Under the pieces are notes generated by a model that saw nothing but the letters and a program-made list of their open reading frames with translations, searched no databases and had not been told where the DNA came from. From Hyphococcus sp. (GTDB lineage Bacteria > Pseudomonadota > Alphaproteobacteria > Caulobacterales > Parvularculaceae): DNA of 64,000 nt. Positions within the stretch are counted from its first letter, which is position 1, and every line of letters begins with the position of its first letter. Made by a program: the position numbers and the translations under genes. Shown here piece after piece: positions 1-64,000 of the stretch. The stretch lies in contig JANQJK010000013.1 of the NCBI GenBank assembly GCA_028281665.1, positions 57,841 to 121,840 on the forward strand. Reading direction: 5' to 3'.

Positions 1-1223
1 TGATCGGCAAAATCCTGATTTCCGAGGGCTCCGAAAACGTCAAGGTGAACGAACCGATTGCGGTGATCGTCAATGACGGCGAGAGCGCCGACGATATCGA
101 CATGGCGAAGCTGAACGGCGCCGGCGGCGCCCCAGGCGCATCCGAACCCGCGCCGGCGCAACCATCGGCGGCGCCTGAGCCGGCAGTTCCGGCGACGCCG
201 GCGGCGCCCGCGGATCCAGAGCTTCCCGACGGCGTTCAGATGGTCGAGACGACCATCCGCGATGCGCTTCGCGATGCGATGGCCGAAGAAATGCGCCGCG
301 ACGAAGATGTTTTCCTGATGGGCGAAGAGGTCGCCGAATATCAGGGCGCCTACAAGGTTTCGCGCGGGCTTCTTGAAGAGTTCGGCGAGCGGCGCGTCGT
401 CGATACGCCGATTACCGAACATGGCTTCGCAGGGCTGGGCGTCGGCGCGGCGTTTGCGGGACTGAAACCGATCGTCGAATTCATGACCTGGAATTTCGCC
501 ATGCAGGCGATCGACCACATCATCAATTCCGCGGCGAAAACCCGTTACATGTCCGGCGGGCAAATGTCCTCGCCCATCGTTTTTCGCGGGCCGAACGCCG
601 CCGCCTCTCGTGTCGCCGCGCAGCATTCCCAGGATTATGCGGGGTGGTACTCCAACGTGCCGGGCCTCGTTGTGATCTCGCCTTACTCCGCCTCGGACGC
701 CAAAGGACTCTTGAAGGCCGCGATCCGGGATCCCAATCCGGTCGTGTTCCTCGAACATGAACTGCTCTACGGCGACAAGATGGATGTCCCCGACGTTGAG
801 GACTGGATCGTCCCCATCGGCAGGGCGAAGGTCGCGCGGGAAGGAACGGACGTCACCCTCGTTTCCTATTCCCGCGGCGTGAAATTCGCGCTCGAAGCCG
901 CCGAGACGCTGGCCGGCGAAGGCGTATCCGCCGAGGTCGTCGATCTGAGAACGCTTCGCCCGATGGATGCCGCGACGGTGATCGAGTCCGTGAAGAAGAC
1001 CAACCGCATCGTGACGGTGGAAGAGGGCTGGGCGCCGTGCGGCGTCGGCGCGGAAGTCGCCTGGCAGGTGACGCAGCATGCGTTCGATTATCTCGATGCG
1101 CCGCCGGCGCGCGTCACGCAAGAAGACACGCCGCTCCCCTATGCAGCGAATCTGGAAGCGCTAAGTCTTCCGAATGCGGAGAAGATTGTAAAAGCGGCGA
1201 AGCAAGTAATGTATCGCGACTGA
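1..1223 (+). CDS. pdhB: Pyruvate dehydrogenase E1 component subunit beta with N-terminal lipoyl domain (5' end outside the window)
   Basis: Open frame runs in from the window edge ([33 protein letters not shown] lipoyl domain), Ala/Pro linker, then E1-beta ([46 protein letters not shown]). Confidence 0.95.
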
Positions 1224-1227
1224 CAGC

Positions 1228-1677
1228 ATGGTTTTTTCCGGACAATGTCATTGCGGGAAAGTGAAAGTGTCTTTTAAATCGCAGAAGACGCCGCAAGAGC
1301 TTGGCGTGCGGACATGCCAGTGCGCGTTCTGCCGGGCCCACGGCGCGGTGAACATTTCCGATCCGGCTGGGCAGGCGATAATTGAATGCGCGGCGGACGA
1401 TGTAAGCCGTTATACGTTTGCGTTGCGCACCGCCGATTTCCTGATCTGCAAGACCTGCGGCGTCTATATCGCTGCGGTGATGGGCGAGGGCGACAGAGTC
1501 GTGTCGACCCTTAATGTCGTCGGTCTTCGCATGAAGGAATTTCAAGACATTGAAGAAGCGCCGATGGTGTTTGAGGAGGAGACGACCGAGTCCCGCATCG
1601 AACGGCGATTCGCAAAATGGACGCCGACCGCTTTCGCCGACGCCGCGCTGGCGGCTTCCTATTTCGGCCCGCACTAG
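1228..1677 (+). CDS. GFA / CENP-V family zinc-binding protein
   Basis: N-terminal GQCHCGKVKVSF and CQCAFCRAHGA cysteine motifs typical of the GFA family. Confidence 0.8.
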   Translation: MVFSGQCHCGKVKVSFKSQKTPQELGVRTCQCAFCRAHGAVNISDPAGQAIIECAADDVSRYTFALRTADFLICKTCGVYIAAVMGEGDRVVSTLNVVGLRMKEFQDIEEAPMVFEEETTESRIERRFAKWTPTAFADAALAASYFGPH

Positions 1678-1689
1678 ACGGATAATCTT

Positions 1690-3048
1690 ATGCCCACGCC
1701 AATCTTAATGCCCGCGCTGTCGCCGACCATGGAGGAAGGCACGCTCGCGAAATGGAACGTCAAGGAGGGCGACAATGTTTCGTCCGGCGACGTGATCGCC
1801 GAAATCGAGACCGACAAGGCGACCATGGAAGTCGAAGCGATCGACGAAGGCGTTGTCGGAAAGATCCTGGTTCAGGAAGGCGCTGAAAACGTAAAGGTGA
1901 ACGTGCCGATCGCCGTGCTCCTTGAAGATGGCGAAAGCGCTGATGACATCGATGTAGGCGCCCTTGGCGCCGGTGCGGCGACGGACGCCGCGGAGACGCC
2001 GGCCAAGCCCGCAGCAAAAGAACCGGCGCCGGCGGCGCCGGCGAAAACAAATGGCACCGCCGCGCCCATTGAGACTGCGGCGCCCGTCAAGACTGCCGGG
2101 ACCGTGGTGAGCACCGGCGGCGCCCCGCCACGTGTTCTCGCCTCGCCCCTTGCCAAGCGTCTCGCAGAGCAGAACGGACTGAACCTCTCCGCGGTCGCCG
2201 GGTCAGGCCCGCGCGGGCGCATCGTCAAGCGCGACATCGAAAAGGCCCTGAAGGAAGGAACGGGTAAGTCGGTCGGAACGACCGACGCCCCTGCGGCGGC
2301 GCCGGCCATTGCGCCGGCCTCCTTCGATGCGCGGCTCTACCCGCCGGAAAGCTATGAGGCGGTCAAACTCGACGGCATGCGCAAGGTGATCGCCAGACGC
2401 CTGACCCAGAGTTTCAACCAGGAAGTGCCGCATTTCCCGCTCAACATCGATTGCGAGCTGGACAATCTTCTGGCGGCGCGCGCGCGCATCAACGCGACCT
2501 CGCCGAAAGAAGGCGACGGCGCGTTCAAGCTGTCGGTCAACGATTTCGTCATCAAGGCCTCGGCCATGGCGCTTAAAGCCGTTCCGGGCGCGAACGCCAC
2601 CTACACCGATGAGGCGATCCTGCTGCACAGGCATGCGGATATCGGCGTCGCCGTCGCCATTGACGGCGGCCTGATCACGCCGATTGTCTGGAAGGCGGAG
2701 GAGAAGGGGCTGAAACAGATCAGCGCCGAAGTGAAGGACATGGCGTCCCGCGCCAAGGCGCGAAAACTGAAGCCCGACGAATATCAGGGCGGGACTTTCT
2801 CCGTTTCCAATCTCGGCATGTTCGGGATTACCTCTTTCGCATCTATCGTGAACCAGCCTCAGGGGGCGATCATGTCCGTTGGCGCCGGCGAACAGCGGGT
2901 CGTGGTCAAAGACGGAAAAATGGAGATCGCGACAATGATGACGGTGACTCTCACCTGCGATCACCGTGTGGTCGATGGAGCGGTCGGCGCCCAGTTCCTT
3001 GGGGCGTTCAAATCCTTCATCGAAGAACCGGCGGCGATGCTGCTTTAG
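1690..3048 (+). CDS. pdhC: Dihydrolipoamide acetyltransferase (E2) of the pyruvate dehydrogenase complex
   Basis: Lipoyl domain ([15 protein letters not shown]), peripheral subunit-binding domain, catalytic domain ending [16 protein letters not shown]. Confidence 0.95.
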
Positions 3049-3126
3049 AACGCGATTTGCGTTAAGCCGCCAAAAAGCGCGGGAGCTGTCATTCCGCGGT
3101 TGTTGTTTGGGTGATTTGGAGTCGTA

Positions 3127-4068
3127 ATGTCGAAGTTCGATAAGGCAAGCCGGTCGGAATTGCGCGCGATTGCCGAGAAATCGAAATGGTTTCACGCCAT
3201 TGACTTCGGGGACTTTGCGTCGAGCGGCCGCTTTCCCAAGGGCGAGCCGCAGAACATAACCCTTTTCGGCGCCATGGACTTGCTCGGCTCGATTGATCTT
3301 AAAGGATGCCGCGTTCTCGATATTGGGTCCGCCGACGGTCTTGCGTCATTCGGCATGAAGGAACTCGGCGCCCGGGAAGTCGTCTCGATCGATTCCTACG
3401 ACGTCCCGACTTATCGGATCGCGCGCAAACTCTTGAACGTTGAGACGGACTACCGCCCGAACGTGCAGATCAAGGACGCGGTTTCGGAACTCGGCTGGAA
3501 GCAGTTCGACGTCATTCTCTGCGCCGGCGTGATCTACCATATGCTCAATCCGATGAGCGCCTTCATCGAATGCCGGAAGCTGCTGAAAGACAACGGCTTG
3601 CTGATTATGGAATCCCCGGTCGGCGCGAAGCTGAAAGACCCGGTGCTGGCGCTCAATACCGAGCTCGACGATTTCATGCCGGAGCCGAGCACATACTGGA
3701 TCCCGTCGAAATCGGCGATGACCGGCATGATGAAGCTCATGGGCTTCGATGTCTGCGCCACGCGATACCTGAAGGCGCCCACGCGACTGACCGTGCTCGG
3801 CCGGGCCGCGCCGCCGGCCGAGATTCGTGACCGCAATGCGCTCCTGCAACAGGTCCATGAAATCGACTTTTGCGACTTTGAGTTCCGGTGGAGCGAGCTT
3901 GCAAAACACGCCGGCGCCAGCGACGTCTCATATGAAGTTGACGAGTTCCACCGGGACATCACGGCGGCCGGGGAGAGCCCGGCGTTCCCCTTCCAGCCGC
4001 AACCCCGTGAGGACGCCGTAGGGTCCACCCGGTGGGCCAGCGCAGGGGGAAATTTCCTTCAAAAATAG
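3127..4068 (+). CDS. Class I SAM-dependent methyltransferase
   Basis: VLDIGSADGLASFGMKELGA motif I and DVILCAGVIYHMLNP. Confidence 0.7.
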   Translation: MSKFDKASRSELRAIAEKSKWFHAIDFGDFASSGRFPKGEPQNITLFGAMDLLGSIDLKGCRVLDIGSADGLASFGMKELGAREVVSIDSYDVPTYRIARKLLNVETDYRPNVQIKDAVSELGWKQFDVILCAGVIYHMLNPMSAFIECRKLLKDNGLLIMESPVGAKLKDPVLALNTELDDFMPEPSTYWIPSKSAMTGMMKLMGFDVCATRYLKAPTRLTVLGRAAPPAEIRDRNALLQQVHEIDFCDFEFRWSELAKHAGASDVSYEVDEFHRDITAAGESPAFPFQPQPREDAVGSTRWASAGGNFLQK

Positions 4069-4436
4069 ACTATTGCGGGTTTCCATTAAGGTGTTGTCGA
4101 GGGGCTGAACCCCTCGGATTCGTGATCCGGCAACATGTTTTGGCCCCCTTTTGGCCGCGAGAAAATTTCAATTGATTACAATATTCTACTCGTCGCGGGC
4201 AGGTTGCGTTTAGCCCGCGGTCGACGAGGCGGCTAAGCGCTTTCTCTCTCCCGTGCTGATTGCCGTCTCGTCTTTTTCTCGGGAAATTCGCGCTATACGG
4301 GTATTCCACATCATGCCGGCAAGCGCTTGATCTCATGGGAATGTAAGTTTATAACATAACCAACGCATCGGAGTCGGTGCGGATAGTTTTCGTATCAGTT
4401 GCGTATTTTCTGGTTGCGTTTGTTGATTATCAAGGC

Positions 4437-4472
4437 GCGGGCGTCGTCATATCCCCCATAGGCGACGCCCGC
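4437..4472 (+). other. Hairpin with 10-bp perfect stem in the rplK leader region
   Basis: GCGGGCGTCG (4437-4446) pairs with CGACGCCCGC (4463-4472). Confidence 0.6.
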
Positions 4473-4650
4473 TCTCATTTTAACCTCGGAAAATCAGGGA
4501 ATTGGGCTTGTTCCTAAGGCGCTTGTCCGCTAGAGGAGCGCCCTCTCGCGGGAGGCGTACCGGCAAAGACCAGCCGGCGTCGTTACCGCGGATCCTTCAT
4601 CCTGCCGTCAGCGTCATGCGCCGGTGGCGCCAAACACTGGAAGGTCAGAA

Positions 4651-5079
4651 ATGGCGAAGAAAATTGCAGGCTACCTGAAACTTCAGGTGCCGGCGGGCGG
4701 GGCGTCTCCGTCTCCCCCCATCGGCCCGGCGCTTGGCCAGCGCGGTCTCAACATCATGGAATTCTGCAAGGCGTTTAACGCCAAGACGCAGGAGATGGAA
4801 AAGGGCATGCCGGTCCCGACGATCATTACGATCTATGCGGACAAGTCGTTTACCTTTGAAACAAAGACGCCGCCGGCGGCATATTACCTGAAGAAAGCGG
4901 CGAAGCTTCCCAAGGGCGGCTCAACGCCGGGCCGCGAAGTCGCGGGCTCCGTCACGACTGCTCAATGCCGTGAAATCGCCGAAGCGAAAATGCCTGATCT
5001 CAACGCCAACGATCTCGACGCGGCGACCAAGATCATCATGGGTTCTGCACGCGCCATGGGCCTCGAGGTAAGGGGTTAA
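4651..5079 (+). CDS. rplK: 50S ribosomal protein L11
   Basis: [43 protein letters not shown]. Confidence 0.98.
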
Positions 5080-5081
5080 TC

Positions 5082-5777
5082 ATGCCAAAGCTTGGAAAAC
5101 GCATCCGCGCAGCGCGCGAAGCATCAGACAATCTCAAGGCGCATTCGGTCGAAGAAGCTGCAAAGTCGGTAAAAGCCAATGCGACGGCGAAGTTCGACGA
5201 AACCATCGAAATCGCCATGAATCTCGGCATCGACACCCGCCATGCAGACCAACAGGTCCGCGGTGTCGTATCGCTGCCGAACGGCACCGGCCGCAATGTG
5301 CGGGTCGCTGTTTTTGCAAAAGACGCGAAAGCGGAAGAAGCGACAGCAGCGGGCGCTGATATTGTCGGTGCGGAAGACCTCATGGAAAAAATCCAGGGCG
5401 GTTTCATGGATTTTGATCGGGTCATCGCAACGCCGGACATGATGGCCGTCGTCGGTCGTCTCGGCAAAGTGCTTGGGCCGCGCGGCCTGATGCCGAACCC
5501 GAAAGTCGGAACGGTGACGCCGGACGTGACGAAAGCCGTCAAAGACGCAAAAGGCGGCGCCGTTCAGTTCAAAGCCGAGAAAGCGGGCGTCATTCACGCT
5601 GGCGTCGGCAAGGCGAGCTTTGACGAAAAGGCGATCGCAGAAAACGTGCAGGCGTTCATTGACGCGGTGGCGAAAGCCAAGCCGTCCGGCGCGAAAGGCA
5701 CATACATCAAGAAGATTGCGATCTCTTCGACCATGGGGCCGGGGATCAAGATCGACACAGGCGCCGCCAGCGCATAG
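5082..5777 (+). CDS. rplA: 50S ribosomal protein L1
   Basis: [14 protein letters not shown]...[26 protein letters not shown]. Confidence 0.98.
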
Positions 5778-5800
5778 GGACGCCGCAACAAGAAAATCTG

Positions 5801-5829
5801 AAAACGGCCTCGCAAGAGGCCGTTTTTTT
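5801..5829 (+). terminator. Rho-independent terminator after rplA (bidirectional; overlaps the stop of the opposing remnant)
   Basis: AAAACGGCCTC-GCAA-GAGGCCGTTTTTTT. Confidence 0.9.
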
Positions 5830-6768
5830 ATGCCCCGAAATTGGCGCTCAGATATTGGACGATCTCTTCAACGTCCTCTTCAGGCGGCGGCGCCATGCCC
5901 TGTTTGTCGACCATCCATTGCATGAGTTCGCGCCAGCGCGCCTCGGACGCGCGCTGCCGGTCATCTTTGCGCCGTCATGAACGCGGTCGCGCAAGGTGAT
6001 CTTCGTCAGCCATTTCTGCGAGCACGACCCCGGCCAGCCTGGAACCACGAGCCGCAGGGGCGCGCCGTTCATGGCCGGCATAGCCTTGCCGTTCATCGCC
6101 CAGGCAATCAGATTGTGCGGCTCCATGGCTTTGGCGACTGGAATGCCGCGAGAGATCGTGTCTTTCTCCTGATCGCCCGACAAATGCGTATCGGCGCCGT
6201 AATGGGCGGTGTAAACGGCGCTGTCCTTGACGCCCGCAGCATTGATAACGTCGCGCAGTCGGACGCCGGTCCACGCCGCGCATCCAACCGCGCCGAACGA
6301 CCACTGATTGCCTGATGCGCCGGGCGAGAAAAACTTGCGGCCATTGCCGCCGCATTCGAGTTGCAGTTGCAGCGTAAAGGGTTCGAATTGCGATTTCAGG
6401 TCGGCGATCGAAAGGCGTGTCGGGTTATCGACCTCGCCGTCGACGGTCAGCGACCAGCTGTCGTCCGTCGCCGTCGAGACGTCCGGCGGCAGGCCGTTAT
6501 TGCGCACGAAGAACCGGCTCGCCGGCGTTACCCTGTCATTGAGAAGATGCGGCGGGGTTTCCATGTTGAGGGGCCGGTCGCTGAGAATGGTAAGGCCGTC
6601 TTTGCCGAACCGAGCGGTGTCATCGGCGGGTTGCGCGAGGGCTATCGGCGTCAGTCCGGCGGGGAGGAGCCTGGCGAACGGAATCGGCGCGCCGAGTGCT
6701 GCTGCAAACGACGCGGCCCTGAGGAGGGTTCGCCGGGTCGGTTCAGCCGCCGCCACTGCCGGCCTCAT
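5828..6768 (-). pseudogene. sorA-like molybdopterin sulfite oxidoreductase truncated and joined out of frame to the 3' end of a c-type cytochrome (sorB-like) gene
   Basis: RR Tat signal and Moco-domain LECGGNGR ... HDGAKMTG up to about 5962; the overlapping frame from 5965 to 5828 reads DDRQRASEARWRELMQWMVDKQGMAPPPEEDVEEIVQYLSANFGA*, a cytochrome c C-terminus. Confidence 0.75.
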
Positions 6769-6934
6769 CTTCCGTCCTATTCCCTGCTTGCGACTCGCGC
6801 CGGGCCAGCCGTCTTTTGAGATCGCGTCCTCGCCGCCAGATGGCGAAGGCAAGTCCGGCGATGACAATCGCGGAAACGGCGTATGCCGGCCAGACGTAAG
6901 CGGCGTAGCCGCCCATGGCGAAAAATTCGGACAT
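6743..6934 (-). CDS. ccmD: Heme exporter protein D
   Basis: MSEFFAMGGYAAYVWPAYAVSAIVIAGLAFAIWRRGRDLKRRLARRE. Confidence 0.8.
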   Translation of the reverse strand: MSEFFAMGGYAAYVWPAYAVSAIVIAGLAFAIWRRGRDLKRRLARRESQAGNRTEDEAGSGGG

Positions 6935-7014
6935 GGCGCGCCTTATGGCGCAGCCTCCGGCCGCCGTCAAAATCTCGCAGTGCCTTGGCGCTGTAATTGC
7001 GCTAAAGAAACGCA

Positions 7015-8973
7015 ATGATCCCGGAACTCGGCAATTTTGCGTTAATCATCGCGCTAATGGTGGCGCTCTGGCAGGCGGTGTTTCCGCTTATTGGCGCAGT
7101 CCGGCAAGATCGGGCGCTTGCGGCGGGCGCCGCCAACTCCGCGCTGGCGCAACTGGTGCTGATTGCGTTCTCCTTCGGGTGTCTGACGATTCTCTACGCG
7201 CAGTCGGACTTCTCGGTCGTGAACGTCGTTCAGAATTCTCACTCCGCCAAGCCGTTCATCTACAAACTGACTGGCGTCTGGGGCAATCACGAAGGGTCGA
7301 TGTTGCTCTGGATACTGATCCTTGCGGCGTTCGGCGCTGCTGTTGCCATGACGCGCGCCGGCGAACTCAAAGCCGTAACGCTCTCAGCGCAAGGGGCGGT
7401 TGCAGCGGCGTTTATCGCCTTCACCCTCTTCACGTCGAACCCGTTTGCGCGCATCTTGCCGGCGGCGCAGGACGGTATGGATCTCAACCCGCTTTTGCAG
7501 GATCCGGGCCTGATCATTCATCCGCCGTTTCTGTATCTCGGCTATGTCGGATATTCCGTAACGTTTGCCTATGCAATTGCCGGGTTGATCCGGGGACGGA
7601 TCGACGCCGACTGGGCGCGCGCGGTCCGGCCGTTTGCGCTGGCGGCCTGGGTGTTCCTGACCATCGGCATCGCCATCGGTAGCTGGTGGGCCTATTATGA
7701 GCTTGGCTGGGGCGGCTTCTGGGCCTGGGATCCGGTTGAAAACGCGTCCTTCATGCCCTGGCTTGCGGGCACGGCGTTTCTGCACTCGGTGCGAGTCGTC
7801 GAAAAGCGCGGCGCGTTGAAAGTCTGGACGGTGCTTCTCGCCATCCTCGCATTCTCTCTCAGTCTCGTCGGCACGTTCCTCGTGCGCTCCGGAATTCTGA
7901 CATCCGTGCACGCATTCGCGGTCGATCCCGAGCGCGGCATGTTCATTCTTGCGATCCTGGCCCTGGCTATCGGCGGGGCGCTGACCCTGTTCGCCATACG
8001 CGCCGGCAAGTTGCAGGCGGAGGGTGCGTTTCAGCCGGCCAGCCGGGAGGGCGCGCTGATTGTCAACAACGTGCTGCTCGTCACCATGACGGCGACGGTT
8101 TTTATCGGCACATTTTACCCGCTTTTTGTCGACGTCTTGACTGGCGAACGCCTGACCGTGGGCGCGCCTTATTTTAACGCCGTCTTCGCGCCGCTGACCG
8201 GGCTGCTGCTTTTCGTCATGGCGCCGGGCGCGGTGCTTGCGTGGAAGAAAGGCCGTCTCGGCGCCGCGTTCAGGCAGGCGGCGCCAGCGGCCGGCGCGGC
8301 CGCGGTTGTGATCGTCATCGCCCTGTGGATGACCTGGCCGAAAAGCGTTGCAGCTGCTGCTGTGGCCGGGCTCGCCGTGTGGGCGGGCGGCGGCGCGCTG
8401 ATCGAACTTGCGCGGCGCATCAGCCTGTTCTCGTCGCCGCGGCGCGCGCCGGCGCGCTTTGCAGGGCTTCCGCGGTCGTTTATCGGCATGACCATCGCCC
8501 ATGTTGGCATGGCCGTGGTGATTATCGGCGCCATGGGCGCCGGCGTCTGGCGGACCGAAGCGATCCGTCTGATGAATATCGGCGACGTCATCAGCGTTGG
8601 CGGATATGAAGCGACTCTCAAAAGCGTTGATGAAGTGCAGGGGCCGAACTTTGTTTCGGAAACGGCGACGTTTGAGATCTCGCGCAACGGAAATCGTCTC
8701 GACACGTTTGCAGCCGAACGGCGCTATTATCCGGTGCGCCAGATGCAGACAACGGAAGCGGCAATCCGCACGACCGTTCTGGGCGACTTTTACGTGTCGG
8801 TGGGCGAGCGCCAGGCCGACGCCGGTTGGGCCGTCAAGGCCTGGTATAACCCGCTCGTTTTCTGGCTCTGGTTCGGTTCCGGTCTCCTGGCGCTGGGAGG
8901 CGGCGTCGCGGCGATGCCTGCGCCGGCGCGCGCAAAAGCATCCGCGCCCGCAATCGAAGGCGCGCCGGCATGA
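7015..8973 (+). CDS. ccmF: Heme lyase CcmF/NrfE family
   Basis: WGNHEGSMLLW and WWAYYELGWGGFWAWDPVENASFMPWL motifs. Confidence 0.97.
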   Translation: MIPELGNFALIIALMVALWQAVFPLIGAVRQDRALAAGAANSALAQLVLIAFSFGCLTILYAQSDFSVVNVVQNSHSAKPFIYKLTGVWGNHEGSMLLWILILAAFGAAVAMTRAGELKAVTLSAQGAVAAAFIAFTLFTSNPFARILPAAQDGMDLNPLLQDPGLIIHPPFLYLGYVGYSVTFAYAIAGLIRGRIDADWARAVRPFALAAWVFLTIGIAIGSWWAYYELGWGGFWAWDPVENASFMPWLAGTAFLHSVRVVEKRGALKVWTVLLAILAFSLSLVGTFLVRSGILTSVHAFAVDPERGMFILAILALAIGGALTLFAIRAGKLQAEGAFQPASREGALIVNNVLLVTMTATVFIGTFYPLFVDVLTGERLTVGAPYFNAVFAPLTGLLLFVMAPGAVLAWKKGRLGAAFRQAAPAAGAAAVVIVIALWMTWPKSVAAAAVAGLAVWAGGGALIELARRISLFSSPRRAPARFAGLPRSFIGMTIAHVGMAVVIIGAMGAGVWRTEAIRLMNIGDVISVGGYEATLKSVDEVQGPNFVSETATFEISRNGNRLDTFAAERRYYPVRQMQTTEAAIRTTVLGDFYVSVGERQADAGWAVKAWYNPLVFWLWFGSGLLALGGGVAAMPAPARAKASAPAIEGAPA

Positions 8974-9512
8974 GCCGGCTGTTTCTTTATCTTCCGCTCG
9001 TTATCTTTGCGCTGCTCGCGCTATGGTTCGCCGTCGGCCTTCGGCATGACCCTTCGCGCATTCCCTCGGTCCTGATCGATCAACCCCTGCCGGAATTTTC
9101 TCTCCCCGCTATTGAGGGACACGACAATCCGTTTTCGTCGGCGGATATCATCGGCGAGGTTGCGCTGGTCAATGTGTTTGCGAGCTGGTGCATCCCTTGC
9201 GCCATCGAGCATCCGCAATTGATAAAAATCGCGGCGGAGGAAGACATCGTCATTGCCGGCCTTAACTGGAAAGAAAGACCCGGAGACGGCGCGGCGTGGT
9301 TGCGCCGGCTCGGCGATCCTTATGATTACATTGGCGATGACGCAGACGGCCGCGTCGCCATTGACTTCGGCGTTACCGGCGCCCCGGAGACCTTCGTGGT
9401 CGATCGCGAGGGCCGCATTCGCTACAAACAGGTCGGCCCGATCACCGAGCAGATATGGACGGCAGATATCAAGCCGGTTGTCGATCGGTTGCGGGCGGAG
9501 GCGATGCAATGA
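8970..9512 (+). CDS. ccmG: Thiol:disulfide interchange protein DsbE/CcmG
   Basis: Thioredoxin-like NVFASWCIPCAIEHP. Confidence 0.93.
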   Translation: MSRLFLYLPLVIFALLALWFAVGLRHDPSRIPSVLIDQPLPEFSLPAIEGHDNPFSSADIIGEVALVNVFASWCIPCAIEHPQLIKIAAEEDIVIAGLNWKERPGDGAAWLRRLGDPYDYIGDDADGRVAIDFGVTGAPETFVVDREGRIRYKQVGPITEQIWTADIKPVVDRLRAEAMQ

Positions 9513-9949
9513 AGCACCTCGTGCTGTGCCTTGTGCTTCTCGTCGGTTCGATCGCGCATGCCGTCGAGCCAGACGAAGTACTCGACGATCCCACGCTTGA
9601 GCGCCGCGCCGTCGACATCAGCCGGAATCTTCGATGCGTCGTCTGTCAAAGCCAGTCGATCAACGATTCGAATGCCCCGCTTGCAAAAGACATGCGCGTC
9701 ATCGTGCGTGAACGCATTGTCGCCGGCGACGGCGATGCGGAGATTTATGCGTTTCTTGTCAATCGGTATGGCGATTATGTCCTGCTGAAGCCCCCGGTAC
9801 AGCCGAATACCGCGGTATTGTGGGCGGCGCCGGCGCTGCTGCTCGCGGCGGCGGGGCTCGGCGCATGGTTTTTCCTGATACGGATGAAAAAGGCCGATGA
9901 TGCAGCCGGCGCCGATTCGACAAGCGATAACCCGACGCCCGGCCTGTGA
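9509..9949 (+). CDS. ccmH: Cytochrome c-type biogenesis protein CcmH
   Basis: LRCVVCQSQSINDSNAPLAKDMR. Confidence 0.95.
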   Translation: MKHLVLCLVLLVGSIAHAVEPDEVLDDPTLERRAVDISRNLRCVVCQSQSINDSNAPLAKDMRVIVRERIVAGDGDAEIYAFLVNRYGDYVLLKPPVQPNTAVLWAAPALLLAAAGLGAWFFLIRMKKADDAAGADSTSDNPTPGL

Positions 9950-10671
9950 CCGCATTCATCCTGTTCTGCCTTGTTCTGTCCCTGGCGACAGTCGCGTTCA
10001 TCGGCCTGCCTCTGGTGAAAGGCGCCGCGCGCCGCGCCGATGGCGGGCCAAGGCCGGCTTTGCGCTTCATCGGGCTTGCGGCGCTAGGCCTTGCGCCGGT
10101 TGCTGCGGCGCTGACATATCTCCAGATTGGCGCGCCCGCTGGGCTTAATCCGGCCGCGTGGACGGCGCCGGCGGATCCGTCGGCGGAAATTGCTGCGATG
10201 GATCCGGAAGCGCGCAACGCCATGATCGAAAACATGGTTGAGGGGCTCGCCGCGCGCCTCGCGATTGACAACAATGACCTCGGCGGGTGGCGCATGCTGG
10301 CGCGGTCTTACGATGTCCTCGGCCGGCACGACGACGCTGCTAACGCGTGGCGCGAGGCGCTGGTCTTGTCCGAGGGCGCCGTCGACGACTGGCGCGGTCT
10401 CGCAATGTCGCTAATCAATACGCGCGACGAGAGCGCCGCGCCGGCGGTGAAGGAAGCGTTTGAAGAAGTGCTATTGCAGTCGCCGGAGGATCCGTTGGCG
10501 CTTTACTTCCTCGGTCATGCGGCAATGTCTGACGGGGATGCGGTGCGGGCGAAAGAGCTGTGGACGAGCTTGCGTGCACAAACGCCTGACGATGCGCCGT
10601 TGGCGCAAGAGCTTGAGTCTTTGCTGGCGGAGACGGGCGGCGACGACCAGCGTTCAGGCGGGGCAGAATAA
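9946..10671 (+). CDS. ccmI: Cytochrome c-type biogenesis protein CcmI (TPR-containing)
   Basis: Two N-terminal TM helices plus WRMLARSYDVLGRHDDAANAWREAL TPR; overlaps ccmH. Confidence 0.85.
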   Translation: MTAFILFCLVLSLATVAFIGLPLVKGAARRADGGPRPALRFIGLAALGLAPVAAALTYLQIGAPAGLNPAAWTAPADPSAEIAAMDPEARNAMIENMVEGLAARLAIDNNDLGGWRMLARSYDVLGRHDDAANAWREALVLSEGAVDDWRGLAMSLINTRDESAAPAVKEAFEEVLLQSPEDPLALYFLGHAAMSDGDAVRAKELWTSLRAQTPDDAPLAQELESLLAETGGDDQRSGGAE

Positions 10672-10713
10672 AACCCTGCGGCGGCGGCGTTTCGCAACTA
10701 AGACGCGCGCCCT

Positions 10714-11175
10714 TTAACTTCCCGTCTCGTCCTCTTTCCAAACGCCTTGTTCTTTCAGCGCCTCAGCGACTTCCTTCGGCATGTAGTTTTCGTCGTGCTT
10801 GGCAAGGACATTGTCGGCGGTCATGACGCCGTCGCCGGTCATGCGGCCCTGGACCACGACGCCCTGGCCTTCCCGAAAGAGATCGGGGAGGAGCCCGGCG
10901 AAATTGACGCGCACGACAGCCGCGCCGCCATCCTCCACGGTGAAGGAGACAACATCGCCGGTTTCCGCCCGGTCATATTCAACGCTTTCGTAGGCAACGA
11001 GACCGCCGAGGCGGATCGGGCTCGTCGGCGTTTCGTCGAGTAAAGCCAGTTCTGACGGCGTATAGAAATAGGTGATTGAGCCGCGCAGGGCGTAAAGGGT
11101 CAGGGCGACGGCGCCGGCGGCGGCGAGAAAGATCCCGCCAAACAGGATGAGACGCTGTTGTTTCTTCGGATTCAT
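10714..11175 (-). CDS. ccmE: Cytochrome c maturation protein CcmE
   Basis: Heme-binding VLAKHDENYMPKEV. Confidence 0.96.
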   Translation of the reverse strand: MNPKKQQRLILFGGIFLAAAGAVALTLYALRGSITYFYTPSELALLDETPTSPIRLGGLVAYESVEYDRAETGDVVSFTVEDGGAAVVRVNFAGLLPDLFREGQGVVVQGRMTGDGVMTADNVLAKHDENYMPKEVAEALKEQGVWKEDETGS

Positions 11176-11927
11176 CGTTCCACCAGGCTTGCGGGCGACG
11201 GCGCGCTGGCGCTTTCCATCCGGGCAAGGCGTCGCGCCATCAGTTCGTTACGCATGGATGCGAGCAGTAACGCCACATAGCCGAACACATAAGCGCCAAT
11301 CGTAAAAAACAAAGGGGTCAGCATGTCGGCGTGTATCGACGGGCCGCCGGCGCGCAGAACGCTCGCCGGCTGGTGCAGGCTGTTCCACCAGTCGACGGAG
11401 AACTTGATGATGGGCACGTTCACAAATCCGACGATTGCGAGGATCGCGGCCAGTTTGGCGGCGCGCGTCTTGTCGGGAATGGCGCGCCACAGGGCCATGT
11501 AGCCGAGATAGAGAAAGAACAGGATCAACACGCTCGTCAGCCGCGCATCCCACGCCCACCAGGCGCCCCACATGGGCTTGCCCCATAGCGACCCGGTGAA
11601 CAGGGCGAGGAAGGTAAACGCCGCGCCGATTGGCGCTGTTTCCTTGGCGGCGACATCGGCCAGCGGATGTTTCCAGACAAAGCCCGCGATGGACGATATG
11701 GCCATCGCCGAATAGCAGAACATCGCCATCCAGGCGGCGGGAACGTGAACATACATGATGCGCACGGTCTCGCCCTGCTGGTAGTCCGCAGGCGAATTAA
11801 AAAGCGCAAAGTACAGCCCGAATGCGCCGAGGAGCGCCGCAGCGATGAGCGATACCGGAAACGCACGCGCCGCAATGCGTTCGAAGCGCACGGGATTGGC
11901 GAGTTCATATAGGCTGGTTGCGGCCAT
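11172..11927 (-). CDS. ccmC: Heme ABC transporter permease CcmC
   Basis: VHVPAAWMAMFCY and GKPMWGAWWAWDARLTS WWD-type motif. Confidence 0.96.
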   Translation of the reverse strand: MAATSLYELANPVRFERIAARAFPVSLIAAALLGAFGLYFALFNSPADYQQGETVRIMYVHVPAAWMAMFCYSAMAISSIAGFVWKHPLADVAAKETAPIGAAFTFLALFTGSLWGKPMWGAWWAWDARLTSVLILFFLYLGYMALWRAIPDKTRAAKLAAILAIVGFVNVPIIKFSVDWWNSLHQPASVLRAGGPSIHADMLTPLFFTIGAYVFGYVALLLASMRNELMARRLARMESASAPSPASLVER

Positions 11928-11928
11928 A

Positions 11929-12597
11929 TCAGTCTAGGTTGAAGCGGAGTGCGGCGGCGCTGGCAAGGGGAGAAAAGATCGCAGCAAAAAGGCTCGACGC
12001 GCCGAGGAGCGCAAGGTTGGCGCCGTATTGCGGATCGCCCGCCGCGCCGGCGCTCGCTGCGCCCGCGCCGAAAATCAGGATCGGCGCGTAAAGCGGGCTG
12101 ACGATAATGGCGATCAGCAGCCCGGCGCGAGGGAGCGCCGCGGTGAGCGCCGCGGCAAACGAGCCGATGAGGGAGAGCCCCGGCGCGCCGATCAGCAGCG
12201 ACAGGAGGAGCGGCCAGAGCGCCGGGCCCTCGATATTGAAAAGCAGCGCAAGGATCGGTGTTGCGGCGGTGAGCAACAGACCGGTCGATATCCAGTGCGC
12301 CGTCGCCTTGGCGAAAGCCGTGAGCGCCAGCACGTCGCTCGTTTCGGCGAGTACGTCGAGGGAGCCGTCTTCGCGGTCGGGCCGGTAGACCTGTTCCAGC
12401 GATATCAGCGTTGCAAGCAGGGCCGATGTCCACAGGACCGGCGCGGCGATGTCAGACATGAGGGCGAGGTCCGGGCCGACAGCCAGCGCAAAGAGAACAA
12501 TCGTCAGGGCAAAGAAGGAAACCGCTTGCAAGGCCCCGCCGCCGGCGCGAAACGCCAGCGCGACGTCCCTTGCGATGATCGCGAAGAATGCGCTCAT
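11929..12597 (-). CDS. ccmB: Heme exporter protein CcmB
   Basis: LEQVYRPDREDGSLDVL; adjacent to ccmA/ccmC. Confidence 0.93.
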   Translation of the reverse strand: MSAFFAIIARDVALAFRAGGGALQAVSFFALTIVLFALAVGPDLALMSDIAAPVLWTSALLATLISLEQVYRPDREDGSLDVLAETSDVLALTAFAKATAHWISTGLLLTAATPILALLFNIEGPALWPLLLSLLIGAPGLSLIGSFAAALTAALPRAGLLIAIIVSPLYAPILIFGAGAASAGAAGDPQYGANLALLGASSLFAAIFSPLASAAALRFNLD

Positions 12598-13187
12598 GGT
12601 TGCAGCTCCAGCGTCCGCGCGCCCGGCGCATCGAGCGGTTCATGGGTCGCAATGATCGCGGCGCCGCCGCGGGCGCGATGTTCGGCAAGCAACCGTTCGA
12701 ACGCTGTTGTCGATGCTGCATCAAGGCCCGCGGTCGGTTCATCGACGATCCAGATCGCCCGCCCCGAAAGGACAAGCCGCGCAAGGCCGAGCCGGCGTTG
12801 ATAGCCTGTGGAGAGTTCGCGCATGGGCCGGTGTTCGACCGGCTCCAGCCCCAGTGCGGCGCGGGCGGCGGCGACGCGGGCGCCGTAAAGGGCCGCCCAG
12901 AAGCGCAAATTCTCATTCACGGTAAGGGTGGGTTTGCCCGCGTTCAGCACGCCGCAGAAAACCCGTTGACGGTCGTCGCTGACGACGACTTCTCCGCCCG
13001 CCGGCGTCAGCAGTCCCGCGAAGGCGCGCAAAAGCGTTGTCTTGCCGGCGCCGTTGGGGCCGCGAATGACAACCGCATCGCCGGGTTCGATCGCCAGATT
13101 GACCCCATCGACAATGACGCGCCCGCCGCGCGCGACCGCAAGGTCGCAGGCGGCAAGCGTTACAGTGTATCGGGCAGCGTCGGGCAT
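12594..13187 (-). CDS. ccmA: Heme ABC exporter ATP-binding protein CcmA
   Basis: Walker [13 protein letters not shown], Walker [13 protein letters not shown]. Confidence 0.95.
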
Positions 13188-13309
13188 GGCGGCGGACCAT
13201 AGGCGCGCTCGCCCACGGCGTCGATGCGGAAAAGCGGCGCGGCGCCTTAGGGTTCAAAGCGTCTCCGCCGCCTGCTAACCAAGTTGCAGCGACAAACCGG
13301 GAGGGAGCT

Positions 13310-14422
13310 ATGAAAACCAGAGCCGCCATCGCCGTCGAACCGAACAAGCCGCTTGTCATCGAGGAAGTGGACCTCGAAGGACCCAGGGCAGGCGAGGTGC
13401 TGGTGGAGATCATGGCGACGGGCATTTGTCATACGGATGCGTACACGCTTGAGGGGAAGGACTCCGAGGGAATTTTTCCTTCTATCCTTGGCCATGAGGG
13501 CGCGGGGGTCGTTCGCGAAGTCGGCGCCGGCGTCACATCTGTTCAGCCCGGCGATCATGTGATTCCGCTTTACACAGCCGAATGCCGGCAGTGCAAAACC
13601 TGTCTCTCCCAGAAATCCAACCTTTGTACCTCAGTGCGCGCGACGCAGGGCAAAGGCGTCATGCCTGACGGAACGAGCCGGTTTTCATGGAAGGGCGAGA
13701 CGCTTGCGCACTATATGGGCTGCTCGACCTTTTCGAACTTCACGGTGTTGTCGGAATACTCCGTTGCGAAAATTCGCAAAGACGCGCCCTTTGACAAAGC
13801 CTGCTACATCGGTTGCGGCGTGACGACCGGCGTCGGCGCCGTGGTCTGGACCGCCGGCGTGGAGCCTGGCGCCAATGTCGCCATCTTCGGTTTGGGCGGT
13901 ATTGGGCTGAACGTCATTCAGGGTGCGAAGATGGTGGGCGCCGACAAGATCATCGGCGTCGACATCAATCCCGGACGCGAACAGATTGCACGCGAATTCG
14001 GAATGACGGATTTCATCAACGCCAGGGATGTGGGCGCGTCGAATGTTGTCGATGCGGTAATCGGCCTCACCGACGGCGGCGCGGACTACTCGTTCGACTG
14101 CACCGGCAATACCGACGTCATGCGTCAGGCGCTGGAATGCTGTCATCGCGGCTGGGGCCAGTCGATCATCATTGGCGTCGCCGAAGCGGGCAAGGAAATC
14201 TCAACGCGTCCGTTCCAGCTTGTCACGGGCCGGGTCTGGAAGGGCACTGCCTTTGGCGGCGCACGGGGACGCACGGACACCCCAAAAGTCGTCGACTGGT
14301 ACATGGACGACAAGATTCAAATCGACCCACTCATCACACATACGATGCCGCTTGAAGACATCAACAAGGCTTTTGACCTGATGCATGCGGGTGAGAGCAT
14401 TCGATCCGTTGTTGTCTACTGA
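13310..14422 (+). CDS. frmA: S-(hydroxymethyl)glutathione dehydrogenase / class III alcohol dehydrogenase
   Basis: [34 protein letters not shown]. Confidence 0.97.
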
Positions 14423-14447
14423 ATTATTCAGCACAAAGGAAAAACTC

Positions 14448-14834
14448 ATGACCATCTTCACTCACATCATGGTCGGCTCGAACGACAAGGAAAAATCGAA
14501 GGCGTTTTACGACGCCGCATTAACGCCTCTCGGCATCAAGAATATGGGGACCTTCGGCGATACCGGGACGTTGCTTTACGGCGCCGAACAGCCGGAGTTT
14601 TGGGTGACGTCCCCGCGCGACGGCAACACCGCGACCCATGCCAATGGCGGCACAATCGGCTTTATCGCACCGTCGCGCAAAGCCGTTGATGAATTCCACA
14701 CCGGCGGCGTCGCCAACGGCGGAACCTGCGAGGGCGAACCGGGCCCGCGCGATTTTTCACCGACCGCCTATGCCGCTTATATGCGCGACCCTGATGGCAA
14801 CAAAATCTGCGCCTATTGCATGAAGGCTGAGTAA
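14448..14834 (+). CDS. VOC (glyoxalase/bleomycin resistance) family protein
   Basis: HIMVGSNDKEKSKAFYDAALTPLGI ... MRDPDGNKICAYC. Confidence 0.85.
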   Translation: MTIFTHIMVGSNDKEKSKAFYDAALTPLGIKNMGTFGDTGTLLYGAEQPEFWVTSPRDGNTATHANGGTIGFIAPSRKAVDEFHTGGVANGGTCEGEPGPRDFSPTAYAAYMRDPDGNKICAYCMKAE

Positions 14835-15673
14835 TGCGCGAAGTCTCTGCCGCGAAGTGTTTCGGCGGAACACAGGCCGTTTACGCGCACGCTTCGGCGT
14901 CGACGGGCGCCGAAATGAAATTTTCGGTGTTCACGCCGCCGGAGGATATTTACGGCGGAGGACCGTTCCCGACGCTTTACTGGCTATCGGGGCTCACCTG
15001 CACGGAAGAGAATTTCATCATCAAATCAGGCTTCCAGCGTTATGCCGCGGAGCTTGGGCTGATGGTCGTCGGTCCGGATACGTCGCCGCGGGGAGAGGGC
15101 GTGCCCGACGATCCGGAAGGCGCTTATGATTTTGGGCTCGCGGCGGGATTTTATTGTAACGCCACCGAGGAGCCGTGGGCACAGCATTATCAAATGTACG
15201 ACTACGTGACGAAAGAGCTGCCGGCTCTGGTCAGCAGGGAATTTCCGACGGACGAAGCGCGCGTCGGCGTGTTTGGGCACTCCATGGGCGGGCATGGAGC
15301 GCTGACGGTGCATCTGAAGAACCCGGATCAGTTTAAAACGTGTTCGGCCTTCGCGCCGATCGTGGCGCCGTCGCAGGTTCCGTGGGGGCGTAAAGCATTT
15401 ACGCATTATCTGGGTTCGGACGAATCCCGCTGGGCTGACTATGACGCTGCACAGCTTGTTGCGAACCGTCCAAGCGGTGCGGAAATCCTGATCGATCAAG
15501 GGACGGCGGACGCTTTCCTTGAAGAACAGTTGAAGCCTGAACTTTTCGCTGCCGCCGCCCAGGCCGCGGGCCAGAAAGCAACCGTTCGAATGCAGGACGG
15601 TTACGATCACTCCTTCTATTTCATTGCAACATTTATTGAAGACCACCTGCGTTGGCACAAAGAGCGGCTCTAG
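14834..15673 (+). CDS. fghA: S-formylglutathione hydrolase
   Basis: YWLSGLTCTEENFIIKSG and VGVFGHSMGGHGAL nucleophile elbow. Confidence 0.97.
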   Translation: MREVSAAKCFGGTQAVYAHASASTGAEMKFSVFTPPEDIYGGGPFPTLYWLSGLTCTEENFIIKSGFQRYAAELGLMVVGPDTSPRGEGVPDDPEGAYDFGLAAGFYCNATEEPWAQHYQMYDYVTKELPALVSREFPTDEARVGVFGHSMGGHGALTVHLKNPDQFKTCSAFAPIVAPSQVPWGRKAFTHYLGSDESRWADYDAAQLVANRPSGAEILIDQGTADAFLEEQLKPELFAAAAQAAGQKATVRMQDGYDHSFYFIATFIEDHLRWHKERL

Positions 15674-15719
15674 ATAGGGATTGATCCGGGCGGGAGGGTG
15701 TTTGACTTCGGAGAACGCC

Positions 15720-15932
15720 ATGACGAGACCGGCTGTCCTGTTACCCGCCATTCTGTTTTTTCAATCCTGTGCGTCCGGCGCCTGGGATGCCGCGGTGACC
15801 GGCATGTGCATCGCCGCGGAGGCGAATTGCATGAAAGACTGTTATCGCGACGACGAAGGCCGTTACGGCGGCGGCTATGGAGCGAAGGCCTGCGAAGCGA
15901 GTTGTTCGAGCGGCTGCGCCTTTTCGTACTGA
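15720..15932 (+). CDS. Small Cys-rich secreted or lipoprotein-like protein, function unknown
   Basis: MTRPAVLLPAILFFQSCASG signal-like N-terminus; six further cysteines in about 50 aa. Confidence 0.55.
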   Translation: MTRPAVLLPAILFFQSCASGAWDAAVTGMCIAAEANCMKDCYRDDEGRYGGGYGAKACEASCSSGCAFSY

Positions 15933-16181
15933 AGCTGGCTTACAGTCCGAACGGGTCGAAGGTTGCCGCGGTTACGGATACGTCAACGCCGGCGCACTGC
16001 GTGAAGCCTTGCGCCGGCGCGTCCGCCATCTGTTTAGTCGTTATCCGTTTCGGGACGTTTCCTCCGCAGACGGCGGAAATTCCGAAAACGAGTGTATGAC
16101 AAAAATACTGCAAGGTCATTTTGCAGATGCGAAGAGACGGTTTTCGGAGCGCGCGACTGACCCCGCCGGGCGGCGACGGCG

Positions 16182-16826
16182 TTATTTCAGCGTCGCGGTC
16201 TGTTTTTTGAGCATTTCCGCAAAAAGGGCGCGGTCGTCGCCGGGAACGTATGGCGCAATCATCATCATCGTCGAATGGACGCCATTGTTGATGACGCTGC
16301 TGTTGTCGCCTTTCTCACCGGCAAGGCTAACAAATTGAAGCCAGAATGTCAGATGCGCTGCGAACCGGGCGGCGAGCGCGGCCCGTTCGGCGCCGGAGCA
16401 CTCAATCGCCCCTTCGCCGGCGAGCGCGGAGAGGATCGACGCGGCCGTTTCTTCCTTGAGACGGAGTATCCTTGCAAAGCGAGGGCGCAGATCTGGGCAG
16501 CGCTCAAGGATGCCGGTGAGGTTGTTATAGAAAAACCGGAAGTCGTTGATCTCTTCAAAGACGATGTAAATGTATATCCAGTTATCCTCTATCGACAGCG
16601 CCCGTTTAATTGGCGCACTGAGGACCTGGCGAATTTCTTCCTCGAAGTCGTCGAACAACGCTTCGATGATCGCTTCCTTGCCTTTGAAGTGATAGTAGAG
16701 ATTGCCGGGGCTGATATCGAGGACGCCGGCGATTTCAACGGTCGAGACCTGCGCCTCGCCTTCCTCGTTAAACAGCGCGAGCGCCGTTTTGAGAATACGG
16801 TCGCGGGTTTTGACCTTGCGGGCCAT
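16182..16826 (-). CDS. TetR/AcrR family transcriptional regulator
   Basis: RILKTALALFNEEGEAQVSTVEIAGVLDISPGNLYYHFKGKEAII HTH. Confidence 0.93.
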   Translation of the reverse strand: MARKVKTRDRILKTALALFNEEGEAQVSTVEIAGVLDISPGNLYYHFKGKEAIIEALFDDFEEEIRQVLSAPIKRALSIEDNWIYIYIVFEEINDFRFFYNNLTGILERCPDLRPRFARILRLKEETAASILSALAGEGAIECSGAERAALAARFAAHLTFWLQFVSLAGEKGDNSSVINNGVHSTMMMIAPYVPGDDRALFAEMLKKQTATLK

Positions 16827-16835
16827 TGCCGCTCG

Positions 16836-17258
16836 TCAACCCGACTGCTTCTTTGCCGTTTTTCGCTTCGCCGGTTTCTTCTTAGCCGGCGCGGCGCCGA
16901 TGAGCATGTCGAGCTTGTCCTCGATCGCCGTCAGTCGCGCTTCGATTGCGTCGAGACGGCTTTCGCCGCCGACCGCGCCGAGTTTCAGCCTTTCACGCAT
17001 GTCTCGGATGCGGTCTTCCATGGAAAAACTGGACGGCGCGACGCGCCTGGCGATCTCGCGGCCGCGGGTTTCGACGGCGTCTTCTATTTCTTCGCCGCGC
17101 TCGACGAGATCTTCAAAATACTTGCTGGTCTCGTCCGATACTTTGGCGATCGATTCCTGAGCGTCCGAAAACGCCCGGCCATATGCGCCGATGCCGGCGA
17201 GCCAGATTTTGCGCGCCATGTCGCCGGCAGGGCCCGGCGGTGTTTTTTTCTTGGCCAT
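16836..17258 (-). CDS. Phasin family protein (PhaF/PhaI-like)
   Basis: ARKIWLAGIGAYGRAFSDAQES plus Lys/Ala-rich C-terminus. Confidence 0.8.
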   Translation of the reverse strand: MAKKKTPPGPAGDMARKIWLAGIGAYGRAFSDAQESIAKVSDETSKYFEDLVERGEEIEDAVETRGREIARRVAPSSFSMEDRIRDMRERLKLGAVGGESRLDAIEARLTAIEDKLDMLIGAAPAKKKPAKRKTAKKQSG

Positions 17259-17332
17259 GGAAAACTCCTGTTCTGCGGCGCGGGCGCCACTATGGCGGCT
17301 TTCATTCCGTAAGCAAATCCGGCGCTTACGAG

Positions 17333-17364
17333 AAAAAGGGGCGCTCCCTCGCGGGAACGCCCCT
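17333..17364 (-). terminator. Rho-independent terminator downstream of the second phasin
   Basis: Minus strand AGGGGCGTTCCC-GCGA-GGGAGCGCCCCTTTTTC. Confidence 0.8.
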
Positions 17365-17387
17365 GATACGCAACTGAAAAAGCGGTC

Positions 17388-17774
17388 TTACGCAGCTTTT
17401 TTCGTGGCACGCTTGGACGCTTTCTTTTTCGTCAGCGCCGTAAGTTTTTTGTTCAGTGCAGCGACTTCCGCTTCGAGTTCATCGATGCGGCCCTGGTTGC
17501 CTTTTGCGGTCGGGAAAAAACGACGCAGGCCTTCAAAGGTGAAACGGTCGCCGTACATTTCATTCGTGCGTTCGCGAACATCAGCGAATGCGTCTTGTGC
17601 GCGGGTTTCAACCTTTTCGCCTTTCTCGACGAATTCGTCGAAGATCTCAGCGCCTTTGCCCGTCAGGATGGCTTCAGCGCGCTCGTAGGCGGCGCCGTAA
17701 ACGCCGAGATGGGCGAGCCAGCCTTTGCGGATTGCGTCACGCGGGGTGAGGGCGGTTTCAGTTTTCTTGGCCAT
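17388..17774 (-). CDS. Phasin family protein
   Basis: RDAIRKGWLAHLGVYGAAYERAEAIL plus KKASKRATKKAA tail. Confidence 0.8.
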   Translation of the reverse strand: MAKKTETALTPRDAIRKGWLAHLGVYGAAYERAEAILTGKGAEIFDEFVEKGEKVETRAQDAFADVRERTNEMYGDRFTFEGLRRFFPTAKGNQGRIDELEAEVAALNKKLTALTKKKASKRATKKAA

Positions 17775-17900
17775 TTCTAGTTCCTTTCAAATGTCGGGCC
17801 CGCCGGCGCTTTGGGGTGCGGGATTGGGGCGAGGCGCCAGCGAGCCAATTCCTTGGCTTCGGGAGCAAGGTAGGGAGAGAATTTAGAATGTTCGCCCAAA

Positions 17901-17919
17901 TTTTGTGCGCCGCACAAAA
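17901..17919. promoter_or_regulatory. Perfect 9-bp-arm palindrome in the phasin/imuA intergenic region
   Basis: TTTTGTGCG-C-CGCACAAAA; contains TGC-N3-GCA. Confidence 0.55.
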
Positions 17920-17947
17920 AAACTTGCCAATTGCGCCGCCGGGATAA

Positions 17948-17962
17948 GAACATATAGTGAAC
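17948..17962 (+). promoter_or_regulatory. Alphaproteobacterial-type LexA (SOS) box
   Basis: GAAC-ATATAGT-GAAC (GAAC-N7-GAAC); overlaps a TTGCGC-N16-TATAGT promoter-like pair. Confidence 0.75.
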
Positions 17963-18024
17963 ATCTGTAGGATGAGTTTGCAGTCCCGGGCGGGGGCGCC
18001 GCCCAAATCACTGGGAGAATGCGG

Positions 18025-18108
18025 ATGTTTTTAAAACTGAGGCTTCTCCTCCGGAAAGCAAAAAGGCGGATCGAGCTGCAACTCAAAATCCGCCTTAAAC
18101 TCTTCTAG
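18025..18108 (+). CDS. Possible 27-aa cationic amphipathic peptide in the SOS-controlled leader
   Basis: GGGAG SD-like sequence 7 nt upstream; MFLKLRLLLRKAKRRIELQLKIRLKLF*; not in the supplied ORF track because it is short. Confidence 0.35.
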   Translation: MFLKLRLLLRKAKRRIELQLKIRLKLF

Positions 18109-18197
18109 AGGCCGAGGGGGGCGGGGAAACCCGCTCCCTGAGGCCCGGTGAACATAGCGTGCCACCTATCCGGTTACAATAACGCTAAGGGTTTCTC

Positions 18198-18884
18198 ATG
18201 GGCGTGAAGGCGCCGCCAAATCTGCCGCTATTTAAAGGCGCGGGGCTTGCCCGCTCCCGAACCCATGAGGCGTTCGGCGCCGGCGCGCGCACTTTTGCAG
18301 CCATGGTGGCCGGGTGCGCCGGCGCGTTGGAAAGGGATGCCGTGGTGTGGGTGCGACGGGTCCATGACCGCCGCCAGCTCAATCCCTTGGGGCTTGCTGA
18401 GTTCGTGGATCCGGCGCGTATCCTCCTGGCTGAATGCGAGCGCCCGGTCGATATTCTCTGGACCATGGAGGAGGCCATGCGGCTCGGCTCAGCCGGGGTC
18501 GTCATTGCCGAACTCAGCAAGCCGCCGGACCTCAAAGTCAGCCGCCGGCTCCAGCTTGCGGCGGAAGCGGGCGACGCCATCGGCCTCTGTCTGGTTGACG
18601 ATACGCCGGTCGGCAACGCCGCCGAAACCCGCTGGTTCTGCGCCCCCTCTCCAAGCGTCGACGACCTCGACTCGACTCGCTGGCGTCTTTCCCGCATAAA
18701 GAACAAAAAGGGAACATTGGGGGCGTGGGAGATCGAATGGGATGCAGAAGCGGGTTCTATCGCTGTGGTTTCCAGGATTGCCGGCGGACCGGATGGCGCG
18801 GTCGGCGGGGTTTTCGGATCTCATGGGGCCGTTCGCCGTGGTCGCGGAGGAGAAAAACGCGCTTCGGCTCTTTTCCCTGAATGA
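18198..18884 (+). CDS. imuA: ImuA-like SOS mutagenesis protein
   Basis: LGLAEFVDPARILLAECERPVDILWTMEEAMRLGSAGVVIAEL; upstream of imuB-dnaE2. Confidence 0.85.
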   Translation: MGVKAPPNLPLFKGAGLARSRTHEAFGAGARTFAAMVAGCAGALERDAVVWVRRVHDRRQLNPLGLAEFVDPARILLAECERPVDILWTMEEAMRLGSAGVVIAELSKPPDLKVSRRLQLAAEAGDAIGLCLVDDTPVGNAAETRWFCAPSPSVDDLDSTRWRLSRIKNKKGTLGAWEIEWDAEAGSIAVVSRIAGGPDGAVGGVFGSHGAVRRGRGGEKRASALFPE

Positions 18885-20262
18885 GGCGGCGATCAAGGCG
18901 GGCCTGACCGAAGGGGTGGCGCTGACCGACGCCCGCGCGGTGTTGCCGATATTGAAGACAAAAGTCGCCGAGCCGGAGCGGGACGCCGCCTTCCTCGCGG
19001 CGTTGCATCGCTGGGCCGGTCGTTTTTCACCATTCGTTGCAAAAGACGGCTTCCCGGGCGCTCCCCAAGACGGGCTTTGTCTCGATATTACAGGTTGCGC
19101 TCATCTCTTTGGCGGCGAACAGGCCATGCTTGAAGAAATGAGCAGCGAGCTTGCGCGATTGGGCGTGCGCAACGCTTGCGCTGTCGCTGATACGAAAGGC
19201 GCTGCTTTCGCGTTGGCGCGGCAGGTCAAGTCTGCCGTCGTCGCTCCGTCAGGGAAAACGCGTGAAGCCCTTGCGGATTTGCCTTTGTTCGGTCTGCGGA
19301 TCGACCGTGAAACGGTTGCGGGTTTAAACCGTCTTGGTCTTGCGACCATTGGCGCGCTTTATGACGTGCCGAGAGCATCGCTGGCGAGGCGGTTTGGTCT
19401 CACTCTCGTCACGCGGCTTGATCAGGCGCTGGGGTTTGTCAGCGAACCAGTGGCGCCGGCTGCGCCGGTTAAAATTTTTGCCGCGCGCATGACCCTGCCG
19501 GAACCGATCGGGCTTGTGGACGATGTGAAGGAAGCGCTGCGTCGCCTCCTTGCGCAACTCTGCATGGGGCTTGAAGAAGCGGGCGCCGGCATGCGCGCCG
19601 TGCGCCTTACCGTGCGCCGCACCGACAATAGCGAGGAGCCGGTTGATATCGGGCTCGCAAAGCCCTCACGGGACGGGACAATGATCCTGCGGCTGTTCGA
19701 GCGAGAGCTCGATGCGCTCGACGCCGGCTTCGGGATTGAATTTTTGCGACTGCAGGCGCGGGGCGTCGAACCCTTGTCGCCGCGCCAGCTTTCCGGCGAT
19801 CCTTCGAAACAGAACGAGGGCGCGCTTGACGAACTCATTGCGCGCCTGGGCAACCGCATTGGTTTCGATCAGGTCAAGCGCTTCATACCGCAGGAAAGCC
19901 ACATTCCCGAGCGGGCCTTTCTGCGCGGTGCAGCAATCCGCATGCGGACTGAAAAGGTTGAATGGGCGCGCGCCGGCCCCCGCCGGCCGCTGACGCTGTT
20001 CCCGCCCGAACCGGTGCAGCAGATCCTGCCCGGCAGGCCGCCAAAGGCGATTTCCTGGCGGGGGCGAAAAATTGATATCGCAAAGGCGGCCGGCCCTGAG
20101 CGTATTGCGCCGGAATGGTGGCGGAAAAATCCGGGCTGGGCCGGCAAGCCGAAAGATTACTGGCGTGTTGAAGGAACGGGCGGGGAACGGCTGTGGCTCG
20201 CAGAAGACCATGAAGCCAGGAAGGAAGGCGCGGACTGGAAAGTCTGCGGCGAATTCCCGTGA
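18742..20262 (+). CDS. imuB: Y-family DNA polymerase-like protein ImuB
   Basis: MQKRVLSLWFPGLPADRMARS ... GLCLDITGCAHLFGGE. Confidence 0.92.
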   Translation: MQKRVLSLWFPGLPADRMARSAGFSDLMGPFAVVAEEKNALRLFSLNEAAIKAGLTEGVALTDARAVLPILKTKVAEPERDAAFLAALHRWAGRFSPFVAKDGFPGAPQDGLCLDITGCAHLFGGEQAMLEEMSSELARLGVRNACAVADTKGAAFALARQVKSAVVAPSGKTREALADLPLFGLRIDRETVAGLNRLGLATIGALYDVPRASLARRFGLTLVTRLDQALGFVSEPVAPAAPVKIFAARMTLPEPIGLVDDVKEALRRLLAQLCMGLEEAGAGMRAVRLTVRRTDNSEEPVDIGLAKPSRDGTMILRLFERELDALDAGFGIEFLRLQARGVEPLSPRQLSGDPSKQNEGALDELIARLGNRIGFDQVKRFIPQESHIPERAFLRGAAIRMRTEKVEWARAGPRRPLTLFPPEPVQQILPGRPPKAISWRGRKIDIAKAAGPERIAPEWWRKNPGWAGKPKDYWRVEGTGGERLWLAEDHEARKEGADWKVCGEFP

Positions 20263-23200
20263 GCTACGCTGAGCTGTGCGCGACATCCAACTTTACTTTC
20301 CTCACCGGCGCATCGCATCCGGAAGAGCTGGCGGCGCGTGCAAAGGGTCTGGGGCTCAAGGCGCTCGCCGTCACAGACCGCAACAGCCTTGCAGGCATTG
20401 TGCGCGCCCATGCAGCGGCGAAGGAGGAGGGCCTGAAATACATTGTCGGCGCACGCATCGCCCTGGAGGACGGCGCGGAATTTTTGATGTTTCCCGAAGA
20501 CAGAACGGCCTATGGCCGTCTCTGCCGGCTCCTTACGACCGGCAAGCGCCGGGCGGAAAAGGGAAGTTGCAGCCTTCAGCTTGCAGACCTTCTTGAATGG
20601 GCTGAAGGCTCAGTATTGGTGGGGTTGCCGCCCGATGTAATGGAAGAAGAACCGAAGCTTTTCCTCTTGCATATCCAAACCCTCAAACGAAAATATCCAA
20701 CCTCAACTTATCTCGCCGCCTATCCCCGTTATGACGGAAGGGATCAGGCGCGGTTTGCCCGCCTGAAAGACATTGCCGACGCTCAGCAAACGCCGATGGT
20801 TGCGGTTGGCGACGCGCTTATGCATGACAGCGCGCGGCGCCCCCTGGCCGATGTCCTCTCCTGCATCCGAGAGAAGACAACCATCGATCAGCTTGGCCGT
20901 CATGCGCAGCCGAATGCCGAGCGCCGTCTTAAAAGCCCGTTTGAAATGCGTCGCCTCTTCGCCGGTCATGAAGACGCGTTGGCCCGCACGCTTGAGATCG
21001 TCGAACGCTGCACATTCTCGCTTGATGAGTTGCGTTACGAGTATCCGGACGAGGTGAGCAATGGCGAGGAGCCTTTCGATCGGCTGACGCGGCTGACCGA
21101 AGAGGGCTTGCGCGAAAAATATCCGGACGGCGCGCCGCTTCCCGTTCGCGCCACCGTCGAAAAGGAATTCCGCCTTATCCGCGAGCTGGATTATGCGCGT
21201 TATTTCCTCACCGTGCATGACATTGTCCTCTTCGCCCGTGAGCGTGGCATTCTTTGTCAGGGGCGCGGTTCGGCGGCCAATTCCATTGTCTGTTACGCTC
21301 TCGGCATCACCTCCATCGCTCCCGACCTTATCTCCATGGTCTTTGAGCGCTTTGTTTCTGCGGCTCGCAACGAGCCGCCGGATATCGACGTCGATTTCGA
21401 ACATGAGCGGCGTGAGGAGGTGATCCAGCATATCTATGAGAAATATACTCGCGATCGCGCTGGGATTTGCGCCACCGTCTGTCATTTTCGCTCCCGCGCA
21501 GCGATCCGCGAAGTGGGTAAAGCGATGGGATTGTCCGCAGACGTTGTGTCGGCGCTGGCGAGTCAGGTCTGGGGCTGGTCCTCGGAAGGCGTGAGCGAGG
21601 ATCGCGCCAGACAGGCGGGGTTGTCGACCGCCGATCCGCGTCTCAAGCAGACCCTGGCGCTGACCAGGGAGCTGATCGGTTTTCCTCGGCATCTTTCGCA
21701 GCATGTGGGCGGCTTCGTTATCACCCGAGGGCGTCTTGATGAATTCTGCGCTATTGAAAACGCGGCCATGGATGACCGCACGGTGATCGAGTGGGACAAG
21801 GACGATATTGACGTTCTCGGCATGCTGAAAGTGGATGTTCTGTCCCTCGGCATGCTCACCTGTATCCGCAAGGCGTTCGATTTGCTGAGCCAGCATGAAG
21901 GCGTGAACTATGCTCTGGAGACTCTCCCGGCAGAGGATCCGACTGTTTACGACATGTTGTGCGAAGGTGATTCCGTCGGCCTCTTCCAGGTGGAAAGCCG
22001 GGCGCAGATGAACTTTCTGCCGCGCATGCGGCCGCGCAACTTTTACGATCTTGTCATTGAAGTCGCGATCGTCCGCCCCGGCCCCATTCAGGGCGATATG
22101 GTCCACCCTTATCTGAAACGCCGGCGTGGCGAGGAGAAGGTGACCTTTCCTTCTGACGATCTGCGCGATGTTCTCAACAAGACGCTCGGTGTGCCGTTGT
22201 TTCAGGAACAGGCGATGCAGGTTGCTGTAGTGGTGGCGGGATTTGACCCCAGCGAGGCGGATGCTCTGCGCCGGTCGCTCGGCGCTTTCCGCGGGCCAGG
22301 CACGGTGTCCAAGTTTAAGGAAAGATTTTTAACAGGGTCGGTCGAACGCGGGTACGACCTTGATTTTGCCGAGCGCTGTTTTTCTCAGCTTGAAGGTTTT
22401 TCCGGTTACGGATTTCCTGAAAGCCACGCGGCGAGTTTTGCGCTCCTTGTTTATGCGTCCGCCTGGCTGAAGAAGCATCACCCGGCGGTTTTCTGTTGTG
22501 CGATCCTGAATTCCCAGCCCATGGGGTTTTACGCTCCCGCCCAGCTTGTTCGCGATGCGCGAGAGCATGGGGTTGAAGTCCGGCCCATTTCCATCAACGC
22601 GAGCTACTGGGAGAATACGCTTGAACCGGACGGTTTTGGCGAACATGCGGTGCGGCTCGGGTTTAGGCAGCTTAAAGGCTTTAAGGAAGAAGATGCGGCC
22701 TGGCTGACGGCTGCTCGCGGCAATGGCTACCGTTCGGTTGAAGCGGTCTGGCGATGCGCTGGCGTTGGTCCTGCAGCGCTGGCCACACTCGCCGAAGCCG
22801 ATGCTTTTGCGGAGTTAGACTTGTCGCGGCGTGAAGCGTTATGGGCTGCGAAAGCGATCCGCAGCGAAGAACCGATGCCGCTGTTCCAGCAGGAGGAAGA
22901 TGATGCGCTGACGGAAGAACCGGCGCGGCTGCCGGCTATGTCGCTGGGGGAGGAGGTGTTTGAGGATTATGTGGCGACGCGTTTGTCGCTGCGCGCCCAT
23001 CCGGTTGAGTTGTTGCGCGAAAGGCTGGGCGGTCTCAAAGCCGAAGACCAGATGAAACCCGCCGATGGCGAACGGGTGAGTGTCAGCGGTCTTGTCATTA
23101 CCCGCCAGCGGCCGGGTACGGCGAGCGGCGTTATCTTTATCACCCTTGAAGACGAAACCGGCGTCATCAATGTCATCGTCTGGCCGAAAACCTTTGAGCG

Positions 23201-23507
23201 CTATCGCAAGGTGGTGATGCAGGGGAGGCTCCTGCGCGTCACCGGCAAACTCCAGCGGGAAGGCTCCGTCATGCATATCGTTTCATGGAAGATCGAGGAC
23301 TGTTCTTATATGCTCGACGAACTGGGCCGCGCCGGCGCTGCGGGCCGTACGCTTGAGCAGGAGGTTGGCCGTTCGGATGAAGCCAAACATCCGGTCTCCC
23401 GCGTCGATCACGGTCCCGCTTCCAAGCGTCAACCTTCACACATACCGCGCCCGCGCCACCCACGCGAACAGGCCAAGGTTTTATTCCCAAGCAGGGACTT
23501 TCATTGA
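20259..23507 (+). CDS. dnaE2: Error-prone DNA polymerase III alpha subunit DnaE2 (ImuC)
   Basis: YAELCATSNFTFLTGASHPEEL, GRGSAANSIVCYALGIT, PDIDVDFEHERREEVIQ. Confidence 0.97.
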   Translation: MSYAELCATSNFTFLTGASHPEELAARAKGLGLKALAVTDRNSLAGIVRAHAAAKEEGLKYIVGARIALEDGAEFLMFPEDRTAYGRLCRLLTTGKRRAEKGSCSLQLADLLEWAEGSVLVGLPPDVMEEEPKLFLLHIQTLKRKYPTSTYLAAYPRYDGRDQARFARLKDIADAQQTPMVAVGDALMHDSARRPLADVLSCIREKTTIDQLGRHAQPNAERRLKSPFEMRRLFAGHEDALARTLEIVERCTFSLDELRYEYPDEVSNGEEPFDRLTRLTEEGLREKYPDGAPLPVRATVEKEFRLIRELDYARYFLTVHDIVLFARERGILCQGRGSAANSIVCYALGITSIAPDLISMVFERFVSAARNEPPDIDVDFEHERREEVIQHIYEKYTRDRAGICATVCHFRSRAAIREVGKAMGLSADVVSALASQVWGWSSEGVSEDRARQAGLSTADPRLKQTLALTRELIGFPRHLSQHVGGFVITRGRLDEFCAIENAAMDDRTVIEWDKDDIDVLGMLKVDVLSLGMLTCIRKAFDLLSQHEGVNYALETLPAEDPTVYDMLCEGDSVGLFQVESRAQMNFLPRMRPRNFYDLVIEVAIVRPGPIQGDMVHPYLKRRRGEEKVTFPSDDLRDVLNKTLGVPLFQEQAMQVAVVVAGFDPSEADALRRSLGAFRGPGTVSKFKERFLTGSVERGYDLDFAERCFSQLEGFSGYGFPESHAASFALLVYASAWLKKHHPAVFCCAILNSQPMGFYAPAQLVRDAREHGVEVRPISINASYWENTLEPDGFGEHAVRLGFRQLKGFKEEDAAWLTAARGNGYRSVEAVWRCAGVGPAALATLAEADAFAELDLSRREALWAAKAIRSEEPMPLFQQEEDDALTEEPARLPAMSLGEEVFEDYVATRLSLRAHPVELLRERLGGLKAEDQMKPADGERVSVSGLVITRQRPGTASGVIFITLEDETGVINVIVWPKTFERYRKVVMQGRLLRVTGKLQREGSVMHIVSWKIEDCSYMLDELGRAGAAGRTLEQEVGRSDEAKHPVSRVDHGPASKRQPSHIPRPRHPREQAKVLFPSRDFH

Positions 23508-23575
23508 CACCGGCGCTCTGAAGCGTGCGTCGGCGTCGCATTGACCGAACGGCGGTTCCGGTTCATCCAGCACCT

Positions 23576-24451
23576 ATGGAAAATCTCGACGAAAAGAAAT
23601 CCCGCGCAAAGGCCTGGTTCGAAAAGCTGCGCGACGAAATCATCGCGGCGTTCGAGGCGCTCGAAGACAAGGCCGGCGATCTCTACGCCGATATGGCGCC
23701 GGGGCGCTTTGAGCGCACGCCATGGACGCGCGGCGATGGATCTGAAGACCAGGGCGGCGGCGTTATGTCGATGATCAATGGCCGCGTCTTCGAAAAGGCA
23801 GGTGTCCACACGTCCACAGTCTACGGAGAATTTTCCGAAGAGTTTCGCAAGCAGATCCCCGGCGCAGAAGAAGATCCGCGATTCTGGGCGAGCGGGATTT
23901 CGCTCATCGCCCACACTCGCAATCCGCACGCGCCGGCGGCGCATATGAATACGCGCATGCTGGTGACGACGAAATGCTGGTTCGGCGGCGGCGGGGATTT
24001 GAACCCCATGCATCCCGCATACCGCAGCGACGACCACGAAGATACGCAGGTCTTTCTCGCGGCAATGCAGTCAGCCTGCGACGTTCATGACGCGACGTAT
24101 TTTCCGAAATTTAAAAAATGGTGCGACGACTATTTCTGGTTGCCGCACCGCAATGAGCCGCGCGGCGTCGGCGGAATATTTTACGACCGCCACGATAGCG
24201 GCGACTGGGAAGCAGACTTTGCCTTCACCATGGATGTCGGCAAGGCGTTTCGCGATATCTACCCCGTGCTCGTCGCCAAACGCATGGATCAGCCATGGTC
24301 GGCGGACGACCGCGAAAAGCAGCTTGTGCAGCGCGGGCGCTATGCAGAATTCAACCTGCTTTACGACCGTGGGACGACCTTCGGCCTGAAAACCGGCGGC
24401 AATGTCAATTCGATCCTGTCTTCGCTTCCGCCGGAAGCCAAGTGGCCCTAG
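23576..24451 (+). CDS. hemF: Oxygen-dependent coproporphyrinogen III oxidase
   Basis: [22 protein letters not shown] ... [24 protein letters not shown]. Confidence 0.97.
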
Positions 24452-24547
24452 CGCCTGCTCCGGCGTGATAATATCCGGCGCCGGCGGCAATTCCATTGAC
24501 CGGAAGAACGGTTTAGGTTGCGCGCGTCTCCCGCGCAAGATGAGCCT

Positions 24548-26038
24548 ATGTCCGACTTTGAAACGCCGTTCATCCTAGCCATTGATCAGGGCACGACCTC
24601 CAGTCGCGCCATCGTGTTTGATCGCGCCGGCCGCATCGTCGCTGACGCGCAGGAAGAATTTCAGCAGCATTACCCCGAGGATGGGTGGGTCGAGCACGAT
24701 CCGGAGGATATCTGGCGAACGACCCTCGACACCGCGCGTAAGGCTTTTCAGGAAGCCGAAAAGCTCGGCGAAGTCGCCGCCATCGGCGTCACCAATCAAC
24801 GCGAAACGACAACGATCTGGGACCGGGCGGACGGCAAACCGATTTACAACGCCATTGTCTGGCAGGATCGGCGCACCGCGGACCGATGCGCCGCACTTAA
24901 AACGGACGGACGGGAAGCGCATGTGGCGGCGCGCACTGGCCTTGTTCTCGATCCCTATTTCTCGGCGACCAAAGCCGCTTGGATTCTGGATCATGTGGAT
25001 GGCGCGCGCGGTCGCGCCGACGCCGGCGATCTCGCATTCGGCACCATCGATTCGTTTTTGATATGGCGTCTCACCGGCGGCAAGGTTCACGCGACCGACG
25101 TCACCAATGCAAGCCGCACCAGTCTTTACAACATTCACGAGAATGCGTGGGACGATGCGCTGCTCGATATCTTTGGCGTGCCGGCCGCAATTCTTCCGCA
25201 TGTTCACGACAGCGCGGCGATGTTCGGTGAAACAGATCCGGATATTTTTGGCCGGCCGGTGCCGATTTGCGGCGTCGCTGGCGATCAGCAGGCGGCTGCG
25301 TTCGGACAGGCCTGTTTCTCAACAGGCGACGTAAAAAGCACGTATGGCACCGGGTGTTTCGTGCTGGCCAACACCGGCGATAAGGTCGTCGAATCGAAAA
25401 ACAATCTGTTGTCGACAATCGCCTGGCGTATCGGCGGTGAGACGACATACGCCCTTGAGGGCTCCATTTTTATTGCCGGCGCGGCCGTTCAATGGCTGCG
25501 CGACGAGCTGAAGATCATCAAGGACTCCGCGGAGACGCAGGCGCTCGCCGAAAGCATTGAGACCAATAACGGCGTTTACATGGTGCCCGCTTTTACCGGC
25601 CTCGGGGCGCCCCATTGGGCGCCTGAGGCGCGAGGCGGGGTATACGGATTAACGCGGGGCGTGGGGCGGGCCGAGCTAGCCCGGGCGGCGCTCGAGTCCG
25701 TCGCATATCAGACTGCCGATTTGATGACGGCGATGGCCGCTGACGGCGCGGCGCCGCAATCATTGCGGGTCGATGGCGGCATGGTTGCGAATGACTGGGT
25801 GATGCAGTTTCTCTCGGACATACTGGACGTGACGGTGGAGCGACCCAAGGTTCTGGAAACGACGGCGCTGGGCGCTGCGTATCTCGCCGGGTTGCAGGCC
25901 GGAATTTATAAGGACACTGAAGAAATTGCAGAGAGCCGGCGCATAGATGCGCGCTTTCAGCCTGCCATGGCCCCGGAAACGCGAAACGCCGCGCTGGCCG
26001 GATGGGCGAAAGCGCTGGAGCGCACGTTACTGCCATAA
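24548..26038 (+). CDS. glpK: Glycerol kinase
   Basis: [20 protein letters not shown] ... [18 protein letters not shown]. Confidence 0.97.
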
Positions 26039-26052
26039 CGCGGGACAATCAG

Positions 26053-26937
26053 TTGAGCGAACAAAAACGAGTGGTCGGGTTCATCGGCGGATCCGGCGTT
26101 TATCGCGCCGACGCGCTTCAGAATGCGGAACGCATTGAAATTGAAACGCCCTGGGGCGCGCCATCAGACGCCTTGACGCTCGGAGAGATCGGCGGCGTTG
26201 ACGTTGTCTTTCTGGCCCGCCACGGCGCCGGCCATCGCCTGCCGCCGAGCGCCATCAATTATCGCGCCAACATTGACGCGATGAAGCGCGCCGGGGTTAC
26301 GGATTTGATTTCTCTATCGGCATGCGGATCGTTTCGCGAAGGTCTGCGGCCGGGAACGTTTGTTCTGGTTGATCAGTTCATCGACCGCACGAGCGGCCGT
26401 GAGAACACGTTTTTCGGGCCGGGTTTCGTCGCCCATGTGTCGATGGCGCACCCGGTTTGTCCGGCGCTCGCCGGCGCGGCGGCGGCGTCATGCGACGCCC
26501 TCGACATTCCTTACGCCGCGGGCGGAACCTATCTCGTCATGAACGGGCCGCAGTTTTCATCCCTGGCGGAGTCCAATCTTTATCGGTCCTGGGGCTGCGA
26601 CGTCATCGGCATGACGAACATGCCCGAAGCAAAGCTCGCCCGCGAGGCGGAGTTGCCCTACGCCACCATCGCCATGGTGACGGATTACGATTGCTGGCAC
26701 GAGGAGGAGGGGCCCGTGGAGGTCTCCAAGGTTCTTGCGGTGATGGCCGAGAACACGAAGAACGCCGCCCGCCTGATCGAAGACCTGACGTCCCGACTTG
26801 GTCCGATGCGCGAGCTTTCGCCGCTCGCAATTGAAACGACCCTGGACATGGCGGTGATTACATCGCCGGAAGCGCGCGATCCGGCAACTGTCGCGAGGCT
26901 TGACGCCGTTGCCGGCCGCTTCCTCAAGTCCTGCTGA
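26053..26937 (+). CDS. mtnP: S-methyl-5'-thioadenosine phosphorylase (TTG start likely)
   Basis: VGFIGGSGVY; FLARHGAGHRLPPSAINYRANIDAMK; MVTDYDCWH. Confidence 0.93.
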   Translation: MSEQKRVVGFIGGSGVYRADALQNAERIEIETPWGAPSDALTLGEIGGVDVVFLARHGAGHRLPPSAINYRANIDAMKRAGVTDLISLSACGSFREGLRPGTFVLVDQFIDRTSGRENTFFGPGFVAHVSMAHPVCPALAGAAAASCDALDIPYAAGGTYLVMNGPQFSSLAESNLYRSWGCDVIGMTNMPEAKLAREAELPYATIAMVTDYDCWHEEEGPVEVSKVLAVMAENTKNAARLIEDLTSRLGPMRELSPLAIETTLDMAVITSPEARDPATVARLDAVAGRFLKSC

Positions 26938-26979
26938 GACTTAAAAGTTGGACGTGGCGCAGGCGCGCGTTACTCGGGT

Positions 26980-28077
26980 TTATGTGTTGAACCGGAAATG
27001 CATCACGTCGCCTTCCGCGACAACGTAGTCTTTCCCTTCGAGGCGCATTCTCCCGGCTTCCTTCGCCCCTTGCTCGCCATTATGGGTGACGTAGTCATCG
27101 AACGAGATGGTTTCCGCCCGGATGAAACCTTTTTCGAAATCCGTATGGATAACGCCGGCCGCCTGCGGCGCCGTTGCGCCGCGCGGGATCGTCCATGCGC
27201 GCGCCTCCTTGGGGCCGGCGGTAAAATAGGTGCGCAGATCAAGAAGGTCGTAACCCGCGTGAATGAGCCGGTTAAGGCCCGGTTCTTCGAGGCCGAGCGT
27301 TTCAAGATATTCGACCTGTTCTTCGTCGTCGAGCTGGGCGAGTTCTGATTCGATCTTTGCCGATATTACCACGGCGACGGCGTTCTCTTTTGCTGCGTGA
27401 GATTCAACGGCGCGCGAGTATGCATTGCCGTCTGCGGCGGCGGCTTCCTCCACATTGGCGACAAAAAGCACCGGCTTGGAGGTCAGGAGTTGCAGGGCGA
27501 GCCAGTCCTTGCGCTCATCGTCGCTGATTTCGACGGTGCGGGCAGGGCGGCCTTCGCGCAAAACGTCGAGCGCCTTGTCCACAAGGACCAAGGCCGCCTT
27601 TGCTTCCTTGTCCTGGCCCTTTGCCTTTTTCTCAAGATTGACCCGGCGTTTTTCAAGGCTTTCCAGATCCGCAAGCATCAGTTCCGTTTCGACCACCTCA
27701 AAGTCCGCAATCGGATCAATCTTGTTCGAAACATGGGTGACGTCGTCATCGTCGAAACACCGCAACACATAGGCGATCGCGTCCACTTCTCTGATGTTGG
27801 CCAGAAACTGGTTCCCGAGGCCTTCGCCTTTCGATGCGCCCTTTACGAGACCGGCAATGTCAACGAACTGCATTCTGGCGGGAATGATCTCCGCCGACTT
27901 GGCGATTTCGGCGAGCTTTTTAAGACGCGTTTCCGGCACTGCGACATCGCCCACATTGGGTTCGATCGTACAGAACGGGTAATTCGCCGCCTGCGCCGCC
28001 GCCGTCTTCGTCAGCGCGTTAAAGAGCGTTGATTTGCCGACATTCGGCAATCCGACAATGCCACACTTAAATCCCAT
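26980..28077 (-). CDS. ychF: Redox-regulated ATPase/GTPase YchF
   Basis: [25 protein letters not shown]. Confidence 0.97.
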
Positions 28078-28094
28078 TTATCGAATTCCTGCTG

Positions 28095-28808
28095 TTATCG
28101 GCCGAGGAGTTTCCGAAACGCCTCGGTGAACGGATTGCCATCCGCGTCGTCGTTCGGTTCCGCCGTTTTCCGTTCTGTAGTCTGCTCCGGCGTTTTTGGC
28201 GCGGGCTTCGGCGCTTGCTCTTTGCGCGCCGGCGCTATGCGTTGCGCCACATCGGCGGCGAAGCGCTGGTCTTCGTCCTCGGCCAGAAATGGCGCGGCTT
28301 TTGTGATCGCGTCCAGCACCGGATCGAGCCATTCACGATCGGCCTTCGAAAAGTTGCCGAGGACATGGTTGGTGACCTTGGACTTGTCCCCCGGATGTCC
28401 GATGCCGATGCGCACACGGCGAAAAGCGTTGCCGAGATGGCTGTCGATGGATCGGATGCCGTTATGCCCGGCTGCGCCGCCGCCGGTTTTCACCCGCAGT
28501 TTGCCCGGCGCGAGATCGAGCTCGTCGTAGAAAACGACGAAATCATCGGCGCTGAGTTTATAAAAATCCGCCGCGGCGCGTAGCGACCGTCCGGAATCGT
28601 TCATGTGCGTCAAGGGCTTTAGAACGATGGCCTTTTGACGTCCGGTGCGCGTATCGAGAAAGCCTTCGCGGCATTGACCGTGAAACTTTTCGCGCGGCGC
28701 GGAGAAGCCATGGGCGTCCGCAATCGCGTCAACCGCCATGAAACCGACATTGTGGCGGTGGCGCGAATATTTCTCGCCAGGATTACCGAGGCCAGCCAGC
28801 ACGATCAT
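28095..28808 (-). CDS. pth: Peptidyl-tRNA hydrolase with C-terminal extension
   Basis: LAGLGNPGEKYSRHRHNVGFMAVD; GGAAGHNGIRSI. Confidence 0.96.
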   Translation of the reverse strand: MIVLAGLGNPGEKYSRHRHNVGFMAVDAIADAHGFSAPREKFHGQCREGFLDTRTGRQKAIVLKPLTHMNDSGRSLRAAADFYKLSADDFVVFYDELDLAPGKLRVKTGGGAAGHNGIRSIDSHLGNAFRRVRIGIGHPGDKSKVTNHVLGNFSKADREWLDPVLDAITKAAPFLAEDEDQRFAADVAQRIAPARKEQAPKPAPKTPEQTTERKTAEPNDDADGNPFTEAFRKLLGR

Positions 28809-28821
28809 GCATCAGGACTCC

Positions 28822-28857
28822 AAAAAAAAGGCGCCGGCGCGAAAAGCGCTCGGCGCC
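28822..28857 (-). terminator. Rho-independent terminator downstream of rplY
   Basis: Minus strand GGCGCCGAGCGC-TTTT-CGCGCCGGCGCC followed by eight Ts. Confidence 0.85.
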
Positions 28858-28881
28858 AAATGTTTACCGCAAAGATGCGGG

Positions 28882-29574
28882 TTATTCTTTGCCGGCGTCG
28901 CCGCCTTCTTCGCCGCCCTCGGCTTCGCCTTCAGCGGCTTCGCCCTCGGCGCCCTCGGCGGCAGCTTCGGCGTCTTCCTCGTCATCTGCTGCGGAGCGAA
29001 CTGATGACGGCGCCGCGATCGTCGCGATCGTATAGTCGCGGTCGGTCGTCACAAGCGTTACGCCCTCCGGCAATGTAACTACTGAGACGTGCGCCGCATC
29101 GCCAATATCAAGCTCGCCCACGTCAACGTCGAAATGATCGGGAATTGCCGTCGCCGGCGCATAGACGTCGATCACGTGTCGAACGACGTTCAACACGCCG
29201 CCGCGTTTCAGTCCCGGTGATTCTTCCTCATTGATAAAGCGAACCGGCACTTCGACGTCGATGCGCGTTTTGTCGTCGACGCGAAGGAAGTCCACATGAA
29301 CGGGCATGCCCTTCACGGGGTGAATCTGAACGTCACGGGGGATCACCGGCTGCTGGCCGTCCTCGCCCGGAACGTCGATTTTCGCCAGTTGCGGGCGCAG
29401 GCGGCCGCGCAGATAGGCGTTGTTGATTTCGTTCGCTTTGAGCCGGATCGCCACCGGTTCGGCATTGCCCCCATAGAGCACGCCCGGGATCCAGCCGTCG
29501 CGGCGGGTCTGGCGGGCGCCGCCTGTGCCTGTCGCGGCGCGCGGTTCGCAGTGAAATACGTCTGCTTCGGCCAT
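28882..29574 (-). CDS. rplY: 50S ribosomal protein L25/general stress protein Ctc
   Basis: GTGGARQTRRDGWIPGVLYGG; acidic C-terminal tail. Confidence 0.93.
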   Translation of the reverse strand: MAEADVFHCEPRAATGTGGARQTRRDGWIPGVLYGGNAEPVAIRLKANEINNAYLRGRLRPQLAKIDVPGEDGQQPVIPRDVQIHPVKGMPVHVDFLRVDDKTRIDVEVPVRFINEEESPGLKRGGVLNVVRHVIDVYAPATAIPDHFDVDVGELDIGDAAHVSVVTLPEGVTLVTTDRDYTIATIAAPSSVRSAADDEEDAEAAAEGAEGEAAEGEAEGGEEGGDAGKE

Positions 29575-29902
29575 GTCTTTCATGCGTCCTTCACGCAAAA
29601 TCGACCGCTTCGGCGGATAAAGCATTATCCGCGGAACGGCCCGAAATTCCTGAATGAGCGCGGGTCTATAGAGGAAAGGGAATTCCTTCGCAAGCGCCGA
29701 AATGGATGGATCTGAAGCCCTGAGAGGGTGGCGGGGCGTCCGACTCGGTAGCCCTCTCCATGTGCGCACCCATTGCGTTTTGCGTCTGGCGAGCTCCTGC
29801 GACACAAAAACCGTTAAAAAAGTACGAACGCGGGCGCTGAGGCGTTTGCACTGGCCCGACGTCAGGAAAATCGGCACGGCCTCAAAGAGATAGGCGGATA
29901 AA

Positions 29903-29936
29903 CACGCAACAGGTGCGCTGGCGCACCTGTTGCGTG
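29903..29936. repeat. Perfect inverted repeat with 16-bp arms
   Basis: CACGCAACAGGTGCGC-TG-GCGCACCTGTTGCGTG. Confidence 0.9.
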
Positions 29937-30066
29937 CGTCACAAAAGCTAAAAATTTCCGTCACACCGCATTCACAACCGGGACGTATGGGCCGCCGCGC
30001 GTGACCGGCGATGTCGTGGGTCGCCGTCTGTTTTTTTGCGCCAGCAACTTCTTGGGGAATATCACT

Positions 30067-32886
30067 ATGGGAATGGCATCTAAGGCCCGTTCGCTTCTGC
30101 TTGCGGGCAGCGCGATCTTTCTTATCGCAGCATGTACGCAGGGCGAAGAAATCGCCTCGCCGGGGGCAATGAATCCCGGCAGCGGCGGAGGCGGCGGCGG
30201 TGGTGGCGGAGGCGGCGGCGGCGGTACGACCGCCGACACTTGCCCGTCCGGTTTTACGACGCTTGATCCGGTCGACCTTCCGGGCACGACGACCGACCAG
30301 ACGGTGTGCTCCGTATCTGGTACGATTCTTTCGGACCTGACCTTGCCATTCGTCGATAACAATAATGACGGGCTCGGCGTTGCTTATCGCATTGACGGTC
30401 GCGTCAATGTCGGCGTCGATATCGGTTTTGACGGCACCGCTCCGGGCGGCGATGCAGCGACGCTGATCATCGAGCCGGGCGTGATCCTGTTCGGCGAGTC
30501 CGGGAGCGACTACGTTGTCGTCAATCGGGGCTCACGGATTGTCGCCGACGGCGACGTCAATGCGCCGATTATCATGACCAGCCGCGCCGATCTGGAATCC
30601 GGTCAGGTCGACCGGCCGAACTCCATCGGCGAGTGGGGCGGGCTCGTTGTTCTCGGTCGCGCGCCGATCAGCGAATGCATGACTGGCGCCTTCGGCACAC
30701 CGTCATGCTCGAACGAGATCGAAGGCGTCACCGCGCCTGCGGCGAGCTTCGGCGGCGGCATCGTCGGCGACTCAAGCGGCATCCTCCGATACTTCCAGGT
30801 CCGTTACGCCGGCAATCCGATTTCCGCCGATAATGAGCTGAACGGCATTACGTTCGGCGGCGCCGGCTCGGGCACCATCGTTGACTTCGTACAGGTCCAT
30901 AATAATTCGGACGATGGCATTGAGATGTTCGGCGGCACGGCGAACCTCAAGCATATTGTGCTGACCGGCAACGATGACGACTCCCTCGACACTGACTTTG
31001 GCTGGAACGGCAACGTTCAGTTCCTCGTTGTCGTTCAGCGGGACGGCCGCGGCGACAACGGTTTTGAAATGTCGAACGCGGGCGATTCGGCGTTGCCCAC
31101 CGATCCGACCATCGCGAACTTCACGATTGTCTCGACGACCCGCGCTGCGTCCCCGGGCCGCGGCATTCGCCTCAATACCGGCCACGTCGGCCGCTTCTAC
31201 AATGGCGTGATTGAAGATTCGACGGAAGAGTGCCTGCGCTGGGACAGCACGGCGGGCGACGGCGACGGAACTTATGACGGCTACCCGGACGACCCGGCAT
31301 TCTTCTCTGTGTCGTTCGACTGTCCGACCCTGGCGACCGATCCACTCGGCGATGCGGCGATTGCGGCAGACGTCAACAACCAGACCGGCGGGAACTCCAT
31401 CACGTCGAATTTCCAGAGCGGCGCCATGGAGGAAACACCCTTCGCGACGCCCTTTGCAGTTGAAACACTGGATCCCTTCTTCGAAGAGGCCGACTATCTC
31501 GGCGCGTTCGGGCCGGACGATACGGAGACCAATAACTGGGCGACCGGGTGGACCTTTGCATTGTTCACCGATCCGGGATGCCCGGCCGGCACCAACACAA
31601 CCTCCATTACGCTTGCCGGCAAGAATGTCTGTGAAATCCCGAGCGGCGCCAAAACGACAGACCTGACGCTGACGCGGAACAATCACTACGAACTTCTCGG
31701 CCGCATCGATATTGGCGTTGATGTTGGATTTGACGGCTCTGCGGTTGGCGGCGCATCGGTTGATCTGACCATCGAGCCGGGCACGACGATCTTCGGCAAT
31801 AACGGCAGCGATTATCTCATCGTCAATCGCGGGTCGCGCATTTTCGCCAACGGCACGGTCAACAACCCGGTCGTCATGACGTCCGAACAGGACCTCGACA
31901 CCCCGCAGAACCTGAAAGATACGCGCCTCGATAGCATCGGCGAATGGGGCGGGCTCGTTATTCTGGGTCAGGCGCCGATCAGCGAATGCATGACCGGAAC
32001 GTTCGGCACGCCGTCCTGCTCAAACGAAATCGAGGGCGTCACGGCGCCGGCGGCGAGCTTTGGCGGCGGCGACGGGATGGATGACAGCGGCAGGCTCACC
32101 TATCTCCAGGTGAAATTCGCCGGCAACCCGATCTCCGCCGACAACGAACTGAACGGCATCACGTTCGGCGGCGTCGGCTCAACGACGCTGGTCGACTTCG
32201 TTCAGGTCCACAACAATTCGGACGATGGCATTGAGATGTTCGGCGGGACCGCCGACCTCAAACATATCGTGCTGACCGGCAACGACGACGACTCGCTCGA
32301 CACCGACTTCGGCTGGAACGGCGACGTCCAGTTTGTTATCGTCAAGCAACGGGACGGCCGCGGCGACAACGGCTTCGAGATGTCGAACGCTGGTGACTCC
32401 GCGCTGCCGACTGATCCGACCATCGCGAACTTCACGATTGTCTCCACGACCCGCGCTGCGTCCCCGGGCCGTGGCATCCGCCTTAACACGGGCCATGTCG
32501 GTCAGTTCATCAACGGTGTCATCACCGACACGACTGAAGAGTGTATCCGCTGGGACAGCACCGCCGGCGACGGCGACGGAACCTATGACGGCTACCCGGA
32601 TGATCCTGCGTTCGAAAACTCGCTGTTCGATTGCCCGGCATTGGCGACCGATCCGCTTGGTGACGCGGCCGTTGCGGCGGGTACGGACAATACGTCGACG
32701 GTCGATGTCACCCTGATCAACGATTTCATCAACGACGCGGCCGCCGCAGGACGACCGGCGTTTACCGACCTGAGCGGCACGTTCGGAACGTTCTTCACCA
32801 ACACCGGTTACATCGGCGCCGTGGAGAATTCGAGCGATGACTGGTGGGTCGGCTGGTCCTGCGGCTTGGACGCGGACGACTGCTAG
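30067..32886 (+). CDS. Large lipoprotein with Gly14 linker and two tandem homologous halves; candidate T2SS-exported surface lipoprotein
   Basis: Lipobox LIAAC; GS(G)14TT linker; halves share EWGGLVxLGxAPISECMTGxFGTPSCSNEIEGVTAPAASFGGG and SDDGIEMFGGTAxLKHIVLTGNDDDSLDTDFGWNG. Confidence 0.75.
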   Translation: MGMASKARSLLLAGSAIFLIAACTQGEEIASPGAMNPGSGGGGGGGGGGGGGGTTADTCPSGFTTLDPVDLPGTTTDQTVCSVSGTILSDLTLPFVDNNNDGLGVAYRIDGRVNVGVDIGFDGTAPGGDAATLIIEPGVILFGESGSDYVVVNRGSRIVADGDVNAPIIMTSRADLESGQVDRPNSIGEWGGLVVLGRAPISECMTGAFGTPSCSNEIEGVTAPAASFGGGIVGDSSGILRYFQVRYAGNPISADNELNGITFGGAGSGTIVDFVQVHNNSDDGIEMFGGTANLKHIVLTGNDDDSLDTDFGWNGNVQFLVVVQRDGRGDNGFEMSNAGDSALPTDPTIANFTIVSTTRAASPGRGIRLNTGHVGRFYNGVIEDSTEECLRWDSTAGDGDGTYDGYPDDPAFFSVSFDCPTLATDPLGDAAIAADVNNQTGGNSITSNFQSGAMEETPFATPFAVETLDPFFEEADYLGAFGPDDTETNNWATGWTFALFTDPGCPAGTNTTSITLAGKNVCEIPSGAKTTDLTLTRNNHYELLGRIDIGVDVGFDGSAVGGASVDLTIEPGTTIFGNNGSDYLIVNRGSRIFANGTVNNPVVMTSEQDLDTPQNLKDTRLDSIGEWGGLVILGQAPISECMTGTFGTPSCSNEIEGVTAPAASFGGGDGMDDSGRLTYLQVKFAGNPISADNELNGITFGGVGSTTLVDFVQVHNNSDDGIEMFGGTADLKHIVLTGNDDDSLDTDFGWNGDVQFVIVKQRDGRGDNGFEMSNAGDSALPTDPTIANFTIVSTTRAASPGRGIRLNTGHVGQFINGVITDTTEECIRWDSTAGDGDGTYDGYPDDPAFENSLFDCPALATDPLGDAAVAAGTDNTSTVDVTLINDFINDAAAAGRPAFTDLSGTFGTFFTNTGYIGAVENSSDDWWVGWSCGLDADDC

Positions 32887-32963
32887 CAGTGACGCGGGCG
32901 GCGCTTTCGAAAGGAGGCGCCGCTCTCACTCTTTTGCAAACAGATTGTAAGGTTGATGAAATC

Positions 32964-35678
32964 ATGAAGTCCCAACTCAAATTAATCGGCGCGCTCCTGG
33001 CGACGACCATGCTTGCTCCGGCAAGCATCGCGTTCGCCCAGGAAGAGTCGTCCGACGAAGCGCCCTCCGGCCTGAATATACCGGGCCCGAACTATGTGAT
33101 CACGGATGAAATTATCGTACGCGGCAGCAACATCCCTGATCCGCAGCGAGCAACGTCCCAGGTCGCCACATTCCTCAGTGCGGATGACTTGGCGCGTCAG
33201 GGCGACGATAACGCCGCTGAAGCGCTGAAGCGCTTGAGCGGCCTTAGCGTTATTGGCGGCAAGTTCGCATATGTCCGCGGGCTTGGCGACCGATATTCGG
33301 CGGCGCGCCTTAACGGATCGCCCTTGCCGAGCCCGGAACCGCTCCGGCGGACGGTGCCGCTCGATCTCTTTCCTTCAAACGTTTTGAATGGCGCCGCCGT
33401 TCAGAAGACCTATTCGCCGAACTATCCCGGCGAATTTGGCGGCGGCATTATTGATCTTGAGACACTGCGCACGCCTAACGAGAACTTCCTCAATGCAAAA
33501 ATTGGCGTCGGCGCCAATCTGGTCACGACGGCGTCGACGGGCATTTTTGTCGGTGGCGGCGATCTTGACTGGCTCGGATATGACGACGGCCTGCGCAGCA
33601 TTCCGGGGCCACTTCAATCGGTCATCAACAGTGGGCAGCGGCTGGAAGACCTTGACGACGATCAATTGGAGATTGTCGGCGAAAGCCTCGTCAACTCCCC
33701 GCTCTCCGTCATTCAGCAGGGCAGTCTTGGTCCGAATTTCGAAGGTTCCGTTGATGGCGGGATGATCCGCGATTTTGACAATGGCATGTCCTGGGGCCTC
33801 TCCGGCGTTATCGGATACAAGCAGGACTGGACAACTGAAAACGCCATTCGTCAGATTGCGGACGGTCAGCAGATCGGTTTCGACGGCGAACAGCTCGAAA
33901 CCAGTCTGGATGTCACGGTCAACGGGCTTCTTACGAGCGCGCTGGAGTGGCAGGACAACGCCGTCACCGTGACGGGCCTTTATATTCATACGACCACGAA
34001 AGAAGCGCAGATAACGGTAGCCGAGACTCAGAGTTTCGAGGACGGGATTTACAGCGAATCGAACTCATGGCTGGAACGCGGCCTCATCATGGGTCAGGCG
34101 ACTGGCGAGCACGGTATCGGCGATCAGTTTGCAGTGAACTGGCGCGGCGCCTATGCCCGTTCGACGCGGGACTCCCCGTATGAACGCGCGTTCAATGGCC
34201 GTGTTCTCGACGCATCGCCGACGCCAACGCCGTTGCCGTTCGACTCCGACTTCACCGGCAACCCGATTTACGGACCCCTGGCCACCACGGAATACAGCAT
34301 CAATTTCTCCGAATTGACCGATGATCTGTGGAGCGGTGGCGTTGATCTTTTCTGGTTTATCCCGGTCTCGGGCGCCAGAGAAGCAACGTTGAGCGCGGGC
34401 TACGAATATTACGACAATGATCGGGAATTCTTTTCGAACCCGTTCCGCTTTACGACAACGACCGCTGTTCCGGCTGACATTGCCGGCGCGCGCACCGATT
34501 TCATCTTTTCACCTGACAATATCGGCGGGCCGAATTTCAATTTCGATCTGGTCGACGCCGGCGACCGGTTTGTCTCGTCCTATAACGGTGAATTGCTGAT
34601 CCACGCCTTCTACGCGCAGATCGATGCGGAACTCATCCCGACCGTCAGAACGACCGTCGGCGTTCGCTATGAGGACAGCGATCAAGTCGTCGATACGTTT
34701 GACCGGACCTGTTTTGTGGATCCGGTCCCGTCATGCGACGCTTTTGACACGCCGCCATTGGCCTCCGATTACTGGCTGCCGTCGGCGACGGTGACCTGGA
34801 ACTTCACGGACGACATGCAGTTGCGGTTGGGGTATTCGCACACCATCGCGCGTCCGCAGTTTCGCGAACTCGCGCCATCGGCATTCTTCGATCCGGCGAC
34901 GGACCGACGATACATCGGCAACCCGTTTCTCCAGAACAGCGAATTCCGCAACTACGATGTGCGGTATGAGTTTTATCTCGGCCGCAACCAATTCGTGACC
35001 ATTGGCGGATTCTACAAAGAGATCGAAAGGCCGATTGAGGAGATCCAGTTCGCCACCGGCGACTTCGGGTTTGGTTCGACATTTATCAATACACCGAATG
35101 CAGACCTTTACGGTGGCGAATTCGAATTTCGAAGCAATTTCGAAATTCCGTGGAATGACTGGTTCCTCGACAAGAACTGGTTGTTCACACTCAACTACAC
35201 CTTCACCGAGTCGGAGATTTCGGCGACGGCGAATGACGTCATCATTCAGAGCCAGGGCGGTCAGCCGATTTCGGTTCCGGCTGACCAGTTTGGTCTCGAC
35301 GGGTCTGCCCTGGTCGGCACGCCAAAACATATCGTCAATTCCCAGTTCGGCTGGGAGGGCGAGAGCACGCAGTTCACCGTACTCCTTGGCTGGGTCAGCG
35401 AACGGCTTCTCGCACGAGGCGAGCCCCAGACGGCGGACAACGCCTTGCTGGACGTGTTCGAAAAACCGGGCGTACAGCTGGACGCGGTCTTCCGTCAGGA
35501 TGTGAATATCCGCGGCACGGACTTCACCATCGGCCTGTCCGCCCGAAACCTGCTTGGAACCCGCCATATTGAGTTCCAGGAAGGCACCACGGATCCGCGC
35601 GCGGTTAATGGGCGCGTCGATTTTAACACCTATGACCGGGGTCGTTCGCTGAGCGCCAGCCTGACGGCGAAATTCTAA
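32964..35678 (+). CDS. TonB-dependent outer-membrane receptor
   Basis: Signal peptide; plug domain (GLSVIGGKFAYVRGLGDRYSAARLNG); beta-barrel C-terminus ending in Phe. Confidence 0.9.
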   Translation: MKSQLKLIGALLATTMLAPASIAFAQEESSDEAPSGLNIPGPNYVITDEIIVRGSNIPDPQRATSQVATFLSADDLARQGDDNAAEALKRLSGLSVIGGKFAYVRGLGDRYSAARLNGSPLPSPEPLRRTVPLDLFPSNVLNGAAVQKTYSPNYPGEFGGGIIDLETLRTPNENFLNAKIGVGANLVTTASTGIFVGGGDLDWLGYDDGLRSIPGPLQSVINSGQRLEDLDDDQLEIVGESLVNSPLSVIQQGSLGPNFEGSVDGGMIRDFDNGMSWGLSGVIGYKQDWTTENAIRQIADGQQIGFDGEQLETSLDVTVNGLLTSALEWQDNAVTVTGLYIHTTTKEAQITVAETQSFEDGIYSESNSWLERGLIMGQATGEHGIGDQFAVNWRGAYARSTRDSPYERAFNGRVLDASPTPTPLPFDSDFTGNPIYGPLATTEYSINFSELTDDLWSGGVDLFWFIPVSGAREATLSAGYEYYDNDREFFSNPFRFTTTTAVPADIAGARTDFIFSPDNIGGPNFNFDLVDAGDRFVSSYNGELLIHAFYAQIDAELIPTVRTTVGVRYEDSDQVVDTFDRTCFVDPVPSCDAFDTPPLASDYWLPSATVTWNFTDDMQLRLGYSHTIARPQFRELAPSAFFDPATDRRYIGNPFLQNSEFRNYDVRYEFYLGRNQFVTIGGFYKEIERPIEEIQFATGDFGFGSTFINTPNADLYGGEFEFRSNFEIPWNDWFLDKNWLFTLNYTFTESEISATANDVIIQSQGGQPISVPADQFGLDGSALVGTPKHIVNSQFGWEGESTQFTVLLGWVSERLLARGEPQTADNALLDVFEKPGVQLDAVFRQDVNIRGTDFTIGLSARNLLGTRHIEFQEGTTDPRAVNGRVDFNTYDRGRSLSASLTAKF

Positions 35679-35831
35679 CCTTCCCGGTTAAAACTGGAGA
35701 AATATTCATATTTTTCCATCGGATAGGCCGGCGGCCGTCTCCTTTTTGGTAGGCGGCCGCGGGTCATTTTGTTAAGGGTGCTGTGCTGCTGTCGGTTTCA
35801 TGCCGCGGCGCCGAAGAACTGAGCACGCTTA

Positions 35832-36734
35832 ATGGCGACGACAACACCAAAACAGGGCGCAGGCGCTTCCGCCGCCGATGTACTGCGCAGCCTCGCCGAC
35901 AAGGCGTCAGGCAAGCGCGCCCGGGCCGTCGCCGGCATAGCGCCTATTGTTGCGGAGTTCGCGCTGGCTGCTGCGATTGGCGTCATTGCAGCCAAGCTTG
36001 TCTTTGCGCTTTTTGCGCCGTCGCCGACGCCTGAGACCTTGCCGACCTGGACCGGAGCGCAGACTGCTGGATCGGCGCCGGTGAGCCTCGAATACACGCC
36101 GTTTCGGATTGCGGCGGTGGAGGCGACAGCGCCGCCGCCGGACGAAACGGCCGCCTACGAAGAGACCCAGCTCGATCTGACCTTGCACGGCGTATTTGTT
36201 TTCGAAGGCGTACCGACCGCCATAATCTCTACGCCGGACGGCAAGCAGGGAAGCTTCGGCCTTGGCGAAACGATCTGGAGCGAGGCGACGCTTGAGCGGA
36301 TTGTTTCGTCAGTGCAGGTCGTGATCATGGTTTCCGGCGCGCGCGAGACGCTCACCCTGAAAAACCGCGATCCGAAACGCGCCGCCCGGGATGCGCGGCC
36401 ATCCGGGCCGAGCCCCGCCGCGGCGCCGCCGGCCGCAACCATCAGCCGCGGAACCCTTCCGATCGGCGATGTGGCGCGACTTTCACTGGCGCCTTCGCAG
36501 AACGGCCCGAGAGTGGTAGTCCAACCCGGCCCGAATCGCGGCGCCTTCAACGCATCCGGGCTGAAGCCGGGGGATTTGCTGATATCGGTTAACAACCGCC
36601 GGATTGGCGCTGATCTTGCCTCGGAATCGCAGCGATTTGCGAATATGGCGCAGACTGGCAGGATTAGTTTATTGGTTGAGCGAAACGGAATGCCGGTGCC
36701 TGTTGAGATAGACCTGACTGGAAACGGCCGATGA
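35832..36734 (+). CDS. gspC: Type II secretion system protein GspC
   Basis: Single TM, LDLTLHGVFV homology region, C-terminal PDZ (ASGLKPGDLLISVNNRRI). Confidence 0.88.
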   Translation: MATTTPKQGAGASAADVLRSLADKASGKRARAVAGIAPIVAEFALAAAIGVIAAKLVFALFAPSPTPETLPTWTGAQTAGSAPVSLEYTPFRIAAVEATAPPPDETAAYEETQLDLTLHGVFVFEGVPTAIISTPDGKQGSFGLGETIWSEATLERIVSSVQVVIMVSGARETLTLKNRDPKRAARDARPSGPSPAAAPPAATISRGTLPIGDVARLSLAPSQNGPRVVVQPGPNRGAFNASGLKPGDLLISVNNRRIGADLASESQRFANMAQTGRISLLVERNGMPVPVEIDLTGNGR

Positions 36735-38755
36735 ATATATCGCTTTTAGGTAGCGCGCATCGCCGTGCGTTAACGAACACAGCCGCGGCGTTCGCCGCGG
36801 TTGTTGCTATATCGCTTGGCGATGTGTTGGCGCAGGAAGAGGCGTGCGCCGGTTCCGTTAACTTTGAAGAAGCCGATATCCGCGCGGTGATCACGGAGTT
36901 TGCGTCGCGCACTGGCCACAAATACGTCATCGATCCGCGGGTGAACGGAACCGTCACCATCAAATCGGGCCCCAATGGCGGCTTGTGCGCCGATGAAGCC
37001 TGGGAGCTTTTTCAGGCCGCATTGCGGGTCAGCGGCTTTACCGCCGCGCCGATTAACGGCGACAGCTACAAAATCATTCCGATTCAGGACGGCGCCCGTG
37101 CGGCGGGGCCAGTCGGCGAGGCGGCTCGTGGCAACTATGTGACGCAGATTGTCCGGCTTAGTTATATCGACGCCCGGGAAGCGGCGGCGACGCTGACCCA
37201 GATCGTGTCCGAGCGCGGCGTCGTATCGCCTGTGCGGACCGGGAATGCCGTTATCCTTGTGGACGACGCCGCCAACATCGCGCGCCTTACGCAGGTTCTT
37301 GAGAGTATCGACAAAGACACGACTGTTTTCAGGACGATATCGCTTCAAAATATGTCGGCGGTCGAAGCGGCGCGGATCGTCAACGATCTGGCCAAGGAAA
37401 TGTCTGAGGAAAGCGCCGGCCAGCGCTCGTCCCTTCAGGTTCTTCCTGTTGAAGCGTCGAACAGCATACTCGTGCGCGCTGAGCCGCAAGTGCTGGCGCG
37501 GGTCACCCGGGTCATCTCCGAGCTTGATCGCGTTGGCGCGAAGAAGGCGGGTCTTTCGGTTGTGACGCTGCGACATGCAAACGCGGAAGAAATGGTCGAA
37601 CTCCTGCGGGAGATCGCAGGCGCGCAGCCCGATCTCAATGCGGAGGGCGGCCAGACCCTTTCGCTTGGTCCCCGGACAAACATCAGCGTCGACGCGGCGA
37701 CGAATTCGATCATTATCTCCGGCGACGCCGGCATTCAGCAGACCCTGAAAGATGTCATCGAACAGCTCGACCGCCGGCGGGCCCAGGTGCTGGTCGAGGC
37801 GATTATCGTAGAGGTCTCCGACAACACGGCCCGTGAGCTGGGCTTGCAGTACTTCCTTGCCGGCGACGGATCGGAAAACGGCAGGGTGCCCTTTGCGGCG
37901 ACAAACTTTCAGAGCGCGCAACCCAATATTCTCGCTTCGGCCGGCGCATTCTTGCTGAATGACAGCCCGCTATTCGGTGGCGACGGCGATGGCGACAACA
38001 CCGATGACGGCGCCGGCGCGCTGGCGAACACGGCGATTTCCTCATTGTTGAGCACCAACGGCCTTTTGCTCGGCGGCGCCGGTGCGCTCAGCGACGGGTC
38101 CGTATTCGGCGCCGTGCTGACGGCGTTGCAGGAGGACGACGAATCCCGCGTTCTGTCGCTGCCGTCGGTGCTGACGCTGGACAACCAGCTGGCGACATTG
38201 TCGGTGGGTCAGGAAATTCCGATCACCACGGGCGAGGCGGTTGGCGACAACTTCTCCGGCGGCGCATTCCGTACGGTCTCGCGCGAAGAGGTGGGCATCA
38301 TTCTTGAAGTCACGCCCCGCATTACCGACGGCGACACGGTCACGCTGGAAGTCCGCCAGGAATCTTCAAGCGTCGCCGGGCAGATCCTGTCTTCGTCGAC
38401 CGACCTGATCACGAACAAAAGCGAATTTGAGACCGTCGCGCTTGTCGATGACGGCGATGTTCTTGTGCTGGGCGGCCTTATCGACCAGACGCAGCAATAT
38501 TTCGACTCGCAGGTGCCGTTGCTCGGCGATATTCCGGTCGTTGGCAATCTCTTCAAGACGCAGGGTCAATCGACCGACAGGCGCAATCTGATGCTGTTTA
38601 TCAAGCCTACAATTATACGTGATCGTAATACCGCGCGCTCGGCGACATCGAAAAAACTGGATTATATTCGGGCTCGCGAGCTGCTAAGCTCCGACCAGCC
38701 GAAATCGGAACTTGATCGCCTTATTGAACAGGCGACGGGCCTTGCCGATCAGTAA
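36731..38755 (+). CDS. gspD: Type II secretion system secretin GspD
   Basis: N-domain KYVIDPRVNGTVTI; secretin domain (SREEVGIILEVTPRITDGDTVTLEV, VPLLGDIPVVGNLFK). Confidence 0.96.
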   Translation: MNISLLGSAHRRALTNTAAAFAAVVAISLGDVLAQEEACAGSVNFEEADIRAVITEFASRTGHKYVIDPRVNGTVTIKSGPNGGLCADEAWELFQAALRVSGFTAAPINGDSYKIIPIQDGARAAGPVGEAARGNYVTQIVRLSYIDAREAAATLTQIVSERGVVSPVRTGNAVILVDDAANIARLTQVLESIDKDTTVFRTISLQNMSAVEAARIVNDLAKEMSEESAGQRSSLQVLPVEASNSILVRAEPQVLARVTRVISELDRVGAKKAGLSVVTLRHANAEEMVELLREIAGAQPDLNAEGGQTLSLGPRTNISVDAATNSIIISGDAGIQQTLKDVIEQLDRRRAQVLVEAIIVEVSDNTARELGLQYFLAGDGSENGRVPFAATNFQSAQPNILASAGAFLLNDSPLFGGDGDGDNTDDGAGALANTAISSLLSTNGLLLGGAGALSDGSVFGAVLTALQEDDESRVLSLPSVLTLDNQLATLSVGQEIPITTGEAVGDNFSGGAFRTVSREEVGIILEVTPRITDGDTVTLEVRQESSSVAGQILSSSTDLITNKSEFETVALVDDGDVLVLGGLIDQTQQYFDSQVPLLGDIPVVGNLFKTQGQSTDRRNLMLFIKPTIIRDRNTARSATSKKLDYIRARELLSSDQPKSELDRLIEQATGLADQ

Positions 38756-38820
38756 TGCGCCGGCGCCGATTGCGAGCTAAAAAAGCGTAGAACCCCAGGG
38801 CCAAAGCCGACCGATCACCT

Positions 38821-40326
38821 ATGAGCGAAGCTGAGCCAAGCGGCGATATTCGATTCACCTATGCGTTCGCCAAAGAGCGCGGCCTTGTCGTGCTTAACGG
38901 TGACGACGAGTCGGCCGTGATCGGCGCCCGCGGCGAGCCGGACCCATGGGCGCTGATCGAGGCGCGCCGGGTTGTCGGCAAACCGATCGCCATTGAGAAG
39001 ATGCCGGGCGAAGCCTTTGAGCGACGGCTTTCCGAGATCTACTCCGCGCAAGGGATCGACGCCGACAGCCTGACGCTTGGGGACGAGGACAGCGACCTCG
39101 CCGCGCTTGCCGAAGGGTTGCCGACGACCGCCGATCTTCTCGACTCCGAAGACGATGCGCCGATGATCCTGCTCATCAATCGTATTATCGCCGAGGCGGT
39201 GAAGCTGAAAGCCTCGGACATCCACGTTGAACCCTATGAGAGCAACCTTTCGATCCGTTTACGAATAGATGGCGTGCTGCGCGAAGTGCTCTCTCTGCCG
39301 GCCCGTGCGACGGCGGCGCTTGTCAGCCGCATAAAAGTCATGGCGCGGCTCGATATCGCCGAGCGCCGCGTGCCGCAGGACGGCCGGATCTCGCTCGCCC
39401 TTGGCGGCAAGACCGTCGACGTCAGGGTGTCGACTCTGCCGGCGCGGTTCGGCGAGCGCGTCGTTATGCGCATTCTCGACAAGGACGAAGCCCGGCTCAG
39501 CCTTGATGTGCTGGGCATGCCGCCGGATATGCTGACGCGTTTCCGAACCGCGCTGGCGCGTCCCAATGGCGTCATTCTGGTGACGGGGCCGACCGGGTCC
39601 GGCAAGACGACGACACTCTACGGCGCGTTGACGGAGCTTAACGATCCAAGCCGCAACATTCTGACCGTCGAGGATCCGGTTGAGTACGCCGTCGACGGGG
39701 TCGGCCAGACGCAGATCAACCCGAAAGTCGGCATGACTTTCGCCACGGGTCTGCGCGCCATACTTCGTCAGGATCCGGACATTGTCATGGTCGGCGAGAT
39801 ACGCGATGTGGAAACGGCGGAGATCGCCATTCAGGCGGCGCTGACCGGCCACCTCGTTCTCTCAACCGTGCACACAAATTCCGCCGTCGGCGCCGTAACG
39901 CGGCTGCGCGATATGGGCGCCGAACCATTTTTGTTGTCGTCGACCATTACCGCCGTTATTGCGCAACGCCTGGTTCGGCGGCTTTGCCCGGCGTGCAAGG
40001 AACCCTATGCGCCGGACAGCGCGGAGCGGCGCCTGCTGGAGCTTGAGGAGGGCGCCGAAGCAACGATTTATCGCGCGAAGGGATGCGCCCGGTGCGCTGG
40101 CGCAGGTTATGAGGGGCGCCTTGGCGTCTATGAACTTGTGCTGGTCGACGAACCGATGCGCCGGATGATTCACAGCGACGCAGGCGAGCAGGATCTCGCC
40201 GATCATGCGTTCCGAAAACATGACACGCTGGCGCGATGCGGTTTCCGTCACGTCCTCGACGGCGCAACGTCAATCGAAGAAGTTCTGCGTGTCGTAAGGC
40301 AGGAAGACGACGATGCCGACCTTTGA
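38821..40326 (+). CDS. gspE: Type II secretion ATPase GspE
   Basis: VTGPTGSGKTTTLYGAL Walker A; VGEIRDVETAEIAIQAALTGHLVLSTVHTN. Confidence 0.96.
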   Translation: MSEAEPSGDIRFTYAFAKERGLVVLNGDDESAVIGARGEPDPWALIEARRVVGKPIAIEKMPGEAFERRLSEIYSAQGIDADSLTLGDEDSDLAALAEGLPTTADLLDSEDDAPMILLINRIIAEAVKLKASDIHVEPYESNLSIRLRIDGVLREVLSLPARATAALVSRIKVMARLDIAERRVPQDGRISLALGGKTVDVRVSTLPARFGERVVMRILDKDEARLSLDVLGMPPDMLTRFRTALARPNGVILVTGPTGSGKTTTLYGALTELNDPSRNILTVEDPVEYAVDGVGQTQINPKVGMTFATGLRAILRQDPDIVMVGEIRDVETAEIAIQAALTGHLVLSTVHTNSAVGAVTRLRDMGAEPFLLSSTITAVIAQRLVRRLCPACKEPYAPDSAERRLLELEEGAEATIYRAKGCARCAGAGYEGRLGVYELVLVDEPMRRMIHSDAGEQDLADHAFRKHDTLARCGFRHVLDGATSIEEVLRVVRQEDDDADL

Positions 40327-41527
40327 ATATGAGGCGCTCGACGGCGCCGGGCGTTCAAAGCGCGGCGTAGTTACGGCGGAAACCGCGCGCCGCGCGCGCA
40401 TGGAGTTGCGACGCCTCAAGCTGACGCCGGTGTCGATCAGCGCGGCCAGCGAGGGCGCCGGGCTGGCGGGCCGCAAACCGCGCGCCCCGCGCGTCAGCCA
40501 GAGCGAATTGCCGGCGGTGACGCGTCAGCTATCGGTTTTGCTGGGCGCCGGCACGCCGCTGGAGGAGGCGCTTGGCGCGATTGCTCTGCAATCGGATAAT
40601 CAGCGCGTTCGGGCGCGTCTTCTCGGGGTTCGCGAACGCGTGACGGAGGGCCGCCGGTTTGCCGACGCGCTTGCAGAAGATCCAAAATCATTCCCGGATC
40701 TCTACCGCGCCGTCGTGGCGGCCGGCGAAACATCCGGCGATCTCGGGCCCGTCCTGTCACGGCTCGCGACGATGCTCGAAAAAAACCGGTCCATGCGTTC
40801 AAAAGCGTTCGGATCACTCATGTATCCTGCGGCGCTTGTCGTTTTTGCAGGCGGCATCATTACGGCGCTCATGACCATGGTTGTGCCGCGCATTGTTGCG
40901 CAGTTTGAAGCGTTCGACGCGCAACTGCCCCTCGTGACGCGGATCGTTATCGGCGTCTCCGGTTTTCTCGGCGCTTACGGGTTGTACATCCTTCTCGCGG
41001 CGGTCATCGGCGCGGTCGCTTTCTGGCAGGGCATGCGCAATCCGGCCTTCAAGCGCGAGGTCGACCGCATCGTCTTGGGGCTGCCGATCCTTGGCAAACT
41101 TTTGCGCGGCCTCGATGGCGCGCGCTTTGCGCGCACCCTGGCAACGCTGGTGGCCGGTGGTGCGCCCCTGCTCGACAGTCTCGCCGGCGCCAAGCGCACG
41201 ATTATGAACGCCTTTATGCGGGAGCGTCTCGACGGCGCGGTCACGCAGGTGCGCGAAGGCGCCTCGCTGGCGGCGTCGTTCAAGCGCGCCGGCGTGCTGC
41301 CGCCGATGATGATGCATATGGTCGCCGCCGGGGAGCGCGCCGGCGAATTGCCGCAATTGCTGGATAAAGCTGCGGAACAGCTGGAAGAGGAATTCGATAC
41401 GGCGTCTAATGTCACTTTGCGCCTGCTGGAGCCGACGATCATTTTCTTTATGGGCGGCGTGGTGGCGATGATCGTCGTGTCGATCATGCTGCCCATGCTT
41501 CAACTGAACCGGCTTGCCGCCGGCTAA
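40313..41527 (+). CDS. gspF: Type II secretion inner-membrane protein GspF
   Basis: MPTFEYEALDGAGRSKRGVV; FARTLATLVAGGAPLLDSL. Confidence 0.95.
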   Translation: MPTFEYEALDGAGRSKRGVVTAETARRARMELRRLKLTPVSISAASEGAGLAGRKPRAPRVSQSELPAVTRQLSVLLGAGTPLEEALGAIALQSDNQRVRARLLGVRERVTEGRRFADALAEDPKSFPDLYRAVVAAGETSGDLGPVLSRLATMLEKNRSMRSKAFGSLMYPAALVVFAGGIITALMTMVVPRIVAQFEAFDAQLPLVTRIVIGVSGFLGAYGLYILLAAVIGAVAFWQGMRNPAFKREVDRIVLGLPILGKLLRGLDGARFARTLATLVAGGAPLLDSLAGAKRTIMNAFMRERLDGAVTQVREGASLAASFKRAGVLPPMMMHMVAAGERAGELPQLLDKAAEQLEEEFDTASNVTLRLLEPTIIFFMGGVVAMIVVSIMLPMLQLNRLAAG

Positions 41528-41543
41528 CGAACGGAACGATGAG

Positions 41544-42023
41544 ATGATGATAAGCGAACTTGACCGGCGCCTGGCGCACCATGCCGCACGGCGGCGTCAG
41601 CGCGGCGTCACCCTGATTGAGCTGCTGGTCGTGCTTGCGATTCTGGCGCTGATCTCGGCGATTGTGGTCATTAACATCCTGCCTGAGCGCGATCGCGCCG
41701 CGGTGCGGAAAGCCGAGATCGATATTCGCACCATAGAAACAGCGCTCGATCAATACCGGCTCGACATGTTCAACTATCCGACAACGCAGCAAGGGCTCGA
41801 TGCGCTTGTCGCTGTTCCGGACGACGCGGGACGAAAGTCCGACTATCGTCCCGGCGGGTATCTGCGCGGCGGCGCGCCGCTCGATCCATGGGGTAACGCG
41901 TATCAATATCGCTTCCCCGGGGAAAACGGCGTTGTTGACATTTATTCCTTCGGCGCCGATGGCGAACCGGGCGGCGAAGGGCTTGATGCGGATATCGGAA
42001 ATTGGACCGACGACAACCGATAA
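41544..42023 (+). CDS. gspG: Type II secretion major pseudopilin GspG
   Basis: RGVTLIELLVVLAILALIS; YPTTQQGLDALV; PLDPWGNAYQY. Confidence 0.96.
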   Translation: MMISELDRRLAHHAARRRQRGVTLIELLVVLAILALISAIVVINILPERDRAAVRKAEIDIRTIETALDQYRLDMFNYPTTQQGLDALVAVPDDAGRKSDYRPGGYLRGGAPLDPWGNAYQYRFPGENGVVDIYSFGADGEPGGEGLDADIGNWTDDNR

Positions 42024-42529
42024 GACGGCCTCAGTCAGTAAACGGACAAACCGGTCTCACGCTCATTGAGCTGCTGGTCGTCATGGGGATTCTCGCGCTC
42101 GCGGCGACGATCGTCTTAATCAATGCGCCGCCGCGGCAGAGCGCCGCGCGCGCCGCCGCTAGCGACTTCGCCGATGCCTTGCGCGCTGCGGTCGATGATG
42201 CAGTTGTCGCCGGCGGCGTTCACCGTCTCGAAGTAACGCCCGAAAGCTGGCGGATCTCTGAATTTGAAGACCGGGACTGGACACCGTTTCGGGAAGGGAT
42301 CGACGCGCGCGGCCTTTCGCTGTCCGTCGATATTGAAGAGGTCGCGAAGTCGAACCTGTCCGCGCTCACCGGCGAACGCGGCGAACAGCGCGACCGGGAC
42401 GCGCCGATCATTGTCGGCGTCGATCCTTTCGGCGATGCGCCGCTCTTTAAGCTGAGATTTCGAGACGATCGCGAAAGCTGGATCGTTCGAGGCGGCGAGA
42501 ATGGCGACATTCGCGTCGAGCGCGAATGA
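42002..42529 (+). CDS. gspH: Type II secretion minor pseudopilin GspH
   Basis: TGLTLIELLVVMGILALAA prepilin motif; operon position. Confidence 0.85.
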   Translation: MDRRQPIRRPQSVNGQTGLTLIELLVVMGILALAATIVLINAPPRQSAARAAASDFADALRAAVDDAVVAGGVHRLEVTPESWRISEFEDRDWTPFREGIDARGLSLSVDIEEVAKSNLSALTGERGEQRDRDAPIIVGVDPFGDAPLFKLRFRDDRESWIVRGGENGDIRVERE

Positions 42530-42906
42530 AAATGCGGCGCGCCAACAGCCGGCGACAACGCGGCATGACCCTGATCGAGGTTTTGGTCGCTTTTGCAATC
42601 CTGTCAGGGATTGCGCTAAGCGTTCTGATCCTCGTCGGTCAGAACGCGCGGTATATGTTGACGGCGGAGGAGAAACTTCTGGCGTCGATTGCTGCCGACA
42701 ATCTGCTCGCGAACGATCTGGCGCGGCAGGAAACGCCGTCAGCCGGTGAATCCGTGGGATCAATCGCGATCGCCGAACGTCCCTTCGCGTTCCGCCGGGT
42801 TGTTGTCGAGATCGGCGAGCGCGCTGTGATGATCGACTACGAGATTCGACGCGAGGGCGGGGAGCAGGTCCTGTCGCGCGCTTCGGCCCTGAAAGAAACG
42901 CCATGA
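42526..42906 (+). CDS. gspI: Type II secretion minor pseudopilin GspI
   Basis: RGMTLIEVLVAFAILSGIAL. Confidence 0.88.
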   Translation: MKMRRANSRRQRGMTLIEVLVAFAILSGIALSVLILVGQNARYMLTAEEKLLASIAADNLLANDLARQETPSAGESVGSIAIAERPFAFRRVVVEIGERAVMIDYEIRREGGEQVLSRASALKETP

Positions 42907-43562
42907 GCGCGCGGCGTCGTCAACAACGCGGTCTGACGCTGCCGGAATTACTGGTGGCGCTTTTTGTCTTTGCGCTGATCTCAAGCGTCGGCGTTTACGT
43001 TTTGCGGCTGGCGGTTGAAGGCCGCGAGCAGTTAACCGATACCGACGCGTCCCTTCGCGAGTGGCAGCTCGCTCGCATCATCATGCGTCAGGATTTGATG
43101 CAGCTCGTCGACCGCACCGTGCGCGATGAGTTTGGCGAGCCCCAACCGGGTCCGATGATCGGCGGTCTCGGTTTTTCCGGCCGAACCCCGGAGGCCGGCG
43201 AAACGCCGCTTGTCGGATTTGTCCGGGGCGGGTGGGCGAACTACGACGCCGCGACGCCACGCTCAACGCTCCAATATGTGGAGTATCTCCTGAAAGACGA
43301 CGATATCGTTCGGCGCACGCGGCCATATCTCGACGATGCGAGAGACCTGCCGGAACGGGACCGCGCCCTGTTTTTGAATGTCGAGGACGTTTCGTTCGAG
43401 TTCTTGCTTGGCGAGACATCGCGCGGCCTTGACTGGTCGGAGGACTGGCCGGCGGGCGCCACCGCGGCGCCGCGGGCACTACGGCTGCGTTTTAAGTCGG
43501 AAAAGTTTGGCGAGATTGAGCAACTTTTCTGGATTGGCGCCGTGGGCGGGGCCGTCCAATGA
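42903..43562 (+). CDS. gspJ: Type II secretion minor pseudopilin GspJ
   Basis: RGLTLPELLVALFVFALIS; ARIIMRQDLMQLVDRTVRD. Confidence 0.88.
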   Translation: MSARRRQQRGLTLPELLVALFVFALISSVGVYVLRLAVEGREQLTDTDASLREWQLARIIMRQDLMQLVDRTVRDEFGEPQPGPMIGGLGFSGRTPEAGETPLVGFVRGGWANYDAATPRSTLQYVEYLLKDDDIVRRTRPYLDDARDLPERDRALFLNVEDVSFEFLLGETSRGLDWSEDWPAGATAAPRALRLRFKSEKFGEIEQLFWIGAVGGAVQ

Positions 43563-44551
43563 CCGTTGCATCAAGGAACCAGCGCGGGGCGGCGCTCATT
43601 ATCGTACTGTTGCTCGCCGCAACGCTGTCGTTTCTTGTGCTCACACTCGTGGCGGCGACGACGCAATCCGTGCGTCGCAGCGGCGGCGCGGCGATACGCG
43701 GCGAACTTCTATGGCGCGCTTCCAGCGCAGAGATCATTGCCCGAGCGGCGATCAACGAAGCGCTGAGTGCGGCTGAGCGGGGCGGGCCGGCGCTGACCCG
43801 CGCGCATCCCTTGTTCTCGCAACAGCTCGATATTCCGTTTACGAACGGCGCCGGCGCCATCATTTTTGCCGACGCCAGCCGCTGTTTTAATCTCAACAGC
43901 CTTGGGGGCGGCGGCGACGGCGCGGGCGAGACGGGCGCGGGCGCTGAATTTGTCTTTCTGTTGACGGGCGTCGGGTTGTCCGACGCTGATGCGCAGTCTC
44001 TCGCCGGTGTTGTTACGGACTGGATCGATGAGGACAGCACGCAGGAGATCGGCGGGGCCGAGGACGGTTTCTACGCCAGCCTGCCGACGCCTTATCGCAC
44101 CGGCGGCGGCCCGATAGCGTCCGTCTCCGAGATGCGCGCCATGAAGGGCGTTTCCGGCGTGCTGTACAGCGCAATCAGCCCATATCTTTGCGCGTTGCCG
44201 TCAAGCGATGGCGCGATCCTGAATGTTAACGCCTTGCGGCCGGAAGACGCGGCCCTGTTGACAGCGGTAACGACCGGCGCTCTTGATCCGTCAACGGGCG
44301 CCGACCTTCTGGAGAATCGCCCTCCGGGCGGGTGGACAAGTGTCGAGCAGTTTCTCGCCTTGCCGCCTTTTCAGGATGAAGACTTTGACACGCAGGGGCT
44401 GTCGGCGCGAATTTCCGTTACGCCCCAATATGTTGAGGCATTGGCGGGCGCGACGGTGAACGATATTGATATGAATGTCCGCCTGCTGTTTGCAGCGCCC
44501 GACAGCGGCAATGTTAAACTGATATCGCGCATCTTGGGATCTGAAGCATGA
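43559..44551 (+). CDS. gspK: Type II secretion minor pseudopilin GspK
   Basis: RGAALIIVLLLAATLSFL; CFNLNSL; VVTDWIDEDS. Confidence 0.92.
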   Translation: MTVASRNQRGAALIIVLLLAATLSFLVLTLVAATTQSVRRSGGAAIRGELLWRASSAEIIARAAINEALSAAERGGPALTRAHPLFSQQLDIPFTNGAGAIIFADASRCFNLNSLGGGGDGAGETGAGAEFVFLLTGVGLSDADAQSLAGVVTDWIDEDSTQEIGGAEDGFYASLPTPYRTGGGPIASVSEMRAMKGVSGVLYSAISPYLCALPSSDGAILNVNALRPEDAALLTAVTTGALDPSTGADLLENRPPGGWTSVEQFLALPPFQDEDFDTQGLSARISVTPQYVEALAGATVNDIDMNVRLLFAAPDSGNVKLISRILGSEA

Positions 44552-45732
44552 GCGAGACGGTCATTATCAGGCTGGGGCGAGACGCCGACGATCCGCTCCC
44601 CTGGGCGACCTATGCGGACGGCGCCATTACGGATACTGGGCGTGCGGCCAGTCTCAGCGCCTTGTCGGCGATGCGCATTTTTGCGCGCGACGATGTCACT
44701 GTCGCAGCGATCCTGCCCGGCGAGGTTGCGGCTTATCGCGTCCTTCCGGCGCCGCCGCGGCAACAGTCCAAACTCGTTTCTGCTGCGCAACTGTTGCTGG
44801 AAGACGAACTGGCCGCGCCGATTGAGGATCATCATGTGGCCGTCCAACGGGACGAGGCGTCAGCGCAAATCTTCGCAATCGATCGTTCGATCATCGCCGG
44901 GCATATCGACCGGCTTCGGGAGAAGGGCGTTACGCTCAATTACCTGACGGTCGATTTCGCCTGTCTGGGCGGCAGCGAAGAAAGGGCGATCCTTTTTGCG
45001 GAACCGAACCGGCTCGTCGCCGATTTCGGTTCCCACGCCTTCGCCGCCGAACTTGATATTGCAAAGTTCGCGCTTGCCGATCGGCTTGCCGCGCTTCCGG
45101 AGGCGACGGTTGGGGTTTATGCGGGCGGCGGATCGTTCTCCGACCATTCCCGATATGAGCGCCTCGGCGACGGGAATGACGAGGCCCTGTTCAGGCTTGC
45201 CGGCGAGGCGATCGCAGAACGGCGCGCGATCAATCTGCTTCAGGGAAGCTTTCGAGCGCCGCGCAAGAACGTCATTGACGTTGCGCGCTGGCGCCGTCCT
45301 GCCATGCTTGCCGCGTCGCTGGCCGCTGTCTGGATGGCCGGCGTTATCGCGGACGGCTATCGCGCATCGCGCATCGCCGCCCACTACGAAAGCGAAGCCG
45401 CCCGCATTCATCGCGACTCTTTCCCCGGCGCGGCCAATGTCGATATTCGCGCCCATGCGCGCGGGGTTCTGGGGGCCGGGGGCGATGCGTCATTCCTGCT
45501 GATCGCCGACACGCTCGGAAAAGCGCTCGTTCAGCATGAAAATGTTGCGATTGATCGTATACGGTTTGACCGCACGCGAAACATGTTCGTGTTTTCGGTT
45601 AGGAGTACGTCCGACGGTGAGATCTCCATGTTTCAGGAGACGCTGGCCTCGATGGGCGCGACGTCTGCGGAGACCGGCGGTTATCGCCGGTCCGGCGCCT
45701 ATTGGGTGGGCGAAATGACGGTGACGATCTGA
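44548..45732 (+). CDS. gspL: Type II secretion protein GspL
   Basis: Cytoplasmic actin-like N-domain, single TM, periplasmic ferredoxin-like C-domain; operon position. Confidence 0.85.
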   Translation: MSETVIIRLGRDADDPLPWATYADGAITDTGRAASLSALSAMRIFARDDVTVAAILPGEVAAYRVLPAPPRQQSKLVSAAQLLLEDELAAPIEDHHVAVQRDEASAQIFAIDRSIIAGHIDRLREKGVTLNYLTVDFACLGGSEERAILFAEPNRLVADFGSHAFAAELDIAKFALADRLAALPEATVGVYAGGGSFSDHSRYERLGDGNDEALFRLAGEAIAERRAINLLQGSFRAPRKNVIDVARWRRPAMLAASLAAVWMAGVIADGYRASRIAAHYESEAARIHRDSFPGAANVDIRAHARGVLGAGGDASFLLIADTLGKALVQHENVAIDRIRFDRTRNMFVFSVRSTSDGEISMFQETLASMGATSAETGGYRRSGAYWVGEMTVTI

Positions 45733-46208
45733 TGGTTGAGTTCTGGCGAAATCTCTCAGGTCGCGAACAGGTGCTGATCGTTGTCGGCGGCGCGCTTGCT
45801 GTCCTCTTTGTTGGGCTTCAGCTCATTCTGTCGCCGGCGCTTTCCTGGCGCGAAGATCAGCGCCGCGATATGGCGAGCGCGCGCGGTCTTTACGAACTGG
45901 TTGCGGAAGCGGCGCCGCTTGGCGCGGCGGCGTCGGCAAGTTCGTCGACGGGCGCAGGGCCGGCGCGCAACATCGTTTCGCAGACGGCAAACGGCGCCGG
46001 GGTGTCCATTGTTTTTATCAATGCCCGCGGCGACCGCGCCGTTGACGTGAACATCGCCTCGGCGTCTCCGGACGCGCTGTTTCAGTGGCTCGCGCTATTG
46101 CGGTCCGACTATAACATCGTTGTCGATACGGCCGATATTGCGCGCGAGACCGGAAATCCGCAGACCATTCGCGCGCAGATATCCATGTCGCAGCGAGGCG
46201 GGTCATGA
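45732..46208 (+). CDS. gspM: Type II secretion protein GspM
   Basis: MVEFWRNLSGREQVLIVVGGALAVLFVGLQLI; operon position. Confidence 0.85.
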   Translation: MVEFWRNLSGREQVLIVVGGALAVLFVGLQLILSPALSWREDQRRDMASARGLYELVAEAAPLGAAASASSSTGAGPARNIVSQTANGAGVSIVFINARGDRAVDVNIASASPDALFQWLALLRSDYNIVVDTADIARETGNPQTIRAQISMSQRGGS

Positions 46209-46987
46209 CTGCGCCGGCGAGGCCAACCGGCCCGCGCCGCGGCGCGCTGCTGCTTTTGGGGATCGTGTCCTTTCTCGCGGCGGCGATCGTTATGGCGCCG
46301 GCGAGCCTGATCACCCCGTTCCTGAATAGCGGCGGGGCGAATATTCAGTACAGGGACGTGACGGGATCCCTCTGGAAGGGCGAGATCCGGGGCGTGTCGA
46401 CCGGCGACGTCTATCTCGGCGATGTCGGTTATCGCCTTCGCCCTATGGCGCTCCTTGCCGGCGCGCTGTCCGCCGATCTTACGGCGATGGACGGGGCGGC
46501 GATCGGCGCCGGCCGGGTAAACGTCCATCTCATTTCGCAACGCGTATCGGTGGAGGATGCGAACTTCGCCTTCGATCTATCCGCCGTGCGGCGCTATTCT
46601 CTGTTCGGCATCCCTTATCAGGGGCGCATCGAAACGCGCGGAGCCGGCCTTGTCTGGTCGCGGGATGGATGTTCTTCGGCGTCGGGAGAAATCTGGACCG
46701 ACGTTCTCGACGCGTCGTCGAAGACGCTCGTTGGAGAGAGTCTCCTGCTGGCCGGTCCCGCTTCCTGCGACGGCGGACAAATCCATATCACGCTGAAAGG
46801 CGGCAATCGCGAGGGGGTCGCGGAGTTCAAGATTTCCATCGATCAGTCCATGACGTATCGCGTCATGGCGAGCGTTGATCTTGGCCGCGCCGACCTTGAA
46901 AATAACCTCCGGCGCCTCGGCTTTGAAGACGGGGACGGCGTTCTCGTCTATGATGTCGTCGGCGCATTGAAGGGAGTCGGCTCATGA
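46205..46987 (+). CDS. gspN: Type II secretion protein GspN
   Basis: NIQYRDVTGSLWKGEIRGVSTGD; operon position. Confidence 0.82.
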   Translation: MTAPARPTGPRRGALLLLGIVSFLAAAIVMAPASLITPFLNSGGANIQYRDVTGSLWKGEIRGVSTGDVYLGDVGYRLRPMALLAGALSADLTAMDGAAIGAGRVNVHLISQRVSVEDANFAFDLSAVRRYSLFGIPYQGRIETRGAGLVWSRDGCSSASGEIWTDVLDASSKTLVGESLLLAGPASCDGGQIHITLKGGNREGVAEFKISIDQSMTYRVMASVDLGRADLENNLRRLGFEDGDGVLVYDVVGALKGVGS

Positions 46988-47460
46988 TGATGAGGGGCGC
47001 GATTATCGCCGCCGCCGCGACGGCGCTTTGGGCCTGCTCGACGGCGGGCGACAAGACGGCCTATGTCCCGCCAGCGAATGACGACGGGTCGTTTGCGCTC
47101 ACGGGGCTGGACGAGGCAGCCCTACCGGCCGGAAAATGCGGGATGATCCTGTGGACGCTCGACGCAAACGCGCCGACCCGCATCCTCCGGTATGTATCCG
47201 GCGAAACCGCCATTATCGCCGTCAATGGCGCGCCGGTTACGCTTTCGCTGGCTGAGACGTCGGGCGGCAGCAACTATGGCGTTTTCGAGCGCCAGGTCTT
47301 CGTCGGCGGCGCTGGATATGACGCCAGCGTGGACATCCATTTCGGCCTTGGCTTTGACGGCGGCGCTTATCTTGAGCGCGGTCTCGTAACCGTGCGCTCG
47401 GCCAGCGGCTGGGAAATCGTTGCGCCCGCGGCGGGCATAGCCGGGTGTCGCAAGAAATAG
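46984..47460 (+). CDS. Putative lipoprotein translationally coupled to gspN; function unknown
   Basis: MMMRGAIIAAAATALWACSTAG lipobox-like N-terminus; 4-bp overlap with gspN. Confidence 0.65.
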   Translation: MMMRGAIIAAAATALWACSTAGDKTAYVPPANDDGSFALTGLDEAALPAGKCGMILWTLDANAPTRILRYVSGETAIIAVNGAPVTLSLAETSGGSNYGVFERQVFVGGAGYDASVDIHFGLGFDGGAYLERGLVTVRSASGWEIVAPAAGIAGCRKK

Positions 47461-47615
47461 GCGACAAGCCCCGGCGACGGCTTCAGCCGCCTCCGTACCC
47501 CGCATTCATACCCCTGAAAAATATAGTAAATTTTTCCGCTGGGCGCTGCGGCGCGCGCCTGATCCAGCTATCGACCTGTTTTTAAACAACTTTCTGAAAG
47601 GCGTAATATTTGCGC

Positions 47616-47641
47616 AAAAAGCGCAAAAAATGCGTTTTTTT
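47616..47641 (+). terminator. Likely Rho-independent terminator for the T2SS operon
   Basis: AAAAAGCGCA-AAAAA-TGCGTTTTTTT. Confidence 0.55.
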
Positions 47642-47662
47642 AACTTGACCTCGTTTCCGAAC

Positions 47663-47680
47663 ATGACAGAATGATGACAC
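47663..47680 (-). promoter_or_regulatory. Pho-box-like direct repeat
   Basis: Minus strand GTGTCAT-CATT-CTGTCAT, 11-bp period. Confidence 0.45.
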
Positions 47681-47742
47681 TTTTATTTCACTAATATGAC
47701 GTCAGATGAACCAGTCAGACGGCGTCGAATAGGAGGTCAAAA

Positions 47743-48126
47743 ATGACAAATATAAAAAAATGCCTCACTGGAGTTTTTGCCGCGGGGATTATGCTCTCAG
47801 GCGCGCTTGCGCAGGATTTCGGCCCCCAGCCGGCCGATTATCGATACGCTGCCGAAGACTATGTGGAGAGCCGTCTCTCTAACTCCCGCGGCGCGCGAAT
47901 CAGCATCGAGAGCAGGCCCTATCCCGTCTATGCGGATTTCGGCCGGCATGGCGAAATCGCTGCATGGGCGGTCGACATCAGCGTTCGATCCCATGTGAAC
48001 AGCCGCCGGCACGACGGGTACATGCAATACACCGTGATTTTTGTTGATGGCGAGCCGGTCGCTTTCGAGGACGACATTCGCGGCGTCGAGGTCGCGCGTT
48101 CCTCGCGCTATGCGTCCAATCGCTGA
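47743..48126 (+). CDS. Small secreted protein of unknown function
   Basis: AGGAGG-like SD; signal peptide MTNIKKCLTGVFAAGIMLSGALAQ. Confidence 0.65.
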   Translation: MTNIKKCLTGVFAAGIMLSGALAQDFGPQPADYRYAAEDYVESRLSNSRGARISIESRPYPVYADFGRHGEIAAWAVDISVRSHVNSRRHDGYMQYTVIFVDGEPVAFEDDIRGVEVARSSRYASNR

Positions 48127-48181
48127 TAATCTGCCGCCAGTTCACGACTGAACCCACGCGGGGCTTTCGGGCCCCGCATTT

Positions 48182-48967
48182 TTATGAAAGAAGCGGGCCG
48201 GCGAGAAAAACCAGATAGCCGCCGAGGGCGAGGCCCGGACCAAAGGGAACAGCGTCGCCGGCGCCGATGCGGGCGCCGCGCAGGTTCGACAGCGCGACAC
48301 CTGCAAGGCTCGCCAGCGATCCGGTGAGGACAATAATCGGCAGTGCTTCCCAGCCCATCCAGGCGCCCAGCGCGCCGAGCAGTTTTGCATCGCCAAGTCC
48401 CAACGCCTCGACGCCGCGCCAGCGACGCCATGCTGCGCCAATTGCCCAGAACACAATCACGCCCGCCGCGGTGCCGATCATCGCGGCCGGCAGGGGCGCG
48501 AATGTCGATAGCGTGTTAGCGGCAATACCGGCTAGCGCCAGCGTTCCGGTCAGCCAGTCGGGCAGGTACCCGGTTTCCCAGTCGACGACGGCAAGCGCCA
48601 GGAGAATCCACCCGAACAGCGCGGCGAAGGCGGCGGCTATTGTCGGGCCGAATATGGTGAGAACGGCAATTGCGTGCAGCGCGGCGGCGATCTCAACCAG
48701 CGGATAGCGGAGGGGGATCCGCGCGCCGCAATCGGCGCAGCGTCCGCGAAGGACGAAAAAGCTGACGATCGGTATGAGATGCAGATATCTGATCGGCGCG
48801 CGGCAGCTCGGGCAATAGGATCGCGGCCACAGGAGATCGCCATGCCCGTCGTCCGGTGCGTCAACCAGCCCCCACAGACTGGGGCCGCGGTGAATGACGA
48901 CATTGAGAAAGCTGCCCGCAAGGGCCCCTGCGGTCAGCGCCGAAAGGAATAGGCCGATATCGTACAA
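48182..48967 (-). CDS. gspO: Prepilin peptidase / leader peptidase GspO
   Basis: YCPSCRAPIRYLHLIPIVSFFVLRGRCADCGARIPLRYPLVE; DWETGYLPD; ALGLGDAKLLGALGAWMG. Confidence 0.95.
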   Translation of the reverse strand: MYDIGLFLSALTAGALAGSFLNVVIHRGPSLWGLVDAPDDGHGDLLWPRSYCPSCRAPIRYLHLIPIVSFFVLRGRCADCGARIPLRYPLVEIAAALHAIAVLTIFGPTIAAAFAALFGWILLALAVVDWETGYLPDWLTGTLALAGIAANTLSTFAPLPAAMIGTAAGVIVFWAIGAAWRRWRGVEALGLGDAKLLGALGAWMGWEALPIIVLTGSLASLAGVALSNLRGARIGAGDAVPFGPGLALGGYLVFLAGPLLS

Positions 48968-49042
48968 AATGGCGTTACGCTGCGCTGCGTCGGGAACATT
49001 ATTAAGGCGCGTCGCGGCAAATGCGAACGCAATGTAGGGCGA

Positions 49043-49831
49043 TCACTTCCCCTGGAATTTTGCCGCCCGCTTTTCAAGAAAAGCCATGACGCCCTCAACC
49101 ATGTCGTCGGTCCGTCCGGCGTCGCGTTGCCACGCCCGTTCCCTGTCGAGTTGATCGTCCAGAGACGATTCAAGAGCCGCCCACGCCGACTGCCGTATGA
49201 GGCCGAGCGCCCTGGTCGGGCCCGCGGCAAGCCGCCGGGCGTATTCAAGCGCCGTTTCGTCGAGGGCGTCGTCTTCCACAAGGCGGGTTACGAGCCCCTC
49301 AGCAAAAGCGCGTTCCGCCGGATAGCGTTCGCCCAGAAGCATCATCTCCATGGCACGGACGCGCCCAATCGTGCGCGCCAAAATGTAAGGGGAGCCGCCG
49401 TCCGGAATGAGACCGATATTGCAGAACGCCTGCAGGAAGTAGGCGCCTTTTGCGGCGACGATGACGTCGCCCATTAACGCGATCGAGCAGCCGACCCCGG
49501 CCGCCGGTCCGCGCACGGCGGTGACGATCGGGATCGGCAAATCGCGGATCTGGCGTATGAACGGGTTGAACACATTGTCGAGCTGCGCGCCGAGATCGCG
49601 TTCCGGATTGGCGATATCGCTGCCGCCGCCCGCAAGATTGGCGCCGGAGCTGAAAGCGCGGCCGCGGCCTGACAGCAACACGGCGCGGGCTTCACCCGCC
49701 GCCCGATCCAACGCGTCGATCAGCGCCTGCATCAGAGGCTCAGAAAGCGCGTTCAACGTTTTCGGATCATTCAGATGGATGAGGGCGACATCGCTGTCTA
49801 TCGCGTAGTCGACAAGATCCCGGTCGCTCAT
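49043..49831 (-). CDS. Enoyl-CoA hydratase/isomerase family protein
   Basis: VLLSGRGRAFSSGANLAGG; PIVTAVRGPAAGVGCSIALMGDVIVAA. Confidence 0.93.
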   Translation of the reverse strand: MSDRDLVDYAIDSDVALIHLNDPKTLNALSEPLMQALIDALDRAAGEARAVLLSGRGRAFSSGANLAGGGSDIANPERDLGAQLDNVFNPFIRQIRDLPIPIVTAVRGPAAGVGCSIALMGDVIVAAKGAYFLQAFCNIGLIPDGGSPYILARTIGRVRAMEMMLLGERYPAERAFAEGLVTRLVEDDALDETALEYARRLAAGPTRALGLIRQSAWAALESSLDDQLDRERAWQRDAGRTDDMVEGVMAFLEKRAAKFQGK

Positions 49832-50899
49832 GGTGCGTTCCTTGTGCAGCGGCGTAGATGGTTTTCTGCCCTGCCGAAAAAAAACAGTCTAACGATTTCT
49901 GCAGTTTACTCACGGAACGGCCCGAGCCGCGGTGATCTGGCCTTTTACCAGCGCGCCCGGGCAGTACTCGCTGAAAGGCCAGCGCCGAGGCAACCAGTTT
50001 CACGTCGACATCGCAAATGCGATTGCGTCCCGAAATCCGACCTTGGCGGAGTAGCTTATGCGGACACATGTCCTGGCTGCGCCCGAGGTGTATCGGGACG
50101 GCCATATGCCGGAGCAGCTTCCGCCTGACGGCGAGCAAGCGCTTTAGGGATGGCGGGCCATAACAATGAAGAAGCACATCAACCGAAGCGTTGATGCTTG
50201 CGCGCCGGGCGACCAAAAAAGGCTGTCGGCTGATGATCGGGAATATGTCCTGCACGTCTTTGAGCATGGCGCCGTCATTCGTAGTCGCCCAGCTTTGCGA
50301 CCTTGTTGATATTGATGGTCCGCTCTTACTTAAAGAAGATCGTGCGGAGGGCCTTACCTATGATGGCGGCGTCGTCTCAGGACTAACGTCGGCGCTATGG
50401 GGATGAGTAAGGTGCGTCAACGTAGTGTTGCGCCGCCCGGTCAACGCCAGCGTCTGAGCCAGCGTCTGATTTTCTAGCGGAAACTCGCATGAGAGCTGGC
50501 CCGTTGTTGGATTGCTCCGACGACGCTCCGATTGTCACAAAGTGCATTTGTGACTGGGCTGCGCGCGTTACTTCTCAGCAGCGCGCCTTCGATTGCACCG
50601 AATGGACCGATGCGGAAACCGGCTATGTGTCCGCGCCGGGCGGCTCCGCACGGCCGGGCGAACACAATGCGTGCATTGTTCGTATTAGTAGCAACTTGCC
50701 GACGGGCACTCGCCCATAGGTTGAATAAGCAGAAAGTATCGAAGGATTTAAGGGCGTTAACCTTGAAAACGCATTGACCAGTTTACGCATTCGATGGATG
50801 ATGAATTATCCGTAAGCGAAATAAGAAAAATTCGGACTCGGGGAAAACGCAACTTGATTGGGAGCGGAATGAATTGACTTGAATTGGGGGTAGAGTGTT

Positions 50900-53800
50900 G
50901 TGGGGGAAGTTAATAAGTTGGCGCCAAACGTCTCGATCGTGCGGCGCATCGCCCGAACGATTTTTCGTGGCGAGCGGACAGCGTCTGGGAGTCCGGCAGG
51001 TATAGTAGCGGACGCTAACGATGCTGTGCTCAATGGACGATCTGTTGCATCGACGGATACGGCGTCACTAAAGTCAATAAACTCATCGGTTGCGTGCAGA
51101 GCGGCGACATCGCTCGATGACGCTGACCGTCAATTAGTGGATGTGTCCTTAGAAAAAGCGCCGCGCGATGTGACGGCCGATAGCGCGCACCGGCGAAAGC
51201 CGAGTGCGCAGCACGCATTTTCCAAAGCGCCTAAAACTCAAGCGAGCGTTTCGTCGGAGGACGCGGCGCCGCCAAAACAGAGGCTTCTTCCGCTCACCGT
51301 CGCACAGCGAGGAATATGGATCGCCGCAAAGGTCTCCGACGCCAGCGCAGTTTTCAATATTGCTGAAGCGGTTGAGATCAAAGGCGCTGTTGACCCTTCA
51401 GTTTTTATCGAGTCGCTCCGGCAGATAACCGACGAAGCTGAGACGACGCGCGTAAACATCGTTGAAGATGCGGAGGGGCCGCACCAGTTGGTTCATCCCG
51501 TCTATCAAGGCGATACGCCGTTTCTTGATTTTTCTGAACGTGCTGACCCAAGGTCCGCGGCATTCGACTGGATGAACACTGAGCTAAAGCAGCGGTCCGC
51601 CATCGACCGGGACGCGCTCTGGTTTTGCGCGTTGATCAAATTATCCGCTGAGAACTACATCTGGTATCATCGCGCGCATCATATCGTATACGACGGTTTC
51701 TCCGGCGGCCTTGTTGCGCGGCGCCTTGCAGAGATCTATGCGGCCAAGATTGCGGGGCAGGATCCGGGTCCAACGCCCTTTAAAAGCATTTCGGTGCTTC
51801 TGGAGCAGGAGGAGCATTACCGCTCCTCCAAACAAATCGAAAAAGATCGCGCCTATTGGATAGAGCGGACCGAAGGCCTTCCAGAGCCTGTATCGTTAGC
51901 ACAGGGACGATGGCCGACAGACAGCGGTCTGTTACGCAACACCGTTCAACTGAGCGAAAAAGAGACGCAAGAGGTCAAATCGCTGGCGCGCGAACTGGGC
52001 TGCACGGCGCCTCAGCTACTGATCGCGCTCGCCGTCAGTTTTATTTACCGGACCACAGGTGAGGACGATCTAATTCTGGGGTTGCCGGTGACCGCGCGAC
52101 CGAAAAAGATCAGGGTCGTTCCCGGCATGGTCGCGAACGCGGCGATCATGCGCTTCGAAATGCATGAGTGTTCGACGTTGGCCGATCTTGTGCGTCTGGT
52201 GTCCCGGGAAGTGCGACACTGTATTCGACACCAGCAATACCGCTATGAAGACTTGCGTAAGGATCTCGGGCTCACCGGCCGATATCAGCATGTGGCGCGC
52301 ACGGCGATCAACATCGAACCTTTCGATTACGATCTCCGTTTCGGCGAAGGTAAGACCGTCATTCACAATTTATCCAATTCGTCGCCCGGCGATCTTATTC
52401 TTTTCATTTACGACCGGGATGACGGGAACGGGCTCAGAATTGACCTTGATGCAAATCCCACTCTTTACACGGAAGAGGAGATGCAGCGGCATGCGGACCG
52501 GCTGCGATATCTGATAAAGTGCGTCCTGCAAAACCCCGAAATTGAGCTTGGGGACATCGACCTCCTGACGGCGGAGGAGAAAAAACTGGTGTTGGAGGAC
52601 TGGCAGGGCGTCGACAGGCCGCTGCCGGATCGTTCAGTTTCCGACCTGATTCTTGAAAATGCGAAGGCGGACCCCGACCGGATCGCCGTTGTCGCCGGGG
52701 CGACGGCCGTTACATACGCAGAGCTTGCTAGCCGTGCGCAGGGCCTGGCGAATGCATTGAAGGCGAGGGGCGTCAGGCGCGGTGACAACGTTGCCGTTGC
52801 GCTGCCGAGAGATGAGACAATCGTCGTCGGATTCCTCGGCGTCCTGCTGGCGGGCGCGGCAATCCTGCCGCTGGATTCCGACGCGCCTGAAAGCCGGCTT
52901 AATCTGATTATCGAAGACGCCGGGCCAAAGCTTCTTCTTACCGACAGCAATGTGTCGCAAGCGCTTGAGGCGAAATCCGTCAACGTGTCCAGGCTGCTGA
53001 TAGATGAAGACGTTCCGATCTCTGACGGCGTTTCGAACGCCGCGAATGATGCGCTTCCGCAGGTATCAAAGGCTGACCCGGCATATGTAATCTACACGTC
53101 AGGGTCGACCGGCCGGCCGAACGGCGTTGTTGTTTCCAACGGCAACCTTCTTAACCTCGTTGTAGCGACCAAAGAGCTTTTCAGTCTTGACGGGGAGTCG
53201 CGGCTCCTCGCCGTGGCGCCGGCGACGTTTGATCCGTTCATGATGGAAGTCTTTTCGTCGCTGTTTGCGGGCGGGCGCGTTGTCGTTCCGGCAATGAACG
53301 AAATCAGGGATCCTGTATCGGTCTCGAGATTGCTGCGCGCGGAGGGGATTACCGTACTGGCCGGCTCGACGGCGCTCTGGACCGCATTGATTGAGCGGCG
53401 CGAGGCCTATGTAAACGGTCTGACCGCGGGGGTGGGCGGCGATAAGCTTACGTCGCGTCTGGCGCGAACGCTTGGCGATCTCGGCGCCGACGTTATCAAC
53501 CTCTATGGCCCCACGGAAACAACGGTCCAGGCAAGCGCCCATCGCATTGGCGAAAGCGTCCGGGAGGCGCCGCCTATCGGCCGACCGCTTCCCAATACGC
53601 AGATCTATGTTCTCGATGGGGCGATGGCGCCGGTGCCGATCGGTATTGCCGGCGAATTATATATTGGGGGCGCCGGCGTCGCGTCAGGTTATCTCAACCG
53701 GCCGGAACTGAGCGCCGAGCGGTTCGTCCCGGATAGAATCGGTGGGGGGGAACGCCTGTTCAGGACCGGCGATCTTGCGCGATGGCGGCACGACGGAACC

Positions 53801-55219
53801 CTCGAATTTCTTGGTCGAACGGACACGCAGGTTAAAATCCGAGGCTTCCGGATTGAGTTGGGTGAGATTGAAACTGCGCTGGAACAAATTGACGGCGTTG
53901 CCGAGGCGTTGGCCATCACATGGGAAGACGAATTTCGACAGACCGAGAAGAAACTGATCGCTTACGTCACGTCCGACTCTCAACCGCCGCTTGAGGAAGT
54001 CTCGCTGCAACAAGAGTTAAGCACTCGGCTCCCCTCCTATATGACGCCGTCACGGATCATCGTGGTCGATAAATTTCCAATGACGCGCAACGGCAAGATT
54101 GACCGAAACGCGCTCCCCCCTCCATCGTCTAATGCAAAAGGAACATACGTCGCGCCGACCTCGGAGACCGAGCAGAAGCTGGTCGCCATCATTTGCGATG
54201 TCCTCGATCTTGATCGCATCGGCATTGAAGACAGCCTGTTTGAACTTGGATGCGACTCGCTGACCGCGGTACAGCTGCTGGTTGAGATTGAGACACAATT
54301 CTCAACGCAACTTTCGCTGTTTTCGCTCCTTGAGAAGCCGACGATCAGCAATCTGGCGTCGCAGATCGACAATCAAACCGAAACCGACCCGTTTGCTCCG
54401 GTCTTTTCGTTCCGCGCAGAGGCCACGGGGCTGCCACTCTTTTGTATTCACCCGCTGATCGGCGTCAGTTGGGTCTACGCAAACCTGTTGCGCTTCATCG
54501 GAACGGAAACGCCCGTCTACGGGCTGCAATCGGACGGTCTCAACGGTGATGCCGGGCTGCCAGCGTCGCTCGAAGCCATGGCGCGGACTTATGTCGAACG
54601 GATAAGAGCCATTCAGCCGACAGGGCCTTACAATCTGCTCGGCTGGTCGTTCGGCGGCCTCGTTGCTCAGGAGATGGCGGCGCAGCTTGAGGCGGCAGGT
54701 GAGACAGTCGCTACCCTGACGCTGATCGACGCTTATCCGCTAAGGCGTGGAACGATGACGTCCGGCGCCGTCAATAAACTCTGGGTCAGCGCGGCTCAGG
54801 CCTATATCGGCGTCGATAGCAATTTCGAGATCGACCCCGAGAAAACCAGCCAGCTGGAAATCGCCGAGAAGATTTTCAGTGAATTCGACATGACCTCAAT
54901 GCCAATCATGCGAAAGGCGAAACTTGACGACAAGGAGTTGCAGCGTTCCGTCCTGAAAGTCGTCGGCAACAATCTCTCGTTGATTGAAACGCACAGCCCG
55001 AAAGTTCTCGCGGCAGACATCACCGTTTATCGCGCCGCCGGCGACAAGAACGGCACCGTGAATATGATGATCGATCATGCTCCGGGCGTCTGGAAAAAAT
55101 TCACGAAAGGCGTCGTCGAAGAATATGAATTCGATGAGCATCACTACGGCATTATGTCTGTCGATCCGTTACGGGAAATTGGACAGCGGTTGGCGCGAAA
55201 GATAGCCGGAGTTGTCTAG
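50900..55219 (+). CDS. Monomodular nonribosomal peptide synthetase, C-A-T-TE
   Basis: C domain HHIVYDGFSGG; A domain VIYTSGSTGRPNGVVV, YGPTETT, FRTGDLARW, IRGFRIELGEIE, NGKIDRNALP; T domain FELGCDSLTAVQ; TE GWSFGG and C-terminal EHHYGIM. Confidence 0.95.
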   Translation: MGEVNKLAPNVSIVRRIARTIFRGERTASGSPAGIVADANDAVLNGRSVASTDTASLKSINSSVACRAATSLDDADRQLVDVSLEKAPRDVTADSAHRRKPSAQHAFSKAPKTQASVSSEDAAPPKQRLLPLTVAQRGIWIAAKVSDASAVFNIAEAVEIKGAVDPSVFIESLRQITDEAETTRVNIVEDAEGPHQLVHPVYQGDTPFLDFSERADPRSAAFDWMNTELKQRSAIDRDALWFCALIKLSAENYIWYHRAHHIVYDGFSGGLVARRLAEIYAAKIAGQDPGPTPFKSISVLLEQEEHYRSSKQIEKDRAYWIERTEGLPEPVSLAQGRWPTDSGLLRNTVQLSEKETQEVKSLARELGCTAPQLLIALAVSFIYRTTGEDDLILGLPVTARPKKIRVVPGMVANAAIMRFEMHECSTLADLVRLVSREVRHCIRHQQYRYEDLRKDLGLTGRYQHVARTAINIEPFDYDLRFGEGKTVIHNLSNSSPGDLILFIYDRDDGNGLRIDLDANPTLYTEEEMQRHADRLRYLIKCVLQNPEIELGDIDLLTAEEKKLVLEDWQGVDRPLPDRSVSDLILENAKADPDRIAVVAGATAVTYAELASRAQGLANALKARGVRRGDNVAVALPRDETIVVGFLGVLLAGAAILPLDSDAPESRLNLIIEDAGPKLLLTDSNVSQALEAKSVNVSRLLIDEDVPISDGVSNAANDALPQVSKADPAYVIYTSGSTGRPNGVVVSNGNLLNLVVATKELFSLDGESRLLAVAPATFDPFMMEVFSSLFAGGRVVVPAMNEIRDPVSVSRLLRAEGITVLAGSTALWTALIERREAYVNGLTAGVGGDKLTSRLARTLGDLGADVINLYGPTETTVQASAHRIGESVREAPPIGRPLPNTQIYVLDGAMAPVPIGIAGELYIGGAGVASGYLNRPELSAERFVPDRIGGGERLFRTGDLARWRHDGTLEFLGRTDTQVKIRGFRIELGEIETALEQIDGVAEALAITWEDEFRQTEKKLIAYVTSDSQPPLEEVSLQQELSTRLPSYMTPSRIIVVDKFPMTRNGKIDRNALPPPSSNAKGTYVAPTSETEQKLVAIICDVLDLDRIGIEDSLFELGCDSLTAVQLLVEIETQFSTQLSLFSLLEKPTISNLASQIDNQTETDPFAPVFSFRAEATGLPLFCIHPLIGVSWVYANLLRFIGTETPVYGLQSDGLNGDAGLPASLEAMARTYVERIRAIQPTGPYNLLGWSFGGLVAQEMAAQLEAAGETVATLTLIDAYPLRRGTMTSGAVNKLWVSAAQAYIGVDSNFEIDPEKTSQLEIAEKIFSEFDMTSMPIMRKAKLDDKELQRSVLKVVGNNLSLIETHSPKVLAADITVYRAAGDKNGTVNMMIDHAPGVWKKFTKGVVEEYEFDEHHYGIMSVDPLREIGQRLARKIAGVV

Positions 55220-55220
55220 G

Positions 55221-57176
55221 ATGACGCAATCGCGCCTCCCTCTGGAAGCCGACCGGAGTGTCGTGTCCCTCGCAAAGCTGACAGTCATTGCCGGCGTCAT
55301 GTGCCTGATGGCGGCGTGCTCGGGCTCGGGCGACAGCAACGCCGGCGCCGTCGCGCCCAATAACCCGCCGACCGCGAATGCCGGCGCCGACATATCCGGC
55401 GCCGAGGGCGAGATCGTCTCGCTGGACGGATCCATGAGCGCCGATCCGGATGGCGCGACGTTGAGCTACCGATGGCGGCAGACAAGTGGCGCAACAGTCG
55501 CATTGCAGAATGCAACGAGCCAGACGGCGCAGTTTCAGGCGCCGGACGTTGAGGCGGCGGCAACGCTTACCTTTGAACTCACGGTCACCGACAGCGCGGG
55601 CGCCGGGGATACCGATCAGGTAACGGTTACGGTTAATCCCGTCGCGGCGCGTGTTGAGACGAAATCCGGGTTTGTTCAGGGCATGGAACTTGCCAGCGGC
55701 GTCGCCGCCTTTCTTGGCGTGCCTTACGCCGCTCCGCCGACCGGGGAGAACCGCTGGAAGGCGCCGCTGGAGCCGACGCCATGGACGGACGTTCAGGATG
55801 CGACGTCCTTCGGCTTCGCCTGCCCTCAGATACAAAGCAATTTTGCCGTTGGCGGCGCCCTTGCTGCGGCGCTGACGCGAGAAGACTGTCTGACAATAAA
55901 TGTCTGGTCGCCGGCAACCGCGGCGAGCGCCAGCCTTCCCGTGCTGTTCTGGATCCATGGAGGCGGATTTAACACAGGGGCGAACTCGATCGTTCTGTAC
56001 GATGGCGAAGCTCTGGCCAATACCGAGAACCTCGTCGTCGTCTCCGTAAATTACCGCCTTGGTCCGCTGGGCTTTTTGTCGTTGCCGGCGCTGAATGGGG
56101 AGTCGTCGGCAAACGCGTCCGGCAATTACGGATTGATGGATCTCGTTCATGCGCTGAGATGGGTTGAGGACAATATTGCAGCGTTTGGCGGCGACCCGAA
56201 CGCGGTCACGATTTTTGGCGAGTCGGCGGGGGCGCAGGCCGTATGTATGCTGATTGTATCTCCCGACGCTGATGGTCTCATTGACCGGGCCGTCATGCAG
56301 AGCGGCAATTGTCCGGGCGATCTTCGCGAACTCAATGCATCGGGTTCAACGTTTCCGGACTCCGCAATTGACCAGGGAAACCGGGCCGCCCAGGCGCTCG
56401 GTTGCGCTGGCGCCGCTGATACACTCGCCTGTCTTCGCAATTTGTCCGCCCAGGATATCCTGAACGGGTTGAATCCGGCGGCGACGGTCGTTTTTTCAAC
56501 GGGCGAGAATTATCAGCCCATCGTTGATGGAGATGTCCTTCCGTCGCAACCGGGTGATCTCGTTGCGAGCGGCGATGCTTCTGTTTCGGCGATCATTATC
56601 GGGTCGACCCGGAATGAAATTGCGCTCTGGCGTTCGGCTTACGCATCCGATGTTGAGACCGTCGCAGAATATCAGGCGGCGCTTGAAGTGTTCGATAATG
56701 ACGCGAACGCAATTCTAGACGGGCCATCTGCAATGCTCCGTGCGGCGTATCCGGTTGCTCAGGATAGCGACGCGCTCGGCATGTATGAACGCTTATTGAC
56801 GGACTTGATATTCACCTGCGAGGTCAGACGATCGACGCGCGCCCTTTCAAATGGCGGGCTCATGGTGTTCCAGTACGAATTCGCCCGTGTCGCGCCGCTG
56901 CTTGCCGGGACCGGCGCACTCCATGGTTCCGATATTCCCTATGTGTTCGGGAACATCCCCCTCGTCGGCTACAATAATGACGACCGCATGCTGGCTGATG
57001 ACGTGACGTCATACCTGGCGTCCTTTGCGCGTATGGGCGCGCCCGCGGCGAGTGGCGCTCCGGCCTGGCCCGCATACGACACTGCAAGCGAAAACTATCT
57101 CGAGCTGAATGCGCCGATTTCCGCGGCGTCCGGTCTTCGCGAAGCACAGTGTGACTTGCTTGACCAGTTATTTTGA
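55221..57176 (+). CDS. Lipoprotein with PKD/Ig-like domain fused to type B carboxylesterase
   Basis: LMAACSGSG lipobox; PPTANAGADISGAEGEIVSLDGSMSADPDG; FLGVPYAAPPTGENRW, EDCLTINVW, FGESAGAQ. Confidence 0.88.
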   Translation: MTQSRLPLEADRSVVSLAKLTVIAGVMCLMAACSGSGDSNAGAVAPNNPPTANAGADISGAEGEIVSLDGSMSADPDGATLSYRWRQTSGATVALQNATSQTAQFQAPDVEAAATLTFELTVTDSAGAGDTDQVTVTVNPVAARVETKSGFVQGMELASGVAAFLGVPYAAPPTGENRWKAPLEPTPWTDVQDATSFGFACPQIQSNFAVGGALAAALTREDCLTINVWSPATAASASLPVLFWIHGGGFNTGANSIVLYDGEALANTENLVVVSVNYRLGPLGFLSLPALNGESSANASGNYGLMDLVHALRWVEDNIAAFGGDPNAVTIFGESAGAQAVCMLIVSPDADGLIDRAVMQSGNCPGDLRELNASGSTFPDSAIDQGNRAAQALGCAGAADTLACLRNLSAQDILNGLNPAATVVFSTGENYQPIVDGDVLPSQPGDLVASGDASVSAIIIGSTRNEIALWRSAYASDVETVAEYQAALEVFDNDANAILDGPSAMLRAAYPVAQDSDALGMYERLLTDLIFTCEVRRSTRALSNGGLMVFQYEFARVAPLLAGTGALHGSDIPYVFGNIPLVGYNNDDRMLADDVTSYLASFARMGAPAASGAPAWPAYDTASENYLELNAPISAASGLREAQCDLLDQLF

Positions 57177-57187
57177 GGGCGGGGGAA

Positions 57188-58042
57188 ATGGAAGACTTTG
57201 TTGTGTTGGAGCGGATTTCGCAAAAAGAGGAAACGCGTGCGGACGCATCTGCGTTATTCAAAGCTTCGGACAATACCTGGTCTGCCTTCTGGGACCACTG
57301 GCGTGAAGGCGTTTCCGCGTGCGTCCCAGTAATCCATCCGGAATATCTGAAAGGCTTTGACAAACTCGAATTCAGCGACAGTCGCTTTCCTACGATCGAA
57401 CACATAGAGTCGAAGTTGGAGGAGATCGGTTGGTCCTTGATCCTTGTCGATGGAGTTGTCGAGGACGCTCTGTTTTGTAAGTGCGTTCATAACAAAGTGT
57501 TCCCGATTTCCATGCGGGTTCGATCATATGAACAGATTCTTCATGCACCCGAGCCCGACGCCATTCACGATATATTCGGCCATATCCCATGGTTGTTCTG
57601 GCCTGAGTATCGACGGTGCCTCGCGTTGATCGCGTCTTCTGCGGTAAGCGCGCAGGAGGGGCGCGCTTCAGATAAAATTACGACAGTGCGTCAGCTTCGA
57701 TGGAGCCGCATATTCTTGTGGACCATCGAATTTGGACTGATCGGTTCGAGAGATGATCCCAAAATCATCGGCGCCGCGATTATGTCCTCGCCACGGGAGA
57801 TGGAAAGGATTATGAAGGGAGTTCCGGCCATTCGGCCGCTTGATCTGTCGGCCTATTCTGTCGACATTCTTTATAGCGACCCGCAACCGTTCCTTTATCA
57901 GGCGGCGGATCTCGACGATGTCGGCGTGCTGCTGGAAGACCTCGATGGGGGCAATAGGAAACCGTTGCTTGCGATGATGGCGAGCGCCGTTTCCTCGTGG
58001 CGAAACCACGCGCGCGCGAAGAGTCGTCCCTCAACCGGTTGA
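57188..58042 (+). CDS. Biopterin-dependent aromatic amino acid hydroxylase family (phenylalanine hydroxylase-like)
   Basis: PDAIHDIFGHIPWL (His/His ligand motif) and WTIEFGLI (Glu ligand) followed by GAAIMSSPREME. Confidence 0.85.
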   Translation: MEDFVVLERISQKEETRADASALFKASDNTWSAFWDHWREGVSACVPVIHPEYLKGFDKLEFSDSRFPTIEHIESKLEEIGWSLILVDGVVEDALFCKCVHNKVFPISMRVRSYEQILHAPEPDAIHDIFGHIPWLFWPEYRRCLALIASSAVSAQEGRASDKITTVRQLRWSRIFLWTIEFGLIGSRDDPKIIGAAIMSSPREMERIMKGVPAIRPLDLSAYSVDILYSDPQPFLYQAADLDDVGVLLEDLDGGNRKPLLAMMASAVSSWRNHARAKSRPSTG

Positions 58043-58104
58043 TCAGTATAATGGACGCTGGCGAGGCATCGATCGGCCGGCGCAGCCAACCCCAATACTT
58101 GTTT

Positions 58105-59265
58105 TCATGGTTCTTTTGACGAAGCGATATCGCTAGGGATTCTCCGTCCGTTCAGGAACGCGCCGATCACTGAATTTCGTACAAACAGCCGGTAGGTTAG
58201 AAGGCCCAGCGCTGTTGTTGCGATGACCGTGAAAGCAAACTTTGCCCAGGCGAAACCCTGTTCCTCGGCAAGCAGCGTCTGAAAAAAGACGACGACCGGC
58301 AGATGGATGAGATAGAGCCAGAAGGATGCGTCCGCGACATACCGAACCTTGCGGTTCTCAATGTTCAGGTACTGCCGACCGAAGGAGAGGGCGAGATATA
58401 CAAGCAGCGATGTTGCGCAGGCGCCCGCGAGGCTGAGCAGCAGCCGCTCGGACGGCGCCGGCTCCAATGGCGGAAAAGTAAACTCGGGCAAATTAAAATA
58501 ATAGAACGCAAATACCGCGGTCGCGAGTGCGGCGATTTTCGTGCGGTGCGCGTCAATCCTGCCTAGCGCGCGTTCGTTGCCGAATAAGAGCCATCCAAGA
58601 CCAAAAAATACGCCAAAATACCCGAAGGGCCACAACATCGGTGCGAGGCGGTCCGGTGAAGGGACAGGATGTCCGGCCTGATAAAGCGCCGGTGCAATAA
58701 TGATAGGCGTAATGACGAACAACCATCCGCCAACCGCCAGTTTATCCAAGCGTCGTTCGAGAGCGGGCGAGCGGTAACGGTGAAGAAGGGCCGCGAAACC
58801 GCCAAAAAACAAAAGATAGTAGAGAAACCACAGATGCAGCGTTCCAATGTCGCCCGCGTTGCCTGAGTTATTGTCGGCTTGTTCCAATAGATATTGGAGA
58901 AGCGGCGGCGTTTCGTCGAGGTAGCTGATCGCAAAGAGCAAGACGCCAAAAGAGAGTACCGCCAGGATCGGCCAGAACGCGATGAACGGCAGAAAAATTC
59001 GGGAGAATCGGTTTTTCAGAAATTGGCTCGTGCCGCGCTTTTCGATTAATAGCCTTGAAAAGTATCCGGAGACAAAGAAAAAGAGCGGCATGCGGAATGA
59101 GTGCAGGAATATAGCGACAAAGTTCAGCAACCCGGATGAGCTTTGATCGCGCACGAACCAGAAATCCTGGATCGGTGCGGCATAGGCGAGGGCCCCATGA
59201 AACACAATTCCAAGCAGCATCGCGCCTCCGCGCAAATGATCCATATAGTGCAGTCGTTTTTCCAT
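58105..59265 (-). CDS. Acyltransferase family (acyltransferase-3/OpgC-like) integral membrane protein
   Basis: MDHLRGGAMLLGIVFHGAL; HSFRMPLFFFVSGYFSRLL; multiple TM segments. Confidence 0.85.
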   Translation of the reverse strand: MEKRLHYMDHLRGGAMLLGIVFHGALAYAAPIQDFWFVRDQSSSGLLNFVAIFLHSFRMPLFFFVSGYFSRLLIEKRGTSQFLKNRFSRIFLPFIAFWPILAVLSFGVLLFAISYLDETPPLLQYLLEQADNNSGNAGDIGTLHLWFLYYLLFFGGFAALLHRYRSPALERRLDKLAVGGWLFVITPIIIAPALYQAGHPVPSPDRLAPMLWPFGYFGVFFGLGWLLFGNERALGRIDAHRTKIAALATAVFAFYYFNLPEFTFPPLEPAPSERLLLSLAGACATSLLVYLALSFGRQYLNIENRKVRYVADASFWLYLIHLPVVVFFQTLLAEEQGFAWAKFAFTVIATTALGLLTYRLFVRNSVIGAFLNGRRIPSDIASSKEP

Positions 59266-59457
59266 CAGTTTCCAAGACCGCCTGCTAGCGTATGATCACT
59301 TGTTGCTGTGGCGCGCCACAGCGTTTGGCTGAAACCAAAGGCCGGGGCGCGATGTTGTTAAAACGCCTTGCACGAGAAATGCCGTTTCTGTACGTGCGGG
59401 GTCTTGCATCACGGGTTTCACTCAGCTTTGCTCGTCGAGCGATTTGGCCACGACCAC

Positions 59458-62400
59458 TTATTCTGCCGGGCGGTGAAGCGGTTGGTGCTGCGCTTCCGCG
59501 GCGGCGTCGGAAGCTGTGCGGGCCTCTCCAATGTTGGATTCCATCGGACGCCCCTGACCCAGGGGCGGTTGTTTCTCGCCGGTCCAGGCAAAGCGGTAAT
59601 ATCGTGCGATGTCGGCGCCCACGGCGTACATCGCCGGTACGAACAACAGTGTGACCGCGGTTGCGAATACGATTCCGAAGGCCAGCGAGACGATTGTCGG
59701 CTTGAGGAACTGCGCGTCGGTGGACCGTTCGAACATGATCGGCAGAAGGCCGATAAAGGTGGTGAACGATGTCAGCATGATCGGACGGAAACGCCCGACG
59801 CCGGCGGTGACGAGGGCCCCGAAGGCGCCCATGCCCTGTTTGCGCAGGCGATTGACATAATCGATCAGGACGAGGTTGTCGTTGACGACAACGCCCGCCG
59901 CCGCCGCGACGCCAAAGAAAGAGAACAGCGCAAAGTCGAGGCCGAACAGCGCGTGTCCGAATGCGGCGCCCATGAACCCGAAGGGGATCGCCGTCATGAT
60001 GAGGGCAGGCTGCCAGTACGACCCGAAGGCCACCGCCAGCAGCGTGTATATTGCGAACAGCGCCACCAGAAACAGTGGAAAGATGTCTCTCACGAACTCA
60101 GCCTGTTCTTCGGCGTCGCCGCGTTGCACGATCGTCACGTCCGGATGCCGGCGCTGCAATTCGGGGGCGAATTCCTGGCGATAGGTTTCGATCAACAGGT
60201 TGCGGTCGACATCGTCGGCGATTGCCGCCGTCACGCGCGCCGAGCGTCGCCGGTCGCGTCGGTCGATCTGTTTATAGCTCGGTGCGAAAACAGCATCGGC
60301 AACGACGGCGAGCGGCACTTCGCGCCCGTCCGATGTGCGGATACGCATGGTTTCGATTGAAGTTAAAGACTCACGCGCCGCCTTTGGATAGCGAACCATG
60401 ACGCGCACGTCCTGACCGTCGCGGGGGAGGCGCTGGACTTCCTCGCCATAGAACGCCTGTCGGACCTGACGCGACACGTCCGCCAGCGTCAGACCGAAGC
60501 GCTCGGCATCCGGCTTCAGTTCGATCTGTAGTTCCGGCGTCGCCGACTGTAGATTGTTGCGAACGTCGAAGACGCCGGGCAGCGTGCGCAAATAATTTTG
60601 CAGGTCGACCGCTGAAAATCGCAAATCCTCTAATTCATCGCTTTCAATACCGAAGGATAAGTCCGGCCCACGGTTGTTCTGTGTGAAGCCAACGTTAATT
60701 TCCTCTGCATCGGGAATGATGCCGAGGCGATCGCGGAGCATATCGGCGATTTCTTTGGTTGATTCCTTGCGGTTCGATGCTTCCGTAACCGTGACATAGG
60801 AAACGATTTCGCTCTCGTCGCCGGCGACATAGACGGACTTAATGTAAGCTTCGCCGTCTCTTGCATCGCCCAGATCGGCTTTGAGCTTGTTGGCCGTGCT
60901 GAGGATCTCGTTGTAAATCTGTTCGGTGCGGTTAAAGGATGAACCCTCGGGCAGCCGAATATTCAACGAAATATATGTGCCGTGAATCTCCGGTATGAAC
61001 TTAAAGCCGATCCAGCCCTGCACGACTAACGCGACGGAAAAGGCGAAGGCGACGACAAACGATACGACGGTTACGTAGCGGAACCGCAACGCCATTTTAA
61101 CAATCGGCTGATACACATTGCGCGCGAAGTCGACGATGCCTTCTGAGAACACGCGCTGCACTCGATAATATACTCCGTCCTTGTTTTGCGGTTTCATACG
61201 CGACAGGTGCGCCGGCAGAATAAAAAACGCCTCGATCAGCGAAAAGACAAGTGCGAATGAAACTGTGAAGCTGATTTGCCGGGTATATTGCGCGGCGCCG
61301 CCGCCCACAAATATCCACGGGGCGAATGCGATGATCGTGGTCAGGACGGCGAAAAACACCGGCTTAACGACCAGCTGTGTTCCGATGATCGCGGAGTCCG
61401 GGCCGCCCTTTCCGTCCTCTTCTACTCTGTTGTGAATGCTTTCCCCGACAATAATCGCGTCATCGACGACCACGCCGATGACGAGCAGGAAACCGAATAT
61501 CGAAAGGAAGTTCAGCGAAACCCCCGCCATGGGCATAAAGATGAACGCCCCGGCAAAGGCCGTCGCAATTCCGACCGCAACCCAGAAGGCGACCGCCGGC
61601 CGCAGGAACAGCATCAGGATAATCAGGACCAGCACCAGGCCGATGATTGCGTTCGAGGCCACGAGGTTAAGCTGCGCATTAAAGGGATCGGCGCCGTCGA
61701 ACCAGATAAGTATCTCGGCCTTGCCGTCCAGCTTTCTGTTTTTCTCTTCAGTCCACTCCTTCAGGGTTTTCGAAAGTTCGCTGATGTTTGAGACTTCAGG
61801 CGCCAGTATTCCGATCGCGATAGCCGGCTTGCCGTCGACGGTCCTGATCCGTTTCCGGTCTTCGAATCCGTCGATCACATTGGCGACGTCGCCGATGCGA
61901 ATAATGGACCCGTCCTGCGCCTGCCGGACGACAATCCGCTCGAATTCCTCCTCGCTGTCGGCGAGCGCGCGCGCCGCGATCTGCAGATTGCCGGTCTCGG
62001 TGCGCACCTGTCCGCCGGCGAGGTTAAGCGACGATCCGCGAACGGCTTGGGCTACATCGTCAAACGTAAAACCGTAGCGCCGCAGCGATTCCTCTGAGAC
62101 TTCGATAGAGACTTCTTCGCGTTCTTCGCCCCATAGATTGACGAGCGGCGATCCGCCGGGAAGCTGCGACAGTTCAATGCGGATTTCTCTCGCCAGCCGG
62201 TTCAGTTCGCGCTTATCGAGATCACCGTAAAGGGCGAGGAATGCGCCGGGCGAATAGCTTTTCCACTGCGAAACAACCGGTGAGAAGGCATCGTTGGGCA
62301 GCGTCGAGATGCCGTCGACCCGGTTTTTGATTTCGTTGAGGAACTTGTTGGCGTCCATGTCCTGGTCGCCTTCAATGTCGATGGTCGCGATGCCTTCCTG

Positions 62401-62655
62401 CGCGGTCGAAGCGATGTGCTCGATGCCGTCGATGCCCGCGACGGCCTCTTCAATGCGTAGAATGATCTGTTCTTCAATTTCGCGCGGGTTGGCGCCTTGC
62501 CAAACCACAGAGATCGTCGCCCCGGTGAAATCAGCGGCTGGGTCGAGTTCACGCTCCAGACTCGTAAAAGCAAGCACGCCTGAAACAAGGCATGTAATCA
62601 TCAAGAGGTTTGCGGCGACAGTGTTGCGCGTCCACCACGTGATCAAGCCGGTCAC
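59458..62655 (-). CDS. Efflux RND transporter permease
   Basis: WWTRNTVAANLLMITCLVSGVLAFTSLERELDP; GVVVDDAIIVGESIHNRVEE. Confidence 0.95.
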   Translation of the reverse strand: MTGLITWWTRNTVAANLLMITCLVSGVLAFTSLERELDPAADFTGATISVVWQGANPREIEEQIILRIEEAVAGIDGIEHIASTAQEGIATIDIEGDQDMDANKFLNEIKNRVDGISTLPNDAFSPVVSQWKSYSPGAFLALYGDLDKRELNRLAREIRIELSQLPGGSPLVNLWGEEREEVSIEVSEESLRRYGFTFDDVAQAVRGSSLNLAGGQVRTETGNLQIAARALADSEEEFERIVVRQAQDGSIIRIGDVANVIDGFEDRKRIRTVDGKPAIAIGILAPEVSNISELSKTLKEWTEEKNRKLDGKAEILIWFDGADPFNAQLNLVASNAIIGLVLVLIILMLFLRPAVAFWVAVGIATAFAGAFIFMPMAGVSLNFLSIFGFLLVIGVVVDDAIIVGESIHNRVEEDGKGGPDSAIIGTQLVVKPVFFAVLTTIIAFAPWIFVGGGAAQYTRQISFTVSFALVFSLIEAFFILPAHLSRMKPQNKDGVYYRVQRVFSEGIVDFARNVYQPIVKMALRFRYVTVVSFVVAFAFSVALVVQGWIGFKFIPEIHGTYISLNIRLPEGSSFNRTEQIYNEILSTANKLKADLGDARDGEAYIKSVYVAGDESEIVSYVTVTEASNRKESTKEIADMLRDRLGIIPDAEEINVGFTQNNRGPDLSFGIESDELEDLRFSAVDLQNYLRTLPGVFDVRNNLQSATPELQIELKPDAERFGLTLADVSRQVRQAFYGEEVQRLPRDGQDVRVMVRYPKAARESLTSIETMRIRTSDGREVPLAVVADAVFAPSYKQIDRRDRRRSARVTAAIADDVDRNLLIETYRQEFAPELQRRHPDVTIVQRGDAEEQAEFVRDIFPLFLVALFAIYTLLAVAFGSYWQPALIMTAIPFGFMGAAFGHALFGLDFALFSFFGVAAAAGVVVNDNLVLIDYVNRLRKQGMGAFGALVTAGVGRFRPIMLTSFTTFIGLLPIMFERSTDAQFLKPTIVSLAFGIVFATAVTLLFVPAMYAVGADIARYYRFAWTGEKQPPLGQGRPMESNIGEARTASDAAAEAQHQPLHRPAE

Positions 62656-63851
62656 TGGTCGGGTCCCGCAGTCGTACCGGCATTGGCGTCCGTTGCTGGA
62701 TCGGCAACGTCCGGCTCGCCTGTGCTCGGCGGCTCCGCAGGCGTCACCGTGTCGCCATCGCCGGCGCCGCGAAGCGGCGAGGTGACAATGCGTTCCCCGG
62801 GAGTAAGACCCGAGGCGACTGTGAAAGTATCCTTGTCGCTCGAAACGATCTGCACCTGGCGCCGCTTGATGACATTGTCTTCTTCAATGACGTAAACGGC
62901 GTCGCGGCCGTGTAACGCCGCGCGCGGCAATATGATTGCATTGTCCAGTCGGCTGCCCTCAATCTTTGCGTCGACGAAGAGGCCCATTGTGAGCGGCGCT
63001 CCGTTGGCGGAGGCGCCCACGCCATAGGGGTCGTCCACGACGGCGATTGCAGAAATCTGGCGCGTTGTCGGATCGATCGCGCCGTTGGTGCGCGTCATCC
63101 GCGCCGACCACTCATGCGGCTGGCCGGCGATAAAAGCAGAGAGCGTCGCTGACGGGCCCGGGTTTTCCCTCGTTTCAATAAAAACGACAGGCAAGCCGAG
63201 TTTTGCGAGATCGGTATCGGTGAGCGGCAACTGGATCTCCGCCACATCGGTGGAGAAGATGCGCCCGAGCTGGGCGCCCGGCGTAACATACTGTCCTTCG
63301 CCGACGGTGCGTTCGCGCACACGGCCTTTGAAGTTGGCGCGAATGGTCGTTCGCTCAAGGTCGAGTCGCGCGGCCCGGTATTCGGCGCGGGCCTGTTCAA
63401 GTTGCGGTTTCCGGAGCGCCAGCTCCGTGGGCCCTTCCGCGCGCGCAAGATCTTCATAGTCTCTGCGCGCGAGCGTTGCTTCGGCTTCCTCCTGCGCGAG
63501 GCGCGCCTGCGCCGCCGCTGCGGTGGCGCGGTAAGGCGCGTCCTCGATTTTAATGAGTACATCGCCTTTTTCAAAGGCGCCGCCGTTTACGAAGGCGTCG
63601 GACATAGAGACAATCTGACCGGCGACTTGCGCCGTCAGGCTGATATCCGTTCGCGGACGAACCTCGCCTTGCGCGTAGACATCGAGCGTAGCCGGGCCGG
63701 CGGTCGCTACAGTGAAGAACACAGAAGGCGGATCGGATTCGAAAGCGGTGCGTTCGATCGTCGGCTTCAGTGAATTCATCACGGCAATTGCGCCGGCGCC
63801 TGCGGCCAGTATGCCGAGCGGGGCGGCAATGGTAATCAGTTTACGAAGCAT
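62652..63851 (-). CDS. Efflux RND transporter periplasmic adaptor subunit
   Basis: GEVRPRTDISLTAQVAGQIVSMSDAFVNGGAFEKGDVLIKIEDAPY. Confidence 0.93.
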   Translation of the reverse strand: MLRKLITIAAPLGILAAGAGAIAVMNSLKPTIERTAFESDPPSVFFTVATAGPATLDVYAQGEVRPRTDISLTAQVAGQIVSMSDAFVNGGAFEKGDVLIKIEDAPYRATAAAAQARLAQEEAEATLARRDYEDLARAEGPTELALRKPQLEQARAEYRAARLDLERTTIRANFKGRVRERTVGEGQYVTPGAQLGRIFSTDVAEIQLPLTDTDLAKLGLPVVFIETRENPGPSATLSAFIAGQPHEWSARMTRTNGAIDPTTRQISAIAVVDDPYGVGASANGAPLTMGLFVDAKIEGSRLDNAIILPRAALHGRDAVYVIEEDNVIKRRQVQIVSSDKDTFTVASGLTPGERIVTSPLRGAGDGDTVTPAEPPSTGEPDVADPATDANAGTTAGPDQ

Positions 63852-63856
63852 CGGGC

Positions 63857-64000
63857 TTACTCGCTGTTTTCGAGGATTAATAATCCGATGCGGTCGGCGG
63901 GCAGAAAATCGCCGCCGATGGCGAGGTATAGCTGGACGCGGTTTGAGACGCGTTGCTGCTTGGCCTGGATGTATTGTCCTTCCGCCGAAATGCGACGGGT
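63857..64000 (-). CDS. Outer-membrane efflux protein (TolC/NodT family), C-terminus only; continues past the window
   Basis: Minus-strand reading TRRISAEGQYIQAKQQRVSNRVQLYLAIGGDFLPADRIGLLILENSE*. Confidence 0.7.
   Translation of the reverse strand, partial: TRRISAEGQYIQAKQQRVSNRVQLYLAIGGDFLPADRIGLLILENSE

Follow-up and report, generated by a model that had tools for sequence, protein, structure and literature searches.

What is encoded between the SOS-type promoter and the imuA gene of this Hyphococcus species? We examined the locus in the 64,000-nucleotide stretch of DNA analyzed here (the window) and in related genomes. A short open reading frame (ORF) lies between the two and belongs to a cassette of ~170 bp, which separates a putative LexA-controlled promoter from imuA both in the window and in a second genome, G023. 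Judged from its conserved signals, the cassette is probably a type I toxin-antitoxin-like module, a candidate that would be SOS-inducible through its landing place.

The imuA locus and its putative LexA operator

The imuA gene (18198-18884, plus strand) was assigned by aligning its ORF by eye with imuA of relatives; it has no Pfam match. It is followed on the same strand by imuB (18742-20262; Pfam IMS and IMS_C) and by a gene with Pfam DNA_pol3_alpha and related domains (20259-23507), called dnaE2 from its place after imuAB. Homologs of imuB are found in 67 of 100 relatives. Within the genus imuB is patchy, with matches in about half of the 28 genomes, and some of the others are incomplete. 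Two adjacent phasin-like genes are encoded on the minus strand (16836-17258 and 17388-17774), divergent from the imuA promoter. Both match Pfam phasin, the second below the curated cut-off.

In the preliminary description, a GAAC-N7-GAAC motif was placed on a promoter-like TTGCGC-N16-TATAGT before imuA, and both are present exactly as described there. The promoter spans 17931-17958 on the plus strand (-35 at 17931-17936, -10 at 17953-17958). The motif, GAACATATAGTGAAC at 17948-17962 on the same strand, overlaps the -10 and ends ~235 bp before the imuA ATG at 18198. Scored with our own rough sigma-70 weights, this is the top sense promoter within -400/+500 of the small ORF's ATG, in the window and G023 alike. 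The N16 spacing recurs in G023 and in genome G013.

Within the window, three copies of the motif are present against 2.57 expected, which by itself is no more than chance. Its reading as a LexA box follows from its position and conservation. Genome-wide, GAAC-N7-GAAC occurs 100 times versus 53 for a reversed control, and one copy (C10:236254-236268) lies ~100 nt upstream of a match to the lexA DNA-binding domain in the window's genome. Most of the ImuB-bearing relatives examined have the box upstream of imuA at an equivalent position, typically a few nucleotides ahead of its start codon; at a few of the displayed loci there is no box directly 5' of imuA or the imuA start is ambiguous. We consider 17948-17962 a putative LexA (SOS) operator of the alphaproteobacterial type at a promoter. 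The earlier proposal of a small ORF driven by an SOS promoter upstream of imuA is supported, the box and promoter being in place and the motif being present near lexA and before the imuA of relatives.

A second GAAC-N7-GAAC is found at 18701-18715, within the 3' end of imuA and 26 nt before the start of imuB. Boxes matching it in position are present in several relatives (loci L032, L033, L034, L035 and L039-L041). Either an internal operator or simply conserved coding sequence may explain this box.

A conserved ORF for a cationic peptide

The ORF at 18025-18108 (plus strand) codes for the 27-residue peptide MFLKLRLLLRKAKRRIELQLKIRLKLF, with 10 Lys/Arg, one Glu and a net charge of +9. Homologs are encoded in two other genomes of the same genus, in G023 (MLLKLKLLFQKSKRRIAAQLQIRLKLF, 27 residues) and in Marinicaulis sp. 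DHS20C05, genome G011 (MFLKLKLLFGKAKRRIEVQLKIRLKL, 26 residues), and the charge is +8 to +9 throughout. The G023 ORF lies upstream of imuA with the same box, and the ImuB encoded there is 84% identical. Conservation singles out 18025 as the start; it does not extend to the in-frame ATG further upstream, at 18019. The Shine-Dalgarno sequence GGGAGA (18013-18018, plus strand) is kept as GGGAGA or AGGAGA in all three genomes. Codons 7-8 (CTTCTC) are its predicted pairing partner, with four core pairs that are invariant in the three genomes. Across the 26-27 codons there are no indels or stops, and the Shine-Dalgarno sequence, start and stop are all kept. In size the ORF falls within the range used for type I toxins, being under 60 residues with translation signals, and we regard the peptide as a toxin candidate.

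Is the frame under selection as a protein? The pairwise dN/dS values among the three genomes are 0.28, 0.21 and 0.11. A terminator on the opposite strand, described below, would account for the lack of synonymous change in codons 13-16 and 22-23. With the terminator positions held fixed, only the G011-G023 codon signal is significant (P 0.002-0.02), and the differences between these two ORFs favor conservative replacements (P 0.002-0.04). The anatomy thus supports coding well; the codon statistics do so moderately and are not decisive. As to the preliminary description, its account of the peptide was exact in sequence, coordinates and composition. Loss of the frame in relatives, which it had named as a refuting result, was not seen: the frame, Shine-Dalgarno sequence, start and stop are kept in two relatives, with a moderate codon signal.

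The same description had noted an alternation of polar and apolar residues at the peptide's end. This is confirmed as a periodicity of the beta type: in each of the three homologs the hydrophobic moments of residues 16-26 at 165-180 degrees give shuffle P <= 0.004, and nothing stands out in the helical moment (100 degrees). It had also named TisB as a conceptual precedent. The best 15-residue Kyte-Doolittle mean is about -0.1 to +0.14, and no hydrophobic stretch of transmembrane length is present, so the peptide is not a membrane peptide of the TisB type. The hydrophobic alpha-helical transmembrane segment expected of membrane-associated type I toxins (TisB, Ibs, Hok, Fst, AapA) is missing. 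An invariant Q-L-x-I-x-L (QLKIRL or QLQIRL) may, we presume, be a motif for binding the beta clamp, an idea we offer as a lead.

A profile of the peptide yielded nothing significant beyond the three genomes among ~580 relatives and genomes of the class, and no homologs were found in the plasmids, phages or viral contigs searched; a search of genome contigs gave the G011 record alone. Weak matches in G010 and others were dismissed as chance, as they lie inside other genes or lack the ORF. Searches of Pfam, NCBIfam, PADLOC and PDB gave no match to the peptide, and PHROGs gave no significant one.

A predicted antisense RNA on the opposite strand

The minus strand carries a predicted promoter, TTGTAA-N17-TATGTT, at 18151-18179 (-35 at 18179-18174, -10 at 18156-18151). 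Its counterparts in the other two genomes are TTGAAA-N17-TAAATT and TTGATT-N17-TATATT. The spacing is exactly N17 in all three, and the promoters lie at +131, +131 and +129 from the peptide ATG. The spacer sequences are unrelated while the hexamers persist. Each promoter has the top antisense score within 400-500 nt, and in the window the frequencies of scores as high are ~1e-4, 8e-6 and 8e-6 per position. The hexamers match at only 4-5 of 6 positions.

From this promoter an antisense RNA of 89 nt is predicted (18056-18144, minus strand; the start is placed from the -10), which we regard as an antitoxin candidate. Its predicted lengths in the three genomes are 89, 89 and 87 nt, and each version is predicted to form two hairpins. 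Its complement is the latter half of the ORF, from about codon 11 to the stop, together with the 3' hairpin of the mRNA; it does not reach the Shine-Dalgarno sequence. An intrinsic-terminator-like hairpin on the minus strand (18052-18096; arms 18096-18088 and 18071-18063) is formed by the inverted repeat AAGGCGGAT/ATCCGCCTT inside the ORF and followed on that strand by the T-run TTTTTGCTTT. Terminator-like sites of this kind are not rare in the window, with 12 on both strands versus 1-3 in shuffled sequences, and the weight of this one therefore lies in its conservation and position: both the stem and the T-run persist in each of the three. The 5' hairpin of the antisense RNA, which is also the 3' hairpin of the mRNA, is GC-rich with a GA/GA internal loop and a GAAA loop (18110-18145). 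Three of its pairs are changed on both sides with pairing kept, and it folds strongly in the window and G011. No obvious U-tract terminator of the mRNA's own is present. A standard promoter and terminator scan listed nothing here, its terminator rule accepting only loops of 3-8 and the hexamers falling below its promoter rule. Taken together, the conserved signals predict a short antisense transcript served by a promoter and a terminator of its own. Rfam searches gave nothing at the gathering score and nothing significant near the cassette.

These signals raise the question of whether the conserved unit is simply an ordinary gene for an 89-nt small RNA on the minus strand, with the peptide frame opposite it incidental. 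The promoter and terminator are indeed the best-kept parts, and much of the conservation at synonymous sites belongs to the terminator stem, leaving a modest codon signal once it is fixed. Such an explanation would not account for the integrity of the 26-27 codons in three genomes or the preference for conservative replacements between G011 and G023. Conservation also extends past the antisense terminator over codons 1-9, the start codon and the Shine-Dalgarno sequence, which is more than an element acting only as RNA would need. We consider this explanation unlikely.

Conversely, the peptide could be a free-standing SOS-induced effector in the sense of SidA or TisB, inhibiting growth or division, and the minus-strand transcript would then play no part as an antitoxin. 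The LexA box, the promoter and the conserved cationic peptide fit this, and SOS peptides of roughly this size exist (PMC4211646, PMC3567139). It leaves unexplained, however, why a minus-strand promoter and terminator are co-located with the ORF in three genomes, and it suits neither a peptide lacking a transmembrane segment nor the G011 copy, which has no LexA box or imuB. We find a free-standing effector quite unlikely.

One cassette at two loci

In G011 the cassette lies upstream of metH and points away from it. No imuB match was found in this genome, which is 88% complete, and the top promoter-like site upstream of the G011 copy is TTCACA-N18-TATGAT. The cassette is kept at ~80% DNA identity. 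Its outer flanks in G011 bear no relation to those in the other two genomes. Among the displayed imuA loci, the gap of ~235 bp from box to ATG is found only in the window and G023; in every displayed relative except G011, the region upstream of metH is without the cassette. One unit of ~170 bp thus occupies two unrelated loci, and the comparable sites are empty in relatives. Of the genomes searched only three carry it, and two of these (the window's and G023) are sister species. The link of the peptide to LexA is due to the position of the cassette. Neither this, nor the second locus without imuB, nor the predicted antisense RNA figures in the preliminary description.

No mobility genes were identified flanking the cassette. 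An 8-bp repeat, GTGAACAT (17957 and 18148), was considered as a target duplication and rejected, the second copy appearing to be part of the cassette.

G011 has a second site of similarity. At L064 1501-1528, 28 nt are identical to the core of the window ORF (AGGCGGATCGAGCTGCAACTCAAAATCC); the piece is without the ORF start and adjoins a hairpin-like GCCGAGG...CCGAGGC. Possibly it is a relic or a trans-acting piece. The other matches to a model of the antisense RNA were attributed to chance.

The palindrome CATATAAAGATATCTTTATATG or a close variant is found upstream of metH in the displayed members of the genus (L063 ~1440-1462; L115-L124). We take it to resemble the SahR-type operator of methionine-cycle genes.

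The two locations bear on whether the ORF is a leader peptide or attenuator setting imuA translation, as its place between promoter and imuA and the strong hairpins between ORF and imuA might suggest. The other imuA genes of the family are usually almost leaderless, however, and a leader of imuA would hardly be expected upstream of metH in a genome without an imuB match. We judge such a role very unlikely. Less likely still is a chance ORF in a non-functional insertion. The element is present in just 3 of 62 genomes of the family, as such an insertion might be. Conservation disfavors this reading, as the Shine-Dalgarno sequence, frame, stop, promoter spacing, terminator and hairpin covariation are kept at ~80% DNA identity, and parts of the cassette are kept where the outer flanks are unrelated. 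We give it hardly any credence.

A model for SOS-induced release of the peptide

An antisense RNA alone, a stand-alone peptide and an imuA leader are the less probable explanations, and each leaves a conserved part unexplained. In the toxin-antitoxin-like module that we favor, the plus strand would encode the cationic beta-amphipathic peptide, whose own codons 7-8 can mask the Shine-Dalgarno sequence. The minus strand would steadily supply the 89-nt RNA from its own promoter, ending at its own terminator. By pairing with the peptide mRNA, this RNA would probably expose the message to cleavage by RNase III and abolish its translation. Since the toxin strand of the window and G023 lies behind the putative LexA operator, SOS induction would outrun the antisense RNA: upon DNA damage the LexA promoter would flood the cell with peptide mRNA, and the peptide would be released together with the mutasome. 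Its site of action would probably be the surface of the membrane or a target with negative charge, and its effect slower growth. Transcription of both strands, translation, pairing, toxicity and target are all inferred here.

A broader proposal is that the cassette represents a new toxin-antitoxin family with a cationic peptide forming a beta-amphipathic strand or hairpin in place of a membrane helix, that its insertion between the LexA promoter and imuA joined all of imuA-imuB-dnaE2 to an antisense-controlled toxin transcript, and that a single small RNA governs peptide release as well as mutasome output. As a whole we hold this to be doubtful. If the module works as in the model above, it would be a new type I-like family in the Alphaproteobacteria, found in two different places in one genus, with a toxin that joined the SOS response simply through insertion behind a LexA promoter. 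A growth-slowing peptide and a mutagenic polymerase cassette would share one damage-induced transcript, and the peptide, being beta-amphipathic with a charge of +8 to +9, would differ chemically from the usual membrane-helix toxins.

Comparison with known systems

A close parallel is tisB of E. coli, in which a peptide mRNA is LexA-controlled and the constitutive small RNA antitoxin IstR-1 is out-titrated on SOS induction (PMC8309996, PMC4147584). Like tisB/IstR-1, the cassette has a small peptide mRNA with sequence-supported LexA control and a predicted RNA partner. TisB is a transmembrane peptide, whereas the cassette peptide lacks such a segment. IstR-1 is divergent and acts upstream of the ORF, whereas the predicted cassette RNA is convergent and lies inside it. 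The absence of a LexA box from the G011 copy is a further difference from tisB.

In its predicted layout the cassette is similar to Ibs/Sib of E. coli, where a tiny ORF faces a small antisense RNA gene on the other strand (PMC4147584). Sib covers the start site and can span the whole ORF, while the cassette RNA is predicted to cover codons ~11 to the stop and the 3' hairpin; the cassette peptide has no Pfam match. Convergent antisense RNAs over the 3' part of the toxin mRNA, as predicted for the cassette, are found in txpA/RatA, bsrG/SR4 and yonT/SR6 of B. subtilis. The overlap is ~75 nt for txpA/RatA and ~120 nt for bsrG/SR4, and SR6 is 100 nt long (PMC4147584, PMC5848175). TxpA (59 residues) and YonT (58 residues) are longer than the cassette peptide, with the sequences compared through family libraries only. 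Like the cassette, aapA1/IsoA1 of H. pylori combines a short peptide, the 30-residue AapA1 with charged ends, with a structured mRNA and a cis-encoded antisense RNA (PMC8309996), the last of these being predicted in the cassette; AapA1 has an amphipathic transmembrane helix, whereas the cassette peptide is beta-periodic.

SidA and DidA of Caulobacter are, like the candidate peptide, alphaproteobacterial small proteins, and they are induced by DNA damage (PMC4211646). They differ in being division inhibitors, and we know of no antisense partner for either.

A transmembrane helix is usual in type I toxins, but type I systems with the cytosolic toxins RalR and SymE exist (PMC8309996), so the missing helix is compatible with a type I mode of action. 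Convergent type I systems act via duplex formation and RNase III (PMC4147584). While we do not claim a place for it in the membrane-toxin subclass, the cassette resembles type I systems in its predicted layout.
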